Positions 1 to 64,000 of a stretch of DNA of 64,000 nt are shown here, piece by piece (within the stretch, counting starts at the first letter, position 1; each line of letters opens with the position of its first letter). The notes beneath the pieces are model-generated. The model did no database searches. It saw only the letters and a list, made by a program, of their open reading frames with translations, and was not told where the DNA came from. The position numbers and the translations under genes were made by a program. This DNA comes from Corynebacterium tuberculostearicum (GTDB lineage Bacteria; Actinomycetota; Actinomycetes; Mycobacteriales; Mycobacteriaceae). The stretch covers positions 1,736,001 through 1,800,000 of the forward strand of contig NZ_CP073096.1 in the NCBI RefSeq assembly GCF_030503735.1. Direction: 5' to 3'.

Positions 1-16
1 GGCGCAGCGCTGGACC

Positions 17-1735
17 ATGCTGCCCGGCGAGACCACCGCCACGATGACGGAGTTTTCCAAGGACGTCACCGGCTTTCCGCAAACCGACGAGCACTACCTC
101 GTCTCTTTGCGCACCCGTGGTTTCCTGCGTCAAAAAGCCGTTGATGTCTATGTCAATAGCACCTTCTTAGGCTCCCTTCCCCGGAACGCCGCCCGCGAGA
201 TTGCCCCCGCCGTCCTCGACTGCACCAAGACCGGCCGACTCGCTATTGCCCACGGATACTTCCACTACAACGCCGATGACCGCCCCGCGCTCACCATCTA
301 CGCGCACAACGCCACCAATAAGCACCACGCCGGCCTAGTTTTGGGCGTCGTCGCCGGTGGCACCGCCATCATGTCCGCTGCCACCGCAGCCCGCGCACAG
401 GCCGCATCCGCTGTTCCCGGCGGCACTACTGCCGGTGCCACTACCGCCGACGTCTCCGCGACCAGCGGTTTCAGCGTCACCTCTGCTGCCGGTACTGCTG
501 GCGCTTCCGGTGCTGTAACCTCGAACCTGCTAGCCGCAGCCGGCGTCGCCGTGCTCGTTGGTGGCGGTACCACCGTGACAACCGACCTGCTGAGCGACGA
601 CGAAGCCCTTTCGGACACCAACGCGCATTCCACCGCGCCCGCTCCGGAAGACAGCCATTCCTCCCTCGATTCTTCCCACTTCGACGGCAATGGCCCCAAG
701 CGTTCCGCGCACCCCGCCACGCCGCGCATCCACGATGCCGGCCCCACCAGCGGTACCTCGGCCCAGCCCCCGCTTGCCGACGCCCCCTCCTCTCCAACAC
801 CGCACCACCACACCTCCCCTTCGCAGACCCCGAAAAAGCCCAGCGCGACGCACTCTCCTCACGCTGACCGTGCCCAGACCCACGCCCCTGCCTCCGACAA
901 CCGACGTGGCCACCACGACGAGGATTCCCAGGCAATTTCCCGCGCCGCCTCCGCCGCGGGTGCTGCCGCCATGGCCGCAGCCAATGACGTCGCCTCGGCC
1001 CCAGCCCCGGCACCGGCACCGTCTCGGACCACGCCTGCCTCGACGCCATCCTCCAGCTCGGAACCCGCACCCCAGGTAGCGGCGGCCAAGACGCCGACCG
1101 CAACCTCCTCGTCCTCCCAGTCTGCAGAGCCTTCCCAGACCACGGAGTCCACGAAGAGCACGACATCTGCGGAGCCGTCCTCTGAGGTATCCTCGCCTGC
1201 CGAGCCGTCCGATCTGCCGACCTCAAACACGTCTACCTCGGAAAAGACAACTTCCGAGAAAACGACGACTGAAACCACCACCGCAGCCTCGACGGAAAAA
1301 CAGACCGCAGAGCCTTCCAGCTCCGCCAACAGTTCTGCCACGAGCGAGCCAACGTCTGAGCCGACCCAGGCTGCAGACCCGTCTACGCCTACCTCGGAGT
1401 CGACCGCGCCTACGACAACGTCTCCGTTGCTGACCTCGGAGTCCGAGCCTGAGCCGGTGCCGGATACCACTATCCCAAGTTCCGAGCTCGAGCCAACGCC
1501 AGAGCCGGAGACTACTGCTCCTACGACGACGATCCCTGGCTCAGAAATCGACCCCACCCCCGAACCAGAGATCACCGTAGAGCTCGAACCGGCACTGCCT
1601 ACGACGTACCGCAGCGCACCGGATGGACCGGAGGTGCCGCTGGTACCGTCCGAGCCGGAGGAACCCGGGCGACCTGAGGAGCCCGAGGAGTCAACGACCC
1701 CGCCGAAGGTCATTGTCATCGTTGTGGAAGATTAA
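17..1735 (+). CDS. Membrane-anchored Ser/Thr/Pro/Glu-rich stalk protein, possibly 5'-truncated by the window
   Basis: I do not recognise the family. The first 100 residues look like a small folded domain rich in aromatic residues. Two hydrophobic stretches follow (about 105-125 and 170-186), then nearly 390 residues of low-complexity Ser/Thr/Pro/Glu sequence with repeated TSE/PEPE-like runs, ending in a hydrophobic-acidic tail (IVIVVED). This suggests a membrane protein with a long disordered, possibly surface-exposed stalk. No LPXTG motif is visible. The frame is open to the left edge, so the true start may lie outside the window; ATG at 44 is an alternative and neither start has a clear ribosome site. 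The gene is followed by the DnaQ-fold gene on the same strand. Confidence 0.6.
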   Translation: MLPGETTATMTEFSKDVTGFPQTDEHYLVSLRTRGFLRQKAVDVYVNSTFLGSLPRNAAREIAPAVLDCTKTGRLAIAHGYFHYNADDRPALTIYAHNATNKHHAGLVLGVVAGGTAIMSAATAARAQAASAVPGGTTAGATTADVSATSGFSVTSAAGTAGASGAVTSNLLAAAGVAVLVGGGTTVTTDLLSDDEALSDTNAHSTAPAPEDSHSSLDSSHFDGNGPKRSAHPATPRIHDAGPTSGTSAQPPLADAPSSPTPHHHTSPSQTPKKPSATHSPHADRAQTHAPASDNRRGHHDEDSQAISRAASAAGAAAMAAANDVASAPAPAPAPSRTTPASTPSSSSEPAPQVAAAKTPTATSSSSQSAEPSQTTESTKSTTSAEPSSEVSSPAEPSDLPTSNTSTSEKTTSEKTTTETTTAASTEKQTAEPSSSANSSATSEPTSEPTQAADPSTPTSESTAPTTTSPLLTSESEPEPVPDTTIPSSELEPTPEPETTAPTTTIPGSEIDPTPEPEITVELEPALPTTYRSAPDGPEVPLVPSEPEEPGRPEEPEESTTPPKVIVIVVED

Positions 1736-1786
1736 GCGGCGCGCCCTGTCCCCCTGCGCGAAATTTGGGATACTACACTGAGCTTA

Positions 1787-3202
1787 ATGAACAACACACC
1801 TGGCCCTACCCCGCAGCCCGCGCCGGCGCCTTCGCCCGCGACGGTGGCTTCGCGCCACGCGGCCAGGTCCGCAGCGCCCAAGCCGGGCATGGAACGGCGC
1901 ACTAGACCGCGCCGCGCGGTGCGGCCGTCCGGCGAACCGGATGCCGCGAAGCCCAAGCCGAAACCGAAGCCGCACCCACCTGCCCGCCACGAGCGACCGG
2001 CCGCACCGGAAGCGGCTAACAAGAAGCCACAGCAGCCGCAGCAATCCAATGCACACGCAGATGCGGCCGAATATCCCTACGTGGCGCTGACCCTGCAGAC
2101 CACCGGCATCCATCCCACGACGGGGCGCATCGTGACTATCGACGCCATTGCATTCAACGACGCCGGCGAACACGGTCAGCTCTTCCACGCCGTCCTCAAG
2201 CCCGATGTCGATGCCGGCCCGCGCCACCTGCACGGTCTGAGCACCACCGATATTGAGCAGGCACCCGCCTTTGGCAAAATCCTTAAATCGCTGGACAAGC
2301 TTATTGATGGCCGCACGCTCATCGTCCACGATCTCCCCTATACCTGGGGCTTTATCGTCGCAGAGGCCCGTCGCGCCATGATGGCCGCCGCCCGCCAAAA
2401 TCGCGGCCGCAACAAGGGCCGCCGACGCCGCCAAAAGGTCGGGCATGTGCCCACACCAGTTCGCATTATCGATACCCTGGCCACCTCCTATGCGCAGCAG
2501 GTGCGGTCAAATGATGTGCGTTTAGGGGGCGTCGCCAAGCAGAGCGGCCTAAACGCCACGCCGGAGGCCTCGATGGAGCGCGCCGGCCGGCCCGAAGCGG
2601 AGACCTCCCGCGAGCAAACCGAGCTGCTCATCGCGCTCTACCGCAAGCAAGAAGGCGGCAAGGTGCGCAGCTATACGCCGGAGGACGTGCGCGCCGATCG
2701 CTTCGGCCTGCAACGCTCCCACGTGCGCGTCGACGCCGCCGAAGCCCCCGTCCAACACCACAACCCCGGCAAATACGAGCCGGGCAAGGAACTGCGCCGC
2801 GGCATGGAAATCGTCGTCGCCCCGGAAATCATCGAGGACCCGGACACCATCATCGCCGCGCTCATGCGCGAGGAGCTCAATTACTCCGAGAAGCTCACCC
2901 GCGAGTCCTCGCTGGCGGTCTGCAATGTCACCACGGACTTGGTGGGAAAACCCATGCACGCCCACCGCAAAGGCATCCCGCTGATGTCGGACGCCGCCTT
3001 TCTTGATGCCCTCACCCGCATAGAAGACGCCGAGCCCGAACCCGAATCCACCAAGCCCAGACCGCGGCCCCAACGCTCGCCCCAGAACAACAAAAAGGGC
3101 GGCGGCAAGAACCAGAAACGCCGCCGACGCCGCGGCGGCCGCGGTGGCCGTGGCAGAGGCCGACGAAATTCTGGCGGCTCGGCGGGGAAAAAGAACGACT
3201 AG
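1787..3202 (+). CDS. DnaQ-fold (Pol III epsilon-like) protein with lost catalytic acids
   Basis: The central part (about residues 96-290) resembles the 3'-5' exonuclease domain of DNA polymerase III epsilon proteins. The motif that should read D-x-E-TTG is TLQTTG (102-107), so both metal-binding acids are gone. The ExoII region reads HDLPYTWGF (181-189) instead of HN-x-x-FD. The protein is therefore probably not an active DEDD nuclease. A Pro/Ala/Lys-rich tail of about 95 residues precedes the domain, and a very basic Arg/Gly/Lys tail (about 425-471) that could bind nucleic acid follows it. It lies just upstream of murT. The ATG was chosen because it is the first in frame after the previous gene. 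Fold assignment is fairly secure, function is not. Confidence 0.7.
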   Translation: MNNTPGPTPQPAPAPSPATVASRHAARSAAPKPGMERRTRPRRAVRPSGEPDAAKPKPKPKPHPPARHERPAAPEAANKKPQQPQQSNAHADAAEYPYVALTLQTTGIHPTTGRIVTIDAIAFNDAGEHGQLFHAVLKPDVDAGPRHLHGLSTTDIEQAPAFGKILKSLDKLIDGRTLIVHDLPYTWGFIVAEARRAMMAAARQNRGRNKGRRRRQKVGHVPTPVRIIDTLATSYAQQVRSNDVRLGGVAKQSGLNATPEASMERAGRPEAETSREQTELLIALYRKQEGGKVRSYTPEDVRADRFGLQRSHVRVDAAEAPVQHHNPGKYEPGKELRRGMEIVVAPEIIEDPDTIIAALMREELNYSEKLTRESSLAVCNVTTDLVGKPMHAHRKGIPLMSDAAFLDALTRIEDAEPEPESTKPRPRPQRSPQNNKKGGGKNQKRRRRRGGRGGRGRGRRNSGGSAGKKND

Positions 3203-3229
3203 CCCGCCCGCCCGACTACCCTAGGGGAC

Positions 3230-4507
3230 ATGAGTTTTAGAGTCCCGGGTGCGTTAAAGAAGTTGCGCACCACCACCGCCACCACCGCCGCGAAGCTGGC
3301 CACCACCGCTTCCCGCGCCACCGGCCGTGGCGCCGGCGGAATGATCGGTGGCCTAATCGCCAATGCCATTGACCCTTCCATCATGAACAACCTGGCCGGT
3401 GGGCGCCCAGCCGTGCTGGTTACCGGCACCAACGGCAAGTCCACCACCACCCGCATGCTGGCCGCCGCGGTCCGCGCCGAGCACACCGTAGCCACCAACG
3501 ACGGCGGCGACAACATGGATGCCGGCATCATCTCCGCGCTCATGGCCGGCAAAGACGCCTCCCACCTCGTGCTCGAAGTAGACGAACTCCACGTGCCCCA
3601 CGTGGCCGATAGCCTCAACCCGCAGGTCCTGGTACTGCTTAATCTCACCCGCGACCAGCTGGACCGCGTGGGAGAAATCAACAAGATCGAGCGCGCCCTG
3701 CGCGGCGCCGTGGAGGCCCACCCGGACATGCTCGTCATCGCCAACTGCGACGATGTGCTCATGACCTCCGTGGCCTACGACGCCAAGAACGTCATTTGGG
3801 TCTCGGCCGGTGCCGGTTGGCTCGGCGATTCCGTCACCTGCCCGCGCACCGGCGGACACGTCGTGCGCACCGAGGATGACTGGTACGCCGTTAAGCCGCT
3901 TGCCGACGGCCGCGAATTCCGCCGGCCGCAGCCTACCTGGGGCGTCGATAAGCATGGCATTATCACCCCCACCGCCAAGAGCCCGCTGAACCTTGCGCTG
4001 CCCGGCCGCGCCAATCGTGGCAACGCCGCCCAGGCCATCGCCGCGGCCGTAGCCGGCTTCGGCGTGGACCTGGATAAGGCCATTGCGGCCGCCGAGAGCA
4101 TCGACGATGTCGCCGGCCGCTACTCCACCATCCACTGGAAAGGCCGCGAGATTCGCCTGCTGCTGGCCAAGAACCCGGCCGGCTGGCAAGAAGCGCTGTC
4201 CATGGTGGACCGCAACGCCGATGGCCTGGTTATCGCCACCAACGGCCAGGTGGCCGATGGCATCGACATGTCCTGGCTCTGGGACGTGAAATTCGAAGGC
4301 TTCAATGGCTTAAGCGTCAAGGCCGCCGGCGAGCGCGGCACCGACTTGGCCGTGCGCTTGGTTTACGCCGATATTTCCCACGAGCTCATCCCGGACCCGA
4401 TGGACGCGCTCGCCGCCTGCCCGGAGGGCCGCATCGAGGTCCTCGCCAACTACACCGCCTTCCGCGATTTGAAGAAGGCGCTTTCCAAGGAGGCCACCAA
4501 TGCTTAA
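3230..4507 (+). CDS. murT: Lipid II isoglutaminyl synthase, ligase subunit MurT
   Basis: MurT works with GatD to amidate the alpha-carboxyl of D-Glu in the lipid II stem peptide, using ATP and glutamine-derived ammonia on the cytoplasmic side. The Mur-ligase P-loop TGTNGKST is at residues 65-72 and is followed by the central ATP-binding domain and a MurT-type C-terminal domain. The insert that carries a four-cysteine zinc ribbon in the staphylococcal enzyme keeps only one cysteine here (TCPRTGG near residue 204), then runs to REFRRPQP. The 3' end overlaps gatD by 8 bp, indicating translational coupling of the two subunits. Identification is strong from the P-loop, length and partner gene. Confidence 0.93.
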   Translation: MSFRVPGALKKLRTTTATTAAKLATTASRATGRGAGGMIGGLIANAIDPSIMNNLAGGRPAVLVTGTNGKSTTTRMLAAAVRAEHTVATNDGGDNMDAGIISALMAGKDASHLVLEVDELHVPHVADSLNPQVLVLLNLTRDQLDRVGEINKIERALRGAVEAHPDMLVIANCDDVLMTSVAYDAKNVIWVSAGAGWLGDSVTCPRTGGHVVRTEDDWYAVKPLADGREFRRPQPTWGVDKHGIITPTAKSPLNLALPGRANRGNAAQAIAAAVAGFGVDLDKAIAAAESIDDVAGRYSTIHWKGREIRLLLAKNPAGWQEALSMVDRNADGLVIATNGQVADGIDMSWLWDVKFEGFNGLSVKAAGERGTDLAVRLVYADISHELIPDPMDALAACPEGRIEVLANYTAFRDLKKALSKEATNA

Positions 4508-5273
4508 TATCGGCCTAGTGCTTCCCGACGTCCTCGGTACCTACGGCGACGACGGCAACGCCCTCGTCCTGCGACAGCGCGCCCGCATGCGCGGTCTGGA
4601 GGCGGAGATTCACCCCATCCGCTTGGGCGAGCCCGTGCCCGAAACGCTGGATATCTACACCCTCGGCGGCGGCGAAGATACCGCGCAGATTCTAGCTGCG
4701 GACCACCTGATTTCCGATGGTGGCCTCACCCGCGCCGCTAACGCTGGCCGCCCCGTCTTTGCCATTTGCGCCGGCCTGCAGGTCCTCGGCGAATCCTTCC
4801 GCGCCTCTGGCCGCATTATCGACGGCGTCGGGCTGCTCGACGCCACCACGGCCGGCATGCAGGATCGCACCATCGGCGAGGTGGCCTCCGACCCCACCCG
4901 CGCCGGTATTACCGCGGACCTCACCGAGCCGCTGACCGGTTTTGAAAACCACCTAGGCGCCACCATCCTCGGCCCCTCCGCGCAGCCGCTCGGAACGCTC
5001 ACCCGCGGCAATGGCAATGCCGACCAAGCCGCCACCGCCGATCTCAGCGACGGCTCCGCCCAGCGCACCTACGAAGGCGCCGTCCAGGGAAGCGTCATTG
5101 CCACCTATATGCACGGCCCGGCGCTGGCCCGTAACCCGCAGCTGGCCGATCTCCTCCTCGCCCAGGCGATGGGCGTGGCCCTCGCGGACCTCGAGCCGAT
5201 TGAGATTCCGGCCGTCGAGCGCCTGCGCGTCGAACGTTTCAACGCCTCCGAGCCCCCACGCTCCCAAAGATAG
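4500..5273 (+). CDS. gatD: Lipid II isoglutaminyl synthase, glutamine amidotransferase subunit GatD
   Basis: This class I (CobB/CobQ-like) glutaminase supplies ammonia to MurT for amidation of the second stem-peptide residue of lipid II. The nucleophile is Cys90 in AICAGLQVLGE, and the likely catalytic histidine is His205 in YMHGPALA. Its length of 257 residues is normal for the family. The ATG lies inside the end of murT, so the pair forms one translational unit. Downstream, the strand continues through a short spacer with two DnaA-box-like sequences to an HNH gene that is unlikely to share its function. Confidence 0.94.
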   Translation: MLNIGLVLPDVLGTYGDDGNALVLRQRARMRGLEAEIHPIRLGEPVPETLDIYTLGGGEDTAQILAADHLISDGGLTRAANAGRPVFAICAGLQVLGESFRASGRIIDGVGLLDATTAGMQDRTIGEVASDPTRAGITADLTEPLTGFENHLGATILGPSAQPLGTLTRGNGNADQAATADLSDGSAQRTYEGAVQGSVIATYMHGPALARNPQLADLLLAQAMGVALADLEPIEIPAVERLRVERFNASEPPRSQR

Positions 5274-5280
5274 GCCCAAA

Positions 5281-5330
5281 CCTGTGGATAACTTCGCCCG
5301 GCGGCCGTGAAACCCCAAGTTATCCACAGG
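5281..5330. promoter_or_regulatory. Inverted pair of perfect DnaA boxes
   Basis: Two copies of the consensus DnaA box TTATCCACA lie in opposite orientation at 5283-5291 and 5320-5328. They sit within perfect 14-bp inverted arms (5281-5294 and 5317-5330) separated by 22 bp. The pair occupies the short spacer between gatD and the HNH gene. It could be a DnaA binding/titration site or a regulatory site. As RNA it would also form a hairpin, but no U-tract follows, so a classic terminator is less likely. Confidence 0.6.
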
Positions 5331-5381
5331 CCCGGCCGTTACCCCTTGTAGCCGCCTGCCCCCGCCCATAGGCTGCGGGGC

Positions 5382-6485
5382 ATGACGTTATTGGAGCAGC
5401 TGGGCGACATCGCTAAGCGCGGCGTGGACCTTCTCGAAGAGGCCCACGCCGCCTCCAGCCTGCCCCTGCCCGCGGACCAAGCACGCACCCTGCGCCGCAC
5501 CGCCGCGGCCTTCCTCTCACCCACCAGCCACTCGCGCTACCAATCCCGCGCCCTGGCCGCCGCGCGCCGCAATCAGCACAGCCTGGAAACCCTCGCGCTC
5601 ATCGTCCGCCGCTCGCGCGGCATTTCTGACCCCACCAAGCGCTGGCAATTTCGCGAGAAGCTATGCGCCACCGTCGGCACCACCGCGCAGGTCTCGCGCG
5701 CGGCGACTCGGCTGCTGCGCGAAATCAACCCGCCGCCCAAGCTCGAAGACGGCGGCCGCCGCATCATGCATGGCGAGAAAACCACCCTAAGTTTCACCGG
5801 CCCCGCCGCGCAGATGGCCGATATCTGGGCCGCCGCTAAAACCGACCCGCTGGCCTGGCTCACCGGTTCGCGCGCCGCCGCGCCCGCGACCGTGACCACT
5901 AATGTCATCATCGAGCTGCCGGATTACTTGAAAATCCTGGCTGACGACGGCGACGAAATCCGCCTCGCCCTCACCAACGGCGCTACCATCACCGGCGCCG
6001 AGTTGATCCGCCGCACCCTAGCCGGCGCCGGCCTCTTCACACTCATCCACCCCGAGCGCGGCCCGGTCAACCTCTACCGCACCCGGCAGGCCTCCGCGAA
6101 GCAACGTCGCATGCTCGAGGCCGAAGGCGCTCACTGCGCCTGGCCCGCTTGCCGACGCCCCGCCGCCGAATGCCAAGCCCACCACCTCATCGAATACTCC
6201 CGCGGCGGCCTGACCCACCCCGAGAACATGACGCTATTGTGCCCGTATCACAACTCCATCAATGGGCTGCCGGGCCGCGGCCGGATGGCGCGCATTCGCG
6301 GTCGAATCGCCTGGCTCCCGCCCGCCAGCCGGCACAACGCTACGCCAAGCAGCCCGCATAGCAGCATGCATAGTGGTCACAGCGGTGTACACAGCAAAGT
6401 GGATAGCGGGGTGGCCAGCAAGGCGCACGGCCCGCCGGTGTTCACTGGCCGTGCGCGAACCGGGCCCACGGCCGCCGCACCTTAG
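5382..6485 (+). CDS. HNH endonuclease domain protein (actinobacterial DUF222-like type)
   Basis: The last third (about residues 250-293) carries a zinc-supported HNH fold: paired cysteines (CAWPAC), then QAHHLIEYSRGG, then ENMTLLCPYHN. The N-terminal 230 residues are helical and resemble the variable region of the many actinobacterial HNH proteins that are often annotated as DUF222/HNH. Biological role is unknown; such genes occur in many copies in Corynebacterium and Mycobacterium. The C-terminal tail (about 325-367) is Ser/His/Gly-rich and probably disordered. The gene converges with recR and has the two DnaA boxes directly upstream. Confidence 0.85.
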   Translation: MTLLEQLGDIAKRGVDLLEEAHAASSLPLPADQARTLRRTAAAFLSPTSHSRYQSRALAAARRNQHSLETLALIVRRSRGISDPTKRWQFREKLCATVGTTAQVSRAATRLLREINPPPKLEDGGRRIMHGEKTTLSFTGPAAQMADIWAAAKTDPLAWLTGSRAAAPATVTTNVIIELPDYLKILADDGDEIRLALTNGATITGAELIRRTLAGAGLFTLIHPERGPVNLYRTRQASAKQRRMLEAEGAHCAWPACRRPAAECQAHHLIEYSRGGLTHPENMTLLCPYHNSINGLPGRGRMARIRGRIAWLPPASRHNATPSSPHSSMHSGHSGVHSKVDSGVASKAHGPPVFTGRARTGPTAAAP

Positions 6486-6537
6486 TCTGCGCCCACCCGC
6501 GCACGCACGCGTGCCACTGGCCCGGGCGCTCAACGTG

Positions 6538-7197
6538 CTAAATGGTCAGGCGGCCAGAGAGCGCGCGGGACAAGGTGAGCTCGTCCACGAACTCCAAATC
6601 GCCTCCGAGCGGCATGCCAGAGGCCAATCTGGTGATCTTCAAATCAGGGAAGTCGCGCAGCAACCGCACCAGATACGCAGCGGTGGCCTCGCCCTCCGTA
6701 TTCGGGTCGGTGGCGAGGATGACTTCGTGGATGGTGGGGGTGGCGTCGTAAAGCGGGGCTTCAGGGGTGGAATCTGCCAGCTCACGGTCCGGCAGCACGC
6801 CACCGAGGCGCTGCAGCAGCGTGGAAATATTCAAATCGCGCGGGCCCACATTCGCGAGCGGATCCAGCGCACCACCCAAGACGTGGTAGCGGCCCTCATA
6901 CTCGCCGGTGCGCTCGATGACCTGGATATCCTTCGGCTCCTCCACCACACAGATGGTAGAGGCGTCGCGCTGCGAGTTAATGCAGATGCGGCAGACATCC
7001 TCGCGGGAAATATTGCAGCAGATGCGGCAGAAGGTCACGCCATCGCGCACCGCGCCCAGCGCGTTTTGTAGCCGCTCGATGTCCTCGGGCTCCATGTGCA
7101 AAACGTGAAACGCGATGCGCTGCGCCGATTTCGGGCCGATGCCCGGCAGGCGCGAAAACTCGTCGATGAGGTCTTGCAGAGGTCCTTCAAACATCAA
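6538..7197 (-). CDS. recR: Recombination mediator RecR
   Basis: RecR helps load RecA at gaps during RecF-pathway repair. Visible parts are the helix-hairpin-helix [13 protein letters not shown] near the N-terminus, the four-cysteine zinc site CRICCN...CRIC (about residues 57-71), and a Toprim region ending [15 protein letters not shown]. At 219 residues it is slightly longer than the usual about 200 because of an extra segment ([20 protein letters not shown]) between the zinc and Toprim cores. It follows ybaB and dnaX on the same strand, the classic dnaX-ybaB-recR order. A hairpin in the ybaB-recR spacer may lower its expression relative to ybaB. Confidence 0.95.
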
Positions 7198-7213
7198 TTA
7201 CTCCCAAAATCAG

Positions 7214-7251
7214 CAAAAGGCCGCGGCCCCACCCGGGGCAACGGCCTTTTA
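7214..7251 (-). terminator. Hairpin between ybaB and recR
   Basis: A GC-rich stem (AAAAGGCCG ... CGGCCTTTT arms) lies in the 68-bp gap between the end of ybaB and the start of recR. The A/T ends on both sides make it look like an intrinsic terminator. Its position inside an otherwise co-directional cluster suggests partial termination or attenuation rather than the end of the operon. Confidence 0.5.
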
Positions 7252-7265
7252 TCGTATCGCGCGGG

Positions 7266-7634
7266 CTACTGGTTGCCGCCGAAGACATCCTCAAAAGACG
7301 GGCCACCTTGGCCGCCCATGCCCTGGGACAGCGGGCCAATCTTTTCCTGCGCTAGGCGGCCGGCCGCAGCGTGGGCCTCCTTGAACGCGCCCATGACCAG
7401 ATCCTGCAGGGTGTCGACGTCCTCTGGGTCCACGACCGACTTATCGATCTGCAGGTCCACGAGCTCGGCGCCGCCGGTCATGGTTACCTTAACTAGGCCG
7501 TTGCCTGCCTGGCCCTCGACGTTGGTGGCGAGGATTTCTTCCTGCGCCTTCTGCAGGTCCGCCTGCACCTGCGCGGCCTGCGCGATGAGGTCGTTCATGT
7601 CATTTGCCTGCTGCATTGGGTCTTGGTCAGCCAT
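7266..7634 (-). CDS. YbaB/EbfC family nucleoid-associated protein
   Basis: This small dimeric DNA-binding protein is 122 residues long, typical of the family. A coiled N-terminal helix rich in Gln/Ala (residues 6-45) is followed by the conserved GNGLVKVTMTGGAELVDLQID core and a Gly-rich tail ending FGGNQ. Members coat DNA and are nearly always encoded between dnaX and recR, as here. A GAAAC/GGAAA-type ribosome site precedes the ATG. Confidence 0.93.
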   Translation of the reverse strand: MADQDPMQQANDMNDLIAQAAQVQADLQKAQEEILATNVEGQAGNGLVKVTMTGGAELVDLQIDKSVVDPEDVDTLQDLVMGAFKEAHAAAGRLAQEKIGPLSQGMGGQGGPSFEDVFGGNQ

Positions 7635-7697
7635 GTTGTTTCCTTTCTAAATCAACCGTAAATTTCGCTACCGCCCGAGTGTACCGTGCTCGCTGGG

Positions 7698-10064
7698 TCA
7701 GGCACGCCGCGCGCCCAGCTCGCGCTCCAGCAGCTCCATAGCTACCTCAGTAGCGCTGCGATGATCCATCTCGCCGGTGGACTGCGCGGCCTCCATCATG
7801 TCGCGCTCTTCGTCATCGCGGGTATAGGCCGGCGGCTCCTCGGGCGGCGCGTCATACACATCTGGTTCGGGTTCGGGTGGCAGCGGTACGCCGTTGCTAA
7901 ACTGCGATTCATCGCGTTGCTTGGCGGCCTGCGTCGCCCGTGCGATGCGCGAGCGCCAGCCCGGCGTGTTTTCCTGCTTACTCTCCGCCTCCTGGTCGTC
8001 GGCAGGCTCTCGCGCAGGCTGATTCGGCGTCCACGCTTCCTTGCGCTGCGGCGGCCGCGGCGCATCGAAACCGGCGGCCTTCGGGTCGGTGCCGACCACG
8101 CAGTTCACGGCCACATCGCGCTGGAACTCTTCCTTGAGCACCTCCACGATGACGGCATTATTGGCGGGCGCATTGATGCGCTCGGCCAGCGCGCCGGTGG
8201 TGTGCCCCAGCGTGAGGGTGCCATCGCGGAAGCCAAGTACGCGGGCTTCGGCCAGCATGATTTCGGCCACCTTATTCCGCTTTCCGACGCTCCCTCTCAA
8301 CGCCACCCATTTCTCCCTCACGGCCTCCGCGAAGTCGCCTTCCGGCTCCTTCGCTGCCTGCGGTTGCGCCGTTTCCGACGCCTTCTCTGCACCAGGCTCC
8401 GCCCCAGATTCCGGCTTGGTTTCCTCGACAGATTCCTCTGCACCGGCCGGCACGGGCTTCTCCAGCGGTTCGTGAGGATTCGCCTGGGCCGGCGTTGACT
8501 GCGGCGCCTCACTCTGCGCCGACTGCGGGATTTGCCGCTCACGCTGCCACGGGTCCCCAGCCTCTTGCTGCTGCGCGGCTGCAGGATTCTGCTGGTCCTG
8601 CTGGCCCTGCTGGTTCCGCTGCGTCGGTTTATCAGCCGCGGCTGGTTCTTCCCGCTGCGGTTGCGGCTGCGGTTGCTGTTGCGGCTGTCGCTCCTGGTTC
8701 TGTGGTTTCTGCGGGCTTTGCGGCTCGGCGGCCGGCGCAGAGGAAGGGGCAGAAGCCTGCTGCTCCTGGGACTTGGCGCGGCGGCGAGCGATGATGGCAG
8801 CAGCGGCGGACTGGGGGTCTTGAGCACCGGCGACGGCAGAGTTGGCCGCGGGAGCACCGCCCGGGGTCGCAGGGCCAGCCGGCGCGGGCGAGACCGCGGC
8901 AGCATTGGCAGCAGGGGCGGGGGCGGGAGCGGGAGCTGCTGCGGATGCAGGCGCGGCAGCAGCCGGACCGGTGGATCCGATAAGCAGATGCGCGCACATG
9001 ATTTCCAGCAGTAGCCGCGGTGAAGTCGCACCGGTGAGGTCGCTGATGCGGTCGTTGACCGTGGAAGCCAGGTAGGTCAGCTGCGGACCGGAAAAGCGCT
9101 GCGCCTGGGCGGTGAGCACGGAGGCGCGGTCGGTGGGCGCGGAGACGAGGCCAGCATCGATGGCGCCGGGCACAGCCTGCAGGATCATCAAATCGCGCAA
9201 ACGGTCAAGCAAATCGACGGCGAAGCGGCGCGGGTCGTGGCCGGCCTCGATAACGTGGTCCACCATCGCGAAAAGGCCGGGTTTGTCTTGGTTGGCGAGG
9301 GTTTCGATGGCGTCGTCAAGCAGCGAGACATCGGTGACACCCAAAAGCGGCCGGGCAAGGTCATAGGTCAGGCCATCGGGCCCAGCGCCGGCCAGCAACT
9401 GGTCCAGCAGAGACAAAGTATCGCGCGGGGAGCCACCGCCCGCTTCAATGACCATGGGGTACACGGCGTCCTCAACTTGCACGTCCTCGGCCGCAACGGT
9501 GCGCTGCAGCAGGCCCTTCATCGCCGGCGGGGTGAGCAGGCGGAAGGGGTAGTGGTGAGTACGCGAGCGAATGGTGCCGATGATCTTCTCCGGCTCCGTA
9601 GTCGCAAAGATGAAGATGACGTGCTCAGGCGGCTCCTCCACCACCTTGAGCAGCGCGTTCGCACCGGAGGGCGAAATCATATGCGCCTCGTCAATGATGA
9701 AGATACGGTAGCGCGATTCGGCCGGCGCGTAGTAGGCGCGGTCACGCAGCTCGCGCATGTCTTCCACGCCGTTGTGCGAGGCGGCGTCGAGCTCCGTCAC
9801 GTCCAAGTTGCCGGGGCCTCCGGGGGCGAGGGAGACGCAGGAATCGCACTTGCCGCACGGCGTCGAGGTGGGCCCGTGTTCGCAGTTGAGCGAGCGGGCC
9901 ATAATTCGCGCCGAGGAGGTCTTGCCGCAGCCGCGCGGGCCGGAAAAGAGATAGGCGTGGTTGATGCGCCCCGCATCAAGGGCGGCGGATAGCGGCGTGG
10001 TGACCTGCTCTTGGCCCACGACCTCCGCGAACGTTGCTGGACGATATTTCCGGTATAAAGCCAC
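7698..10064 (-). CDS. dnaX: DNA polymerase III subunits gamma and tau
   Basis: DnaX is the AAA+ clamp-loader subunit that opens the sliding clamp and links polymerases at the replication fork. Seen here are the N-terminal MALYRKYRP start, Walker A GPRGCGKTSS (near residue 44), a zinc module with CEHGPTSTPCGKCDSC, Walker B IIDEAHM, and sensor motif FIFATTEPEKI. About 250 residues of Ala/Pro/Gln/Glu-rich linker follow, before a C-terminal domain (about 610-700) and an acidic tail. The 788-residue length matches long actinobacterial tau proteins. No obvious frameshift signal for a separate gamma product was identified by eye. Confidence 0.95.
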   Translation of the reverse strand: MALYRKYRPATFAEVVGQEQVTTPLSAALDAGRINHAYLFSGPRGCGKTSSARIMARSLNCEHGPTSTPCGKCDSCVSLAPGGPGNLDVTELDAASHNGVEDMRELRDRAYYAPAESRYRIFIIDEAHMISPSGANALLKVVEEPPEHVIFIFATTEPEKIIGTIRSRTHHYPFRLLTPPAMKGLLQRTVAAEDVQVEDAVYPMVIEAGGGSPRDTLSLLDQLLAGAGPDGLTYDLARPLLGVTDVSLLDDAIETLANQDKPGLFAMVDHVIEAGHDPRRFAVDLLDRLRDLMILQAVPGAIDAGLVSAPTDRASVLTAQAQRFSGPQLTYLASTVNDRISDLTGATSPRLLLEIMCAHLLIGSTGPAAAAPASAAAPAPAPAPAANAAAVSPAPAGPATPGGAPAANSAVAGAQDPQSAAAAIIARRRAKSQEQQASAPSSAPAAEPQSPQKPQNQERQPQQQPQPQPQREEPAAADKPTQRNQQGQQDQQNPAAAQQQEAGDPWQRERQIPQSAQSEAPQSTPAQANPHEPLEKPVPAGAEESVEETKPESGAEPGAEKASETAQPQAAKEPEGDFAEAVREKWVALRGSVGKRNKVAEIMLAEARVLGFRDGTLTLGHTTGALAERINAPANNAVIVEVLKEEFQRDVAVNCVVGTDPKAAGFDAPRPPQRKEAWTPNQPAREPADDQEAESKQENTPGWRSRIARATQAAKQRDESQFSNGVPLPPEPEPDVYDAPPEEPPAYTRDDEERDMMEAAQSTGEMDHRSATEVAMELLERELGARRA

Positions 10065-10082
10065 GGTTAGTCAGTTTACCGG

Positions 10083-10664
10083 CTAACCCTCGCGCGACCA
10101 GTCCAGCAGGTCAATGCCCTGCTCGGCCACCGCCGCCTGCAGCTTGCCGACGCCCTCTTCTACCCCAAACGCATATTCCGAATCCGTCAGCATGACTAGC
10201 TGCAGGATGAGGGTCAGGCGGCCTTCCTCGCGAAACTGCGGGGTCTGCCCGCCCCACAGGTACGGCGCGATGAAGAGCCCATGGTGCACGGTAACGCCTG
10301 GGACATCGAGGATGGACGGCAGCATCACGCCCGGCTGCGCCGGCAGCAGGCCGCCGGCCTTTTCGAAGGTGTCGGCGGCGGCGTTGATGGCGGCGGCCAC
10401 CTCGGGCTGCCCGGTGCGCGCCACCGTCAACAGCTCGCAGCGCACGTCGGTGCCGTCGTCCTGCCTCTGCAGGCCGGTGTCGGTGGTGTTGAAGGTGGTG
10501 GTGAGGGCGAGCGATTGGGCGTCGGCAAGCAAGGCAAGGCCTAGCCGGCGCTCATCGACGTAGCGGAACTCCAGCGGCGCCGGGATAATCTCGCTCAGCC
10601 ACAGGGCAGACTCGTCGGCGTTGATGTTAGGCCCCCAGCTTCTCCACGGCGGCAAGCAGCACAC
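10083..10664 (-). CDS. Conserved protein of unknown function, suppressor-of-fused-like
   Basis: The readable protein starts around LPPWRSWGPNINADESALWLSEIIP and is about 190 residues. It alternates short strands and helices and ends DLLDWSREG. Features such as PYLWGGQ and LVMLTDSEYAFGVEEGV remind me of the bacterial SUFU-like domain, but I would not assign a function. The frame stays open far upstream inside aspT. The real start is probably the GTG used here or the TTG at 10655, both inside the last codons of aspT, which would couple it to that gene. dnaX follows after 18 bp. Confidence 0.6.
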   Translation of the reverse strand: MCCLPPWRSWGPNINADESALWLSEIIPAPLEFRYVDERRLGLALLADAQSLALTTTFNTTDTGLQRQDDGTDVRCELLTVARTGQPEVAAAINAAADTFEKAGGLLPAQPGVMLPSILDVPGVTVHHGLFIAPYLWGGQTPQFREEGRLTLILQLVMLTDSEYAFGVEEGVGKLQAAVAEQGIDLLDWSREG

Positions 10665-11898
10665 AGGTAGCGACGCCGTCCATCGCCGCCTCAACCTCTT
10701 CCTGCGGCGGCAGGGTTGGGGCGAGGCGAATATTGCGGTCGTTATCGTCCTCGCCATAAGGGAAGGCCGAGCCAGCTTGGGTGAGCAGGATGCCGGCATC
10801 GCGCGCCAGCTCCCACACACGGTTGGCGGTGCCGTCGACAACGTCGAGGGAGATGAAGTAGCCGCCCTTCGGGTTGGTCCACTGCGCCACCTCGTACTCG
10901 CCGAGACGCTTTTCTAAAATGCGCAGCACGGCGTCGAACTTGGGCTTAATCAGCGCTGCGTGACGACGCATCACCGCGCGCACGCCCTCGGCGGAACCGA
11001 AGAACTCGTGGTGCGCCAGCTGGTTAATCTTATTGGGGCCGATGCCGCGGATGCCGGCGTGTTCCAGGTACCACTCGAGGTTGTCCTTGGAAGAGCCGAA
11101 AAAGCCTATGCCCGAACCGGCGAAGGTGATCTTCGAGGTAGAAGACATAGCCCAGAAGCGATTCGGGTTGCCTTCCTCCGCGGCGATGTCCAGAATCGGC
11201 AAGATTTCCGGGAATTCCTCGGTTAAGGTGTGCACGGCGTAGGCGTTATCCCACACGATGCGGAAATCCGGCGCGCCGGCCTCCATGCGGGCGAGGCGGC
11301 GGGCCTTGTCTTCAGAAATCACGGCGCCGGTGGGGTTAGCGAACATCGGCACTACCCACATGCCCTTGACTGCCGGATCCTGCACCAGCTTTTCGACGGC
11401 CTCTACATCCGGCCCGTCTTCCTCCATCGGCACCGGTACCAACTCGAAGTCGAATTGCTCCGTGATAGCGAAGTGGCGGTCATAGCCTGGCACTGGGCAG
11501 ATCCACTTGAGCTTTTCTTCCTTGCCCCATGGGCGCTCGGAGTCGTTGGTGCCGAAGATATAGGCCCAGGAGATGAGGTCGAACATGATATTCAGCGAAG
11601 AGGAATCCCCGGCTACGAGCAGCTCAGGGTCCATGTTGATCAGCTCGCCCCAAATATCGCGCAGGTCCTTGATGCCCTTTTGGTTGCCGTAATTGCGCAG
11701 GTCGTTTCCGGCCGCGTCGGTGTAGCGCCCCAGCCCCGGCAGGGCGAGGAGATCATTGGAGAGATCCAGCTGCGCCTTCGCTGGCTTGCCGCGAGTCAGG
11801 TCCAGATTTAGACCCTGTGCCTTGAGGTCCTCATAATCCTTGCGGACCTGGGCGGCGAGCTCGTTTAGTTCGGACGATTCCAAAGTAAGAAGCGACAT
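10627..11898 (-). CDS. aspT: Aspartate aminotransferase, AspT type
   Basis: This PLP-dependent transaminase interconverts aspartate/oxaloacetate and glutamate/2-oxoglutarate in the cytoplasm. The lysine that binds PLP is in SSTSKITFAGSGIGFFGSS. Other family marks are DLTRGKPAKAQLDLS, FANPTGAVIS and WDNAYAVH. Its 423-residue length and sequence style fit the actinobacterial/deinococcal AspT subgroup rather than the AspC group. A GGAAGG ribosome site precedes the ATG. Its 3' end overlaps the next small gene, and the SRP RNA gene lies upstream on the same strand. Confidence 0.9.
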   Translation of the reverse strand: MSLLTLESSELNELAAQVRKDYEDLKAQGLNLDLTRGKPAKAQLDLSNDLLALPGLGRYTDAAGNDLRNYGNQKGIKDLRDIWGELINMDPELLVAGDSSSLNIMFDLISWAYIFGTNDSERPWGKEEKLKWICPVPGYDRHFAITEQFDFELVPVPMEEDGPDVEAVEKLVQDPAVKGMWVVPMFANPTGAVISEDKARRLARMEAGAPDFRIVWDNAYAVHTLTEEFPEILPILDIAAEEGNPNRFWAMSSTSKITFAGSGIGFFGSSKDNLEWYLEHAGIRGIGPNKINQLAHHEFFGSAEGVRAVMRRHAALIKPKFDAVLRILEKRLGEYEVAQWTNPKGGYFISLDVVDGTANRVWELARDAGILLTQAGSAFPYGEDDNDRNIRLAPTLPPQEEVEAAMDGVATCVLLAAVEKLGA

Positions 11899-11963
11899 GT
11901 GTATGTCTACCTTCCATCTATAGGGCGACTTTTAGCCCCCAATAGTAACGCACGCCATACAAA

Positions 11964-12056
11964 AAGGGGACCCCGCGCACCCGCCAGAGCCTCCTGACCC
12001 TTGCTGCATTCCTGCCCTGGGGGAGTTCAGAGGATGGACGCCACGCGGAATCCTGT
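11964..12056 (-). ncRNA. ffs: Small bacterial signal recognition particle RNA (4.5S type)
   Basis: The minus strand reads through the SRP RNA core: CATCCTCTGAACTCCCCCAG, then GGGCAGGAATGCAGCAAGGG (the apical loop region bound by Ffh), then GGCTCTGGCGGGTGCGCGGGG. Flanking ends pair to form the long hairpin, and a T-rich run (TCCCCTTTTT) at the end acts as terminator. It pairs with Ffh to target membrane proteins. The ends are estimated from pairing, so a few bases of error are possible. Confidence 0.92.
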
Positions 12057-12248
12057 CTCATACTTTAACGCCCGCGCGCCGGTTTAGCCAAATGGGCTAC
12101 CGGCACCTCCACGCTTTCGGCCGCGCTTCCCCGGCACCAACGGCACCCGGACCCCGTTGCGGGTTAAACAATCCTTGAAAACCGTCGAAAACCCTGATTG
12201 ACCTGGCGATTGGTAAAATAATTGCCACGGCTGCTAATGTTTCTTCTC

Positions 12249-12337
12249 GGAGGATTCGACTAGCGGCCTATGTCACACGCCTGGAACGCGTGCGGGGTTC
12301 ACGCCCCTCGTGGGTTCAAATCCCACATCCTCCGCCA
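12249..12337 (+). tRNA. tRNA-Ser (anticodon GGA)
   Basis: Acceptor arms GGAGGAT and ATCCTCC pair, with discriminator G and an encoded CCA. The anticodon loop CTGGAAC gives GGA, reading UCC/UCU. The long variable arm (CGGGGTTCACGCCCC) is typical of serine tRNAs. The T-loop TTCAAAT is normal. A -10-like TAAAAT lies about 30 bp upstream, and a strong hairpin terminator follows at once. Confidence 0.96.
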
Positions 12338-12341
12338 GAGG

Positions 12342-12383
12342 AAATCCCGGCTCCTGCTTCATAGCAACGGAGCCGGGATTTTG
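12342..12383 (+). terminator. Terminator of tRNA-Ser(GGA)
   Basis: Near-perfect inverted repeat AATCCCGGCTCC ... GGAGCCGGGATT directly after the tRNA, followed by TTTG. It is a standard intrinsic terminator. Confidence 0.85.
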
Positions 12384-12428
12384 TAATGCCCGGGAACCCG
12401 GCCGCGCTAGCCGACGCCGCACTTGCCG

Positions 12429-12764
12429 CTAATCAATAGCCGGCGGCTCGTAACCATCCGCCTTCAGCCAAGCGACATGCGGCGGAGTATTCATTGCCCA
12501 CTCGGTGCGCGCCCAGAGGAAAGCTTGGAAGACTTCGGCCTCGGAATAGCCCCCATCGCGCAGGTATTGCCGGAATCCGTTCGGGCCTGGGTCTTTGATC
12601 CAGAGCCAGACATAGTCGTCGAGGGAGTCGTCGGCAAGCAAGCCCTCCAGCCCGTCCGGAACGTACTCGCGCTCTGTTCGCACGCGCTCCACCAGGTCCT
12701 GGTCGAGGAAGTCGTAAAGGTAATCCAGCGCGTCCTCGAGCTGGGCATAATCAAAGGGATCCAT
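12429..12764 (-). CDS. Small acidic protein of unknown function
   Basis: The predicted protein is 111 residues, strongly acidic and aromatic (DYAQLEDALDYLYDFLDQDL, later DYVWLWIKDPGP). No family is recognised. It starts MDPFDY. That start was preferred over a longer in-frame one because it lies just after the stop of the antiporter gene, 10 bp upstream, which suggests a two-gene transcript. It is probably cytoplasmic and shows no membrane segment or signal peptide. Length, composition and position support a real gene, but nothing indicates its role. Confidence 0.6.
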   Translation of the reverse strand: MDPFDYAQLEDALDYLYDFLDQDLVERVRTEREYVPDGLEGLLADDSLDDYVWLWIKDPGPNGFRQYLRDGGYSEAEVFQAFLWARTEWAMNTPPHVAWLKADGYEPPAID

Positions 12765-12774
12765 GCCGCCCAGC

Positions 12775-14355
12775 CTAATGGCGCTTGGTACCCAAGACCA
12801 TGCGGTCGATCTCTTCAAGCACCTCATCCACGATGGCCGGATTATAGGCCCGGTAGCCGCGCATGCGCAGCAGCTCCTCCTGTGCGGCCGTCAGGGCGGT
12901 CCGGCGAGCCTCCAGAGCCACGTGGCGGGCCTGCCAGGCGCGTTGCTTGCGGGAGTCTTCGGACACATCCTCGCCGTCACCAATTCGGTCTTCCAGCCAC
13001 TGGATAACGTTGGCGGAAATTTCCGGATCAACCTTTTCGGCGTCGGGTGCGATATGCCCGTCGGGCCTAAAGTGCGACAGGGCATCGATGCTGGCCGCAC
13101 GCGCGCGGGCCACCACGGCGGCGCGCATCTTATCGCTGGCGATTTGGGAGGCCTCTGTCAGGTCAAGGCGCTCCATCAGCCACGGCAAGAGCAGGCCTGG
13201 AACCACCATCGTGACCAGCAGCACGGTCAGCGCGATGACTGCGAGCTCGTGGTGGAAACTGAATACACCGGCCGGGATAGACAGCACCAACGCCAGAGTG
13301 ACCAGGCCGCGCATGCCGGACCACGTCATCAGCAACACTTCTTGCAGGCGCAGCGGCGCCACCCGCGGGCGGCCGCGCGAGACGTTGATGCGGTAATAGA
13401 TGTACATCCACACCAATCGGACGACAAAAGCCACAAGGGACAGGATGACGCCCACGACCACCGAGTGCCACAAATCCGAGCCCACCTCCGCGATGGCGGT
13501 ATTAACCGTCAGCCCGATAAGGCCGAAGGCGACACCGGTAAACAGCAGCTCCATGGTCTCCCAAAAAGACTGGCCGGAAAGCCGGTCCTCGGCCTGGATA
13601 TCGGCGCGCGAGTTGAGCTCGACGGCAGCGATGACCACGGCGATAACGCCAGAGGCCTCCAGCTCCTCGGCCACGAGGAAGGTGGCAAAAGGAACCACCC
13701 AAGTCAGGGCGTTGCGCGCGACCACATCGTGGACGTGGGTAATAAACAGCGCCGTCAGCCGCCCGATGAGCCAACCAATGGCAAGCGCGACGACAGACGA
13801 ATAGAGGAAGCTCAGCACGCCGCTGCCAAAGGAAATATCGCCGCCCTGGGTCACGGCGGCGAGCGCGAGGTGGAAGGCGACGATGGAGGCGGCATCGTTA
13901 AACAGTCCCTCGGTCTGCAAGGTGGTGATGATGCGGCGTGGGATGCCGGCAGGCTCGGCCACGGCGTCGACGGCGACGGGGTCCGGCGGGGCGATGGCCG
14001 CGCCGATGAGGATGGCGGCGGCCAGGCTAATGCCCGGCAGGAAGGCGTAAGCCGTAGCGCCGACGGCCAGCGTGGTGGCGACAACCAATAGCACGGACAG
14101 GCTCAAAATGGTTACCCATTGCTCGCGGATTACTCCCCACGAGGTGCGCCGGGCGAGCGCCCATAGCAGCGGCGGCAGGAAGATAGGCAGGATGAGCTCG
14201 GTTGGCGGCTCGAACTGGGGCAGGCCGGGCACGAAGACCGCGCAGGCGGTAATGATCGTCAGCAGGGCCGGCCACGGCAGCCCAATTTTGTCACCGATGG
14301 CGACGACGAACACGGTCAGCAGCATGAGCCCAATGAGCACCAGAAGAACTTCCAT
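12775..14355 (-). CDS. Na+/H+ antiporter, CPA1 (NhaP) family
   Basis: This integral membrane protein exchanges protons for Na+ (or K+) and helps pH and salt homeostasis. About twelve hydrophobic segments fill residues 1-395. The CPA1 signatures GAAIAPPDPVAVDAV (ion-binding region) and EGLFNDAASIVAF, with the conserved ND pair, are present. A charged cytoplasmic tail of about 110 residues follows. The 526-residue length is normal. It lies tail-to-head with the small acidic gene downstream and 11 bp after gluQRS, so the three may be transcribed together. Confidence 0.9.
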   Translation of the reverse strand: MEVLLVLIGLMLLTVFVVAIGDKIGLPWPALLTIITACAVFVPGLPQFEPPTELILPIFLPPLLWALARRTSWGVIREQWVTILSLSVLLVVATTLAVGATAYAFLPGISLAAAILIGAAIAPPDPVAVDAVAEPAGIPRRIITTLQTEGLFNDAASIVAFHLALAAVTQGGDISFGSGVLSFLYSSVVALAIGWLIGRLTALFITHVHDVVARNALTWVVPFATFLVAEELEASGVIAVVIAAVELNSRADIQAEDRLSGQSFWETMELLFTGVAFGLIGLTVNTAIAEVGSDLWHSVVVGVILSLVAFVVRLVWMYIYYRINVSRGRPRVAPLRLQEVLLMTWSGMRGLVTLALVLSIPAGVFSFHHELAVIALTVLLVTMVVPGLLLPWLMERLDLTEASQIASDKMRAAVVARARAASIDALSHFRPDGHIAPDAEKVDPEISANVIQWLEDRIGDGEDVSEDSRKQRAWQARHVALEARRTALTAAQEELLRMRGYRAYNPAIVDEVLEEIDRMVLGTKRH

Positions 14356-14366
14356 GGGCTGAGATT

Positions 14367-15266
14367 TTACCCGCGCCAGGTATAGGGCTCAGGGCTTAAC
14401 CGGTCGGGCTCGAATTGCGCGAGCAGCTCGGTGGCACTGGCGGCCTTGTACCCCAGCGAGGCCGCCAGCTGCTTGACGACGTCCCCCTCATCCCCCATCT
14501 CCCGCAGCGTCACCGCGCCATCGCGCTTGGCCAGGCGCTCGCCGGATTCATTGAGTACGAGCGGGACATGGATATACTCCGGCGGTTCGATGCCAAGCAG
14601 CGAGGCGAGGTAGGCCTGCCGCGGCGCGGAGGAGAGCAGGTCATCGCCGCGGACCACTTGGTCGATGTCTTGGTAGGCATCGTCGACGACGACGGCCAAG
14701 TTATAGGCCCATCCAGCATCCTGGCCGCCGCGGCGCAGGATAAAGTCGTCCACGTCGCCCGTATAGGTGCCGTGGAGGGCGTCGTGGATGGTGAAAGTGG
14801 GGACGTCGGCAAGCAGGCGAAGGGCGGGCTTGCGGTTGTGGGCCGCAAGCTCGGCACGCTTGGCCGCGCGCTGCTCTTCGGTGAGGTTGCGGCAGGTACC
14901 CGGGTACTGACCGGGAATGGCATGTGGGGCGCGGGAGGCCTCACGGATATCCTTGCGGGAGCAATAGCACTCGTAAGTGGGCAATTGGGCCAAGGCCTGT
15001 TCATAGGCGGCGTCGCGATCGTGCTGGTAGATGACCTCGCCGTCCCAGTCCAGACCGAGCGCGCGCAGGTCCGCGAGCTGACGCTCGGCCGCTTCTTGGG
15101 AGGAGCGCTGCTTATCGATGTCCTCTACGCGCACCACAAAGCGCCTCCCCGTCGATCGGGCACAAAGCCACGCCAGAAGCGCCGTGCGGAGGTTGCCAAA
15201 GTGCAGATCACCCGAGGGGCTCGGCGCGTATCGGCCGGCGCCGGTGGTCGCGAAATTCATGTCCAC
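14367..15266 (-). CDS. gluQRS: Glutamyl-queuosine tRNA(Asp) synthetase
   Basis: This truncated glutamyl-tRNA synthetase attaches glutamate to the queuosine base at position 34 of tRNA-Asp rather than to the 3' end. The HIGH-like motif is SGDLHFGN and the KMSKS-like motif is RLAKRDG. A zinc site is suggested by ECYCSR and GTCRN. The anticodon-binding domain of GluRS is missing and the length of about 299 residues is as expected. MNFATTG two codons later is an alternative start. It is divergent from a queuosine-precursor transporter gene and close to tgt, so the cluster is functionally coherent. Confidence 0.92.
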
Positions 15267-15284
15267 AGTCTACGGGCTGGCACA

Positions 15285-15968
15285 ATGGCGGGCATGGAAA
15301 AATCGAACGGCGCTGAGGTGCACTTCATTCCCGTCCGCTCCACCCTCTATCCCTGGCTGGTCACCGTGTTCGTGGTGACCTTCCTGATTTCTAATATCAA
15401 CGCCACCAAGGGCGTCCAGCTCGGTCCGCTGGTCACCGACGGCGCGTTCTTCCTCTTCCCGCTGGCCTATATCGTCGGCGATGTGCTCTCGGAGTGCTAT
15501 GGCTTCAAATCCACCAGGCGCGCGGTCTATATCGGCTTTGCGATGGCCATCCTGGCGGCCGTGTGCTTCTACATCGCTATCTGGCTACCGGCTGCCGATT
15601 TCTACGAGGGCCAGGAGGCCTTCGCCGCCACGCTTGGTCTGATGCCGCAGATTCTGGCCGCATCGCTGGCCGGCTACCTGGTGGGTCAGCTGCTCAACGC
15701 CTGGACGCTGACCGCGATGAAGAAGCGCTCGGGCGAAAAGGGCCTCTTTGCGCGCCTTATCGCCTCCACTGTGGTGGGCGAGTTCGGCGATACTCTGCTG
15801 TTTTGCGCCATCGCCGCGCCGGTTATCGGCGTGGATACCGTGGGCGGGTTCTTCAACTACGTCATCGTGGGCTTCGTGTGGAAGACCCTGATGGAGGCCG
15901 TCATGCTGCCGGTGACGGCCGCGGTCATTAAGTGGGTGAAGAAGCGCGAGGACTACTTGCCGGCGTAA
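15285..15968 (+). CDS. Queuosine precursor transporter, YhhQ/VUT-1 family
   Basis: This membrane protein of about 227 residues has roughly six hydrophobic segments and likely imports a queuosine precursor (preQ0, preQ1 or queuine). Marks of the family are FLISNINATKGV near the start, FPLAYIVGDVLSECYGF, and EFGDTLLFCAIA. The start could be the ATG at 15285 or the one at 15294; there is no strong ribosome site. The last 16 bp overlap the 3' end of tgt on the other strand. Placement between gluQRS and tgt makes a role in queuosine salvage the best inference. The exact substrate is unknown. Confidence 0.88.
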   Translation: MAGMEKSNGAEVHFIPVRSTLYPWLVTVFVVTFLISNINATKGVQLGPLVTDGAFFLFPLAYIVGDVLSECYGFKSTRRAVYIGFAMAILAAVCFYIAIWLPAADFYEGQEAFAATLGLMPQILAASLAGYLVGQLLNAWTLTAMKKRSGEKGLFARLIASTVVGEFGDTLLFCAIAAPVIGVDTVGGFFNYVIVGFVWKTLMEAVMLPVTAAVIKWVKKREDYLPA

Positions 15969-17197
15969 TAGCGGCCGAGGAATTCATCGCGGTAGGCCTC
16001 GTAGTAGCCGCCGTCGATGGCGGCGCGGATATTATCCACCAAACGAATCATGAACTCCACGTTGTGAATGGTGCACAGCGTGCCGGCGAGGAATTCCTTC
16101 GCCTTGAGCAGGTGGTGCAGGTAGGCGCGGGAGTAATTTTCGGATACGTGGCCGCCGAATTCCTCGTCGACGCCGGCGAAATCGCGCTTGAAGCGCGCAT
16201 TGGTGAGGTTCATGCGGCCGTCGAGGGTGTAGACGCCGCCGCGGCGCGCCAGGCGGGTGGGTGCCACGCAGTCGAAGGTATCGGCGCCGGCTTCGACAGC
16301 GGTGAAGATATCGTCCGGTTCGGAGATACCGAGCAGGTGGCGCGGCTTGTCCTCAGGTAGCTCATCGCACACCCAGCCGACAATGGTGCCTAGGTTTTCC
16401 TTCTCCAGCGCACCGCCGATGCCGAAGCCGCCGAAGCCGCGCTTGCCTTCCTCGCGTGCGGCGCGGTCAAGGTCGAGCAGGCCGCGGGTGGCTTGGCGGC
16501 GCAGGTCCTCATACTGCGCGCCTTGGACAACGCCCCACAATGACTGCTTCGGGCGGTGGGAGCGCTCACGGGTGAGGCGGTCGTGCTCATCCAGGCAGCG
16601 CTTGGCCCAGCGGTGGGTGCGGGCGACGGATTCTTCCTGGTAGGTGCGCGTATCAACCAGCGTGGTCAGCTCGTCGAAGGCGAACATGATATCCGCGCCC
16701 AGCCCGTGCTGGATCTGCATGGACTTCTCGGGCGTGAAGCGGTGCTTGGAGCCATCGATGACGGATTTAAAATCCACGCCATCCTCGTCCACCTGCGCCA
16801 TGCGTTCCTTCTTGGCGGCGCGAATGTCCTTATCGCTGAGGTCCGCGATATCCATCGCGAGGACTTTCTTGAAGCCCACGCCCAACGACATCACTTGAAA
16901 TCCGCCGGAGTCGGTGTAGGTCGGTCCGTGCCAGTTTTCAAACTTGGCCACGCCGCCGGCCTCATCTATGATGTCGTGGCCCGGCTGCAGGTAGAGGTGG
17001 TATGCATTCGACAAGATGGCCTGTGCCCCGGTGGAGCGAATCTGCTCCGGGGTCAGCGTCTTTACCGTCGCTTTGGTGGCCACCGGGATGAAAGCCGGGG
17101 TGCGAATATCACCGTGTGGGGTGTGGATGACACCGCTGCGGCCGTGCTTGCCGGGGCCTTCGGGCAGGCGCTTGCCGACGTCGAAGCTCAAGTCCAT
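15953..17197 (-). CDS. tgt: tRNA-guanine transglycosylase with missing zinc cysteines
   Basis: Tgt exchanges guanine 34 of GUN-anticodon tRNAs for a 7-deazaguanine base. Visible are the substrate-binding YTDSGGFQVMSLG, the second aspartate in FAFDELTT, and the nucleophile aspartate in DTFDCVAPTR. Two departures are clear. The usual GGLAVGE pocket reads GGALEKE. The zinc motif C-x-C-x-x-C before SRAYLHHL is replaced by EEFGGHVSENYSRAY, with no cysteines. It may therefore be zinc-free or use a different base. No preQ1-processing genes (queA, queG) are in the window, while gluQRS and a YhhQ transporter are, which fits salvage. Length (414 residues) is normal. Confidence 0.92.
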   Translation of the reverse strand: MDLSFDVGKRLPEGPGKHGRSGVIHTPHGDIRTPAFIPVATKATVKTLTPEQIRSTGAQAILSNAYHLYLQPGHDIIDEAGGVAKFENWHGPTYTDSGGFQVMSLGVGFKKVLAMDIADLSDKDIRAAKKERMAQVDEDGVDFKSVIDGSKHRFTPEKSMQIQHGLGADIMFAFDELTTLVDTRTYQEESVARTHRWAKRCLDEHDRLTRERSHRPKQSLWGVVQGAQYEDLRRQATRGLLDLDRAAREEGKRGFGGFGIGGALEKENLGTIVGWVCDELPEDKPRHLLGISEPDDIFTAVEAGADTFDCVAPTRLARRGGVYTLDGRMNLTNARFKRDFAGVDEEFGGHVSENYSRAYLHHLLKAKEFLAGTLCTIHNVEFMIRLVDNIRAAIDGGYYEAYRDEFLGRYYAGK

Positions 17198-17199
17198 TT

Positions 17200-19815
17200 C
17201 TATTCTTCTTCCTCATCTGCGGGGATAGGGGCTGGGGTGGCGTGTTTTGCTTCCCATTCTTCTTCGAGGGCGGTGCCTTCAATGTCTAGAGTAGGCAAGA
17301 TCTTGGCCAGCCACTTAGGCATCCACCATGTCGCGCGGCCCATGAGGAACATGGTCGCGGGGACGAGGGTCATGCGGATAAAGAAGGCGTCGAAAAGCAC
17401 GCCGGCGGCCAAGGCAAAGCCAAAGATCTGGATGAAGGGCAGCGGCTGGTTAATAAACGCCACAAAGACCGAAATCATAATGATGGCCGCGGCCGTAACG
17501 ACGCGGGCGCCTTGGGTAAAGCCGGTGATGGTGGCTTCATCGACGGCGCTATACCGGCCGCCGGTGCCCTCCGGATGCCGCGAGATATGCTCGCGCATGC
17601 GGGTGACCAAAAAGACCTGGTAGTCCATCGCGAGGCCAAAGGTCACGCCGATGAGGAAAATCGGCATGAAGGAAATCAGCGGGCCCGGCGCAGGGACTAG
17701 GTTCCACAGGCCTTCCTGCCACACCAGCACGGTCAGGCCGAAGGCGCCGCCGACGGACAGCAGGAAGCCCAGGCCGGCAACCAGCGGGACCAGGATGGAG
17801 CGGAAGACCAAAAGCAGCAGCACGATGGCTAGGCCTACGACGATGGCCAGGTACGGCGCCATGGCTTCCTCGAGGCGCTCGGTGATATCGAGCTGTACCG
17901 CGGTCAGGCCGGTTAGGCCGATTTCGGTGCCGGTGGCATCCTCGATCTCCCCAGTAGCCGAGCGCAGCGCGTGGGCAACGTTGACCGTAGCGGCGTCCGT
18001 GGGCGAAGTCTCCGGCGTGACCATAATCTGTGCCGCGCGCTGGTCCTCGCTGAGGCCGACGATCTGCGCGTGCTTAACGCCGCCCAGGCCCTTGAGCTGA
18101 TTTGCGGTATAGAGGAAGGACGCGAGTGCGGCCTTGTCCTCTGGCGAGGCATTATCCGCATCGCCTTCCGCGGTATCTACAACCTCAGCGGCCGGGGCGA
18201 TCTCCGGCTCGGCCGTGGGTTGATCCTGCTGCGGTTGCGCAGGGGCTACGTCTTCCGGTGCAACGTCCTCTGGTGCAGCGTCCTCAGGCGCGGCTTTCTC
18301 TGGCGCTGGGGCCTCAGCGGCAGGCTCCGCGTCCGGCTCCGGTGCCCGCTCTGGTTCGGGCTGGGATTGGGCGTCGACAAGCGGGGCGAGGGCGCCGGCC
18401 TCCGCGTTGACCGTGTGGGCATCGACCACGGCGAGGAAGGGGCCGTTGACGCCGGGGCCGAAGCCCTCGGACATGATGTCGGCGGCCTTGCGCTGGGTGG
18501 TATCGGGATTGGAGGTGGTATCGGCCGGAAGGGCGAGTTCCATGTCGAGCACCGGCGCGGTCATCGCGCCCAGGGAGAGGACAACCAGCGCCATGGCCAG
18601 GCCGGGAACCTTCTGGACCAGGCGCACCCAGCGGTTGCCCATGGTGGGGCCGCGGCGGCGCTTGCCCTTGCGGGTCGGGTTGCCGGCCACACCGGGGATG
18701 CGGCCGTTGAAAGCCTTATCGCCCAGCAGGCCAAGCATCGCGGGGATGAGCGTGAGGGAGACCAATACGGCGATGGCCACGGTGCCGGCGGCGGCCAAGC
18801 CCATTGCCGTCAGGAAGCCGATGCGCGCAATGAGGAGTGCAAAAAGCGCAGTAAAGACGGTCGCGCCAGCAAAGACCACGGAGGAGCCAGCCGTGCCAAC
18901 CGCCATGCCTGCGGCATCGGGCCCGTCCATGCGGCGGCGCTCGGCGCGGTAGCGCGAAAGGATAAACAGCGCATAGTCAATGCCCACGGCAAGGCCAATC
19001 ATGATGGCCAGGACCGGGGTCATATTATTGAGCTCAATCCACTGGGTGGCAATGAACATGCCCAGCGCGCCTAGTCCCACGCCGATGACGGCGGACACCA
19101 AAGGCATACCCGAGGCCACCAGGGAGCCGAAGGTAAAGATGAGCACGATAAAGGCAACGCCGAGGCCGATGATCTCGGAGGTGGAATTGACCGCTATTTC
19201 ATCGCCGAAGCCGGCACCATTGCCTTCTACCGTAAGGCCGCGGTCGCGGGCGATGTTCATCGCCTCGGTGACGGTGTCTTTATCTTCCTGCTCCACGCTA
19301 TAGGGCGACTCGGCGTCAAAATTGAAGGTGGTATACGCGATGGTCTCATCATCATTGACCATGGCGAGGTTATCGGCATCCGCGCGGGCGGATGCTTCCG
19401 GCAGTCCCATATCCGTGAACTGGTGGATGACCTGATCCTGCAGGCGAGGCGAGACCTCAAGCGGATTGCCAAAGCGCGTGGTATCGCCCATTTCCAGGTT
19501 GTCCTCGAGGTAGGAAATGGTGGCGTCGATGGCCTCGCGGTTAGCGGGATCAGAAAGCTTCTGGCCATCGGGCGCCTTAAAGACCACGTTGACCGAGGGC
19601 GAGTTGGCAGGGTTGCCGCCCTCTGGGAAGAGGTCCATGGTCTTGTAGGTGGCGTCGATGGACGGGGTTCCCTTGATGGAGAACTCGCTCGTCATCGGTT
19701 TCATCAGCAGGGCGGCGGCACCGCCGACGGCGGCGAGCAGCAGCAGCCATGCCACGATGACCTTCCACTTATGGAGGAAAGACCAGCGCCCAAGACGATA
19801 AAGCAGTTTAGCCAC
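17200..19815 (-). CDS. MMPL-family transporter of the RND superfamily
   Basis: This large export protein (871 residues) has twelve predicted membrane segments in two blocks (about 20-390 and 655-835), each preceded by a large extracytoplasmic domain. The motif AIMIGLAVGIDYALFILSRY is the MmpL/YdfJ proton-relay region, and its counterpart FGLAMDYQVFLVTRMRE is in the second half. The second outer domain contains a long Pro/Glu/Ala insertion with APED repeats (about residues 495-570), which is unusual. Substrate is unknown; lipids or small toxic compounds are typical. It is transcribed towards tgt with only 2 bp between the genes. The C-terminus is acidic (DEEEE). Confidence 0.88.
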   Translation of the reverse strand: MAKLLYRLGRWSFLHKWKVIVAWLLLLAAVGGAAALLMKPMTSEFSIKGTPSIDATYKTMDLFPEGGNPANSPSVNVVFKAPDGQKLSDPANREAIDATISYLEDNLEMGDTTRFGNPLEVSPRLQDQVIHQFTDMGLPEASARADADNLAMVNDDETIAYTTFNFDAESPYSVEQEDKDTVTEAMNIARDRGLTVEGNGAGFGDEIAVNSTSEIIGLGVAFIVLIFTFGSLVASGMPLVSAVIGVGLGALGMFIATQWIELNNMTPVLAIMIGLAVGIDYALFILSRYRAERRRMDGPDAAGMAVGTAGSSVVFAGATVFTALFALLIARIGFLTAMGLAAAGTVAIAVLVSLTLIPAMLGLLGDKAFNGRIPGVAGNPTRKGKRRRGPTMGNRWVRLVQKVPGLAMALVVLSLGAMTAPVLDMELALPADTTSNPDTTQRKAADIMSEGFGPGVNGPFLAVVDAHTVNAEAGALAPLVDAQSQPEPERAPEPDAEPAAEAPAPEKAAPEDAAPEDVAPEDVAPAQPQQDQPTAEPEIAPAAEVVDTAEGDADNASPEDKAALASFLYTANQLKGLGGVKHAQIVGLSEDQRAAQIMVTPETSPTDAATVNVAHALRSATGEIEDATGTEIGLTGLTAVQLDITERLEEAMAPYLAIVVGLAIVLLLLVFRSILVPLVAGLGFLLSVGGAFGLTVLVWQEGLWNLVPAPGPLISFMPIFLIGVTFGLAMDYQVFLVTRMREHISRHPEGTGGRYSAVDEATITGFTQGARVVTAAAIIMISVFVAFINQPLPFIQIFGFALAAGVLFDAFFIRMTLVPATMFLMGRATWWMPKWLAKILPTLDIEGTALEEEWEAKHATPAPIPADEEEE

Positions 19816-19978
19816 GGGTAGATGTACCTTCGCATTCGCGTGGGGGACGGGTTGAACTTTGCCCTAGTGTAGTGGCCATACCCTCTAATCCCCTATCGCG
19901 AAGCCACCTGCGTCCCAGTTTTCACAGCTGACGGCCAGCCAGCCCGGGGCCGGAGCCTGCCGCATAATAGGGAAAACA

Positions 19979-20010
19979 AAATCCCGACCTGCGCAAACAG
20001 GCCGGGATCT
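19979..20010 (-). terminator. Terminator of tRNA-Ser(CGA)
   Basis: On the minus strand, directly after the tRNA, the arms ATCCCGGCCTG and CAGGTCGGGAT form a stem followed by TTTTGTTTT. This is a standard intrinsic terminator. Confidence 0.8.
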
Positions 20011-20015
20011 CGGCG

Positions 20016-20103
20016 CGGTGGCGGCGGGATTTGAACCCGCGGTTGGGGGTTACCCAACAATCGCTTTCGAGGCGATCACCTTCGGCCGCTCGGACACGCC
20101 ACC
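20016..20103 (-). tRNA. tRNA-Ser (anticodon CGA)
   Basis: The acceptor arms GGTGGCG/CGCCACC pair with discriminator G; CCA is not encoded. The anticodon loop CTCGAAA gives CGA, reading UCG. A long variable arm is present (TTGGGTAACCCCCAA region). The T-loop is TTCAAAT. A T-rich hairpin terminator follows. Confidence 0.95.
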
Positions 20104-20194
20104 GCGTTCCAGATTACGGGAGTGGGCCCGAGCGACAAAATCGCTGCGCCGGCGGGGTGCCAGCGCAGCGAGATGCGGAAACGAGGGACGAGGA

Positions 20195-20395
20195 TTAGTC
20201 GTCCTTCAGGCCGCCGATAACCTCATTGGCCTTGTCCTTAACGCCTTCAGCGGCGTCAGAAAGCTTGTCCTTAGCCTCGGAGGTGACCTGGTCGGCCTTG
20301 CCCTCGTTAGCTACGTCCTTGTTGTCAGTAGCTTCGCCGTAGGCTTCCTTTGCCTTGCCTACAAGGCCATCCTTCTTGTTTTCCAAATCGCCCAT
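20195..20395 (-). CDS. CsbD family stress-associated protein
   Basis: This 66-residue, highly charged, helical protein begins MGDLENKKDGLVGKAKEAYG, which is the CsbD hallmark. It ends with repeated Lys/Asp helices (DKLSDAAEGVKDKANEVIG). CsbD proteins are abundant, soluble and usually induced by general stress. Their molecular role is unclear. The start was chosen because GGAGTGATC gives a good ribosome site just upstream of this ATG. A longer in-frame start 36 bp upstream lacks one. It is probably monocistronic, lying between tRNA-Ser(CGA) and tadA. Confidence 0.88.
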   Translation of the reverse strand: MGDLENKKDGLVGKAKEAYGEATDNKDVANEGKADQVTSEAKDKLSDAAEGVKDKANEVIGGLKDD

Positions 20396-20446
20396 GATCA
20401 CTCCTTTGAGTAGACAGTTGTTGTATGACAACCAGTGTACGCACTT

Positions 20447-20878
20447 TCAGCGCAGGCCGTCGAAGAATTTACGTAGCCCAGCGGCGCACTCCTCTTCGAG
20501 AACGCCGCCGCGGACCTGCGGGGCAAAGGGGGCGGTGGGGGCACGCAGGACATCGATAAGCGAGCCGCACGCGCCGGTCTTTGGCTCGAAGGCGCCAAAG
20601 ACCACGGAGGAAACGCGCGCTGCCTGCAAAGCACCGGCGCACATGGCGCACGGCTCCAGCGTGACGACGAGCTCGCAACCGGAAAGGCGCCAGCCATCAC
20701 CATGCGCGCGGACGGCTTGGCGGATGGCCTCCACCTCCGCGTGGGCGGTGGGATCGGCTAGCTGTTCGCGGCGGTTGACACCGGTGGCTAGTTCGGTTCC
20801 GGTGGCGTCATAAAGCACCGCACCCACGGGGACATCGCCGGCCGGAGTGCACTTAGCGACGTCGAGGGCGCGGCGCAT
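20447..20878 (-). CDS. tadA: tRNA adenosine-34 deaminase
   Basis: TadA converts adenosine to inosine at the wobble position of tRNA-Arg(ACG). The zinc deaminase motif is TAHAEVEAIRQA (His and catalytic Glu) with the second half PCAMCAGAL. The length of about 143 residues is slightly short of the usual 150-165, and the chosen ATG (MRRALDVAK) leaves a standard N-terminus. An earlier start inside the upstream gene is possible. It follows the TadA-associated gene by a few bases, so the two are coupled. Its tRNA substrate, tRNA-Arg(ACG), is encoded 5.4 kb away. Confidence 0.93.
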   Translation of the reverse strand: MRRALDVAKCTPAGDVPVGAVLYDATGTELATGVNRREQLADPTAHAEVEAIRQAVRAHGDGWRLSGCELVVTLEPCAMCAGALQAARVSSVVFGAFEPKTGACGSLIDVLRAPTAPFAPQVRGGVLEEECAAGLRKFFDGLR

Positions 20879-20903
20879 GCGAGCCTCCGCGCGCAGGAGA
20901 GGC

Positions 20904-21383
20904 TCAGGCGTTATCAATGACGTCTTCCAGCTCATCGCCAAAGCCAAGCTCGCCGGCGATGCGCAGCAACATATCGGAAGGCCAGTCCTCGTCATTGTCG
21001 ATGATGTAGCCCACCTGATCCTCGGACAAACCGAGGTCAGCGAAGATATCGAAATCGCCCTCGCCAAATGGCTCGGCCTCATCGGGGTCCACATCCGGGA
21101 TTTCATGATCGTTGATATCCATGAAATCAGCGGCGAAGTCATCATCAACGCCATAAGTGGCATCAGAAATGAGCAGCTTTACCCCGCCCGGCACGGGGCG
21201 CACGGCAATAAAATAGGCGTCCTCCACGCACAACAGCGCAAACGCAGCACCCTCGGAGCGGAGGCTGCGCACCGCATTAATAGAGGTCTGCGGGTCCTTA
21301 AAATCATCGTTGAAGCTGCGCACCAGCCACTGGCCCTCAGCGCGGGCGACAGTTACCGCAAAGGAGTAATTTTCGTTGCTCAT
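20904..21383 (-). CDS. tRNA adenosine deaminase-associated protein
   Basis: This 159-residue, very acidic protein belongs to an actinobacterial family that is consistently encoded next to tadA. It begins MSNENYSFAVTVARAEGQWLV and has an acidic middle and C-terminal region (DVDPDEAEPFGEGDFDIFADLG, later DNDEDWPSD). Its function is not established; the association with TadA is by gene neighbourhood. The frame remains open far upstream, antisense to tyrA. The start chosen is the ATG just downstream of the divergent tyrA promoter region, where the family's N-terminus begins. Confidence 0.85.
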   Translation of the reverse strand: MSNENYSFAVTVARAEGQWLVRSFNDDFKDPQTSINAVRSLRSEGAAFALLCVEDAYFIAVRPVPGGVKLLISDATYGVDDDFAADFMDINDHEIPDVDPDEAEPFGEGDFDIFADLGLSEDQVGYIIDNDEDWPSDMLLRIAGELGFGDELEDVIDNA

Positions 21384-21422
21384 ACCTCGTGAGATTAGTC
21401 GTGTTGTGCCACAATTGTCATC

Positions 21423-22451
21423 GTGAGTTCTCAAGATGTTCAACGCCCGATCTGCATTATCGGCCTCGGCCTCATCGGCGGCTCGCTGCTGCGCGATCTC
21501 GCCGGATATAATCACCCGGTTTTTGGATACAACCATTCCACTTCTGGCGCCCGTACTGCCGTCAAGCAGGGCTTTGACGTCACCGACGATCTTCCCGCCA
21601 TTTTGGCCCGCGCGGAGACGGAGAACGCGCTTATCGTCATAGCCGCGCCTATGGGCGCTGTGGGAAGCGTCCTCGATGCCATTCAGGAACACGCGCCCAG
21701 CTGCGGCATTACGGACGTCGTTTCCGTTAAGACGGCCGTGCGCCAGCAGGTACTGGAGCGCGGAATGGAGTCGCGCTACGTAGGCGGCCACCCAATGGCG
21801 GGTACCTCCAAGTCCGGCTGGAATAACTCCCAAAAGGATCTTTTCCGCCGCGCCGCTTGGGGAATTACCTATGACTACGCCGCCGAGTGCGAGGCCCGCG
21901 GTGAAAAGATACCGAAGCAGTGGATTGAGACCTTCACCGAGGTCGTGCGAATGACCCAGATGGTGCATGCGGAAGCGGTGCCTATCCGCGTGGCTAACCA
22001 CGATGCGGCGGTGGCGCGCATCTCCCACTTGCCGCACGTCTTCGCCGAAATCCTCGCCGTGGTGGGCGATAACGGCGGAATCCTGGCGCAGTCCCTGTCT
22101 GCTGGTTCCTTCAAGGACGCCACGCGCGTGGCCGGCACGCACCCGGAGCTGGTACAGCAGATGTGCGAGACTAATGCCCCAGCGTTGGTGGAGGCTTTGG
22201 ACGAGGCCTTGGACTTGCTTCGTGACGCCCGCGAGAAGCTCGACTCCCCCGATCCTTCCATCGCGGAGCTTACTGACGCCGGCTACCGCGCCCGCACCCG
22301 CATCGATGCCCGTTCCGGCGCGCGCAAGGAATCGGTCTCCCCGGTCAAGATTTCTTCCCGTCCAGTGCTGCGCCTGCACCCAGGCGGCCCGAATTGGGTG
22401 GCACAGCTGCGCCAATCCGAGTCCCTGGGCGGGCGCATCGAGATTTTCTAA
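21423..22451 (+). CDS. tyrA: Prephenate (arogenate) dehydrogenase
   Basis: TyrA oxidatively decarboxylates prephenate, or arogenate in some corynebacteria, in tyrosine synthesis. The Rossmann NAD(P) motif IIGLGLIGGSLLRDL is near the N-terminus, and the substrate region GGHPMAGTSKSGW follows. The 342-residue length is normal and no ACT domain is obvious. It starts with GTG. It is divergent from the tadA pair, with about 39 bp between starts, so both promoters share that short gap. Its 3' end overlaps the protease gene on the other strand by 4 bp. Confidence 0.92.
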   Translation: MSSQDVQRPICIIGLGLIGGSLLRDLAGYNHPVFGYNHSTSGARTAVKQGFDVTDDLPAILARAETENALIVIAAPMGAVGSVLDAIQEHAPSCGITDVVSVKTAVRQQVLERGMESRYVGGHPMAGTSKSGWNNSQKDLFRRAAWGITYDYAAECEARGEKIPKQWIETFTEVVRMTQMVHAEAVPIRVANHDAAVARISHLPHVFAEILAVVGDNGGILAQSLSAGSFKDATRVAGTHPELVQQMCETNAPALVEALDEALDLLRDAREKLDSPDPSIAELTDAGYRARTRIDARSGARKESVSPVKISSRPVLRLHPGGPNWVAQLRQSESLGGRIEIF

Positions 22452-23473
22452 CGCTTGCGGCCCCGTAGGCCGGGAATGCGGGATGCTACCGCGGCGGCAA
22501 TAAGACCTAGCACTGCTATTCCGGCATAAAGCCAAGCGCGGTCGGCGCTGGTCTGCGGGGTTTTCGGCGGTTCGGGAGTGGTTTCAGCGGTGAGAATCGC
22601 TTCCTTATCGCGCCCGCTCACTACTGCCTCGATCCACTCCTTGGTGCCGGCCAGCGTGGTAATAGCCGCACTTGGTGAGGGCAGATCTGGGTCCCCGTTC
22701 GCGGTGCCCGCCGTGGCGAGTCCGGCGAGCTTACCGTCTACAAAGAAGGGGCCACCGGAGTCACCACCCTGCATGCCGGCTCGGCCGGTGGAGTGTACAT
22801 CGAGAATGGCGCTTTCAATTAGTGGCATCGAGCCATCTGGCGCCCCACCCGGCATCGCCTCGCCGGCTGGCACACTTTCCGTACCCTCCGGCATTTTAAG
22901 TCCCGGCATGGCCTCAGCCGCGGGAACGCTTTCTCCACCATCGGCATCCTCACCAGCGTCCGTGGCGGTGCCCGCGCCAGCAGGTTCGGTGGGGCTACCG
23001 CCGAGGAGCTCGGCCACTTCCATTTCTGCTTGGGGCAGCTGACCGCGGCGCGCCATAGAAGAACTACTGCTCCAGCCGTAGAGTGTGCCGCGTTTGCCCG
23101 GTTCAGGAACTTGGGTGGAAATCTCTGCGGGTTTTGTATCGGTGACAGGGGTGGTGAGGTGGAGAAGGGCGGCGTCGGAAAGCGGCGACAGCGCCCAGGA
23201 ATCAGCGTCGTAGGTGGTGCCATTGATGCGGGCCTGGGTGCCCTTGTTATTCACGGACTCGAGGCAGTGACGTGCGGTGAGCACCCATTGGGCGGCCACG
23301 AGAGTACCGGTGCAATCACCGAAGCTACCCACACGTCCTATCTTGAGCTGGGCGACGGTGCGGGCCTCCGGGGAGTCCGTTGCTGGATCACCGTGTTCGA
23401 GCGCAGTGGCCGGGGCGGCAGTCAGTGCCACGATGCTGGCGGCGAGCAAGGCGGGGAAAATTTTGTGCTGCAT
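22448..23473 (-). CDS. Secreted trypsin-like serine protease with C-terminal membrane anchor
   Basis: A signal peptide (MQHKIFPALLAASIVALTAA) is followed by an S1 protease domain. The catalytic triad is His in TARHC, Asp in SDAALLH and Ser in GDSGGP. Between Asp and Ser lies an acidic Gly/Pro-rich insertion holding two near copies of ESVPA(A/G)EAMPG (about residues 193-230). The C-terminus has a Pro/Thr stalk, a membrane helix (AWLYAGIAVLGLIAAAVA) and a basic tail, as in mycobacterial mycosin-like or anchored proteases, but it is not a subtilisin. It begins 3 bp after the upstream membrane gene, so they form an operon. Substrate is unknown. Confidence 0.87.
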   Translation of the reverse strand: MQHKIFPALLAASIVALTAAPATALEHGDPATDSPEARTVAQLKIGRVGSFGDCTGTLVAAQWVLTARHCLESVNNKGTQARINGTTYDADSWALSPLSDAALLHLTTPVTDTKPAEISTQVPEPGKRGTLYGWSSSSSMARRGQLPQAEMEVAELLGGSPTEPAGAGTATDAGEDADGGESVPAAEAMPGLKMPEGTESVPAGEAMPGGAPDGSMPLIESAILDVHSTGRAGMQGGDSGGPFFVDGKLAGLATAGTANGDPDLPSPSAAITTLAGTKEWIEAVVSGRDKEAILTAETTPEPPKTPQTSADRAWLYAGIAVLGLIAAAVASRIPGLRGRKR

Positions 23474-23475
23474 GA

Positions 23476-24399
23476 TTAGTCCTTCTTTCCGGCAGGAACG
23501 GCGATGGCAATAGCTTTGGCGACGGCCCATTCGGCCGGCCCCTTCCCTATCAGGCGGCGCCACAGGGTTGCGATAACGAGGAAGAGGGCAATGAAAGCAC
23601 AGGCCCAGGCGGTGTTGTGCAGGGCGATGTGGCTTTGCCAGTAGTAGGCGGTGAGCACGTGCAAGATGTAGATGCTCAGTGACATCGCACCCAGCGCAGC
23701 AAAGGGATAGACCAGCTTGGGCGCAGCTTGACCAGCAAGCAGGCAGAGGTGTAGGACGACTGCAGCGACGGCAATGGACAGCATGATCTCACCCACTACG
23801 CCAGTGTGGCCGGTAAAACGTAGCCAGCCAGGAATGTCCGTAGTAAAGCGGAAGTAGAAACCGATAGCGGCAACGATGCTGGCTATAACGGTAGAAGCCC
23901 ACTGCGCAGCGGTGCGTTGCTTGCGAATATAGATTTCATAGACCAGCATGCCGGCGAGGAAATAGGCGATATAGGCCAGCAGTGGGTATACCTGCGGTAG
24001 GGTCAGCGGAGCATATTTCACGGTCGCGGCTACGGTGACCACAGCGAATAGGATTAGCCTCCAGGCCCAGTGCAACGGGGGGACCCAGCACAGCAACATC
24101 ATAGTAATGCCAATTACTACTAGGACGACCTGAATCTCTCCCCCTAGGGGCAGTAGCGCGAGGCCGATGAGTGTAATTATGCAGCCGCGGGCAAGGATAC
24201 GCAGAAGCGTGGTCACCGTGAAATTGCGGGCAATGATCATCAATGTGATACCCGCCAAAATGGCAAAAAGCGCGGCGGGCAGGCCGTTGAGAATGACTTT
24301 GGTATGCCACACGAGGGAGGCCATGTGCAGGACTACCATGCCAATAATGGCAAGTGAACGGGCTATATCAAGCCCAACGATGCGCGAAGATGCGGACAC
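23476..24399 (-). CDS. Polytopic membrane protein, acyltransferase-like (DUF1624/HGSNAT style)
   Basis: The protein has about ten hydrophobic segments over 307 residues. It starts with SSRIVGLDIARSLAIIGMVVLHMAS, the pattern of membrane acyltransferases in which the motif R-x-x-x-x-D-x-x-R/A-x-x-A precedes a histidine. A later hydrophobic stretch, ALGAMSLSIYILHVLTAYYW, fits the same superfamily. It may transfer acyl groups to sugars or envelope polymers; substrate is unknown. It is the first gene of a two-gene operon with the anchored protease, which suggests an envelope-related role. The upstream region is AT-rich and contains the likely promoter. Confidence 0.7.
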   Translation of the reverse strand: MSASSRIVGLDIARSLAIIGMVVLHMASLVWHTKVILNGLPAALFAILAGITLMIIARNFTVTTLLRILARGCIITLIGLALLPLGGEIQVVLVVIGITMMLLCWVPPLHWAWRLILFAVVTVAATVKYAPLTLPQVYPLLAYIAYFLAGMLVYEIYIRKQRTAAQWASTVIASIVAAIGFYFRFTTDIPGWLRFTGHTGVVGEIMLSIAVAAVVLHLCLLAGQAAPKLVYPFAALGAMSLSIYILHVLTAYYWQSHIALHNTAWACAFIALFLVIATLWRRLIGKGPAEWAVAKAIAIAVPAGKKD

Positions 24400-24567
24400 C
24401 GGGCGTTCTCCTTCAAGACAGAGGGGAGCGCGTTGCCGCAGTCCCCTTATTAATAAAGACTTTCTTTTTCTACTAAGTCTGTCTGGAAGGTTGCTGTGAA
24501 CGTTTTATACGTGTCCTGCATTTTATAACGGGGTTATATAAGACTTATTGCGGCAGTGAAAACCCGT

Positions 24568-24759
24568 CTAATCGCGGAAGTTATCATCGCGATATTTGCG
24601 CGACCGAGAAGGATCAGCAGCAAGCTTGAGAAGCGGGGCGCATATTAGACCAAGCACAACTCCGCCTAGAAGGAGCCACAGGCTCCCAGAACCGAGCCAT
24701 AGCGCAAGGCCAAGGACAATGCCGGCAATGAGACCCGGCAGCAATGAGGAAGACTTCAT
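24568..24759 (-). CDS. Small membrane protein
   Basis: The protein has 63 residues: MKSSSLLPGLIAGIVLGLAL, a second hydrophobic stretch (SLWLLLGGVVLGLICAPLL) and a charged tail (DPSRSRKYRDDNFRD). Two membrane helices with a cytoplasmic tail are likely. No family is recognised. The frame is open well into the neighbouring IS, but that extension crosses the IS end and is not biological. The ATG chosen begins a compact membrane protein. It lies just beyond the displaced terminator of tRNA-Arg. Confidence 0.6.
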   Translation of the reverse strand: MKSSSLLPGLIAGIVLGLALWLGSGSLWLLLGGVVLGLICAPLLKLAADPSRSRKYRDDNFRD

Positions 24760-24791
24760 AGACGGGCACCTGCGAAATAGATTAGATACAA

Positions 24792-24814
24792 GAAAAGCCG
24801 CCCGAAGGCGGCTC
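24792..24814 (-). terminator. Original tRNA-Arg(ACG) terminator, now displaced by the IS
   Basis: Arms AGCCGCC and GGCGGCT with a 4-base loop are followed on the minus strand by TTTTCTTG. The hairpin directly abuts the duplicated tail of tRNA-Arg at 24818-24832, so it was that tRNA's terminator before a 1.4-kb IS landed between them. Confidence 0.75.
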
Positions 24815-24817
24815 ATT

Positions 24818-24832
24818 TTGTGCGCCCGGAGG
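24818..24832. repeat. Left target-site duplication of IS copy 1 (tRNA-Arg tail)
   Basis: The 15 bases TTGTGCGCCCGGAGG match 26267-26281 on the other side of the IS. They are a copy of the last 12 bases of tRNA-Arg(ACG) plus three beyond. One further base outwards differs (T on the left, A on the right). Confidence 0.9.
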
Positions 24833-24845
24833 TGTCTGAGTTCAT

Positions 24846-24975
24846 GACATATTTGACAGTCTGTGCCTGAGGGAACCGTCGTGATGCTTGACAGATCAGC
24901 CGCGACATATTTGACGCTTAGGGCTACCTTACCGTGTCGGGTGATGCTTGACTGGTGAGTCGGGACATGTTTGAC
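24846..24975 (+). repeat. Three spaced transposase-binding-like repeats at the IS left end
   Basis: GACAT(A/G)TTTGAC occurs at 24846-24857, 24904-24915 and 24964-24975, a period of 58-60 bp. GTGATGCTTGAC also occurs twice, 60 bp apart (24881 and 24941). The third copy overlaps the start of the transposase gene, so transposase binding there could repress its own expression. The right end has two inverted copies at 26218-26229 and 26241-26252. The same array is present in copy 2. Confidence 0.75.
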
Positions 24976-26172
24976 ACTATGAACAGTCCTAACCGCAATA
25001 TGGCCATTGTCCGAGCAGTCCGTGAGCAAAAGCGCAGCCCGTCAAAGGTAGCTAAGCAATTTGGTATTTCCCGGCAGCGCGTCTATCAAATCCTCAACGC
25101 TTTCGACGCCGGCGGTGCCAAGGCTGTCGCGCCGAAATCACGTGCCCCACACACCCATCCACAGGCCGTGCCAGATAAGTTGCGGGCAGAAATTGTTACT
25201 ATCCGTCGTCAACTAACGCGTCATGGGCTTGATGCAGGACCCGAGACTATTGCTTTTCACCTTGAAAGAGACGGAAAACGCAGCCCGTCTACGTCTACGA
25301 TTCGACGCATCTTGGCCAAAGAGGGACTTATCATCCCGGAGCCGAAAAAGAAGCCTAAAAGCTCATTTATCCGCTTTGAAGCAGCCATGCCCAATGAATG
25401 CTGGCAGGCAGACATCACCCATATCTTCCTAGCCGATGGCACCAGGGTTGACGTCCTAGATTTCCTCGATGACCACTCGCGCTACCTTTTATCGATTACC
25501 GCTGCCAGCTCTTTTACAGGCCCACAAGTAGCTGCTGAGCTTACTCGATTGATAACAACCTATGGTCCGCCAGCATCGACGCTTACAGATAACGGGTTAG
25601 TCTTTACTGCCCGCTTAGCTGGGCGTAAAGGCGGACGAAATGCTTTTGAAAAAGTCTTGAGTACGTACAAAATTCAGCAGAAAAACGGCCGCCCAGGCCA
25701 CCCGCAAACGCAAGGGAAAATTGAGAGATTCCACCAAACACTCAAAAAATGGATCACTGCCAGACCACCCGCGAAAACTATAGGTGAACTGCAAGAACAA
25801 CTAGATGAATTTCGCGACTACTACAACATTCACCGCCCTCACCGAGCGCTTGGCAGGCGCAGCCCGCACCACAGCTACACGACAGGACCCAAAGCCAGCC
25901 CAGGTGATAACCCAAAGCAAGAATGGCGCACCAGAAACGACATTGTCTGGGACAACGGCAAAGTCACTGTGCGCTACGCTGGCAAGCTTTTCCACTTAGG
26001 CATCGGTAGAGCCTTTAAGCGACAAAAAGTCCTCATGGTCATAGCCGACAATCACGTCATCACATCACTAGCCGAAACCGGCGAAGTGATCACCGAGCAC
26101 TACATCGACACAGCCCGCGACTATCAAAGGCCCTACTGGAAACAAGGAGACCCGCCCCAAGCCACGAAATAA
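24955..26172 (+). CDS. DDE transposase of the IS (copy 1)
   Basis: The 405-residue transposase begins with a helix-turn-helix (SPSKVAKQFGISRQRVYQIL, about residues 24-43). A second winged region and an rve/DDE core follow: Asp in WQADITHIF, Asp in TLTDNGLVF, and Glu in HPQTQGKIERFHQTLK. A small beta domain ends the protein. The frame starts at GTG; ATG codons at 24967 and 24979 are alternative starts and may be the real ones. It is identical to the second copy, so the duplication is recent and both are likely functional. It is transcribed towards the tRNA-Arg gene. Confidence 0.95.
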   Translation: MSRDMFDTMNSPNRNMAIVRAVREQKRSPSKVAKQFGISRQRVYQILNAFDAGGAKAVAPKSRAPHTHPQAVPDKLRAEIVTIRRQLTRHGLDAGPETIAFHLERDGKRSPSTSTIRRILAKEGLIIPEPKKKPKSSFIRFEAAMPNECWQADITHIFLADGTRVDVLDFLDDHSRYLLSITAASSFTGPQVAAELTRLITTYGPPASTLTDNGLVFTARLAGRKGGRNAFEKVLSTYKIQQKNGRPGHPQTQGKIERFHQTLKKWITARPPAKTIGELQEQLDEFRDYYNIHRPHRALGRRSPHHSYTTGPKASPGDNPKQEWRTRNDIVWDNGKVTVRYAGKLFHLGIGRAFKRQKVLMVIADNHVITSLAETGEVITEHYIDTARDYQRPYWKQGDPPQATK

Positions 26173-26175
26173 AAG

Positions 26176-26217
26176 AAACCGGCACTCCAGAACAAAAAGC
26201 AACTGGAATGCCGGTTT
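26176..26217. terminator. Bidirectional terminator inside the IS right end (copy 1)
   Basis: Fifteen-base arms (AAACCGGCACTCCAG and CTGGAATGCCGGTTT, one mismatch) enclose a 12-base loop. On the plus strand it ends the transposase mRNA. On the minus strand the stem is followed by TTTCTTTTATTT, so it would also terminate transcripts leaving the adjacent tRNA-Arg about 50-95 bases past its 3' end. Confidence 0.8.
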
Positions 26218-26266
26218 GTCAACAATGTCGCGACTCATCTGTCAAACATGTCGCGACTCATAACAA

Positions 26267-26281
26267 TTGTGCGCCCGGAGG
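26267..26281. repeat. Right target-site duplication of IS copy 1
   Basis: This matches 24818-24832. It forms the actual 3' end of the intact tRNA-Arg(ACG) gene, so the insertion did not destroy the tRNA. Confidence 0.9.
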
Positions 26282-26342
26282 GATTCGAACCCCCAACCTT
26301 CTGATCCGTAGTCAGATGCTCTATCCGTTGAGCTACGGGCGC
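26270..26342 (-). tRNA. tRNA-Arg (anticodon ACG)
   Basis: Acceptor arms GCGCCCG and CGGGCGC pair, with discriminator A and no encoded CCA. The anticodon loop CTACGGA gives ACG, the substrate of TadA, which is encoded in this window. The T-loop is TTCGAAT. An IS lies directly downstream, its target duplication supplying the last 12 bases of the gene. Confidence 0.95.
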
Positions 26343-26462
26343 AGACCGTTGGTAAGCAGTGCGTGGGCTCTGCTGTGCAACGAGAAATAACTATACCCAC
26401 GGTCTGGGAAACTACCAAATCCCCAGTTCACTTGGTGTATACCCACGAGAAGCAGGAAGGCT

Positions 26463-27536
26463 TTAGGAAGGAATGAGGGCGGCAACTTCGGCGTCGGAAA
26501 GCAGTGCGTCCCGGAAAGCCTGCAGGGTGGCCTCGTGGTCGAAGTCAATGCCGATGAGAACAATTTCAGCACCAGGGGTCACGCCATTGGCCGCCCAGAG
26601 GGACGCGGGCATGATCTGGAGGTTCGGGCCGGCTTGCTGCCAGGCGTGCGCGACGCGCAGATCGGTATCGATCCAGCAATAACCCTTGGAACGCACCAGA
26701 CCGGTACTGGCCCGCAGGGCGGCAAGTAAGCGCTCGCGATTAAAGGGCCGATCCGCACGAAAGACCACCGAGGAGATGCCATATTCCTCAGTTTCGGGAG
26801 TATGCGGGTTGGCCAGCTCTTCGGCGTAGCCGTGATAGGCGGCAGCGGTAGCGGTGTCATACAAGTGGGCATCGAGGACGAGCCGCGGGTCGATGACACC
26901 GTTGGTAACAATCACGACGCGGGCGCGGGGGTTCATGGCGCGCACGGTAGCGATGACCCGTTCGGTTTCGGCAGCATCAACCACGTCGGTCTTGGTAATG
27001 AAGATAAGGTCGGCGAACTCAACTTGGTCCACTAGGAGGTCAGCCACGGTGCGGTCATCGCCGGGCGTGGCTTCGATGCTTTGGGACGCAAGGCTCTTAC
27101 CACGGCGCAGCTGGTCAAGAAAGGTGGAAGCGTCCACGAGGGAGACCATGGTGTCGATGGGGGCGACGTCGGCAAGCGTCGTGCCATCCTCAAACTCCCA
27201 CTCAAAGGTGGCCGCAACGGGCATGGGTTCGGAAATGCCAGTGGATTCGATGACGATCTGGTCGAAGCGGCCGGAGCGGGCGAGCTTGCCCACGGATTCA
27301 ATAAGGTCTTCGCGCAGGGTGCAGCATATGCAGCCATTAGAGAGCTCGACAAAGCGATCCTCCCCGCGCTCAAGGTGGCCCTCGCCAGCAACGAGGGCGG
27401 CGTCAATATTGACCTCGGAGAAGTCATTGACAATGACGGCTAGCTTGCGCCCTTCGCGGTTGGCCAGCAGATGGTTTAAGAGCGTGGTTTTTCCGCTGCC
27501 CAAAAATCCGGACAGCACAGTAACGGGTGTAGCCAT
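26463..27536 (-). CDS. CobW/COG0523-type G3E GTPase, probable metal chaperone
   Basis: The protein (357 residues) has the P-loop [16 protein letters not shown] near the N-terminus and the metal-binding GCICCTL (68-74). The switch region EVNIDAALV and a CobW C-terminal domain (about 240-345) follow. COG0523 proteins deliver zinc or other metals to client enzymes under metal limitation; many are controlled by Zur. The start codon sits inside the 3' arm of a perfect 17-bp inverted repeat, so expression may be controlled at that site. No client gene is adjacent. It is transcribed towards tRNA-Arg. Confidence 0.9.
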
Positions 27537-27573
27537 TCCCTAATGGTAACGTTTTTCATTAGGGAATGGCTAC
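27529..27573. promoter_or_regulatory. Perfect 17-bp inverted repeat over the CobW start codon
   Basis: Arms at 27529-27545 and 27557-27573 (each reading GTAGCCATTCCCTAATG or its complement) flank an 11-base loop. The CobW start codon and its ribosome site lie in one arm. The centre TAATGGTAACGTTTTTCATTA is A/T-rich and semi-palindromic, which resembles Fur/Zur-type operators. The structure could be an operator, an mRNA hairpin that hides the start, or the upstream gene's terminator. Confidence 0.6.
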
Positions 27574-27578
27574 GTCGC

Positions 27579-29153
27579 CTAGATTGAGAGGCCGAAGATA
27601 GGCACTGCCAGCAGGTACACCGTAAGGGTAATGAGGAAGATGCCGATGATATTTAGGCCGAGGCCACCCTTGATCATCTCGCCAATCTTGACGTACCCAG
27701 AGCCATAGGCAATGGCGTTCGGCGGGGTGGCCACGGGGAGCATAAATGCACAGGTTGCGGCCAAGGCCACCGGGACGGTGAGGAGCAGGACGTTGATATC
27801 GCCATCGGCAGTAAGTCCCACACCCACGGCAACGCCGCCCATGATTGGAATGAAGGTGGCCGCCGTTGCGGTATTGGAGGTGATCTCCGTCAGGAAGAGC
27901 ACCAGTGCGGCTACGGCGGCGACGATAAGGACAACTGGGAGGACGCTCAGTCCCTTAGCCATCTCACCAATCCACAGGGACAGTCCGGAAGAATTAAAGA
28001 CCGAGGACAGCGACAGGCCGCCACCGAAGAGCAAGAGAACGTCCCACGGCATCTCATTGGCAGTCTTCCAGTCGAGCAGTCGAGTGCGACGCTGATTATC
28101 CGCCGGAAGAATAAAGAGCACGATGCCGGCAGCGATACCCACGATGGCATCGTCATAGTTCTCAAATTCCTTAAGCACCAACGGCAGGATTACCCACGCT
28201 GCGGCGGCCAGAACAAAGATGATGCCGGTCATAATCTGAGGGCGGGTCCAAGGGCCGAGGGCCTTAATTTCATCGTCGATAAGCTCGCGGCCGCCCGGAA
28301 TATCCTTCATCTCTGGCTTGAAAATGGTGATAAGTAGGGCCCAAGCAATCAGCAGGAAGATCACGGCGAGCGGCACACCGACCGCCATCCATCGACCAAA
28401 GCCAAGGGTAACGCCCCAGGTATCGGCCATATACGCGTTCAGGAAGGCATTCGGCGGGGTGCCGATGAGCGTGCCCAGCGAACCAATAGACGCGGAATAG
28501 GCGATGCCCAGCATGAGGGCCGTGGCGAATTTCTTTTGCTTCTCCCAGCCGCCTACGGTCTCTGCGGTCAGCGAGAGCACCGAGGTGCCAATAGGCAGCA
28601 TCACCACGGCCGTAGCCGTATTAGAAACCCACATGGACAAAAATCCGGTGGCCAGCATAAAGCCCAAGATGAGGCGCTTGGGAGAGGTACCAATCACCTT
28701 CACCACATAGAGGGCCAAGCGGCGGTGCAGGTTCCAGCGCTGCAGGGACAGTGCGATAAGGAAGCCACCCATGAACAAGAAAATGGTGGCGGAGGCATAC
28801 GGGGCGCCTACCTCCTTGATTGATCCGACGCCAGCTAGTGGGAAAATAACCAACGGAAGCAGCGCGGTGGCAGCGAGCGGAATAGCTTCAGTCATCCACC
28901 ACACGCCCATAAGGATCGTCACCGCTGCAACAGCGCGGATGGCACCAAGCGTGTACTCGGCTTCCGGATCTGCGCCAGAGGAGCCTTGGACTGTCTCGAT
29001 GGCATTGGAGGGGAAGATAAAGAAGACAAGTACCGCCAATGCCAAGCCCACGAAGAGGCCAATAAACTGCCGGCGCCATTCGCCGCGTGGGACTTTAGGG
29101 GCTTCGTCACCTTCGGTGTGGGCGGTGGATTCGTGAGTATGCGGGGTGGTCAT
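27579..29153 (-). CDS. DASS-family (SLC13) dicarboxylate/Na+ symporter
   Basis: This 524-residue membrane protein has about 12-13 hydrophobic segments. Family marks are WMTEAIPLAATALLPLVIFP early, MWVSNTATAVVMLPIG (first SNT substrate/sodium motif) and LTEITSNTATAATFIP (second SNT motif). The two SNT repeats are diagnostic for sodium-coupled uptake of dicarboxylates such as succinate, malate or fumarate. Its exact substrate is not visible. A hydrophilic, His-rich N-terminus precedes the first helix. Its stop lies 43 bp before the CobW start, with a large inverted repeat in between. Confidence 0.9.
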   Translation of the reverse strand: MTTPHTHESTAHTEGDEAPKVPRGEWRRQFIGLFVGLALAVLVFFIFPSNAIETVQGSSGADPEAEYTLGAIRAVAAVTILMGVWWMTEAIPLAATALLPLVIFPLAGVGSIKEVGAPYASATIFLFMGGFLIALSLQRWNLHRRLALYVVKVIGTSPKRLILGFMLATGFLSMWVSNTATAVVMLPIGTSVLSLTAETVGGWEKQKKFATALMLGIAYSASIGSLGTLIGTPPNAFLNAYMADTWGVTLGFGRWMAVGVPLAVIFLLIAWALLITIFKPEMKDIPGGRELIDDEIKALGPWTRPQIMTGIIFVLAAAAWVILPLVLKEFENYDDAIVGIAAGIVLFILPADNQRRTRLLDWKTANEMPWDVLLLFGGGLSLSSVFNSSGLSLWIGEMAKGLSVLPVVLIVAAVAALVLFLTEITSNTATAATFIPIMGGVAVGVGLTADGDINVLLLTVPVALAATCAFMLPVATPPNAIAYGSGYVKIGEMIKGGLGLNIIGIFLITLTVYLLAVPIFGLSI

Positions 29154-29411
29154 ACCGCGCGCTCCTTCACTAAGAGAGGACTGTGCTGAGGGATATGCTC
29201 CGTACTTCCCAGGTTATTAGCTGGCCTAGACAGCAAATAGAAAGTTATCTAATTCACTGCGAAGCATGCACTGACCATACAAAACATGTGACGCAGAAAC
29301 CATATCTCGTCACAATAAACCACCCCCACACCCCCGAATAGCACACACCACACCTGCCTAAAACCAGAAATGGCTCCACCACTCCTCCACCCCCGATCGA
29401 TGAAGGATGGG
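29154..29411. other. AT-rich promoter-containing spacer before the DASS gene
   Basis: This 258-bp gap separates the end of mgtE from the start of the DASS transporter. It is clearly lower in GC than its neighbours. It includes TGTGAC ... GTCACA (29287-29314) as a loose inverted repeat. No additional gene or RNA was seen. It presumably holds the transporter promoter. Confidence 0.4.
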
Positions 29412-30776
29412 TTAAATGCCCAGGACGGTCTTAGCAATGAGGAAGTAAATAATGAGGCCCGTAGCATCACAGAAGGTAGAGATAAACGGGTTGGAAAAGA
29501 CCGCCGGATCGGCACCGATGGTCTTAGCCACGATGGGCATCAGCCCGCCTACGGTCGCAGAGATCGAGCAAATCAAAAACAGCGTCGAACCGATGACTAG
29601 GCCGATGCTCATGCCATAGACCAGCGTAGCCAGGCCCAGTCCCGCCAAGCCGAGCACGGCACCTAGCAACATGCCGACGCGTAGCTCGCGCCACAAAACG
29701 GCAACGAGGTCGCGGGTGCGGACATCGCCCAGCGCCAAAGCACGGGTCACAGTGGTGGCAGCCTGATTGCCGGTATTGCCACCGGTGCCGGTCAGCAGCG
29801 GGATAAATAGTGAGAGAACCACGGCCTTGGCCAGCGTGCCTTCAAAGGAGTCCAATACTTGCACGGTCAGCAGCGCAGAAACTGCCAGCACGAGCAGCCA
29901 TACGATGCGCGAGCGCACCAGCTTGAGCAAAGGCGTGGATAGGTACGGCTGCTGAAGGGCCTCGGTACCGCCAGCACGAGCGGAGTCTTCGCTATCTTCT
30001 TCCTCCACAATGTCCGTAGCGTCATCCCACGTCAGCAGACCGACCAAGCGGTGCGAATCATCCACGATTGGCAGCGCAAGAATGTCCAATGGGAGGAACC
30101 AACGCGCGGTTTCTTCGGCGTCAGCACTAGCACGGGCAAAAATGGGGTCGTGCATAATATCGGCCATGGTCAGCGCGGCATCAGCGGTGAAGATTTCGCG
30201 CAGGCTCACCACTCCCACAAGACGCCTATCCTCGCGGGTAATGGGCACGGTGTAGATGGTTTCCAGCTCATGTGCGGTCTCCCGCAGTTTAAACAGTGCG
30301 TCCCTAACGCTCATGTCCGGGTGGATTCCAGGCACCTCGGGTGACATTCGGCGCCCCACCGAACCCTTGACATAGCCCAACACCACGCCCGTGACATCGC
30401 GCTTGGATTGAGTCAGTGAGCGCAGCAGCCGGTCCGCAATCTCCGCGGGCAGCTCATCCAGCAAAGCCACGCGGTCTTCCGGATCAAGCTCGTCGAAGAA
30501 CTCATAGACATCAGCATTGCCCAGCTCATCGATGATATCGGCCTGATGCTTTGCATCGAGGGCATCAAAGACGACGATTGATTTCTGGCGCGGCAGCAAG
30601 CGCAGGGCCAAGGCTGAGCGGACGGCATTTTGCCGCTCGACGACGGCGATGAGTTCCTGCAGGGGCACCCTCTCCAGGAGTTCCTGCAGGCGTGGGGCCT
30701 TGGTGGGGTCAATGGCGTCTTCTTGCTTGAGCCATGCCTCAACAATATCGCTAGCCCGCTCGGTGGTCTCCGCCAT
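29412..30776 (-). CDS. mgtE: Magnesium transporter MgtE
   Basis: MgtE is a dimeric Mg2+ channel gated by cytoplasmic Mg2+. The 454-residue protein has an N-domain of helical repeats (about 20-135), two CBS domains (about 140-265) with acidic gating residues, and five membrane helices at the C-terminus. The pore region motif PLLTGTGGNTGNQAATTVTRALA and the C-terminal DATGLIIYFLIAKTVLGI are typical. No magnesium riboswitch-like structure was recognised in the 138-bp spacer upstream. It follows the DUF202 pair on the same strand. Confidence 0.94.
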   Translation of the reverse strand: MAETTERASDIVEAWLKQEDAIDPTKAPRLQELLERVPLQELIAVVERQNAVRSALALRLLPRQKSIVVFDALDAKHQADIIDELGNADVYEFFDELDPEDRVALLDELPAEIADRLLRSLTQSKRDVTGVVLGYVKGSVGRRMSPEVPGIHPDMSVRDALFKLRETAHELETIYTVPITREDRRLVGVVSLREIFTADAALTMADIMHDPIFARASADAEETARWFLPLDILALPIVDDSHRLVGLLTWDDATDIVEEEDSEDSARAGGTEALQQPYLSTPLLKLVRSRIVWLLVLAVSALLTVQVLDSFEGTLAKAVVLSLFIPLLTGTGGNTGNQAATTVTRALALGDVRTRDLVAVLWRELRVGMLLGAVLGLAGLGLATLVYGMSIGLVIGSTLFLICSISATVGGLMPIVAKTIGADPAVFSNPFISTFCDATGLIIYFLIAKTVLGI

Positions 30777-30914
30777 GGCCTACCCGCCTTTCCAGCCCCA
30801 GGTTATTGACTTCAGCCTTCTTAGACTACGTCATTTGCCCAGAAAATCCGCCAGAGATCCTCCCCGGCCGCATGACAACGCCCAGAAGCCACCTCAATGA
30901 TGGCACCGGGATGA

Positions 30915-31223
30915 CTACAGGAATAGACCCCACAGGGCGAAGGCTGCCAGCAAAGACACCAGACCGGCAGTACTGGCCAAAATGATTGCATGCGGAAGGG
31001 GAGCCTGGGAAGACAGGGCGACGTCGACAAGCGAGGCACGTTGCCCCACCGCCAAGACCAGCGCCAGCACCCCGGCGGCAAGGAGGACGAGCGGCAAAAA
31101 GACGTGCACACTCACCGCCCGCATCACGCCTAGCAACACTAAGGAAAGCGCCAAAAGGGTGCGCTGCCAAGACAGGCGCGTGCGCTCTGGTTGCAGACCA
31201 GGATCAAAGGGCTGGTTAGACAA
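30915..31223 (-). CDS. DUF202 family membrane protein
   Basis: The protein has 102 residues, with an N-terminal RTRLSWQRTLLAL segment (the DUF202 signature R-T-x-L-x-W-x-R-T) and three hydrophobic helices. Function of DUF202 proteins is unknown. The start is TTG. It overlaps by 8 bp the stop that the upstream DUF202 gene would reach in its shifted frame. This arrangement (a YidH-like gene followed by a second DUF202 gene) is common and implies a two-subunit membrane protein. Confidence 0.8.
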   Translation of the reverse strand: MSNQPFDPGLQPERTRLSWQRTLLALSLVLLGVMRAVSVHVFLPLVLLAAGVLALVLAVGQRASLVDVALSSQAPLPHAIILASTAGLVSLLAAFALWGLFL

Positions 31224-31577
31224 GGAACTCGCCTACCAAAAGCGCACCAGCCACCACCACGATTACAGCAACAAGGACCGGAAGGCCGAAACTAAACGGT
31301 AGCGATCGATTCTCTCGCATCGCGCGCTCTGATTGCTTCCAATGCCCCACGCCACCACGGGCAAGATTATGGCGACTATCAGCATGAAGACCGATACCGC
31401 AGCACGCAGGGTGCCTGGCAGCGGAACGTCAAAGGCCTCAAGTGCTACTCCGCCAGCAATCAACGCCAGGGAAGTGCGAATCCACGCCAGGAACGTGCGC
31501 TCATTGGCGAGCGTGAAACGCGGATCAGGGTCGGTGCCAACTGCAAACACCGAACGGGGAAACCTCGAGTCACTCAT
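31216..31577 (-). pseudogene. YidH-like DUF202 gene with an apparent one-base frameshift
   Basis: From the ATG the frame encodes MSDSRFPRS...RFTLANERTFLAWIRTSLALIAGGVALEAF and a second helix ending LPVVAWG. As written it then runs off into SNQSARCERIDR and stops at 31263 without a third helix. In the neighbouring frame the sequence continues KQSERAMRENRSLPFSFGLP and a perfect third helix to TAA at 31216. The switch point is a run of four C on the plus strand (31345-31348); five would restore the frame. It may be a real mutation, a sequencing error or programmed frameshifting. Confidence 0.75.
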
Positions 31578-31695
31578 GGGCACCACTTTATATTCATTTG
31601 CCTCCTGCGTCGCTATAAGCCCACGTAATGCTTCACCTTCCCGTAGCCTCATAGGCACAGGCCAGTCCCCCTGAGCCAAGGAGCACCCATCCCCT

Positions 31696-32457
31696 ATGAC
31701 CCTGCGCTTATGCAGCTACGTGCCGTCCTCCCCGCACGAGGACGAGTTTTTCAGCAAAGAGAACATCAAGCGCGTTAGCACCCCAAATACCCGCCCCGAT
31801 GCCACCGGCTTGCGCGAGACCGTTTTTAACAACGGCCCGTGCCCCTCCAAGAACCATACGAAATTCGACTTCCTCTTCCAGCTCTTCCATATGGGTAGCA
31901 TCATAATTCTGGGACTCTTCCCCTTTGCTCTTACCGGACTCGATTTCCGCATCGCCTTGCTCATCAGCCTGCCTATCATCGCATTCGGCATTTCCAAGCC
32001 CGTTCGCTGGCTGGCCTCGACCCACAATGAGCGCACTCTGCTCCGCACAGCGTGGGCCAATAACTGGCTCGAGTTTTATCCCGTACTGGTGGGAAACTTC
32101 TACCACTTTGATACCAAGGAAGAAAAGAACCCTGTAGGCGATGACCACTATTATTTCCACCAAGCGCGCATCATGGTGTTCTTTCCTGATGGCTCCACGG
32201 AAGTACTACCAGAGCTCGCAACCGTGAAAGCTGTCGACTATCCGCCTGAATTGATGAGGTCAGATGGCACTGCCATTGCGGAAAACCCCGACGATCTGCG
32301 TGTGAGCCCCACCGTTAATAATGGCTGGGCACTACTGGCCGTACTCGCCGGTGACCCGGTATCCACAGGCACTCCCAATATCGGCTTGGATGAGCAGCAG
32401 ATAGAAGCAGCACTTGCCCAGGTGGAGCGCGAGTGGGCAACCGACATTCTGAACTAA
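31696..32457 (+). CDS. Membrane protein of unknown function
   Basis: The protein has 253 residues, with two adjacent hydrophobic segments (about residues 60-98, GSIIILGLFPFALTGLDFRIALLISLPIIAFGI) and a cytoplasmic-type C-terminal domain of about 145 residues. It has no family that I recognise. The N-terminal 55 residues are polar. It is divergent from the DUF202 pair and followed 28 bp later by a Nudix hydrolase on the same strand. No signal peptide or enzyme motif is visible. Confidence 0.6.
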   Translation: MTLRLCSYVPSSPHEDEFFSKENIKRVSTPNTRPDATGLRETVFNNGPCPSKNHTKFDFLFQLFHMGSIIILGLFPFALTGLDFRIALLISLPIIAFGISKPVRWLASTHNERTLLRTAWANNWLEFYPVLVGNFYHFDTKEEKNPVGDDHYYFHQARIMVFFPDGSTEVLPELATVKAVDYPPELMRSDGTAIAENPDDLRVSPTVNNGWALLAVLAGDPVSTGTPNIGLDEQQIEAALAQVEREWATDILN

Positions 32458-32485
32458 CCCGCCGCAGCGAGTTATAGTCGGGCCC

Positions 32486-32869
32486 ATGATTGAAGTTGCC
32501 GCCGTAGTTTTCCGTAATTCCTTTGGCCATGTCCTCACCGTGTGCAAGGATTCCTCCACCAAGTTTCAGTTACCTGGCGGCAAGCTTGAGGCTGGCGAAA
32601 CCCCTACACAGGCCGCAGCCCGCGAGGTCGCAGAAGAAATCGGCGTTGACGTCCGCCTCCCGGAGCTATCCCCGCTCGGCACCTTCGACGCGCCGGCCGC
32701 CAACGAACCCGGCGAAACCGTGCGCGGCCACATCTTTACCTATCCCCGCCCAATCCTTGCCCGCGCATCCGCAGAGATTGCCGAACTCGCATGGGTAGAC
32801 CCCACCAACCCAAATCGCGAGCTCGCCCACCTGCTGCGCGACGAGGTCTTTCCTGCCCTAGAATCCTAA
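32486..32869 (+). CDS. Nudix hydrolase
   Basis: This 127-residue protein has a complete Nudix box: GGKLEAGETPTQAAAREVAEEIGV (about residues 30-53), matching G-x5-E-x7-R-E-x-x-E-E-x-G. It hydrolyses a nucleoside diphosphate linked to another moiety. Substrate is not evident; small proteins of this sort are often MutT-like house-cleaning enzymes. The ATG was chosen because the fold starts MIEVAAVVFRN. It lies close behind the membrane protein gene and may be co-transcribed. Confidence 0.9.
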   Translation: MIEVAAVVFRNSFGHVLTVCKDSSTKFQLPGGKLEAGETPTQAAAREVAEEIGVDVRLPELSPLGTFDAPAANEPGETVRGHIFTYPRPILARASAEIAELAWVDPTNPNRELAHLLRDEVFPALES

Positions 32870-32967
32870 GGCCCTACTTTATCCCTTAAAAATTTCCTAT
32901 TGCAGCTCCTGGGAGGGCAACCTAGAGTCATTTTCATCAGAATTGAGTGATGAAAGGACTGACCCCC

Positions 32968-33171
32968 ATGCCGCAGCAATCCACACCCGGACCTATCACG
33001 ACGATTACCTTCCTCGTCCTAGGGATCATTAGCTCTGTTATCGCCATTCTCATGGTGCCTGCCCTCTTCCACGAGGTCACTTCCCTGCGCGCTGCGGCTT
33101 TTACCGGAAGCTTCATCTTCGGCGTTGGCATGCTCACGCTCTTCCGCCGCTGCGCCAAGTACCAGCGCTAA
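32968..33171 (+). CDS. Small membrane protein
   Basis: The protein has 67 residues and starts MPQQSTPGPITT, with two hydrophobic helices (ITFLVLGIISSVIAILMVP and AAFTGSFIFGVGMLTLF) and a basic tail. The start was chosen because AAAGGA lies 8 bases before this ATG. An ATG further upstream in the same frame has no such site. No family is recognised. It lies just upstream of the second IS copy and its target tRNA-Ser. Confidence 0.6.
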   Translation: MPQQSTPGPITTITFLVLGIISSVIAILMVPALFHEVTSLRAAAFTGSFIFGVGMLTLFRRCAKYQR

Positions 33172-33209
33172 TAGCAGATTTCTCCGCTTCACGGCGCCGG
33201 CAAGAAAAA

Positions 33210-33239
33210 GAAAAATCCCGAGCGCGTACGCTCGGGATT
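33210..33239 (-). terminator. Original tRNA-Ser(GCT) terminator, now displaced by the IS
   Basis: Arms AATCCCGAGCG and CGCTCGGGATT enclose CGTA. On the minus strand a long T-rich run follows. It directly abuts the tRNA-Ser tail duplicate at 33241-33257, so it used to end that tRNA's transcript before IS copy 2 inserted. Confidence 0.8.
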
Positions 33240-33240
33240 A

Positions 33241-33257
33241 GATGGCGGAGATGAGAG
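33241..33257. repeat. Left target-site duplication of IS copy 2 (tRNA-Ser tail)
   Basis: The 17 bases GATGGCGGAGATGAGAG exactly match 34691-34707. They are a copy of the last 15 bases of tRNA-Ser(GCT), including its CCA, plus two more. Confidence 0.95.
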
Positions 33258-33379
33258 TGTCTGAGTTCATGACATATTTGACAGTCTGTGCCTGAGGGAA
33301 CCGTCGTGATGCTTGACAGATCAGCCGCGACATATTTGACGCTTAGGGCTACCTTACCGTGTCGGGTGATGCTTGACTG

Positions 33380-34597
33380 GTGAGTCGGGACATGTTTGAC
33401 ACTATGAACAGTCCTAACCGCAATATGGCCATTGTCCGAGCAGTCCGTGAGCAAAAGCGCAGCCCGTCAAAGGTAGCTAAGCAATTTGGTATTTCCCGGC
33501 AGCGCGTCTATCAAATCCTCAACGCTTTCGACGCCGGCGGTGCCAAGGCTGTCGCGCCGAAATCACGTGCCCCACACACCCATCCACAGGCCGTGCCAGA
33601 TAAGTTGCGGGCAGAAATTGTTACTATCCGTCGTCAACTAACGCGTCATGGGCTTGATGCAGGACCCGAGACTATTGCTTTTCACCTTGAAAGAGACGGA
33701 AAACGCAGCCCGTCTACGTCTACGATTCGACGCATCTTGGCCAAAGAGGGACTTATCATCCCGGAGCCGAAAAAGAAGCCTAAAAGCTCATTTATCCGCT
33801 TTGAAGCAGCCATGCCCAATGAATGCTGGCAGGCAGACATCACCCATATCTTCCTAGCCGATGGCACCAGGGTTGACGTCCTAGATTTCCTCGATGACCA
33901 CTCGCGCTACCTTTTATCGATTACCGCTGCCAGCTCTTTTACAGGCCCACAAGTAGCTGCTGAGCTTACTCGATTGATAACAACCTATGGTCCGCCAGCA
34001 TCGACGCTTACAGATAACGGGTTAGTCTTTACTGCCCGCTTAGCTGGGCGTAAAGGCGGACGAAATGCTTTTGAAAAAGTCTTGAGTACGTACAAAATTC
34101 AGCAGAAAAACGGCCGCCCAGGCCACCCGCAAACGCAAGGGAAAATTGAGAGATTCCACCAAACACTCAAAAAATGGATCACTGCCAGACCACCCGCGAA
34201 AACTATAGGTGAACTGCAAGAACAACTAGATGAATTTCGCGACTACTACAACATTCACCGCCCTCACCGAGCGCTTGGCAGGCGCAGCCCGCACCACAGC
34301 TACACGACAGGACCCAAAGCCAGCCCAGGTGATAACCCAAAGCAAGAATGGCGCACCAGAAACGACATTGTCTGGGACAACGGCAAAGTCACTGTGCGCT
34401 ACGCTGGCAAGCTTTTCCACTTAGGCATCGGTAGAGCCTTTAAGCGACAAAAAGTCCTCATGGTCATAGCCGACAATCACGTCATCACATCACTAGCCGA
34501 AACCGGCGAAGTGATCACCGAGCACTACATCGACACAGCCCGCGACTATCAAAGGCCCTACTGGAAACAAGGAGACCCGCCCCAAGCCACGAAATAA
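33380..34597 (+). CDS. DDE transposase of the IS (copy 2)
   Basis: Identical in sequence to the copy-1 transposase: N-terminal helix-turn-helix, then an rve/DDE core with Asp, Asp and Glu in WQADITHIF, TLTDNGLVF and GKIERFHQT. No stop or frameshift is present. It is transcribed towards tRNA-Ser(GCT). The start is GTG in the longest frame, with in-frame ATG codons 12 and 24 bases later. Full identity of both copies indicates very recent movement or gene conversion. Confidence 0.95.
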   Translation: MSRDMFDTMNSPNRNMAIVRAVREQKRSPSKVAKQFGISRQRVYQILNAFDAGGAKAVAPKSRAPHTHPQAVPDKLRAEIVTIRRQLTRHGLDAGPETIAFHLERDGKRSPSTSTIRRILAKEGLIIPEPKKKPKSSFIRFEAAMPNECWQADITHIFLADGTRVDVLDFLDDHSRYLLSITAASSFTGPQVAAELTRLITTYGPPASTLTDNGLVFTARLAGRKGGRNAFEKVLSTYKIQQKNGRPGHPQTQGKIERFHQTLKKWITARPPAKTIGELQEQLDEFRDYYNIHRPHRALGRRSPHHSYTTGPKASPGDNPKQEWRTRNDIVWDNGKVTVRYAGKLFHLGIGRAFKRQKVLMVIADNHVITSLAETGEVITEHYIDTARDYQRPYWKQGDPPQATK

Positions 34598-34600
34598 AAG

Positions 34601-34642
34601 AAACCGGCACTCCAGAACAAAAAGCAACTGGAATGCCGGTTT
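34601..34642. terminator. Bidirectional terminator inside the IS right end (copy 2)
   Basis: Same hairpin as at 26176-26217. It ends the transposase mRNA and is positioned to terminate transcripts from tRNA-Ser(GCT) on the minus strand. Confidence 0.8.
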
Positions 34643-34690
34643 GTCAACAATGTCGCGACTCATCTGTCAAACATGTCGCGACTCATAACA

Positions 34691-34707
34691 GATGGCGGAG
34701 ATGAGAG
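34691..34707. repeat. Right target-site duplication of IS copy 2
   Basis: Exact copy of 33241-33257. It forms the real 3' end of tRNA-Ser(GCT), keeping the gene complete. Confidence 0.95.
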
Positions 34708-34781
34708 GATTCGAACCTCCGGACCCCAGAAGGGTCAACTCCTTAGCAGGGAGCCCCATTCGGCCGCTCTGGCACATCTCC
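34693..34781 (-). tRNA. tRNA-Ser (anticodon GCT)
   Basis: Acceptor arms GGAGATG and CATCTCC pair, discriminator G, CCA encoded. The anticodon loop CTGCTAA gives GCT, reading AGC/AGU. A long variable arm is present, and the T-loop is TTCGAAT. IS copy 2 abuts the 3' end and its duplication regenerates the last 15 bases. Confidence 0.95.
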
Positions 34782-34889
34782 ACGGTTCACAAGGAACCTC
34801 GTTTGAGAATACCTGCCTGCCCCGCCGCTGCCAAACTAGCCCCCTGCTTTCGCTCCCGCAGCAAAGGCGCAGGCCCTAAAGTGGTAGCC

Positions 34890-35942
34890 ATGATTCGCCC
34901 TGACCTGAAAGCCATCCCCGCCTACGTCGCTGGTGCGCGCAACAATGACGCACTCAAGCTCTCCTCTAATGAGGCGGCGCACCCGCCCCTGCCAGAGGCA
35001 GCCGCGGCTATGGCGGAGGCAGCCGCACAGGCCAATCGCTACCCGGATATTACGGCCACCGCGCTGCGCGAGGACCTAGCCGCGCACCTGGGCGTGGATC
35101 AGGAGCAGGTAGCGGTGGGCACCGGCTCCTCCGCATTGTGCCAACAGCTGGTAGAAATTGCCGCCACCCTTGGGGAAGAAATCCTCTTTCCATGGCGCTC
35201 CTTCGAGGCCTACCCCATCTTTGCCCAAGTGGTGGGAGCCCACCCTATCCCGGTTCCGCTAACTGCAGAGCAGCGCGTAGACCTGCCGGCCATGGCGCAG
35301 CAGATTACGGACAAGACCCGCCTTATCTTCGTGTGCAACCCCAATAACCCTTCCGGCACCACAATCACCAAGGACGAGTTCGCTGCATTCATGGATGCCG
35401 TGCCTGCCGACGTCCTAGTAGCCCTCGACGAGGCCTATATTGAATACAACCGCGCCACGAACACCCCGGTGGGCACGGAGCTGGTGGGGACCTATCCCAA
35501 CCTGGTGTGCCTGCGTACCTTTTCCAAGGCTTATGGCCTAGCCGGGGTGCGTATCGGTTATGCCTTCGGCCCGGAAAATATCATTGAAGCCCTCAATAAG
35601 GTGGCTATCCCCTTCTCCGCCAGCACCGTGGCCCAGGTTGGCGCCCGCGCGGCACTGGCGGCGCAGGATTCGCTGCGGGAGCGTACCAAGGAGACCGTCG
35701 TGCAGCGCGAGCGCTTAGAAGCAGCCCTGCAGGACTGGGGCGTGCCGCATTCCGAGGCGAATCACGTGTGGCTGCCGGCTAAGAATCTTGCCGGTCTAGG
35801 CACCCCGCAGGAGGTAGCCGCCCGCCTCGCCGAACGCGGCGTGCTCGTTCGCGCCTTTAGCGAGGGAATTCGTATTACCGTTACCACCAGGGAAGAAACC
35901 GACGCCTTGCTGCAGGCGTGGGACGCAACCATAGGAGGCTAA
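34890..35942 (+). CDS. pat: Aromatic/histidinol-phosphate aminotransferase (Pat/HisC family)
   Basis: This PLP enzyme of 350 residues starts MIRPDLKAIPAYVAG. The PLP lysine is in RTFSKAYGLAGVRIGY. Other marks are KLSSNEA, FVCNPNNPSGT and ALDEAYIEY. Corynebacterial relatives (often called Pat or AroT) transaminate phenylpyruvate and 4-hydroxyphenylpyruvate, completing Phe/Tyr synthesis; a HisC activity cannot be excluded. The frame is open upstream through tRNA-Ser, so the ATG with the family N-terminus was used. The holin-like gene starts directly at its stop codon. Confidence 0.88.
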   Translation: MIRPDLKAIPAYVAGARNNDALKLSSNEAAHPPLPEAAAAMAEAAAQANRYPDITATALREDLAAHLGVDQEQVAVGTGSSALCQQLVEIAATLGEEILFPWRSFEAYPIFAQVVGAHPIPVPLTAEQRVDLPAMAQQITDKTRLIFVCNPNNPSGTTITKDEFAAFMDAVPADVLVALDEAYIEYNRATNTPVGTELVGTYPNLVCLRTFSKAYGLAGVRIGYAFGPENIIEALNKVAIPFSASTVAQVGARAALAAQDSLRERTKETVVQRERLEAALQDWGVPHSEANHVWLPAKNLAGLGTPQEVAARLAERGVLVRAFSEGIRITVTTREETDALLQAWDATIGG

Positions 35943-36335
35943 ATGCGATCGCTCATTAACTTCGCCCTGAATGTCTTTGCCATTGCGGTGGCGTTGTGGG
36001 CCGTGGTCACTGTCATTCCCGGAATCTCCATCACTCCGGCTGAGACCGGCAATTTCATCGCTATTGCCATCGTCTTCATCATTATTAATGCTGTAGTCAT
36101 GCCGGTGCTGCGTGTCCTCGGCGCACCGCTAACCTGCCTGACGCTCGGGCTCTTCTCCCTCGTCATAAACGGCGCAGCGCTCATCATCGTGGAGTGGGCG
36201 CTCAATTCCCTCGACCTCGGAATCGGCCACCTTGTCATCGACTCTTGGGGCGCTGCGATCATCGGCGCCATCGTGCTGTCCATCGTCAGCAGCGTCATCA
36301 ATTTCTTTACTAGCCCGCTGCGCCGGCGCGATTAA
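35943..36335 (+). CDS. Phage holin family (YvlD-like) membrane protein
   Basis: The protein has 130 residues and four hydrophobic helices: NFALNVFAIAVALWAVVTVI, FIAIAIVFIIINAVVMPVL, LTLGLFSLVINGAALIIV, and AAIIGAIVLSIVSSVINFF. This is the YvlD/holin-4 style found in many non-phage genomes. Despite the family name there is no phage context here. Function is unknown. It starts one base after the stop of the aminotransferase and is probably coupled to it. It ends 4 bp into moaD on the opposite strand. Confidence 0.82.
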   Translation: MRSLINFALNVFAIAVALWAVVTVIPGISITPAETGNFIAIAIVFIIINAVVMPVLRVLGAPLTCLTLGLFSLVINGAALIIVEWALNSLDLGIGHLVIDSWGAAIIGAIVLSIVSSVINFFTSPLRRRD

Positions 36336-36592
36336 CCACCCGCAAAAGGTGGCAACACGTCCACGCGGTTCACGCCGACAAGTGGGGAATCCATGGCAGT
36401 GTTCCCAGCGCCGTCGATAAGAAAGCTGCATCGCCCCAGCACTTCTTTCAGGCTCATACCAGCCTCTGTGGTGCCGGAATGCTCCTTGCCCAGCTGCGCC
36501 ACCAGATCACCCAAGGTGGCGGGGGCGTCTACCTGCTCAGAAGCCACGCCCGCGGCAGCGCGGGCGGCGGCGAAATAGTGAACGGTCAACAT
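36332..36592 (-). CDS. moaD: Molybdopterin synthase small subunit MoaD
   Basis: MoaD carries the thiocarboxylate that MoaE uses to insert sulfur into precursor Z. The protein has 86 residues, starts MLTVHYFAAARAAAG, has a ubiquitin-like fold pattern and ends in the obligatory Gly-Gly (PPFAGG). The ATG chosen gives the standard length; a longer start would add unrelated residues. It is divergent from moeA and lies next to moaE and moeB, its partners. Confidence 0.92.
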   Translation of the reverse strand: MLTVHYFAAARAAAGVASEQVDAPATLGDLVAQLGKEHSGTTEAGMSLKEVLGRCSFLIDGAGNTAMDSPLVGVNRVDVLPPFAGG

Positions 36593-36650
36593 GCCTTCTA
36601 CTATGCCTACGCACCCCTGCCGTGTCGAGACCGCAGGTAAACTAGCCGCC

Positions 36651-37787
36651 ATGCGCACACCCGAGACTCACGCGCGCGAGGTCGCCGCGGCCCTGCCTGC
36701 GCGCCAAGCCACCACCGTGTCCCTAAATGAAGCGCAGAATATGGTCCTATCTGCGGCTATCCACGCTGGCTTCCCCTCCCCTCGCTTTGATAACTCCCAG
36801 ATGGATGGTTACGCCCTTCCCCAGTGTGCGGCCGGGACTTACCAGATAGGACCCACCATCGCCGCCGGGACAGAACCCGCCCAAGTGCTCCGCGGCTCAC
36901 TCAACGCGGCCTGCCCCATCATGACCGGCGCCAAAGTTCCGGCAGGGACTGCAGCCATCGTGCCCATTGAGCACTGCGAACCACAAGAATTCCTCGCCCC
37001 TGGTGACCGTGTCACCGTGCCGGAGACCTCACCTGGGCAATTCATCCGCCGCGCCGGCTCGGACTTAGAAGAAGGCGCCCTCCTGGCGGCCCAGGGCGAT
37101 AAACTCACACCTGTCCGCTTGGCCGCCCTTGCTTCCCAAGGCATCGCCGAGGTGGAGGTCTACCGCCCCGCCCGCATCCTGATTTGCACCGGCGGAGCAG
37201 AGATCGGCCATGGCAACGCCGCCATCCCGGATGCCAATGCACCGCTCCTTACGGCGATGGCCCACCGCGCCGGTATCGAAGTCGCAGGCTATATCGCCAC
37301 CAATGATGACCCGCAGGCCCTAACCCACGCTTTCGCAGACGCCATTGCGCAGCATCACCCGGACGCCATCATTACCTCGGGCGGAATCTCAGCCGGGAAA
37401 TTTGAAGTAGTCCGCCAGGTGCTCGATGGCTGGTTTGGCCACGTGGACCAGCAACCCGGCGGCCCGCAGGGCATCGCCACTTTTCACGACACCCCAGTGA
37501 TCTGCTTGCCTGGAAACCCCATTTCCACGTTGGTGAGTTTCCGCCTCTTTGTTGCCCCAGCACTGGGCTGGGCACCCGAGCCTTTCCGCGTCCCCCTCGC
37601 GGCGGGAATCGAAGGCCTCCCGCACAAGGAGCAATTTCGCCGCGGACGCGTGGATTCCCACGCCCATATCCTCGGTGGTGCAAGCTCCCACCTGCTCGCT
37701 CAAGCCGCCGATGCCACCCATCTCATCCGCATCCCTGCCGGTCAACGCCTCGAAGCAGGCGAGGAAGTAGAGGTCTACCCACTATGA
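36651..37787 (+). CDS. moeA: Molybdopterin molybdotransferase MoeA
   Basis: MoeA inserts molybdate into adenylated molybdopterin. The 378-residue protein shows FDNSQMDGYALP (the conserved DNS-x-x-DG-[YF]A motif), the MogA-like domain with TSGGISAGKFEVV, and LPGNPISTLVSF. A short MoeA domain IV closes the C-terminus. The frame is open to 36591, but MRTPETHAREV aligns best with MoeA N-termini. Its last 4 bases overlap mog. The two genes act in consecutive steps. Confidence 0.92.
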   Translation: MRTPETHAREVAAALPARQATTVSLNEAQNMVLSAAIHAGFPSPRFDNSQMDGYALPQCAAGTYQIGPTIAAGTEPAQVLRGSLNAACPIMTGAKVPAGTAAIVPIEHCEPQEFLAPGDRVTVPETSPGQFIRRAGSDLEEGALLAAQGDKLTPVRLAALASQGIAEVEVYRPARILICTGGAEIGHGNAAIPDANAPLLTAMAHRAGIEVAGYIATNDDPQALTHAFADAIAQHHPDAIITSGGISAGKFEVVRQVLDGWFGHVDQQPGGPQGIATFHDTPVICLPGNPISTLVSFRLFVAPALGWAPEPFRVPLAAGIEGLPHKEQFRRGRVDSHAHILGGASSHLLAQAADATHLIRIPAGQRLEAGEEVEVYPL

Positions 37788-38263
37788 GCCCACAGCGCAC
37801 CGCCCTCGTCATCGTCGCTTCTACGCGCGCCGCCGCGGGTGTCTATGAAGATCGATCCGGGCGCATCGCAGTAGATTTCTTGCGCCGCAAAGGATTCGAC
37901 TGCCCCGACGCACGCATCGTTTCCGATGCCGATATTGCCGCAGCTGTTGACGCCGCGTTCGCCGAAAAACCCGCAGTCATCCTGACCTCCGGCGGCACTG
38001 GGCTGACCCAAGATGACCAGACGGTAGAAGCCGTAACGCCACATATCACCCGCGAGTTGCCGGGCATTGCGGTGGCCTTCTGGCAGAAGGGTCTGGAAAG
38101 CGTACCTACTGCGGTGGCCTCCCGCGCCATTGCGGGGGTCAACGACACCACTTTTGCCATGACTCTTCCCGGTTCTACAGGCGGGGTAAAGGACGGCTGT
38201 GCAGTCTTGGAAGAATTGATTGTTCCGATCATCGATATGCTAGAAGGAATACATGAACACTGA
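37784..38263 (+). CDS. mog: Molybdopterin adenylyltransferase (MogA/MoaB type)
   Basis: This 159-residue protein adenylates molybdopterin before MoeA acts. The MogA motif LTSGGTGLTQDDQTVEAV is present, and TLPGSTGGVKDG near the C-terminus fits the substrate pocket. MogA and MoaB are hard to separate by sequence alone; the length suits MoaB/MogA monodomain proteins. It overlaps moeA by 4 bp upstream and moaE by 11 bp downstream, forming a tightly coupled operon. Confidence 0.9.
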   Translation: MSPQRTALVIVASTRAAAGVYEDRSGRIAVDFLRRKGFDCPDARIVSDADIAAAVDAAFAEKPAVILTSGGTGLTQDDQTVEAVTPHITRELPGIAVAFWQKGLESVPTAVASRAIAGVNDTTFAMTLPGSTGGVKDGCAVLEELIVPIIDMLEGIHEH

Positions 38264-38714
38264 TCCCTCCTACGTTGCCGAGCAAACCGGCTGCACCATT
38301 GGCACGCTGCTGAGCGATCAGCCCCTCAAGTCTCTTCTTGCCGCCGCCAAGGAGGAGACTGCCACGGCCGCCATGGGTGCCGTTGTCACGTTTGAAGGGG
38401 TTGTGCGCGATCACGACGGCGGCCGGCCCAATGTGACTTTGCTGTCCTACAGCGCACACCCGTCCGCACCAGAAAAACTGCAAGAAGTCACCGATTCCGT
38501 TGCGGCCAACCACCCAGTGCGCCTATGGGCCGCCCACCGCACGGGAGATCTCGAGGTCGGTGACCTAGCCTTTGCCGTAGTAGCGGCCGCCGCACACCGC
38601 GGCGATGCCTTCCGCGCGGCCGAAGAATGCGCCGATCGCGTCAAAGCGGAAGTACCCATCTGGAAAGAGCAAAGCCACGGCGATGGCTCCACCAACTGGG
38701 TGGGACTGGAATGA
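38253..38714 (+). CDS. moaE: Molybdopterin synthase large subunit MoaE
   Basis: MoaE is the catalytic large subunit of molybdopterin synthase, working with MoaD. The 153-residue protein contains VVTFEGVVRDHDGGR, AHRTGDLEVGDLAFAV, AAHRGDAFRAAEECADRVKAEVPIWKEQ, the last being the active-site lysine region conserved in MoaE. It overlaps mog by 11 bp and moeB by 4 bp (ATGA). The other cofactor genes moaA and moaC are not in the window. Confidence 0.93.
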   Translation: MNTDPSYVAEQTGCTIGTLLSDQPLKSLLAAAKEETATAAMGAVVTFEGVVRDHDGGRPNVTLLSYSAHPSAPEKLQEVTDSVAANHPVRLWAAHRTGDLEVGDLAFAVVAAAAHRGDAFRAAEECADRVKAEVPIWKEQSHGDGSTNWVGLE

Positions 38715-39709
38715 GCACCCGCTATGCCCGCCAAGAAGCGCTCTGGGGCGAAGACGGCCAGCGCAAGCTCAGCGAAGCCCACGTAGCGGTTATCGGTGCC
38801 GGCGGCCTAGGCTCCCCCGCCCTGCTCTACCTAGCCGGGGCAGGCGTAGGCCGCATTTCGCTTTTCGACGACGACGTGGTCTCCCCCTCCAACCTGCACC
38901 GCCAGGTCATCCACACCACCGTCGCCATCGGTACGCCAAAGACGGATTCCGCCGCGACCGCCGTGCGCGCGCTCAATCCAGAGGTGGACATCACTTGCCA
39001 CGGGCGCCTCGAATCAACAACAGCGTTTGAGCAGCTACGCGGCTGCGATCTCATCCTCGACGGCACCGATAACTTCGATGCGCGTTACCTAAGTTCCTGG
39101 GCCGCCCACGAGCTCGGAGTTCCGCACGTGTGGGCCTCAATCCTCGGCTTCGATGCCCAGCTCAGCGTTTTCTGGTCCGGCCACGGCCCCGTCTACGAGG
39201 ACGTCTTCCCCACCGCTCCCGCACCCGGCGAGGTTCCCTCCTGCTCGCAGGCCGGAGTTCTGGGCCCGGTGGTCGGAGTCGTCGGATCCGCCATGGCCCT
39301 CGAAGCCCTCAAACTCATCACCGGCGTGGGCACTCCACTCATCGGCACGCTCGGCTACTTCGATGCTCTTTCCGGTACCTGGGAATACATCCCGCTCCAG
39401 TCCACCGGCGCACAACCCACCCAGCCTGCCGACGCCCCCGAGGTCCGAGAGATTCCCCCGCACGCTCCGCTTATCGACGTCCGCACCTCCCCCGAGCGTG
39501 CCCAATCCGCCATCCCCGATTCCACGCACTTTGAGCTCGACCGCATCCTCAGCGGCGAAAACCCCGACATCGAACCAGATACTCCGGCCGTTATCTACTG
39601 CGCCAGCGGCATCCGTTCCGCACAAGCAGTGGACGTCCTTCGCAAGCGCGGCTTCCTCCACGTCGTCTCCTTGCGTGGCGGCATCAATTCCTGGCTCGAG
39701 CAAACTTAA
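38711..39709 (+). CDS. moeB: MoaD-activating adenylyltransferase/sulfurtransferase (MoeB/MoeZ)
   Basis: This E1-like enzyme adenylates the C-terminal glycine of MoaD (and possibly other sulfur carriers) and loads sulfur on it. Its ATP-binding motif is VIGAGGLGSPALLYL, with RQVIHT and DGTDNFDARYL typical of the family. The catalytic cysteine region PSCSQAGVLGP is present. A C-terminal rhodanese domain (about residues 255-332) carries the sulfur-bearing cysteine in YCASGIRSAQA. This fused form is often called MoeZ in actinobacteria. The usual paired CxxC zinc cysteines are not evident. It overlaps moaE by 4 bp. Confidence 0.9.
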   Translation: MSTRYARQEALWGEDGQRKLSEAHVAVIGAGGLGSPALLYLAGAGVGRISLFDDDVVSPSNLHRQVIHTTVAIGTPKTDSAATAVRALNPEVDITCHGRLESTTAFEQLRGCDLILDGTDNFDARYLSSWAAHELGVPHVWASILGFDAQLSVFWSGHGPVYEDVFPTAPAPGEVPSCSQAGVLGPVVGVVGSAMALEALKLITGVGTPLIGTLGYFDALSGTWEYIPLQSTGAQPTQPADAPEVREIPPHAPLIDVRTSPERAQSAIPDSTHFELDRILSGENPDIEPDTPAVIYCASGIRSAQAVDVLRKRGFLHVVSLRGGINSWLEQT

Positions 39710-39866
39710 TCCGCGGCAGGAGGATAGTTGTTCTGAGTAACTAACGCTCAACTGAGAGTGTCTCAGAAACAACAAAAGGCGAATGTTTTAGGAAGAATTG
39801 CGTAGCTTGTCTTGGCCAGCGTCGGCCCAAAAGTCGTACGTCTGTGATTGGAGTAGTCGAGCCCGA

Positions 39867-40949
39867 CTACTCTGCTTTCAAAATCTGGCAGCGCTTTCTC
39901 AGAAGATCGGCGTGTTGATAAATATCTTCAACTGTTTCTAGATCAAAATATTGTTCGCTCTTTTCCTCTCCAAAAATGCCAATTCGGGGTACTCGACGAT
40001 CAAAATACAGGCGGGCGATAGGCTTTCGATTGTTGTCTTGGAATAAAATCGCGCAGTAACTCTTAGCATCGCGCAATGCAATGTCCGCTACCGGAACGTC
40101 AGCACAGCAGATCGCCTTAATAATGGAATATGCTTGAAGCTCTTCTTCAGTTGTTACAACTCCATCACTCACAACATTCTCTTCACCCTGTTTCTCCTCT
40201 ACAGGAGACTTTTCTACGGCCGTGGAGACATCGTCGAAGTCCTGAGCAGAACGCAACCTTCGATTAGCCTCATCTTTCAAGAATTGCGATTGTGCGGTTT
40301 CCACCAACTTGGTGAAAGTCTCTAGGTTCTGTGCAGTCATTCGCCGTGTAGTAACGCGAGCTGCTATAAGTTTTACCCATTCCGCATCAGGTTCTTTAAA
40401 TTGCGTGGATAAAACTTTACGGATTTCCGAAATGTATTTCAGCTGTTCCGCACTTGCTGCAATTGTTTCAAAATCAAATTTTGATTTCGTGCACATTTCA
40501 AGATGGGGAAAGATACGTGCATCTACGTTACTCAAATCTAAAGTCATGAATGGCTTCTCATCCATTCGGTTGGCAGCATCGAGTTGCGCATAAAACTCAT
40601 AGACCTCGCCATTAGTCAAAATCGCAAATTCAGTATCCGTGACGTTAAAGTAACGAACGAGCTGATTTGCGTGACTTATGTTTAGAGGCTCACCGATTTT
40701 CTTGCACTCAATAAGAAACCGAAAATCATCTCCCGATTTGATCGCAAAGTCGACTTTCTCACCCTTTTTCACGCCTACGTCGGCCGTATATTCCGGTATT
40801 ACTTCGCGTGGATCTGTGACGTCATAGCCTAGAACAGTGCTGATAAAAGGAATGATGAATGCAGTTTTCGTTGCCTCTTCAGTTTCAATTATGGGCTTCA
40901 GCTCTTGCACTCGCGCCGAGAGGCTCTGCACTGCTTGATTGATACTCAT
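39867..40949 (-). CDS. Orphan HsdR-N-like PD-(D/E)xK nuclease domain protein
   Basis: The protein has 360 residues. The N-terminal 190 resemble the nuclease domain of type I restriction HsdR subunits: KVDFAI, then FLIECKK gives the D...ExK catalytic core (near residues 65-83), and NQLVRYFNVTDTEFAILTNG follows as in that family. There is no helicase domain, and no hsdM or hsdS gene nearby. The C-terminal third is unfamiliar. The gene is far more AT-rich than its surroundings (22 G+C in the 60 bases from 40441), which points to horizontal transfer. A defence or regulatory role is plausible but not shown. Confidence 0.8.
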   Translation of the reverse strand: MSINQAVQSLSARVQELKPIIETEEATKTAFIIPFISTVLGYDVTDPREVIPEYTADVGVKKGEKVDFAIKSGDDFRFLIECKKIGEPLNISHANQLVRYFNVTDTEFAILTNGEVYEFYAQLDAANRMDEKPFMTLDLSNVDARIFPHLEMCTKSKFDFETIAASAEQLKYISEIRKVLSTQFKEPDAEWVKLIAARVTTRRMTAQNLETFTKLVETAQSQFLKDEANRRLRSAQDFDDVSTAVEKSPVEEKQGEENVVSDGVVTTEEELQAYSIIKAICCADVPVADIALRDAKSYCAILFQDNNRKPIARLYFDRRVPRIGIFGEEKSEQYFDLETVEDIYQHADLLRKRCQILKAE

Positions 40950-41160
40950 TCTTAGGTCCCCTTCTACGAAAATTCGCGTACATAGATAATCACTCTAAGT
41001 AAGCAGGGAATCCATAAATGGATTAGTTTCCACGATTCCAGCTCTGTTTTCCTTTTACCGTAGTAGAACACAATGCAAACGGCGCGCTATCCCCTATTTT
41101 GGCGCCAAATTTACAAAACCTGCAGACTAAAGTCATCAGAATGAAACCTCGAAAGTAAAT
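40950..41160. other. AT-rich spacer between the orphan nuclease gene and tRNA-Ser(TGA) terminator
   Basis: About 210 bp of low-GC sequence upstream of the nuclease gene. It holds a Gly/Ala-rich ribosome-site region (AAGGGGACC) just before the gene and no other open frame worth calling. It belongs to the same foreign-looking segment. Confidence 0.4.
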
Positions 41161-41161
41161 A

Positions 41162-41199
41162 AAGTCGCGCGACACCGAAAAAACGATGCCACACGACTT
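41162..41199 (-). terminator. Terminator of tRNA-Ser(TGA)
   Basis: Long stem (arms AAGTCGTGTGGCATCG and CGGTGTCGCGCGACTT, with G-U pairs) with a TTTTTT loop, followed on the minus strand by TTTATTTACTTT. Confidence 0.75.
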
Positions 41200-41208
41200 C
41201 ATATATTG

Positions 41209-41292
<84 letters not shown>

Positions 41293-41455
41293 AAGTTGCG
41301 TATCGAAGGCAATCTCCTTGCCCAAGAAGCAACTTGGTCAGTCTACTAAATAGATGGCCCTGTTTCCCAAAAGGCCACCGTCAGCGCTCAAAATGATTAC
41401 TCCCCACGAGGTCATTCGTGGCGCAGGACACATGAACTCCGTTAGATTGGGGCCC

Positions 41456-42427
41456 ATGGCTACAACAAAAATGAAGGCAATTGTCCAGACCAACCCACAG
41501 GAGCGCCGGTCCCTAGAGCTCCACGAAGTTGATGTCCCGCAGCTGCAACCAGGTGAAGTACTCGTCAAGGTACACGCTGCTGGCGTTAATCGCGGCGATA
41601 TCTTGCAAACGATGGGTGCCTACCCGCCACCACCGGGAGCGTCCGAAATCTTGGGGCTAGAGGCAGCCGGCACCATCGCGGATGCCGGGTATACGAACTG
41701 GGAGGTAGGCACCGAGGTGGGCTGCCTGCTTGCCGGTGGTGGCTACGCCGAATACGTAGCGGTTCCGCAGGGCCAGCTGCTTCCCGTGCCCAAGGGGTTG
41801 AGCGTTGAGGAAACTGCCGCAGTGGTTGAAGTCGGATGCACCGTCTGGTCCAACCTTGGCATCGAGGCGGGCCTACACGAGGGCCAGCGCGTGCTCATCC
41901 ACGGCGGTGGCGGCGGTATCGGTACTTTCGCCATTCAGGTGGCCAAGGCGCTGGGCGCAGAGGTAGCGGTCACGGCCGGTTCTGAGGAGAAGCTGGATCG
42001 TTGCCGCGAGCTGGGCGCCGATATTCTCATCAACTATAAGGAGCACGACTTCGTAGAAGAGTTGAAGGGAAGCTGCGACGTCATTTTGGACATCATCGGC
42101 GCGAAATATCTGGAAAAGAATATGAAGAGCCTGGCTAAGGACGGCAAGCTCATCATCATCGGCATGCAGGGCGGCACCAAGGCGGAAATCAACTTGGGCG
42201 CCATGCTGCCCAAGCGCCTGACCATCCAGGGCACGACGTTGCGCGCCCGCGACTTAGAAGACAAGGCACAGATTGTGGCGGGCACGGTAGAAAATGTGTG
42301 GCCCATGCTGGAAGACGGCCGCGTAAAGCACGCGCTGCACGCTACTTACCCGCTTGCCGACGCCGCCCAAGCCCACACTGCCCTAGACAGCGGCGAGGTC
42401 ACCGGCACCTTGGTGCTTACCGTTTAA
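41456..42427 (+). CDS. NAD(P)H:quinone oxidoreductase, zinc-free MDR family (PIG3-like)
   Basis: The 323-residue protein is a medium-chain dehydrogenase/reductase with GroES-like N-domain (LHEVDVPQLQPGEVLVKVHAAGVNRGDILQ). The nucleotide-binding motif is HGGGGGIGTFAIQVAKALG. There is no catalytic zinc ligand set, as in quinone reductases. QTMGAYPPPPGASEILGLEAAG matches the PIG3/quinone oxidoreductase subfamily. The start MATTKMKAIV was preferred over a longer frame upstream. It converges with the aminotransferase-like gene, overlapping it by 4 bp. Confidence 0.9.
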   Translation: MATTKMKAIVQTNPQERRSLELHEVDVPQLQPGEVLVKVHAAGVNRGDILQTMGAYPPPPGASEILGLEAAGTIADAGYTNWEVGTEVGCLLAGGGYAEYVAVPQGQLLPVPKGLSVEETAAVVEVGCTVWSNLGIEAGLHEGQRVLIHGGGGGIGTFAIQVAKALGAEVAVTAGSEEKLDRCRELGADILINYKEHDFVEELKGSCDVILDIIGAKYLEKNMKSLAKDGKLIIIGMQGGTKAEINLGAMLPKRLTIQGTTLRARDLEDKAQIVAGTVENVWPMLEDGRVKHALHATYPLADAAQAHTALDSGEVTGTLVLTV

Positions 42428-43680
42428 GCCAGCGAGGCTACAACACGCGTCAGGTGCTCAACGTCGTGATAGGTATTAAAGGGGCCAAGCGCAACCGTCA
42501 CGGCGCCACCGATTTCTTCCACGCCCATTTCCGTAAGCAACGGGGTTTGTGGGGCAAGCGTAGTGACGAGCCCGTTGTCAAAGAGGCGCTTGTACACGGT
42601 CTCTGCAGGAACGCCCCTTACGGCAAAGGTAAGGCGGGGCAGGCGATCATCGGATGCGCCGGCGGCCGCTTCCCCAGTCACGCCGAGGATATGAACGGCT
42701 GGCAGGGTGCTCAAGAAGGAATAGAGATCAGCGCGCAGATCCTCTAGGTAGACGCTGAGCGCATCCATGGAGGTGCGCAGGCGCTTGCGGCGCGAGCCAC
42801 TCTCCCCACCGGCTAGGGCGGCAAGATGGTCCACGAGCGGTCCGACACCGCCGGCCAGGCCAGAGGAAATGGGTGTTTCCAGCTTGCGGGCGCCCTTGCC
42901 GGTATGCACCGGATCGAGGGTATCGAGACGGCGGAACATGCGAGTATCGCGGAAGACCAAAGCTGCTAGCTGCGGTCCGCCCAGCAGTCCCAAGTCGAGG
43001 CCCAAGATATCGGCGCCGAGCTCATCAAAGTTGATGGGGCGATAGGGGGCGATAGCAGAGACGTCGAGAAGCGTCCAGGCACGGGAGCGCTCATGGACCG
43101 TATCGATGATCTCAGCCGCTGGGGAAACAGTGCCCAAAAGTTCGTGCGCGGCAGAAAAGGCGACAAGCCGCGTAGAGCCGTCGACAAGCTCTGCGAACTG
43201 GAATCCTGGCAATTCGCCTGTTCCCAAGTCCGGCTGGGCCCAACGAGTTTCCGCCTTGACCTCAGAAAACGCCGAGTACAAAGACGGTGGATCGAGCTTG
43301 GAGAGCACCAGTGAGGAATTGCTGCCTAAAAGCGGGCGCGCCGCATGTGCCAAGGACTGGTAGAGCACCGGCAGGGAGGGGCCAAGCACCACGCGATCCG
43401 CCTTGGAACCGGTTAGATCCGCTACGGCCATGCGCGCAGCGGTGTAATTGCCATCTCCTTCCAAGCGGCCCGGCGCGGGCGTGGCAGAGTGGGCACCGCC
43501 TGGCCCTTCCTGAGTGGCCACCGCAGTGGACATACGGAAGGAGCGAGCCACGCCGGAGGCTACTCGCTCAGAAATCTGGGGAACCGCGTGCGCGTTGAGA
43601 TAGGTCCAACCATCAGATAGCCCGGTGTATAAACCGCGCACACTGAATACGTCATAGTGCGCCGAAGCTCCTGCTGGCAT
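42424..43680 (-). CDS. Class V aminotransferase/cysteine desulfurase-like protein lacking the PLP lysine
   Basis: The 418-residue protein follows the fold type I layout: YLNAHAVPQISERV at the N-terminus, ADRVVLGPSLPVLYQSLA, a WTLLDVSAIAPYRPINFDELGADILG strand. Where SufS-like enzymes have HKLYGP, this reads GLDLGLLGGPQLAALVF, so the PLP-binding lysine is replaced. It is probably catalytically dead or uses another chemistry. The active-site cysteine loop is also not obvious. The start is the ATG preceded by AAGGGACC, a good ribosome site; a longer start exists upstream. It converges with the quinone oxidoreductase gene. Confidence 0.75.
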   Translation of the reverse strand: MPAGASAHYDVFSVRGLYTGLSDGWTYLNAHAVPQISERVASGVARSFRMSTAVATQEGPGGAHSATPAPGRLEGDGNYTAARMAVADLTGSKADRVVLGPSLPVLYQSLAHAARPLLGSNSSLVLSKLDPPSLYSAFSEVKAETRWAQPDLGTGELPGFQFAELVDGSTRLVAFSAAHELLGTVSPAAEIIDTVHERSRAWTLLDVSAIAPYRPINFDELGADILGLDLGLLGGPQLAALVFRDTRMFRRLDTLDPVHTGKGARKLETPISSGLAGGVGPLVDHLAALAGGESGSRRKRLRTSMDALSVYLEDLRADLYSFLSTLPAVHILGVTGEAAAGASDDRLPRLTFAVRGVPAETVYKRLFDNGLVTTLAPQTPLLTEMGVEEIGGAVTVALGPFNTYHDVEHLTRVVASLA

Positions 43681-43854
43681 TACGGTCCCTTCTTTTTTCG
43701 CGCTAGGCATCGCCACTCCGTGGCGGTCGATTCCCTACTGTATACGCGTTTGCCGCAAGTTTCCCAAATCTGGATTTTCGCTGAATATGGCTGTTTTCGC
43801 AGGCTGGCGGCGTGTAGTTCCCGTTTGCCCAGCCCGCGCGCTAGGGTGTTGAGC

Positions 43855-44745
43855 GTGCAAGATAACAATCAACTGCGCGCTGATATCGCCCGCATGACCT
43901 CTCAGCCAGACAGCGAGGCCACCCCAGCGTCCCAGTCCCAGACCCTCAAGGCCGCCTTCGCGGATCTTGCGCAGGGTGCACAGCAGCGCGAGCTGTGGTT
44001 CAAGCTGGGTATTCAAGATATTAAGCAGCGCTACCGCCGCTCCGTCCTGGGCCCATTTTGGATCACCATCGCCACCGGCGTGATGGCCCTAGCCCTGGGC
44101 CTGCTGTATTCCATGCTCTTCCAGATTCCCGTAGCGGAGTTCCTCCCCCACGTCACCGTGGGCCTTATTATGTGGACCTTCATCTCGGGCTGCATTAAGG
44201 AAGGCTCCACCGTCTTCATTGACAATGAGGGCTTAATTAAACAGCTGCCCGCTCCCCTTTCGGTGCACGTTTACCGCCTCGTATGGCGCCAGACACTGTT
44301 TTTGGGCCATAACCTCATCATCTGGTTGCTGCTTATCCTTATCTTCCCGCGCAGCCTAGGCTGGGAGTTCTTCCTGTTTATCCCTGGTTTGGCATTGCTG
44401 TTGGTCAACGGCGTATGGGTCACGATGTTCTTTGGCATTATCGCCACCCGCTTCCGCGACGTAGCCCCACTGCTGGAAGCTTTGACCCAGCTGCTGTTTT
44501 ACGTCACTCCGATTGTGTGGATGACCAATACCTTGAAGGACCAGGGCGGTGCGGTAGCCGGCCGCGCCCGCATCGCGGAAATCAACCCGCTCTACCACTA
44601 CATGGAAATCGTCCGTGCGCCCATGATCGGCGAGCCGGTGGCCGCCTACCACTGGTGGATCGTCATCGGCTGCACCGTTCTCGGCCTGCTCATCGCCGGC
44701 TTGGTCATGCGCAAGTGGCGCTTCCGCGTCAGTTACTGGGTTTAA
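43855..44745 (+). CDS. wzm: Galactan ABC exporter, membrane subunit (Wzm-like; Rv3783 homologue)
   Basis: This 296-residue permease has six hydrophobic helices typical of ABC-2 polysaccharide exporters: QRYRRSVLGPFWITIATGVMALALGLLY, then VGLIMWTFISGC, and FGIIATRFRDVAPLLEALTQLLFYVTPIVWM. With the ATPase gene directly downstream it forms the exporter thought to flip lipid-linked galactan across the membrane for arabinogalactan. The start is GTG (VQDNNQ). An upstream longer frame is antisense to the aminotransferase-like gene and less likely. It begins the cell-wall block. Confidence 0.88.
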   Translation: MQDNNQLRADIARMTSQPDSEATPASQSQTLKAAFADLAQGAQQRELWFKLGIQDIKQRYRRSVLGPFWITIATGVMALALGLLYSMLFQIPVAEFLPHVTVGLIMWTFISGCIKEGSTVFIDNEGLIKQLPAPLSVHVYRLVWRQTLFLGHNLIIWLLLILIFPRSLGWEFFLFIPGLALLLVNGVWVTMFFGIIATRFRDVAPLLEALTQLLFYVTPIVWMTNTLKDQGGAVAGRARIAEINPLYHYMEIVRAPMIGEPVAAYHWWIVIGCTVLGLLIAGLVMRKWRFRVSYWV

Positions 44746-44791
44746 GCCCACGCCCTGCACTTCCTGAGATTCCTCGAAAGGATACAGACTG

Positions 44792-45595
44792 ATGGTCTCG
44801 ATTGATACGTATAACGCGTGCGTGGACTTTCCCATCTTTGATGCCAAATCCCGCTCGCTAAAGAAGGCCATGCTTTCTTCGGCCGGCGGCGCCATTGGCA
44901 AAACTGCCCAGAACACCGTCGTGGTGGAGGCGTTAAAGGATATTAACCTGCACCTGCGCGAGGGCGATCGCGTGGGTTTGGTGGGCCATAACGGCGCCGG
45001 CAAGTCCACCCTGCTGCGCCTTTTATCTGGCATTTACGAGCCCACCCGTGGTTCTGCCGATGTGCGCGGCCGCGTGGCCCCCGTCTTTGATTTGGGCGTG
45101 GGCATGGACCCAGAGGTCTCTGGCTACGACAACATCATTATCCGTGGCCTCTTTTTGGGCCAGTCCATCAAGCAGATGAAGAAAAAAATGGATGAGATTG
45201 CGGAGTTTTCTGAACTCGGCGATTATCTCTCCATGCCGCTGCGCACCTATTCCACCGGTATGCGCGTGCGTTTGGCACTTGGCGTGGTGACTTCCATTGA
45301 ACCGGAAATCCTGCTGCTGGATGAGGGCATCGGCGCTGTCGACGCCGCTTTCATGGCCAAGGCCCGTGTGCGCCTGCAAGAGCTGGTGAAGCGCTCCGGC
45401 ATCCTGGTCTTTGCCTCCCACTCCAATGACTTTTTGGCGCAGCTGTGTAATACCGCGCTGTGGATTGACCACGGCGAGATCCGCTCGGTAGGCGAAGTTT
45501 CTGACGTTGTCGGTGAGTACGAGGGCCCAGAGGTTGGAGAATACGTCCGCGACCTGCGCGAGCGATTTGAAAATGAGGATACAAGCGACAACTAA
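44792..45595 (+). CDS. wzt: Galactan ABC exporter, ATPase subunit (Wzt-like; Rv3781 homologue)
   Basis: This 267-residue ATPase shows Walker A GHNGAGKSTLLRLL, signature YSTGMRVRLALG and Walker B EILLLDEGIGAVD. There is no C-terminal carbohydrate-binding domain, as in the mycobacterial RfbE-type proteins. It partners with the permease 46 bp upstream. The ribosome site is GAAAGGA before ATG. In mycobacteria the same trio (permease, ATPase, GlfT1) sits together, which supports the galactan-export assignment. Confidence 0.9.
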   Translation: MVSIDTYNACVDFPIFDAKSRSLKKAMLSSAGGAIGKTAQNTVVVEALKDINLHLREGDRVGLVGHNGAGKSTLLRLLSGIYEPTRGSADVRGRVAPVFDLGVGMDPEVSGYDNIIIRGLFLGQSIKQMKKKMDEIAEFSELGDYLSMPLRTYSTGMRVRLALGVVTSIEPEILLLDEGIGAVDAAFMAKARVRLQELVKRSGILVFASHSNDFLAQLCNTALWIDHGEIRSVGEVSDVVGEYEGPEVGEYVRDLRERFENEDTSDN

Positions 45596-45670
45596 CAGCG
45601 CTCATTTTTCGCATCTCGCCTCCGCTGCGCGGAGTGTTTCTGCGTTAGCCCGCCCCAACCCGGTGGCAAG

Positions 45671-46594
45671 ATGGAACGCATGACTGCCACCCTGACTTCC
45701 ACCGGTTCCACCGCCGCCGTCATTGTTACCCATCAGCGCGCCGAACTATTGCGGGCTTCGCTTGCACAGGTGGTACACCAAACCCACCCTGTGCAGTGGG
45801 TAGTCGTGGTGGATAATGGCGCAGAAGATGCGGTGCGCGAGCTCGTGGAATCCATGGCGGGTGACCGCGGTGTTTATGTGCCCTCAGAGACCAACCTGGG
45901 CGGCGCTGGCGGCTTTGCACTGGGCTTTCTCACCGCGCTTTCTTTGGGTGCCGATGCCGTGTGGTGCGCCGATGATGATGGGCGCCCCGCCGATCACGCG
46001 GTACTTGCGGAGCTGTATCGGGTAGCCGAGGCCAACCGCCTGCACGAGGTTTCTCCCGCGGTGTGCAATATCGACGATCCCGGCCGGTTAGCCTTCCCTT
46101 TGCGCCAAGGGTTGGTGTGGCGCCGCCGCATGGATGAGCTGGAGGGCGACTTCCTGCCGGGCATTGCCTCGCTGTTTAATGGCGCGTTGATTTCGGCGGC
46201 AGCCATGGAGGTTATTGGGGTGCCGGACTATCGCCTCTTTATCCGCGGCGATGAGGTGGAATACCACCGCCGGCTGGTAAATTCAGGGCTCTCCTTCGGC
46301 ACAGCACTAACCACCAGCTACCTGCACCCAGACGGCTCGGATGAGTTCAAACCAATTCTGGGCGGCAAGATGCACACGCAGTACCCAGAGGGCGAGTTCA
46401 AGCGCTTTTTCACTTACCGCAATCGCGGCTACCTGCTGTGGCAGCGCGGCATGCGCAAGCTACTGCCGCAGGAATTTGCCCGCTTTGGCTGGTTCTTCTT
46501 GGTCCAGCGCCACGACCCGGTCGGCTTTATCGAATGGCTAAAACTCCACAACCGCGGGCGCCAAGAAGATTTCCGCCGCCCTAACCAGGGCTAG
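45671..46594 (+). CDS. glfT1: Galactofuranosyltransferase GlfT1
   Basis: GlfT1 adds the first galactofuranose residues to the decaprenyl-linked rhamnosyl-GlcNAc linker of arabinogalactan, at the inner face of the membrane. The 307-residue GT2-type protein starts with AAVIVTHQRAELLRASL; the metal/UDP motif is WCADDDGRPAD, and the acceptor-side region LFIRGDEVEYHRRL contains the catalytic acids. The alternative start is the ATG at 45680. It follows the exporter genes on the same strand, as in mycobacteria. Confidence 0.87.
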   Translation: MERMTATLTSTGSTAAVIVTHQRAELLRASLAQVVHQTHPVQWVVVVDNGAEDAVRELVESMAGDRGVYVPSETNLGGAGGFALGFLTALSLGADAVWCADDDGRPADHAVLAELYRVAEANRLHEVSPAVCNIDDPGRLAFPLRQGLVWRRRMDELEGDFLPGIASLFNGALISAAAMEVIGVPDYRLFIRGDEVEYHRRLVNSGLSFGTALTTSYLHPDGSDEFKPILGGKMHTQYPEGEFKRFFTYRNRGYLLWQRGMRKLLPQEFARFGWFFLVQRHDPVGFIEWLKLHNRGRQEDFRRPNQG

Positions 46595-47085
46595 GACGGA
46601 TCCTGCTTGGCGACGACCCTGACCCCAGCCTTCCTAAAAATAATCCAGCGTTGCACCGCAAAGTTCACCACGGTCGCGGTGCCCTGCGAGATAGCAAAGG
46701 CCACCACGAGGGAAAGGGTCGAGTTCCACTCCCAGTGGACGTCGAAAAGCTCAAAAAGGAACTTATAGGCCACCATATTGACCACGAAGGTCACGCCGTA
46801 GGTGGCAAGGACGCCGGCGAAGCGCACCGCGGTGGCTTCGGCCTGGAAGGTCCAGCGGCGATTGAGTAGATAGGCCGCCCAGGTACCGATAATAAAGCCC
46901 ACCGCACGGGCGGGGTCGGCGCTAAGCAGGCCGAAGCCGATCTGCAGGAGCCAGGTTAAGGAGACGTCGATAAGCGCGGCAAGCGCCCCCGTCACCGCGA
47001 ACTTGGCGCTTTGCGCGCGCAGGCTGGTCGAGCGCGAAGCCCGCTGAGCCGCGCCGCGCCACGTCCGTGAGGGGGCTGCTGCCAT
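46591..47085 (-). CDS. GtrA family membrane protein
   Basis: The protein has 164 residues, with four hydrophobic helices and the GtrA layout: FAVTGALAALIDVSLTWLL, AVGFIIGTWAAYLLNRRWTF, a third helix, and ATVVNFAVQRWIIF. A basic tail of about 35 residues precedes it. GtrA proteins bind or move polyprenyl-linked sugars. In mycobacteria one (Rv3789) sits beside dprE1 and takes part in arabinan assembly, so a similar role is likely. It directly follows a second GtrA gene, with stop and start adjacent. Confidence 0.85.
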   Translation of the reverse strand: MAAAPSRTWRGAAQRASRSTSLRAQSAKFAVTGALAALIDVSLTWLLQIGFGLLSADPARAVGFIIGTWAAYLLNRRWTFQAEATAVRFAGVLATYGVTFVVNMVAYKFLFELFDVHWEWNSTLSLVVAFAISQGTATVVNFAVQRWIIFRKAGVRVVAKQDPS

Positions 47086-47526
47086 CTATTTTTCCTTAAA
47101 GATAAAGGCCCTTTGAATGGCAAAGTTGGTCACCGTGGCCACGCCTTGGGCGATGACGAAGGCGATGGTGTCTTTCACCGCACCCTCAAAGCCGAGAGCC
47201 ATAAGCGGCTCATTGAGCACCCAGTACAGGAAGTTTTGGACCGCAAAGGTAGAGGCGTACAAAATGCCCACGGTCGCGGCTGTGCGGCCAGACACCTTGG
47301 CTCCAAAGGTCCACCGCGCATTGGCCAGGTAGGCGGCGATGGTGCCAAAAACCCAACCGATCGCCTTGGCGGCGGAACGATGCAGCCCCAGATAGGTCAA
47401 TAAAAGCGTGAGACCATAGTCAATGGCGGCGGTAAATACGCCCACGGAAATAAAACGCACCAGCTGGGTGTGCAGCGAGGTGGATGAGGGCTTTACTTCT
47501 ACGGCGTCGTCAGCTGAATTAGTCAC
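47086..47526 (-). CDS. GtrA family membrane protein, Rv3789-like
   Basis: The protein has 146 residues, four helices, and the motif VRFISVGVFTAAIDYGLTLLL at the start, then AIGWVFGTIAAYLANARWTFG and VTNFAIQRAFIFKEK. The N-terminus is about 20 polar residues. It is the likely partner or paralogue of the downstream GtrA protein, and the tandem pair suggests a gene duplication. Which one corresponds to Rv3789 cannot be told by eye. Their place between glfT1 and dprE1 fits decaprenyl-phosphoryl-arabinose handling. Confidence 0.85.
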   Translation of the reverse strand: MTNSADDAVEVKPSSTSLHTQLVRFISVGVFTAAIDYGLTLLLTYLGLHRSAAKAIGWVFGTIAAYLANARWTFGAKVSGRTAATVGILYASTFAVQNFLYWVLNEPLMALGFEGAVKDTIAFVIAQGVATVTNFAIQRAFIFKEK

Positions 47527-47537
47527 GAGTGAGTAGC

Positions 47538-48434
47538 CTACCCGCGCAGGAGCGCTCGGTACATGTCCAGCCGGTCCACCGGCGCGGCGGATTCAGCACC
47601 ATAGGCACCGATACCGGCCAATTGTTTCAAGGATGCTGCGCATAGCTCGCGGATTTCGGCACCGGTAAGTGCCTTGCCGTCGTCATTGACCCAGCCGAGC
47701 ACATCCATGGTGGTCTCCACGACGGAATCGGTCAGCTCCGCGCCGCCCATACAGGAAAGGGCAAGCGCCATGGACCAAAAGGCATCTTTGCCTTCATGGG
47801 TCACCTCGCGAGGCAAGCTGGCGAGCACGCGGGAAGCATGCGGTGATAGGTCGGTTTCCCTGCCTAGGTCCATCGCTTGCAGCAGCGGGACGAAATCATA
47901 GAGTTTGGTGCGCTCAATCAAATCACGCACGGGCAAAGATACCGCGGAAAAGACCTCATCGGTTACCTCTTGCCCGGTCAATTCGCGGTTAACGCTGGTG
48001 AGTTCAAAGGGCTGGAAGAGCGAGCCCGAACCTCCCACGCACAAGGCCTCCGGGGTGCCGTTATCGCGCGGGTAAATATCGGCTACCACCAGTTCGAAAT
48101 CCCATAGGCCCCAAACGAAGTCGATCTGGTCTCCCACGCGCCATAGGAATTCGGAGGCCTGGCGTTCCGGATCAATGCGCTGACCACGGGCCTCTGTGTG
48201 TTCATAAAAGTGCCAGGGAGATTCTTCCTCTGGCAGGCCAAAGCAAATGCGCAGCACGCGGTGTAGCTGCGTAAAGGTCAGCGCATCGCTAAAACCAATC
48301 TGACGGTGCACCTCGCCATCGGCGCGAATATTCGCGGCTTGGCAGATGATGGTGAGGGGCTCGCGCTTGAGGGATACCACGCTATCGGCGCGTTTGGCCC
48401 GCGCCTGTGCGATATCGGTGACCCCTGCATTCAT
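47538..48434 (-). CDS. Plasmid pRiA4b ORF-3-like protein
   Basis: The 298-residue protein contains the pRiA4b-ORF3 pattern: RQIGFSDALTFTQLHRVLRICFGLPEEESPWHFYE, with later DFVWGLWDFELVVADIYPRD. The C-terminal 140 residues are helical and unassigned. Function of the family is unknown. The start MNAGVTD was chosen over longer in-frame options. Its location inside the cell-wall block, between gtrA genes and dprE1, may be incidental. It lies 11 bp upstream of the tandem gtrA genes on the same strand. Confidence 0.7.
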   Translation of the reverse strand: MNAGVTDIAQARAKRADSVVSLKREPLTIICQAANIRADGEVHRQIGFSDALTFTQLHRVLRICFGLPEEESPWHFYEHTEARGQRIDPERQASEFLWRVGDQIDFVWGLWDFELVVADIYPRDNGTPEALCVGGSGSLFQPFELTSVNRELTGQEVTDEVFSAVSLPVRDLIERTKLYDFVPLLQAMDLGRETDLSPHASRVLASLPREVTHEGKDAFWSMALALSCMGGAELTDSVVETTMDVLGWVNDDGKALTGAEIRELCAASLKQLAGIGAYGAESAAPVDRLDMYRALLRG

Positions 48435-48455
48435 GAGCCCCACCATACGCAAGTT

Positions 48456-48920
48456 TTAGGAAGCTAGTTTTGCAATATCGCGCGCTTCCAGCTCACTAAT
48501 GAGGAACGTCAGCGCCGCCCCAATGGCGCCCAAGAGGGTCCACGGCCGCTTGGCACCGCGCTTGCGCAGGAACTTCACCATCCGGCGGGAAAGGGCAACG
48601 TTCATCCACCCGCCCAGGATGAGCAGCAGCACCACTGCGGCAAAAATGGCCCAGGGCTTAAGACCCTGATCGGACATATCCTGTGGCGAGCGCGGCTCAT
48701 CGCCATCCTGCTCCGCATGTGCGTTGGTGTAGGCCACCAGGGCGCCAAAACCAAAGAAAGACAAGGTATAAGCAGTAATCAAACCGCCTTTGGATTTAAT
48801 CCAATCTGGATAAGAGGTCGCGATACCCACGGCGGCGGCCCGGGTGATGCGACCGGCCAGGGTGTCATCTAGGGCGTAATTATCTTGGTGCTGATCTTGC
48901 GTTTCGCGGTTGTTGGTCAT
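48456..48920 (-). CDS. Membrane protein of unknown function
   Basis: The protein has 154 residues, with hydrophobic segments at about 45-63 (GLITAYTLSFFGFGALVAYT), 86-105 (WAIFAAVVLLLILGGWMNVA) and 128-145. It starts MTNNRETQDQHQ with a polar N-terminus; a longer frame upstream overlaps the divergent gene. No family is recognised. It shares a short divergent promoter region with the gene at 48949 and precedes the pRiA4b-like gene. Homologues near dprE1 may exist in other corynebacteria, but I cannot verify that. Confidence 0.65.
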   Translation of the reverse strand: MTNNRETQDQHQDNYALDDTLAGRITRAAAVGIATSYPDWIKSKGGLITAYTLSFFGFGALVAYTNAHAEQDGDEPRSPQDMSDQGLKPWAIFAAVVLLLILGGWMNVALSRRMVKFLRKRGAKRPWTLLGAIGAALTFLISELEARDIAKLAS

Positions 48921-48948
48921 AGCGACTACTATAAGCGGCGGTAAGCTG

Positions 48949-49230
48949 ATGCGCATGTACTCGGATAAGACAGAGCATATGACGCCGGCGCAGCAGGCGG
49001 CTCAGGATGTGCGTGCGGAAGACGATAAGCGCAACGGCCACTTCGAGGCCACGGAGCATACCGATGTGCCGTTGAGTCCTTTCATGACTCGCCTGATGGC
49101 AGAGGAATTGCCCATGCTGGATTCCTCCTCGCGCGCTCGTGTCTATGACCTTTTGCGGGAGTACGATGGCCCGACTATTGAATCTCAGGAAGAACTGCCG
49201 GAGGAAATCCGCGCGCTTATGGATCTATAA
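48949..49230 (+). CDS. Small acidic protein of unknown function
   Basis: The protein has about 93 residues (MRMYSDKTEHMTPAQQAA...EEIRALMDL), is acidic and probably helical, with no membrane segment. A second ATG two codons later may be the start. It lies 126 bp before dprE1 and may be under its own promoter, divergent from the membrane protein gene. No domain is recognised. The composition and the clean stop support coding. Confidence 0.55.
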   Translation: MRMYSDKTEHMTPAQQAAQDVRAEDDKRNGHFEATEHTDVPLSPFMTRLMAEELPMLDSSSRARVYDLLREYDGPTIESQEELPEEIRALMDL

Positions 49231-49356
49231 ACGGACACATTCGGGCAGTACAAGCGTCCTTTTTGTTCCGAATATCACTCGCGTCACTCCATCTACCCTT
49301 GTGTGATCTAGGTAGGCTAGAGAGGCGATACACATCCGTCGAGCAAAGAGTAAGAG

Positions 49357-50772
49357 ATGGAATTACATACCACTGAAAAGTCCCTGCACGGCTGGGGCCG
49401 CACCGCCCCGACGACCGCCCATGTACTCACCACCGAAGACGTGGACGTGATAAAGAAGGCCGTGGCCCAGGTTGCAGATGATAACTCGGATAAGCCCACC
49501 CACCTGCGCCGCGGCATCATCGCCCGAGGCATGGGCCGCTCCTACGGTGACCCCGCCCAAAACGGCGGCGGCCTGGTCATCGACATGCAAAAGCTCAATA
49601 AGATCCACTCCATCGACCCAGAGTCAGCTCTGGTGGACGTCGATGGTGGCGTCACCTTGGACCAGCTGATGAAGGCCGCCCTGCCTTATGGCCTGTGGGT
49701 TCCGGTTCTACCGGGTACCCGCCAGGTCACCATCGGTGGTGCTATCGGCCCGGATATTCACGGCAAGAACCACCACTCTGCCGGTTCCTTTGGTGACCAC
49801 GTGGTCTCCATGGAGCTGCTCGTGGCCGATGGCCGCGTGCTGCACCTGACCCCGGAAGGCTCTGAGGATGACCCGAGCGGCGACCTCTTCTGGGCCACCG
49901 TTGGCGGCATGGGCCTAACCGGCATCATCCTGCGCGCCACCATCCGCATGACCAAGACGGAAACCGCCTACTTCATCGCGGATACGGACCGCACAGATAA
50001 CTTGGATGAAACCATCGCCTTCCACTCCGATGGTTCCGAGCACAACTACACCTATTCTTCCGCCTGGTTCGATGTCATTTCGCCGGAGCCAAAGCTGGGT
50101 CGCTCCACCATTTCCCGCGGCTCGCTAGCCACCCTGGCACAGCTGGAAGAGCTCGCCCCGAAGCTGGCCAAGGACCCGCTGAAGTTCAATGCGCCGCAGC
50201 TGATGACGGTGCCGGATATCTTCCCGTCCTGGACCATGAATAAGCTCTCCCTCTCCGCCGTGGGCTTGGCGTACTACACCATGGGTGCACCGGCGAAGAA
50301 CCAGGTCAAGAACCTGACACAGTTCTACCAACCGCTGGATCTCATCGGCGAGTGGAACCGCGGCTACGGTTCCAAGGGCTTCCTGCAGTACCAGTTCGTG
50401 GTACCGACCGAAGCCGTGGAACCGTTCAAGGAAATCATCCGCGATATGCAGCGCTCCGGCCACTACTCCGCACTCAATGTGTTCAAGCTCTTCGGCGAGG
50501 GCAACCGCGCACCACTGTCCTACCCGATGCCGGGCTGGAACGTCTGCGTGGACTTCCCCATCCGTCCGGGCCTGGGTAAGTTCCTGGATGACCTAGACCG
50601 CCGCGTAATGGAATTCGGCGGCCGCCTCTACTTGGCCAAGGAGTCCCGCACCTCCGCGGAAAACTTCCACAAGATGTACCCGGGTATGGAAGGCTGGCTG
50701 AAGACCCGCAACGAGATCGACCCGACCGGCGTCTTTGCCTCCGATATGTCCCGCCGCCTCGAGCTGCACTAA
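49357..50772 (+). CDS. dprE1: Decaprenylphosphoryl-beta-D-ribose oxidase DprE1
   Basis: DprE1 is the FAD enzyme that oxidises decaprenylphosphoryl ribose, the first half of the epimerisation that makes DPA, the arabinose donor. Visible are the FAD-binding [39 protein letters not shown], and WNVCVDFPI near residue 395. This cysteine corresponds to the one in the mycobacterial enzyme attacked by benzothiazinones, so the drug-target residue is kept. The 471-residue length is normal. It is followed 37 bp later by dprE2. Confidence 0.95.
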
Positions 50773-50809
50773 TCACTGGAAATAACACCTTTAAGGAGAT
50801 TTACTGACC

Positions 50810-51568
50810 ATGCTTAATGCAGTAGGCCAAGCACAACACATCCTGCTTCTGGGCGGCACCTCTGAGATCGGCCTCGGCGTCGTCTCCGAGTTCCTGGAGC
50901 GCGGCCCGGCCAAGGTCACCCTGGCCGCCCGCCCGGAATCCCCGCGCATCGCCCAGGCCAAGGCTGACCTGGAATCCCGCGGCGCTGACGTAGAGGTCTT
51001 GGACTTCGATGCCACCGACTTCGACTCCCACCCAGACGTCATTAATAAGGCCTGGGAGCGCGGCGATGTGGACGTGGCCATCGTTGCTTTCGGCACCCTG
51101 GGTGACCAAGAAGAGCTATGGCAAAACCACGACAAGGCCGTCGCCTCCGCACAGACTAACTACACCGCTCCGGTATCCGTAGGCGTGCTCTTGGGCGAGA
51201 AGTTCAAGCGCCAGGGCCACGGCACCATCATTGCCATGTCCTCCGTGGCCGGCATGCGCGTGCGCCGCTCCAACTTTGTCTACGGTGCTTCCAAGGCCGG
51301 CGTGGACGGCTTTTATATCAACCTGGGCGAGGCCCTGCGTGGTACTGGCGCTAACGTGTTGGTCGTTCGCCCAGGCCAGGTTCGCACCAAGATGTCTGCC
51401 GAGGCCGGCGACGCCCCGCTGACCGTCAACGTCTCCGACGTTGCCGAAGCCACCGTCAAGGCCGTGCTCGATGGCAAGCAGGCCATCTTCGTGCACCCGC
51501 TGTTTGAATACGTTTCTTTGGCATTCAAGTTCATCCCGCAGGCCATCTTCCGCAAGCTGCCGTTCTAA
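50810..51568 (+). CDS. dprE2: Decaprenylphosphoryl-2-keto-ribose reductase DprE2
   Basis: DprE2 is the short-chain dehydrogenase that reduces the keto intermediate to decaprenylphosphoryl arabinose. The NAD(P)H motif is LLLGGTSEIGLGV, the catalytic Ser is in AMSSVAGMRVR, and the Tyr-x-x-x-Lys is FVYGASKAG. The length of 252 residues is typical. AAGGAG lies just before the ATG. It acts with DprE1 and is followed by a strong hairpin that may separate it from aftA. Confidence 0.95.
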   Translation: MLNAVGQAQHILLLGGTSEIGLGVVSEFLERGPAKVTLAARPESPRIAQAKADLESRGADVEVLDFDATDFDSHPDVINKAWERGDVDVAIVAFGTLGDQEELWQNHDKAVASAQTNYTAPVSVGVLLGEKFKRQGHGTIIAMSSVAGMRVRRSNFVYGASKAGVDGFYINLGEALRGTGANVLVVRPGQVRTKMSAEAGDAPLTVNVSDVAEATVKAVLDGKQAIFVHPLFEYVSLAFKFIPQAIFRKLPF

Positions 51569-51607
51569 AACACCGCGGCTTTCCACGCTGGCACCTGCCA
51601 GCCGGCT

Positions 51608-51671
51608 CGCCACCGCCCCCGCTTCCTCGACTCGCCGCACCCCGCGGCGTGGAGGGACGGGGGCGGTGGCG
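51608..51671 (+). terminator. Strong hairpin between dprE2 and aftA
   Basis: Perfect 14-bp arms (CGCCACCGCCCCCG and CGGGGGCGGTGGCG) enclose a loop that itself can form a small GC hairpin. No U-run follows, as in many actinobacterial terminators. It suggests that aftA-emb can be transcribed separately from dprE1-dprE2. Confidence 0.65.
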
Positions 51672-51753
51672 TAGGGAGGACGTCGGCAAGCAAGTGCTCA
51701 CCTGCCCGCGCCAAATCCGGGCTGTGGGGCTTAGGTATGCGAAACTATAGGGC

Positions 51754-53730
51754 ATGACAAGCACAGCTGTACCCACCCAGTCAACGCCCGTGAGCGAGGA
51801 TAACCGCACCGAAGCCTATCGCGCCGATGCACTGACTCACCGCGCGACCCTGCTGGGTATTGTGCTGGCCGCCGTGGCCGGTGGCGCGGTCACGCTGCTG
51901 GGCTGGTTTGCCTTCAAGACGGTATCGCTGCCGTCCTTTAATACCTCCATGGTCACCCGCGCACTGACCACAGTGGGCGTGGTGGTTACACTCGCACTGG
52001 CCGGTGGTCTGTGCGTGTGGTGGCTCTATGACCACTACAAGGATTCCATTGCCCGGCCACGCTGGCGGGTCTGGCTGACCTATGCGGTCACCTACCTTTC
52101 GCCAGCCCTGTTAACGCTGGCGGCCGTGGGCCTGCCGCTATCTGCCTCCCGCTTATGGCTCGATGGCGTGCAGGTGGACCAGGCCTTCCGCACCCAGTTC
52201 CTCACTCGCTCTGTGGAGGAAATGGGCTATGCGGACATGAACTACCAGGACATGCCCTCCTTCTACCCAATTGGTTGGTTCTGGCTCGGCGGCCGCTTGG
52301 GCGCACTACTAGGCATTCCGGGCTGGGAGGTCTACCAGCCCTGGGCCCTCATCTCCATTGCCGTAGCCGGCTGTATTCTGGTGCCCATCTGGCAGCGCCT
52401 CACTAATTCCCTACCGGTGGCCACCGCCATCGCCCTAGTCACTACCGCAATCACGCTGACCATTGCGGCCGAAGAACCCTATTCTGCGGTCATCGCAATG
52501 GGTCTGCCTACCGTAGCGGTACTTAGCGCCCGTGCCTTCGGCGGCTCCTGGCTATCTACGCTAGGCGTGACGCTCTACCTGGGTATTTCAGCTACGTTCT
52601 ATACCCTTTTCACCGGTGCAGCCGCGCTCACCGTGGTCAGCCTCATCGCGCTATTTACCGCGCTTTATGAGCACACGTGGCGCCCCATCGTGCGTTTGGT
52701 GGTCATTGCCGCAGGCTCCATCGCCATCGCTCTCATCGCCTGGGGCCCCTATATCTGGGCGGTACTGCACTCACCCGAACCGCTACAGACCACCGCGCAA
52801 CACTATCTGCCCGAGGAAGGCACGCAGATTCCGGTGCCCTTCTTGTCCTTGAGCCTCGTTGGCTTCCTCTGCCTCATCGGCCTCATTTATATCGTGGTCC
52901 GCCTCAATGACGTGGAGGTTCGCGCACTAGGCATCTCCCTCATCGGCATCTACCTATGGACCGTGGCATCCATGGTGGCTACGCTGGCCGGCACCACGCT
53001 GCTCAGCTTCCGCCTCGAGGTAATCGTGGTGCTCCTCTTTGCCACCGCCGGCGTCCTCGCTCTGGCCGAGGTGCGCCTGCTCGGTGTACACCGCCTCTAC
53101 CCGGCGCGCTTCTCCCACACCACCAATAAGCAGATCACCGCAGTCATGGCCATCATCCTTGCCCTTGCTGGCGTCTATTATGCGCAGCAGATCCCCGAGG
53201 CCAACGAAGACGCCATCGACCACGCCTATAGCGATACCGATGGCTATGGCGAGCGTGCCGACCGCTTTACTAGCGATTCCGCTCATTACTACTTGGATAT
53301 CCACAACTTCATCCAAGACCATGGCTATACGCCGGATGACACGGTGGTGCTCACGGATGAAAAGATCTTCATGTCCTACTATCCCTACTGGGGTTTCAAC
53401 GCCTTTACCAGCCACTACGCCAATCCATTGGGCGAGTTCAGTACCCGCAATCAGCAGATTGAATCGTGGGCGAATGAATCCTGGGACATGAAACCGGACG
53501 AGTTCCGTAAGGCCCTAGATTCCGCCGCTTGGCGCGGCCCGGATGTCATGATATTCCGCGGCGACTTGGACAATAAGGATGATGGATTCAAGCTGCACTT
53601 GGCGGAGGATATCTACCCCAATCAGCCGAATATTCGCTACCGTGCGGTCTTTTTTAACGCCGATGTCTTTGACAGGGGCTGGAAGCTACAGCAAACCGGT
53701 CCCTTCGTAACAGCCGTTCGCGCCAAGTAA
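51754..53730 (+). CDS. aftA: Galactan 5-O-arabinofuranosyltransferase AftA
   Basis: AftA adds the first arabinofuranose residues to the galactan chain, using decaprenylphosphoryl arabinose outside the membrane. The 658-residue protein has about eleven hydrophobic helices (about 30-470) and then an extracellular domain of about 180 residues. The early periplasmic loop contains QVDQAFRTQFLTRSVEEMGYADMNYQ and MPSFYPIGWFW, typical of AftA. It is followed by emb after 74 bp. Gene order dprE1-dprE2-aftA-emb mirrors mycobacteria. Confidence 0.9.
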   Translation: MTSTAVPTQSTPVSEDNRTEAYRADALTHRATLLGIVLAAVAGGAVTLLGWFAFKTVSLPSFNTSMVTRALTTVGVVVTLALAGGLCVWWLYDHYKDSIARPRWRVWLTYAVTYLSPALLTLAAVGLPLSASRLWLDGVQVDQAFRTQFLTRSVEEMGYADMNYQDMPSFYPIGWFWLGGRLGALLGIPGWEVYQPWALISIAVAGCILVPIWQRLTNSLPVATAIALVTTAITLTIAAEEPYSAVIAMGLPTVAVLSARAFGGSWLSTLGVTLYLGISATFYTLFTGAAALTVVSLIALFTALYEHTWRPIVRLVVIAAGSIAIALIAWGPYIWAVLHSPEPLQTTAQHYLPEEGTQIPVPFLSLSLVGFLCLIGLIYIVVRLNDVEVRALGISLIGIYLWTVASMVATLAGTTLLSFRLEVIVVLLFATAGVLALAEVRLLGVHRLYPARFSHTTNKQITAVMAIILALAGVYYAQQIPEANEDAIDHAYSDTDGYGERADRFTSDSAHYYLDIHNFIQDHGYTPDDTVVLTDEKIFMSYYPYWGFNAFTSHYANPLGEFSTRNQQIESWANESWDMKPDEFRKALDSAAWRGPDVMIFRGDLDNKDDGFKLHLAEDIYPNQPNIRYRAVFFNADVFDRGWKLQQTGPFVTAVRAK

Positions 53731-53804
53731 GTTCACCCACACTTCCCGCCTGTGGCAGGGTGTGCCCGCGGGAAGAGAGGTTTATCTGACGTAGACTAAT
53801 CGCC

Positions 53805-56800
53805 GTGTCAGATAGCCTCATTACGAATACCACCCAAGCGCGACCTGCCGGCTCCCGTTTCACCGCCGCCCCCGCGGGCCTGCGGTGGACCGCGATCATT
53901 GCCGGACTGATTGGTTTTCTGTGTTTTGTAGCGACTCCGCTACTGCCAGTAACCCAAACTCAGTCCTCTTATGACTGGCCGCAGCATGATTCCGTGCAGT
54001 CCATCAACGCGCCGCTTATTTCCGTGGCCCCAGAGGATCTTCAGGCCACCATCCCTATTTCCGCGGTTGATGAGCTGCGCGAGGGCCAGTCCATGGTCTA
54101 CGGCACCGTCCCGCCGGAGTCCAAAAAGGCTTCCAACCGCGGCCTTTTCGTCCGTGCGAATGACGAGGGCCTGTCTGTTGTCTCCTTGGATGAGGTACTG
54201 CTTACCCTCAATGCCAAAGAGGTAGCCAAGCTTCCCAAGGACGCCAAGATTGAGATTTCCGCTTCGGGCGATGGCACCACGGTGAGCGTGGGTGATCATG
54301 AAAAGACCACCGAGGAGGATCTGCGCCCGCAGGTCACCGGCGTCTATACCGAAATTGACGATAAGGCAGATGTGCAAGCTTTGCTTGACGACGGCCTCAA
54401 TGTCCACGTCGATATCAACTCGCGCTTCACTTCGTCCCCGACGTTGCTCAAGACCCTTGCCATGTGGCTGGGCACCGCCATGGTGGTAGTGTCCCTGTTC
54501 TGCCTGTGGCGCATCGACCGCCTCGATGGCCGCCGCTTCGGCTTTATGCCTGAAGCGTGGAAAAAGGTGCGCCCGCTCGACGGCGTGGTCACCGCCATCT
54601 TGGGATTCTGGTATATCTTCGGCGCCAATACCTCCGATGATGGCTTTATTTTCTCCATGAGCCGCGTCTTTGATCACGCGACCTACATGTCCAACTACTA
54701 CCGCTGGTACGGCGTGCCAGAGGCTCCCTTCGGTGCCCCCTATTATGACTTGGTTGCCGTTCTCTCCCAGATTTCTACCGCCTCGGTCTTCGTGCGCCTG
54801 CCCGGCCTTATTTCTGGGCTCATCATCTGGTTTATTCTCTCCCGCGAGATGCTGCCGCGCTTTGGCCAGCTTGTCGACGGCCGCCGTGTCGCCCACTGGA
54901 CCGCAGCGCTTATGTTCCTGGCCTTCTGGCTGCCATATAACAACGGCACCCGACCAGAGCCCATCGTGGCGCTCGGCGTGATGTTTACTTGGGCTTCCTT
55001 TGAGCGCGCCATTGCCACCCACCGCCTGCTTCCTGCGGCCGTGGGCACCATCGCCGCGACTATTACTTTGGCCGCCGGCCCCACCGGTCTTTTTGCCGTG
55101 GGCGTCTTCCTGGTCAGCCTGCCGCACCTCTTCCGCGTCATGGCCGAGCGCGTCCCGTCCATGGGCGGTGGTGCCCTCGGCTGGCTCGCGCTCATTGCAC
55201 CGTTCCTTAGCGCTGGCACCGCCATTATGGTTGCCGCCTTTGGTGACCAGACGCTATCTACCGTGCTGGAGTCCACCCGCGTGCGCTCCGAAGTCGGCCC
55301 CTCCCTGCCGTGGTATGCCGAGTACACGCGCTATTCCACTCTCTTCCAGGAATCGGTGGACGGCTCGCTTACCCGCCGCTTCGCAGTCTTCACCATGCTC
55401 TTTTGCCTGGTGCTTATTGTGGCGGCCTTCATCAAGGACCGCCGCATCGTCGGTGCTGCCGTCGGACCAACCCAGCGTCTGCTCATCATCGTGGCGCTGT
55501 CCATGTTCTTCCTCATGTTCACCCCGACCAAGTGGACCCACCACTTTGGCATTTACGCCGGTGTCGCCGGTGTCATCGCCGCCCTCGGCGCCGTGGTGCT
55601 CTCCCAGTTTGCACTGCGCTCGCCGCGCGCTCGCACCTTCGCTATTGCCGCGGTGGTCTTCTTGCTGGCCATCTCCTTCGCCGGCTGGAACGCCTGGTGG
55701 TACGTTTCTTCCTTTGGCATCCCGTGGTGGGATCGCACGGTGCAGCTCAAGGCCATCGAGGCCAATAAGGTGCTCCTTGCCATCGCGTTGGTCATCTTCG
55801 CAATCGGCGTAGTGCAGTCCCTGCGCCACAGCTACCGCAAGTCGCAGGCAGAAGAGGCCGGCACTCTTGCGGAATTTGAGCAGAATGCTGCCGCCAAGGT
55901 CTCGCGCTCGGCCGGCATCATGTCCGCGCCCATCGCCTTTGCCTGCGCCATCGTGGTAGCGCTGTCCTGCGCATCCTTTGCCAAGGCCACCGTCTCGCAG
56001 GCGGATTCCTACTCCGTGGGCAAGGGCAACCTGGCCTCCCTGAGCGGCAATACCTGCGCGCTGGCGGATCAGACCATGGTGGAGACCAACACCAATGATT
56101 CCTTCCTAACCCCGGTCGAGGGCGACTTAGGGGATTCCTTGGTGGATAAGGACGAAACCCACAATGGCTTCGATCCGAATTTCATCCCCGAATCCATCGA
56201 GCCGGAAAACCAGAACTCCGCCTCCGTGGGTGCCATCGCGGATGGCTCCAGCGATTCCTCCTCCGATAGCGCGGAGACCGCTACTTCCGGCGCAGATACC
56301 GAATCCGGCGGCACAAGCGATTCCGCCGATTCCCAGGAGACTAAGAATAAGCAGGAAAAGAAGGGCGAGAAGTCTAAGGAAACCACCAATACTTCGGAAG
56401 GTGGCGTGCGCGGCACCAAGGGTGTCAATGGCTCCACCATGCACCTGCCGTTCAACCTGGATTACACCAAAGTCCCGGTACTCGGCTCCTATTCCGAAGA
56501 GCAAGACTCCACCTCTGAGGTGACCACCAAGTGGTACAACCTGCCAGAGGCCAAGGACAATACTCCAGTGCTCGCCGTGTCTGCGGCCGGCAATATCTAC
56601 CACCACGATGTCAACGGGGTGGAGCAGGAAGGCATGGAGCTTAGCCTCGAATACGGCACCATCGATGATTCCGGAAAGATCACCAATACCGGGGAGGAAG
56701 AACTCTCCGCCGTTGGTGCTACGCCGAAGTGGCGCAACTTGCGCCTGCCGCTGGATAAATTGCCGAAGGACGCCAACGTGGTGCGCTTAGTAGCAACGGA

Positions 56801-57266
56801 TGATTCCACCGATGAGGATGACTGGCTCGCCTTTACCCCGCCGCGCGTGCCGGAGCTGGATACCATCAATAACCAGTTCTCCAAAGACACCCCGGCGCTG
56901 CTGGACTGGGCCGTCGCTCTGCAATTCCCGTGCCAGCGCACCTTTGACCACTTTGCCGGCGTTACTGAGATCCCGCAATACCGCATCTTGCCGGATTCCT
57001 CGGCACAGACCTCGCTGACGGATTTCCAGTCCTTCTCTGGTGGCGGTGCGATGTCGACCGCGGAAGCGGTGAACTACTCCTATGAGATCCCGAGTTACCT
57101 CAACAATGATTGGGCTCGCGATTGGGGTGCCATTGAAAAGTACGAACTGCGTACCGATTCACAGGGCAATGCCCCAGTCCCAGCCGAGATCGAATATGAG
57201 GATATTACCCGTTCCGGCCTATGGAAAGACTCCGAGATGAAGATCCGCCCCGAGGGCGAGGAATAG
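53805..57266 (+). CDS. emb: Arabinosyltransferase Emb (EmbC-like)
   Basis: Emb elongates arabinan on arabinogalactan and is the ethambutol target. The 1,153-residue GT-C enzyme has one N-terminal helix, a periplasmic domain, then about a dozen helices (210-730), and a C-terminal carbohydrate-binding region. The catalytic acids are in NTSDDGFIFSMSR near residue 275. A Ser/Asp/Lys-rich low-complexity stretch (about residues 808-866) is inserted in the C-terminal domain and looks disordered; I do not recall it in mycobacterial Emb proteins. The start is GTG. Only one emb gene is present, as expected for corynebacteria. It ends the cell-wall cluster. Confidence 0.93.
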   Translation: MSDSLITNTTQARPAGSRFTAAPAGLRWTAIIAGLIGFLCFVATPLLPVTQTQSSYDWPQHDSVQSINAPLISVAPEDLQATIPISAVDELREGQSMVYGTVPPESKKASNRGLFVRANDEGLSVVSLDEVLLTLNAKEVAKLPKDAKIEISASGDGTTVSVGDHEKTTEEDLRPQVTGVYTEIDDKADVQALLDDGLNVHVDINSRFTSSPTLLKTLAMWLGTAMVVVSLFCLWRIDRLDGRRFGFMPEAWKKVRPLDGVVTAILGFWYIFGANTSDDGFIFSMSRVFDHATYMSNYYRWYGVPEAPFGAPYYDLVAVLSQISTASVFVRLPGLISGLIIWFILSREMLPRFGQLVDGRRVAHWTAALMFLAFWLPYNNGTRPEPIVALGVMFTWASFERAIATHRLLPAAVGTIAATITLAAGPTGLFAVGVFLVSLPHLFRVMAERVPSMGGGALGWLALIAPFLSAGTAIMVAAFGDQTLSTVLESTRVRSEVGPSLPWYAEYTRYSTLFQESVDGSLTRRFAVFTMLFCLVLIVAAFIKDRRIVGAAVGPTQRLLIIVALSMFFLMFTPTKWTHHFGIYAGVAGVIAALGAVVLSQFALRSPRARTFAIAAVVFLLAISFAGWNAWWYVSSFGIPWWDRTVQLKAIEANKVLLAIALVIFAIGVVQSLRHSYRKSQAEEAGTLAEFEQNAAAKVSRSAGIMSAPIAFACAIVVALSCASFAKATVSQADSYSVGKGNLASLSGNTCALADQTMVETNTNDSFLTPVEGDLGDSLVDKDETHNGFDPNFIPESIEPENQNSASVGAIADGSSDSSSDSAETATSGADTESGGTSDSADSQETKNKQEKKGEKSKETTNTSEGGVRGTKGVNGSTMHLPFNLDYTKVPVLGSYSEEQDSTSEVTTKWYNLPEAKDNTPVLAVSAAGNIYHHDVNGVEQEGMELSLEYGTIDDSGKITNTGEEELSAVGATPKWRNLRLPLDKLPKDANVVRLVATDDSTDEDDWLAFTPPRVPELDTINNQFSKDTPALLDWAVALQFPCQRTFDHFAGVTEIPQYRILPDSSAQTSLTDFQSFSGGGAMSTAEAVNYSYEIPSYLNNDWARDWGAIEKYELRTDSQGNAPVPAEIEYEDITRSGLWKDSEMKIRPEGEE

Positions 57267-57280
57267 TCTCCCCCGCGGCT

Positions 57281-57305
57281 GCGCCCCAGCTTCGCTGCGG
57301 GGCGC
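57281..57305. terminator. GC-rich hairpin between emb and the alpha/beta hydrolase
   Basis: Arms GCGCCCC and GGGGCGC plus inner pairs AGC/GCT form a stem in the gap between two convergent genes. No U-run is present. It could end transcription from either side. Confidence 0.45.
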
Positions 57306-57355
57306 GCAACCGCTGCACAATCCAATTGCCTAAGAAAAGATCAGCACGGCGGGCG

Positions 57356-58249
57356 TTATTTTTCCAGCCCACCTGCTAGGAACCCGGCCGCATCTCGCAC
57401 GCGCTGCCGGGCCACCGCCGGAGTAGATACGCGGTGGGTAGAGACGTAATCGCGCGCAACGGCACCGGGCACGCAAACGCGCGCGGCAATCTCATCCTCG
57501 GTTGCGGTTTGCACGAAGGTGTGCGGACTTAGCTCAGATAGTTCCGCTGGGATTTCGTATCCGGCGCGAAGATCCTCAGGCAGATTTGCAAGGGCGCCGA
57601 AATCGGGGAAGGTGAGCAGGAGGGCGTCGGCAGGCACGAGCGCCGCCAGCGCCCCGCCAGAAGAATACCCCCAGGTAGTAACGCTAGAAGCGCCCTGCGC
57701 GCGGGCATAGTCGATGGCTTGCTGTACGGCATTGACCATCTCTGCCACGGTGTGCTCGGGGGCGAGCGGATAATCCACGTCAATAATGGTGGTGCCGGAT
57801 AGCTGCGCGGCGGCGGCCACCTCGGGGCGCCACTGCATCTCCAACGCCTGACCGTCACCGCGCCACCAACCGCCCGAATGCAGCGAGACCGCCCAACGGC
57901 CGGTTGGCTTTGTGGGCTGGAAGATGGCGCCCACCTCGGATTCCTCTACGGTGATACCGTCCGTGAATTCGGTTCCGGGTAGTGCGTGGTTTACACCGGT
58001 GCCGAGCACCATCATTGCCGCATGCGTAATGCGATCCGGCAAAAGCGCGCAATACTGATCCGCCTCAGGGGAGCCTCCCCCAGCCCACGGCGGACAGAAA
58101 TCCGGGGTGTCATAGTGGGCATCGATATAGGCAACGAGTTGCTCGAGCTGTTCCTTCTCCTCCATCTGACGGTCCTGACCGCCGATGTGCCACTCCTGGC
58201 CGGGCTCCAGCGGGCGGTGCGGGTCCTGGTTAGCATCTGCGTTAGTCAT
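57356..58249 (-). CDS. Alpha/beta hydrolase (esterase/lipase-like)
   Basis: The 297-residue protein shows an oxyanion-hole motif SLHSGGWWRG, a strand-region TIIDVDYPLAPEHTVAEM, and the nucleophile Ser in WGYSSGGALAAL. These suit the hormone-sensitive-lipase type of carboxylesterase (HGGG-like here HSGGW). The third triad members are not certain: no clear histidine follows near the C-terminus, though THRVSTPA is a candidate. Substrate is unknown. No signal peptide is visible, so it is probably cytoplasmic. It follows the M13 peptidase gene on the same strand. Confidence 0.78.
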   Translation of the reverse strand: MTNADANQDPHRPLEPGQEWHIGGQDRQMEEKEQLEQLVAYIDAHYDTPDFCPPWAGGGSPEADQYCALLPDRITHAAMMVLGTGVNHALPGTEFTDGITVEESEVGAIFQPTKPTGRWAVSLHSGGWWRGDGQALEMQWRPEVAAAAQLSGTTIIDVDYPLAPEHTVAEMVNAVQQAIDYARAQGASSVTTWGYSSGGALAALVPADALLLTFPDFGALANLPEDLRAGYEIPAELSELSPHTFVQTATEDEIAARVCVPGAVARDYVSTHRVSTPAVARQRVRDAAGFLAGGLEK

Positions 58250-58288
58250 GCCACCGAGCCTACGCGCACCGCCTACCGGCGGAAAGGG

Positions 58289-60223
58289 CTACCAAATGGT
58301 GACGCGATCCTCCGGCGCAATATACATGGCAGAATCCTCTGCAACTTCAAAGGCCTCGTAGAACTCCGCAATATTGGCCGCAATGAGGTTGCAGCGGAAC
58401 TCCGCCGGCGAGTGCGGGTCAATGGCGAGGTACTGGGTGGCCATCTCTGGACGGATGGCGGTGCGCCAAACGCGGGCCCAGGCGAGGAAGAAGCGTTGTA
58501 GGCCGTTGTAGGTGTGCTCGGCCAGCTCTGGCTCGGCTCCATCTACCTCGAACTTCTCTTCCTTGCCCTGCAGGTCAATGCCCTTATCGGCGCAGTAGTT
58601 CTTGAAAGCCACCACAGCGATACCCAAACCGCCTAGGTCACCGATATTTTCACCCAGGGTGAAGCTGCCATTTACACCGGTGGATTCGATGCCGGCCTCC
58701 TTGAGCACCGTCGGTACCTGGCCATTGAACTGCTCTACCAACTTAGCGGTGAGCTTTTCAAAGGCGGCGCGGTCCTCATCGGACCACCAGGAATTCAGGT
58801 TGCCCTGGCCGTCAAACTGCGAGCCCTGATCATCAAAGCCATGGCCAATCTCGTGGCCGATGACGGCACCGATGGCGCCGAAGTTTTCTGCGGCACCGGC
58901 CTCTGGGTTATAGAACGGCGGGCGCAAGATTGCTGCCGGGAAGGTGATGTCATTGACCACTGGGTTATAAAAGGCGTTGACCGTCTGCGGGGTGGTCACC
59001 CACTCGTTACGGTCAGCTGGCTTGCCAATCTTGGCCAGCTCAAAATCATGGGAGAAGGCGGAGCCGGCGCGGGCATTAGCCAGCAGGTCCCCACCCTTAG
59101 CGGAGACCTCGAGGCCAGAGTAATCACGCCAGGAATCCGGGAAGCCAATCTTGGCCTTGAACTGGGAGAGCTTTTCTAGGGCGCGCTCGCGCGTGGCCGG
59201 TGTCATCCACTCCAGCTGGGAGATGCGCTCGCGGTAGGCGGCGATGAGGTAGCCCACCAGCTCATCCATCTCACGCTTGGAGGAGGCCGGGAAGTGCTTT
59301 TCCACGAATACTTGGCCAATCTCTTCGCCCACGAGGGACTCGGCTAGGCCCACGGCGCGCTTCCAGCGGTCGCGCTGCTCGGTGGCACCGGAGAGTTGGG
59401 TGCCGTAGAACTCGAAGTTCTTCGCGCCTACCTCCTCTGGCAGCATGGCCGCGCGGGAGCGCAGGATGTGCCAGGTGGCCCAGAGCTGCCAATCGGCCAT
59501 ACGCTCGGAGGTAAAGAGGCTCTCAAAGTGCTCGAGATAAGACGGCATCATATTGACCACGCGGTGCTCCGGCAGGTTGCCGCCAGAAAGCAAAGCACGG
59601 GTCATGGTGGGAAGCTCACTAAACTCGCAGGGGTTATAGGTCTTGACCGCATCGCGAGTGGAGACCACGTCCCAATGGCCGGCGGCCAATTCCTTCTCCA
59701 AGCCCACGATGCGCTGGGCCGCCACCTCGGCGCCCAAGCCAAAGAGACGGGACGGATCGAGGAATTCCAGCATCTCGGCCACATGCTTCTCATAGGCACT
59801 CAGCGTTTCCGCGTGGGCTTCCTCGCGGTAATAAGCCTCATCCGGCAGGCCCAAGCCGGATTGAATGACATAAGCAATGGCGTCCTCAGAACCAGAGTCC
59901 TTGGATACCCAGAAGGTCACCGGGGAACCCACGCCGGTGCGCTCGAGTTCACCCAGGCGGTGCGCTAATTCCTCTGGGTCGGCCGCACTCAGGCGGTCCA
60001 GATCCGCGTCCAATGGAGCCATGCCGGCCGCGTTGACTCCCTCGGTATCCATAAAGGAGGCATAGAGCTTGCCGGGGCGGCCGGTGTCCTTTTTCACGAT
60101 CTCATGGACGAGTTCTTCGGCTTCGTCGCGCAGCGCGTGGAAAGTGCCGTCCACGCCGCGATCATCGGGAATGACGTGGCTTTCTAGCCAGGGTCCATTG
60201 ACTAGTTGATAAAGATCTTTCAT
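58289..60223 (-). CDS. pepO: M13 family zinc metallopeptidase (PepO/neprilysin-like)
   Basis: The 644-residue enzyme has the M13 zinc motif HEIGHGFDDQGSQFD and the downstream glutamate and aspartate in GENIGDLGG. VNAFYNPVVNDITFPAAIL, the substrate-binding N-A-F/Y motif, is present. It has no signal peptide or membrane anchor, so it is the soluble bacterial form, possibly cytoplasmic. It cleaves small peptides. The start MKDLYQLVNGPWL was chosen because the frame upstream is antisense to the next gene's promoter region. It is followed by the hydrolase gene. Confidence 0.92.
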   Translation of the reverse strand: MKDLYQLVNGPWLESHVIPDDRGVDGTFHALRDEAEELVHEIVKKDTGRPGKLYASFMDTEGVNAAGMAPLDADLDRLSAADPEELAHRLGELERTGVGSPVTFWVSKDSGSEDAIAYVIQSGLGLPDEAYYREEAHAETLSAYEKHVAEMLEFLDPSRLFGLGAEVAAQRIVGLEKELAAGHWDVVSTRDAVKTYNPCEFSELPTMTRALLSGGNLPEHRVVNMMPSYLEHFESLFTSERMADWQLWATWHILRSRAAMLPEEVGAKNFEFYGTQLSGATEQRDRWKRAVGLAESLVGEEIGQVFVEKHFPASSKREMDELVGYLIAAYRERISQLEWMTPATRERALEKLSQFKAKIGFPDSWRDYSGLEVSAKGGDLLANARAGSAFSHDFELAKIGKPADRNEWVTTPQTVNAFYNPVVNDITFPAAILRPPFYNPEAGAAENFGAIGAVIGHEIGHGFDDQGSQFDGQGNLNSWWSDEDRAAFEKLTAKLVEQFNGQVPTVLKEAGIESTGVNGSFTLGENIGDLGGLGIAVVAFKNYCADKGIDLQGKEEKFEVDGAEPELAEHTYNGLQRFFLAWARVWRTAIRPEMATQYLAIDPHSPAEFRCNLIAANIAEFYEAFEVAEDSAMYIAPEDRVTIW

Positions 60224-60265
60224 GCCTGCCACTCTAGGGCAAAGCGGCAAGATAAGGTGTGAGCT

Positions 60266-60847
60266 ATGGAATTTTATCGCTTTCCTCCAGCGCATCCGCG
60301 GCGCCTTTTCTTAGCCGTCATTGCGTTCGTAGCGGTGGTTCTCGCCCTGCCCATGATCGTGCAAACGGCGCTAGGGGATTCTTCCGCGGACGTCGAGCAG
60401 GTTACCCTCGCAGAGCCTAGCCAGGACTGGGAGATTGACGTTCCCGATCTCTATTGCGAGCGCGATTATGAATCCCTCGCCAGCATCGGCTGGACCTGCG
60501 GCGATGTCAGCGTGCAAGCCACCCTTACCGAGGATGCCAAAGACGATGCCACCACTTTGCGCCGCATGGTTCGCGCCCTAGCCATGGCTCCCCTGCCGGC
60601 CGACGCCCCTACCTTCGATGACACGGATGGAGCACTCCTGCTTGCCGACGCCCCCTCCTCCACCGCCGCCCTCTCCCTCGACGGCACCGGCGAGGACGAA
60701 AACAAGGATTGGGTGGTCACCGTGACCGGCATGGGCGAGCAGGCCCGCACCACCGCTTCTCGCATTTGGCGCGCCTTCGGCCAAGAGGATCTACCCGCCG
60801 CGGCCGATTCAGAATTCGCTGACTTCTCCGGGGAGTTGATGTTCTAG
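60266..60847 (+). CDS. Membrane-anchored or secreted protein of unknown function
   Basis: The 193-residue protein has an N-terminal hydrophobic segment (RRLFLAVIAFVAVVLALPMIVQTA) that may be a signal anchor. A soluble extracytoplasmic domain follows with two cysteines (DLYCERD and GWTCGD), which could form a disulphide. Its stop is directly next to the start of the PrsW-type protease gene, so the two are coupled, and this protein could be a partner or substrate of that protease. It is divergent from pepO. No family is recognised. Confidence 0.65.
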   Translation: MEFYRFPPAHPRRLFLAVIAFVAVVLALPMIVQTALGDSSADVEQVTLAEPSQDWEIDVPDLYCERDYESLASIGWTCGDVSVQATLTEDAKDDATTLRRMVRALAMAPLPADAPTFDDTDGALLLADAPSSTAALSLDGTGEDENKDWVVTVTGMGEQARTTASRIWRAFGQEDLPAAADSEFADFSGELMF

Positions 60848-61699
60848 ATGTCCAAGCTCTTTCGCACCACGCTGTGGATCTTCTCCGGTGTTGGCCTCAT
60901 CGCGTTCTTGGTCCAGACACTGAGCACATTCTTAATCTCTCCCCTGATGGGCCTGCTCAGCCTGCTTATCGCCGCCGTGCTCGTGACGCTGATCTTTTAT
61001 CTACTGCAGCGCAGCCCCATGTGGGCCCGCCCAGCGCGCCTGTGGGCCACACTGGCTTTCCTTTGGGGCGGCGGGGTGGCCGTTGCCTTGGCGCTTATTA
61101 GCGCTGGGCCGGTCATGCAGCTCGCCATCGGCTCCGGCTGGGTCGAATCCATGATGTCGTGGAGCGGTGCCTACCCGGAGGAAATTTCTAAGGCCACCGG
61201 CGTCATCTTCGTGCTCATGTCCTTCCGCCAACTCAACCGCCCGTGGCATGGCTGGATGGTGGGCGCAGTGGTGGGCCTTGGTTTCGAAACCTGCGAAAAT
61301 ATCCTCTATGGCGCCATGGGCGCGACCATGCACCCCGATAGCGATACTCAGGGCCTTTTTGAAATGTGGGGGCTGCGTCTTATCGCTGGTCCTGGCCTGC
61401 ACGTGTTGCTTACCGCGATGGCTGGATGGGGAATCGGCTGGGCCTTGTATGCCGCTGCCAAGCCGCTGTGGTGGCGCCTCGGCGTTTTCCTCGCCTACCT
61501 AGCCGCCTCTTTCACGTTGCACTTTTGCTGGAATTACCTGCACGATTCCGAGGTGGCCGCCATCATCCAGGCCGTCGGCATAGCGCTTATCCTCTACCCG
61601 CTGAGCATTTGGCTTGTGCTGCGTGGCAATAAGCTCGCCAAGGCCGACGAGAGCTATAGCCACAGCACTGCCGAGGACGCCCTCGCCTTTGTGCACTAA
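60848..61699 (+). CDS. PrsW-type intramembrane metalloprotease
   Basis: This 283-residue protein has eight or so helices and the glutamate/histidine motifs of PrsW/Abi proteases: PEEISKATGVIF, GLGFETCENILYG, and LHFCWNYLHDS. In Bacillus, PrsW cleaves an anti-sigma factor; the target here is not known, though the upstream anchored protein is a candidate because the genes are coupled (TAGATG). The C-terminal tail is short and polar. A strong bidirectional hairpin follows. Confidence 0.88.
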   Translation: MSKLFRTTLWIFSGVGLIAFLVQTLSTFLISPLMGLLSLLIAAVLVTLIFYLLQRSPMWARPARLWATLAFLWGGGVAVALALISAGPVMQLAIGSGWVESMMSWSGAYPEEISKATGVIFVLMSFRQLNRPWHGWMVGAVVGLGFETCENILYGAMGATMHPDSDTQGLFEMWGLRLIAGPGLHVLLTAMAGWGIGWALYAAAKPLWWRLGVFLAYLAASFTLHFCWNYLHDSEVAAIIQAVGIALILYPLSIWLVLRGNKLAKADESYSHSTAEDALAFVH

Positions 61700-61719
61700 A
61701 GCCACCGACCACTTTGCAC

Positions 61720-61772
61720 AACAAGCACGTTTCGCCCTTTTCCCACCCCGTGAGAGACGAAACATGCTTGTT
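61720..61772. terminator. Bidirectional terminator between the PrsW and serine hydrolase genes
   Basis: Arms AACAAGCACGTTTCG and CGAAACATGCTTGTT (one mismatch) enclose a 23-base loop. T-rich tracts follow on the plus strand (TTTTGCATCTGTTTT), while the minus side is mixed. It lies in the gap between two convergent genes. Confidence 0.7.
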
Positions 61773-61798
61773 TTGCATCTGTTTTGGCTCCGCAAATC

Positions 61799-62659
61799 CT
61801 AGTTGCACACACGCATCGGCGTTACTTGCGCCAGCGCTTGATTAGCGCTCGCGCACGCCTGGCGCTCGTAGCTCGCTGCCGTGCGGGTGGCATCTCGGAT
61901 AGCCTGTCGCGCTGGGCCTTGTAGATGCAGATCGTGCTCGATACGAGCTCCAATGGCCTCGCTAGAACCGGCGGGGATCACGCCTGGGGCATTATGTACG
62001 GCACGGGTGACATCTGCGGTATGAGTGGCCGCATCACCGTAGGTATTGGCGGCGACGGTAAAACCAGAGGCGGTGGATACCGAGGCATGGATGCGGCGAT
62101 TATCGGACCAGCCAAACTTGGTACCGATAACGCCCGGAATCCGTGAGGTACCAAAATCTTGCCGATAGCCATCGGCAGCCACAGGGGCGGCGTTTGCCAT
62201 GCCGGTCATGATGGGTGCGGCAATGGGATCGTGCTGGATACGCGAGGTGAACCGCGCTACATCTTCAGTGGAGGTCGTGGTCGTCCCCCAATACCCGGTG
62301 TAATGCGTTTCGCGCAGACCGAACTCGTGGATAATGCTGGGGATGGCCTGCGGGTAGCGGCGGTCCAAGTCGGTAGCCACGTTGTCATCGCTTACACGAA
62401 TCATATGCTCCACGCGGGCTTTATCGGCCGGTGCACCATATTTTAGAACCCAATAGCCCAAGTAGAGCTTGCTCAAAGACAGTGCGGGGCGAGACTCGTG
62501 GGAATTAGCGGTGGACACCGTGGCCCCGGAATCATGCCGGACGGTGATTTGGGTGCGCGCGGGCACAGCGTTCGGATCGAGAGTGACAGCCTGGGCGGCG
62601 GGGATGGTAACGAGGGAGAGTGCGGTAACCAAGGAACCTACCGCCAGCTTTTTCATCAT
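61799..62659 (-). CDS. Secreted serine hydrolase of the beta-lactamase/DD-peptidase type
   Basis: A signal peptide (MKKLAVGSLVTALSLVTIPAAQA) is followed by a penicillin-binding-like fold. SLSK at residues 61-64 gives the S-x-x-K active site. VSDDN near 89-93 is in place of SxN, and TKFGW stands in the KTG position. It may cleave or bind cell-wall peptides or be a divergent lactamase. The KTG variant makes strong lactamase activity uncertain. It is convergent with the PrsW gene, beyond the shared terminator. Confidence 0.75.
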   Translation of the reverse strand: MMKKLAVGSLVTALSLVTIPAAQAVTLDPNAVPARTQITVRHDSGATVSTANSHESRPALSLSKLYLGYWVLKYGAPADKARVEHMIRVSDDNVATDLDRRYPQAIPSIIHEFGLRETHYTGYWGTTTTSTEDVARFTSRIQHDPIAAPIMTGMANAAPVAADGYRQDFGTSRIPGVIGTKFGWSDNRRIHASVSTASGFTVAANTYGDAATHTADVTRAVHNAPGVIPAGSSEAIGARIEHDLHLQGPARQAIRDATRTAASYERQACASANQALAQVTPMRVCN

Positions 62660-62686
62660 GAAAATATCCTAGCGTCACCGTGGGTA

Positions 62687-63004
62687 TTACGCACCGGCTT
62701 CCACGAGCAGCACTCCCCCGACGATGAACACCACGCCCAGAGATTTTAACCAAGTAAACGGCTCCTTGAACAGGAGATACGAGGCAATGGCGGTAAGCGC
62801 AACGCCAGTGGCAGCCCAGATGCCGTAGGCCACGCCGAGATCCATGCCGGCCTTGAGCACGAGCGCCAAGAAGCCGTAGGCAGAGACATAACACAGGGCG
62901 ACGAGCACCACCCAGAAGCGGCGCCCGGTCACTGCGGACATGCGCAGGCACAGCGTCCCGGAAACCTCGATGGCGGTGGCGAGGAAAAGAAGGAACCAGA
63001 TCAT
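62687..63004 (-). CDS. SMR family small multidrug efflux subunit
   Basis: The 105-residue protein has four helices and starts MIWFLLFLATAIEVSGTLCLRMS, with the essential Glu in helix 1 (AIEVSGTLCLR). The signature GLALVLKAGMDLGVAYGIWAATGVALTAI region fits SMR proteins. It is the second gene of a pair; the upstream SMR gene overlaps it by 4 bp. Paired SMR subunits usually assemble as a heterodimer that exports cationic compounds. Confidence 0.9.
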   Translation of the reverse strand: MIWFLLFLATAIEVSGTLCLRMSAVTGRRFWVVLVALCYVSAYGFLALVLKAGMDLGVAYGIWAATGVALTAIASYLLFKEPFTWLKSLGVVFIVGGVLLVEAGA

Positions 63005-63360
63005 TGCGGCGCGACCTCCACTGTGTGGTCTTGCTCCTCGTGCGGTTTAGCGCCCATTTCCACGCAGAATACGCCGGCCATAATGAGCGCGATTCCGGCG
63101 AGTTTTACTGCGCCGAGCGGCTCGCCAAATAGCGCGGCAGAAAGCAATGCGGTGGAAATTACCCCGCCGGATGCCCAGAGTCCATAAGCCACGCCCACGT
63201 TAACGCCTTCTTGCATTACGCGGTGCAGCAGCACAAAAGCAAGGATGAAGCAGAAGGCGGCCACGCCGTAGATCCAGACATGCTCTACGGCGAATTTCAG
63301 CGCGACGGTGCCCACGACTTCGCTGGCAATCGCGAGAAAGAGAATGACCCAGGCCCTCAC
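63001..63360 (-). CDS. SMR family small multidrug efflux subunit, partner
   Basis: The 119-residue protein has the helix-1 glutamate in MRAWVILFLAIASEVVGTVALKF and the motif EGVNVGVAYGLWASGGV. The C-terminal tail (EEQDHTVEVAPQ) is longer than in its partner. It overlaps the downstream SMR gene by 4 bp and the upstream alkyltransferase-like gene by 4 bp. Heterodimeric function with the other subunit is likely. The exported compound is not known. Confidence 0.9.
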   Translation of the reverse strand: MRAWVILFLAIASEVVGTVALKFAVEHVWIYGVAAFCFILAFVLLHRVMQEGVNVGVAYGLWASGGVISTALLSAALFGEPLGAVKLAGIALIMAGVFCVEMGAKPHEEQDHTVEVAPQ

Positions 63361-63668
63361 TCCATCAACTCCTGTAATTCGCGGGCGTCGATTCCGTGCT
63401 CGTGCATTTTAACGCGGCCGTTGGCATGCGCGATGGCCTCGCGATCCCAGAACTCTGCGGCGCGGGCGGGATCGTGGGAGGCGCCATCGGCGCGGACGAC
63501 GCGCCACCAGGCGGTATCGGCACCGCCGCCATAGCGCTTTAACACGGTGCCGACATTGCGCGCGCCGCAGCCGGCCACCTTGGCCACCTCACCATAAGAG
63601 GTCACGTTGCCGGGCGGAATCACGGCAACGACCGCCAATACACGTTTGACCAGTGGCGATTCACTCAT
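63357..63668 (-). CDS. Alkyltransferase-like protein (MGMT family without the acceptor cysteine)
   Basis: The 103-residue protein resembles the DNA-binding domain of O6-alkylguanine alkyltransferase: VIPPGNVTSYGEVAKVAG, ARNVGTVL (DNA-binding helix region). The PCHR acceptor motif is replaced by TAWWRVVRADG, so it cannot take the alkyl group. Such ATL proteins flag alkylated guanine for nucleotide excision repair. It overlaps the first SMR gene by 4 bp; the pairing may have no functional meaning. The VOC gene lies just upstream. Confidence 0.88.
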   Translation of the reverse strand: MSESPLVKRVLAVVAVIPPGNVTSYGEVAKVAGCGARNVGTVLKRYGGGADTAWWRVVRADGASHDPARAAEFWDREAIAHANGRVKMHEHGIDARELQELME

Positions 63669-63673
63669 CGCAA

Positions 63674-64000
63674 TTATTGCGGGTCGAGGCCCAGCACATC
63701 ATCCGACTCGGTCGGTTCCTCTTCGGGAGCGTCTTCGACCTCGGTGAGAGTGATGGTCGCACCGGTGGAATCGGCCAAAAGGCACATGCGGCCGAAAGGC
63801 GAATCCCACGGTTCGCGGATGACCTCGCCGCCTAGTTCCACGGCCTTCTTCGCAGCGGCGTCGATATCGCGCACGCCCAGGTAGGTCTGCCAGAAGCTCG
63901 GCACCTGCGGCGGGAATTGGCCTTCCGCGTTCCACAAACCGGCAAACGGCGCACCTTCTTCTTCCGCGGTGGCATAGATGAAGCCCTCATCCTCGGACTG
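63674..64000 (-). CDS. VOC (glyoxalase-fold) family protein, 5' end outside the window
   Basis: The visible C-terminal half reads FIYATAEEEGAPFAGLWNAEGQFPPQVPSFWQTYLGVRDIDAAAKKAVELGGEVIREPWDSPFGRMCLLADSTGATITLTEVED. This is the second half of a two-module VOC fold (strand, helix, strands) as in glyoxalase and bleomycin-resistance proteins. The N-terminal half runs off the right edge. The tail is acidic (EEEPTESDD). Enzyme activity cannot be assigned. It is transcribed towards the alkyltransferase-like gene, with only a few bases between. Confidence 0.75.
   Translation of the reverse strand, partial: QSEDEGFIYATAEEEGAPFAGLWNAEGQFPPQVPSFWQTYLGVRDIDAAAKKAVELGGEVIREPWDSPFGRMCLLADSTGATITLTEVEDAPEEEPTESDDVLGLDPQ

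Follow-up and report, generated by a model that had tools for sequence, protein, structure and literature searches.

How can a transposable element enter tRNA genes repeatedly and leave them whole? The question is raised by two identical elements in the window (the whole 64,000-nucleotide stretch of Corynebacterium tuberculostearicum DNA analysed here), one in tRNA-Arg(ACG) and the other in tRNA-Ser(GCT).

Junctions and transposase of the window elements

The initial annotation described two identical elements with both junctions at GATTCGAAC, at the same base and in the same orientation relative to the tRNA, with duplications of 15 bp (Arg) and 17 bp (Ser) and with both tRNAs left complete; coordinates and ARAGORN calls bore out each of these points (Table 1). 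In both elements GATTCGAAC directly follows the right-hand duplication, and the junction lies between what we take to be nucleotides 61 and 62 of the standard tRNA numbering. The Ser duplication is exact, and the Arg duplication can alternatively be read as 16 bp with one mismatch. The transposase gene runs antisense to the tRNA in both cases. The terminal inverted repeats are imperfect, with 9 of 20 bases mismatched in an ungapped comparison of the window copy (row L044) and fewer mismatches in many relatives. Assuming uniform insertion, with 50 tRNA genes against about 2 × 2.5 million position-and-strand choices, we roughly estimated the chance of a T-arm insertion as ~1e-5 for each element and ~1e-10 for both.

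Table 1 Features of the two tRNA-associated elements in the window.
Feature	Position	Strand	Details
T-arm IS481 element, copy A	24833..26265	+	1,433 bp, TGT...ACA; identical to copy B and six further genome copies
T-arm IS481 element, copy B	33258..34690	+	1,433 bp, TGT...ACA; identical to copy A
Transposase gene, copy A	24955..26172	+	405 aa from GTG; ATG at 24979
Transposase gene, copy B	33380..34597	+	ORF
Left target duplication, copy A (tRNA-Arg 3′ end)	24818..24832		15 bp exact
Right target duplication, copy A	26267..26281		Overlaps intact tRNA-Arg; then GATTCGAAC at 26282
tRNA-Arg(ACG)	26269..26342	−	ARAGORN, complete post-insertion; empty site in genome G106
Left target duplication, copy B (tRNA-Ser 3′ end)	33241..33257		17 bp
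Right target duplication, copy B	34691..34707		Overlaps intact tRNA-Ser; then GATTCGAAC at 34708
tRNA-Ser(GCT)	34693..34781	−	ARAGORN, complete post-insertion; empty sites in G106, G219, G001
Terminator-like hairpin, copy A, facing tRNA	26176..26217	−	15-bp stem with one mismatch, tail CTTTTATTT
Terminator-like hairpin, copy B, facing tRNA	34601..34642	−	Same sequence as copy A
Native terminator-like hairpin of tRNA-Arg	24795..24814	−	Now beyond far side of copy A
Native terminator-like hairpin of tRNA-Ser	33214..33239	−	Displaced by copy B

The element carries a single transposase ORF with an rve/DDE core behind an HTH region. Residues D153, D212 and E257, which we assigned as the putative DDE triad, were invariant across a 35-sequence alignment, and the predicted structure contained HTH regions, an RNase H core and C-terminal strands that may form a beta-barrel. 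The protein passed the curated IS481 model NF033577 (261.4 bits against a cut-off of 224) and, judged by sequence, is a DDE transposase of the IS481 family, one of the two families named in the initial annotation. TnsB was among the best Foldseek matches of the model; sequence matches among solved structures were retroviral integrase cores, the alpha-actinin rows being spurious. The catalytic core occupied most rows of the VIA-align list, so that the remaining domains were barely probed. The 15–17-bp duplications are at or slightly above the upper end of the range recorded for IS481 members (2–15 bp, mostly 6, with about 15 bp in some members; PMC10045372).

Targets of the element and its relatives

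Eight identical copies of the element were found in the genome. Six of them occupy the T-arms of six tRNA genes, at the same base and in the same orientation, and of the remaining two, one lies at a T-arm look-alike and one at an unrelated sequence; one of these non-tRNA copies adjoins CCATCGAACCCG. Copies at unrelated sites had been proposed in advance as grounds for rejecting T-arm targeting. Two of eight copies do lie outside tRNA genes, and the specificity is thus strong but not absolute.

The search of related genomes that the initial annotation proposed gave a similar picture. We collected 74 distinct two-ended insertions from relatives as divergent as about 40% identity, locating the ends by TG/CA termini and the duplication alone, blind to the target. 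Of these, 63 adjoined a T-arm with 15–17-bp duplications. Together with the six copies of eight here, this upheld the earlier claim of site- and orientation-specific targeting rather than chance. The end scan required 14–20-bp duplications near the ORF and thereby missed interrupted elements such as L030 (2,878 bp), which another scan placed at tRNA-Arg(ACG); 12–13-bp repeats reported by an earlier, looser scan in L235, L240 and L245 proved spurious. The T-arm insertions spanned 20 tRNA types, with a single base and a single orientation. In Helcobacillus massiliensis, seven of the eight copies of an element with 80% identity lay at T-arms. The duplication covered the whole tRNA 3′ end, with 0–4 extra nucleotides, in all 50 insertions next to a complete tRNA call. 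The other 13 of the 63 adjoined T-arms lacking such a call; six of these 13 gave some low-score call under relaxed settings, and the 5′ part of the tRNA could have been lost after insertion.

In the transposase tree, the 34 two-ended T-arm transposases formed one group with 100/100 support. The group comprised 60 rows: these 34, nine unknown rows, and 17 with a right end only, which were found using the T-arm motif itself and are not independent. L270, labelled right-end-only from a loose motif, fell outside the clade and was not counted as a T-arm case; L137 and L143 entered the junction count and are absent from the tree rows. Three insertions of clade members missed tRNA genes (L003, L005 and L011); all three copies belong to T-arm clusters of the tree, and the L003 and L011 sites bear no likeness to a T-arm. 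A plasmid collection searched at 1e-40 yielded four records: one, L363 (Arthrobacter), adjoined a T-arm fragment, two (L364 and L366) lay elsewhere, and the element ends looked for in L365 were not found. A phage collection searched at 1e-30 gave no match.

The element is conserved across genera of Actinomycetota. Tandem arrays of elements occur beside tRNA genes. Neither feature was part of the initial annotation, nor were a second element group, the displaced native hairpin and the terminator-like right end described below. The second group carries IS481-like transposases, the complete ones being 40–42% identical to that of the window. Two other candidates for its transposase were rejected: an IS256-like ORF in L096 (3733-5082), which matches a widespread separate element inside a remnant, and 549-aa ORFs of the same genome as the window, beside which the expected ends were not found.

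Displaced and element-borne terminator-like hairpins

At empty sites in relatives, the tRNA is followed by its own terminator-like hairpin, which the insertion displaces. The right end of the element carries another terminator-like hairpin, facing the tRNA (z −6.8 for 26160-26265 in copy A); a simple consensus terminator scan with a loop limit of 8 did not list it. Of 34 distinct elements, 32 (all but L057 and L276) had a tRNA-facing hairpin called at the right end, compared with 4/34 for the other sense of the right end, 2/34 and 3/34 for the left end, and none of six relatives outside the clade. Shuffled right ends gave a mean of 2.55 of 33 with a called terminator. One hairpin arm was lost in L018, a right-end-only element not among the 34. 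Native terminators were called in only 10 of 33 left flanks.

Covariation was assessed in 17 right ends, taken from a separate set of 32 after near-copies and deletion-bearing ends had been dropped, and gave 208 Watson-Crick, 35 G-U, 0 A-C and 12 other cells. The presence of G-U and absence of A-C cells indicates that the wobble pairs hold in the tRNA-sense RNA only. A new feature of the system is that insertion moves the native hairpin and the right end of the element carries a putative replacement facing the tRNA.

A tRNA-rebuilding model and its alternatives

We propose, with a probability of about 0.88, that these elements form an IS481 clade that inserts at the tRNA T-arm and rebuilds both the coding part and the stop signal of the tRNA. 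The proposal builds on features evident at the level of sequence, namely the site, the orientation, the duplications, the empty sites, the single clade and the conserved strand-specific hairpin. One strand transfer would occur between nucleotides 61 and 62; the other would fall 15–17 nt from it, where the tRNA ends or slightly beyond. Subsequent gap repair would duplicate the 3′ strand of the T-stem, the acceptor strand, the discriminator base and 0–4 more nucleotides, leaving a complete tRNA beside the right end. The element would come to lie between the tRNA and the native terminator, and the right end would provide a terminator in the tRNA sense; the duplication would thus restore the coding part of the tRNA transcription unit, and this terminator its stop signal. 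Because the tRNA is kept whole and the element itself appears to bring a signal that stops tRNA transcription, the element could invade essential genes with no damage apparent.

We infer direct recognition of the T-loop DNA sequence by the transposase, counting towards this both the non-tRNA copy at CCATCGAACCCG and the 13 T-arms lacking a complete tRNA call. The alternative that a structure is recognised, be it the tRNA or the T-arm folded as a hairpin or cruciform, appears unlikely. The T-arm is indeed an inverted repeat, and five of eight related non-clade insertions (L137, L143 and L268 from one genome, L139 and L364) set a 15–16-bp duplication between long inverted-repeat arms, in which 14–15 of 16 bases match against a maximum of 13 in 500 random pairs. 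However, the other three (L283, L285 and L366) reach only 7–9 of 16, the ends of L283 and L285 being possibly wrong; the off-target site of L005 has the T-arm sequence and, by eye, no T-arm hairpin; and at the 63 T-arm sites the duplication is not flanked by an inverted repeat (4–10 of 16 at best). Near-random insertion, with survival of only the harmless events at merely tolerant tRNA 3′ ends, is very improbable: an insertion that leaves the tRNA whole should be tolerated, but survival would not fix one base and orientation across 20 tRNA types or enrich for T-arm fragments and for a T-arm-like site with no tRNA at stake, and relatives outside the clade, where ends were found, use other targets.

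Transfer RNA 3′ ends are classic attachment sites of phages and islands, and a duplication that rebuilds the tRNA would also suit a tyrosine or serine integrase; we nevertheless consider an integrase scarcely credible, given that the sole long ORF encodes a DDE transposase and that the repeat varies by target, at 15–17 bp like a staggered-cut duplication, with no shared att core. The right-end hairpin may end tRNA transcription, shield the transposase gene from it, or do both. That it serves the element, by blocking antisense entry of tRNA transcription into the transposase gene, is a real possibility to which we give somewhat less than even odds: it predicts the same orientation and place of the hairpin as observed, and the gene is indeed antisense to the tRNA, but sequence cannot separate it from tRNA termination, and both may hold. 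A wider extension of the tRNA-rebuilding model, which we favour with reserve, is that a one-protein DDE clade of Actinomycetota evolved as rebuilders of tRNA genes, its 15–17-bp stagger from T-loop to tRNA end and its replacement terminator making the same tRNA re-usable by tandem insertion of different elements. On this extended reading, the related elements lying between long inverted-repeat arms suggest that T-arm targeting stems from recognition of hairpin-forming sites.

If this holds, a single small transposase that enters conserved, multi-copy, essential genes at one base, with no harm evident, would amount to a natural safe-harbour integrator. The model bears on the way in which a DDE transposase could recognise T-loop sequence unaided by helper proteins, on how a 15–17-bp stagger forms (a question left by PMC10045372) and on how an element gains part of a host gene, a terminator, that mends its own insertion. 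It would also account for tandem IS arrays beside tRNA genes, and would place a DDE transposase alongside the casposons and integrases that use tRNA 3′ ends.

In the open-licence literature searched, no title or opening of an abstract described an IS that targets the T-arm. The elements share with IS481 members such as ISLxc2 and ISRe46/TnRErm46 one DDE transposase gene and TGT...ACA ends. Two actinobacterial IS481 members with a described target sit at CTAG (PMC2516522, PMC6794481), whereas the T-arm elements use the tRNA T-arm, with 15–17 bp and a tRNA-facing terminator-like end. The ISAjo2 group of the IS1202 family is alike in its lone transposase without helpers, fixed site and orientation and TGT...ACA ends (PMC10132070), but it inserts 5 bp from dif-like sites with a 5-bp duplication; that study identified no target for the members with long duplications. 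Family 2 casposons (Aciduliprofundum boonei) target a tRNA gene 3′ end, produce a 14–15-bp duplication and require the leader motif TCAAATC (PMC6614799), which we read as T-loop-like; unlike the T-arm element, whose sole long ORF is a DDE transposase, they encode a Cas1 casposase, a DNA polymerase and other genes. In eukaryotes, Dada DNA transposons occupy fixed sites in genes for tRNA and snRNA and also occur as tandem copies and as derivatives with internal deletions (PMC3706591), but belong to a eukaryotic superfamily with 6–7-bp duplications and a separate RNA gene for each family. Tn7-like elements, including type I-B2, I-D and V-K CAST, likewise use tRNA genes as att sites and have TGT/ACA ends (PMC11406308), but these are multi-gene systems that rely on TnsD/TniQ or a guide RNA.

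T-arm insertions in the window and its genome

Two copies of an insertion sequence (IS) encoding a DDE transposase were located in the window, each inserted between tRNA nucleotides 61 and 62 and hereafter called the T-arm element. The initial annotation had described them as identical 1,433-bp elements with a common junction, and the coordinates and sequence agreed: both elements join at the base before GATTCGAAC, which is the T-loop plus its flanks in reverse complement. Of the two families that it named, IS481 and IS1202, the transposase fits the curated IS481 model. Each element has a complete tRNA directly on one side (at its right end, with the transposase gene antisense to the tRNA); on the far side, the 3′ end of that tRNA is repeated.

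Coordinates of the two window elements and of two further elements of the same genome (G000)
Feature	Position	Length and ends	Setting
T-arm element, Arg copy	24833-26265	1,433 bp, TGT...ACA	3′ of complete tRNA-Arg(ACG), minus strand
T-arm element, Ser copy	33258-34690	1,433 bp, TGT...ACA	3′ of complete tRNA-Ser(GCT), minus strand
T-arm element L005 (also L192)	G000:C1:1518358-1519790		C-terminal end of mycosin-like protease gene
Other IS, IS3-like by ORF reading (L190)	G000:C1:2145686-2146995	GGGCCTGACCCC-type ends	between T-arm element and tRNA-Gly(CCC)

A whole-genome search revealed eight identical copies in this genome, in which the Rfam model identifies 50 tRNA genes. Five are directly beside tRNAs (Arg(ACG), Ser(GCT), Arg(CCT), Gly(TCC) and Arg(TCT)). 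No duplication adjoins the sixth copy, L001, whose left side carries the 15-bp end of tRNA-Gly(CCC); the identical 15 bp, followed by GAATCGAACC, recurs further right, past another inserted element. Therefore, six of the eight copies are at tRNA T-arms, and the expected targeting held for these and not for the other two. L005 disrupts its protease gene at a T-arm-like site, CCATCGAACCCG, with at least 9 consecutive bases also present in tRNA T-arms of this genome, and L003 is close to an aldehyde dehydrogenase gene's 3′ end, at an unrelated site showing no T-arm likeness (both gene names are ORF readings).

Relatives, their targets and tandem arrays

Relatives were drawn from named genome contigs, 242 genus, 296 class and 246 phylum genomes and four plasmid records, as a sample of up to 30 loci among the matches listed per genome search; at the limits used, matches were present in 26 of the 296 genomes at class level (E 1e-60) and, at phylum level, in 11 of 246 (E 1e-50). 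A scan that left the target free looked for TG...CA ends and a 14–20-bp duplication in the 229 transposase-bearing records among loci up to L292, many of which represent one locus retrieved twice. Exclusion of duplicates, contig-end cuts, interrupted elements and records lacking detectable ends left 74 distinct two-ended insertions among the matches listed, 63 of which abut a T-arm, so that the proposed targeting extended to other genomes. Their target duplications were of 15 bp (31 insertions), 16 bp (27, plus 3 with one mismatch) or 17 bp (1, plus 1 with one mismatch). A complete tRNA was called at 50 of the 63, representing 20 types, with Arg accounting for 23; relaxed settings yielded a low-score call at 6 of the remaining 13. 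Sites beside tRNA 3′ ends lacking a complete call include L029, L033, L119-L121, L127, L134, L142, L284 and L363; at some of these, the resemblance to a tRNA seems to end around the anticodon, which we read as the pattern that integrase attachment-site remnants would show. The other 11 insertions comprised two short derivatives with a duplicated tRNA end and then a second element (L038, L241), three off-target members of the T-arm clade (L003, L005, L011) and six more distant relatives (L137, L139, L143, L268, L283, L285). Seventeen extra right-end-only junctions were picked by the T-arm motif itself and carry no independent weight.

In a tree of 65 transposases (one representative per 95%-identity cluster, rooted for drawing only), all 34 two-ended T-arm rows fell inside one 60-row group, the T-arm clade; its remaining rows were 17 of the right-end-only kind and 9 undetermined ones. 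The branch that parts this group from five rows, four non-T-arm and L270, has 100/100 support; the off-target copies belong to the clusters of L002 and L009. Hosts of two-ended T-arm members include Corynebacterium, Helcobacillus, Nocardioides, Micropruina and further genomes of several families, with L276 and L284 coming from other classes of the phylum.

A second Corynebacterium group (~1,416 bp, transposase 40–42% identical to that of the window) uses the same T-arm position and orientation. Members of both groups, short derivatives or end remnants form tandem arrays at single tRNAs, with the duplicated tRNA end between them, in this genome (tRNA-Arg(CCT)) and in genomes G001, G061, G201 and G222. 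Every insertion recreates the target, so the same tRNA is usable again. The short derivatives, ~440–450 bp with ends as in the full element, are located at T-arm element sites; those listed (L037, L038, L041, L043, L074-L078, L081, L085; mostly ~440–450 bp) have both element ends and a different middle and occur in several genus genomes, mostly at tRNA T-arms. An IS256-like element (L096:3733-5082) lies inside or beside T-arm elements in several genomes; a composite query with this part matched in 128 of the 242 genus genomes, the listed matches being mostly in the IS256-like part.

A putative terminator facing the tRNA

Both tRNA sites are empty in genome G106, where a hairpin resembling those beyond the window elements immediately follows each tRNA. 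The Ser site is also empty in G219 and G001, whose Arg sites are occupied by a second-group end and an element relative, respectively; G016 has an empty Arg site with a hairpin of a different kind. Insertion therefore parts the tRNA from its terminator-like hairpin.

Hairpins (stem of at least 7 plus a T-rich tail) were counted in distinct elements at an 85% right-end identity limit. Read from tRNA into element, the right end gave a hit in 31 of 33 elements, compared to 4 in the transposase sense, 1 and 3 at the left end, and a mean of 2.55 (maximum 5) in shuffles. Inclusion of the plasmid element gave 32 of 34 versus 4, 2 and 3, and four alternative settings gave 16–26 of 34 versus 1–9, 0–1 and 0–1; these 34 elements are not independent, because they are related to each other. 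L057 and L276 had no hit among the elements counted, and L018, outside the count, has lost one hairpin arm. No hit was found in six relatives outside the clade at the main setting or the four others.

Hairpin sequences differ widely among subgroups. The window's group has a 15-pair hairpin with compensatory changes at 6 pairs (17 right ends chosen of 32); the 255 pairing cells of these 17 ends comprised 208 Watson-Crick, 35 G-U, no A-C and 12 other combinations. The presence of G-U and absence of A-C indicate wobble pairs possible only in the tRNA-sense RNA. The right end of the window element has a folding energy of −46.9 kcal/mol (z −6.8). From these sequence features we conclude that the element bears a putative terminator for transcription arriving from the tRNA, which may serve either the tRNA or the transposase gene, and perhaps the two together.

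Target recognition and known systems

The constant cut is on the T-loop side, and the second cut ranges over 15–17 nt. A T-arm fragment without a complete tRNA is also used on an Arthrobacter plasmid. The T-arm-like site of L005 and the T-arms lacking a complete tRNA lead us to favor recognition of DNA sequence rather than of the folded tRNA. Outside the clade, however, five of eight insertions (L137, L143, L268, L139, L364; three of them from one genome) have a 15–16-bp duplication flanked by long inverted-repeat arms matching at 14–15 of 16 bases, compared to at most 13 in random pairs (n=500); the arms of the other three (L283, L285, L366) match at only 7–9 of 16. Thus, hairpin recognition could be the ancestral state, which counts against a simple sequence-reading picture. 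The predicted transposase structure (mean pLDDT 82) contains an RNase H core in addition to HTH regions, and we read its C-terminal strands as a beta-barrel; its best Foldseek matches were IstA and TnsB, with modest whole-chain TM-scores (0.34–0.39), and the model gives no sign of what reads the T-arm.

In the open-licence literature searched, mostly listings, no description was found of a T-arm-specific IS clade or a tRNA-facing terminator, and within that literature both appear new relative to the known IS481 family. According to the accessible text of the sources, two described actinobacterial members target CTAG (PMC2516522, PMC6794481), whereas the present elements target the tRNA T-arm. 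Duplications of ~15 bp are on record for some IS481 members in a paper whose accessible text does not contain the word tRNA (PMC10045372). ISAjo2, a relative, is similarly described as site-specific and single-protein, as the T-arm elements are, but its site is dif (PMC10132070). As far as the available excerpts indicate, the use of tRNA genes as targets is common to the T-arm elements, casposons (PMC6614799), Tn7-like elements (PMC11406308) and Dada transposons (PMC3706591).
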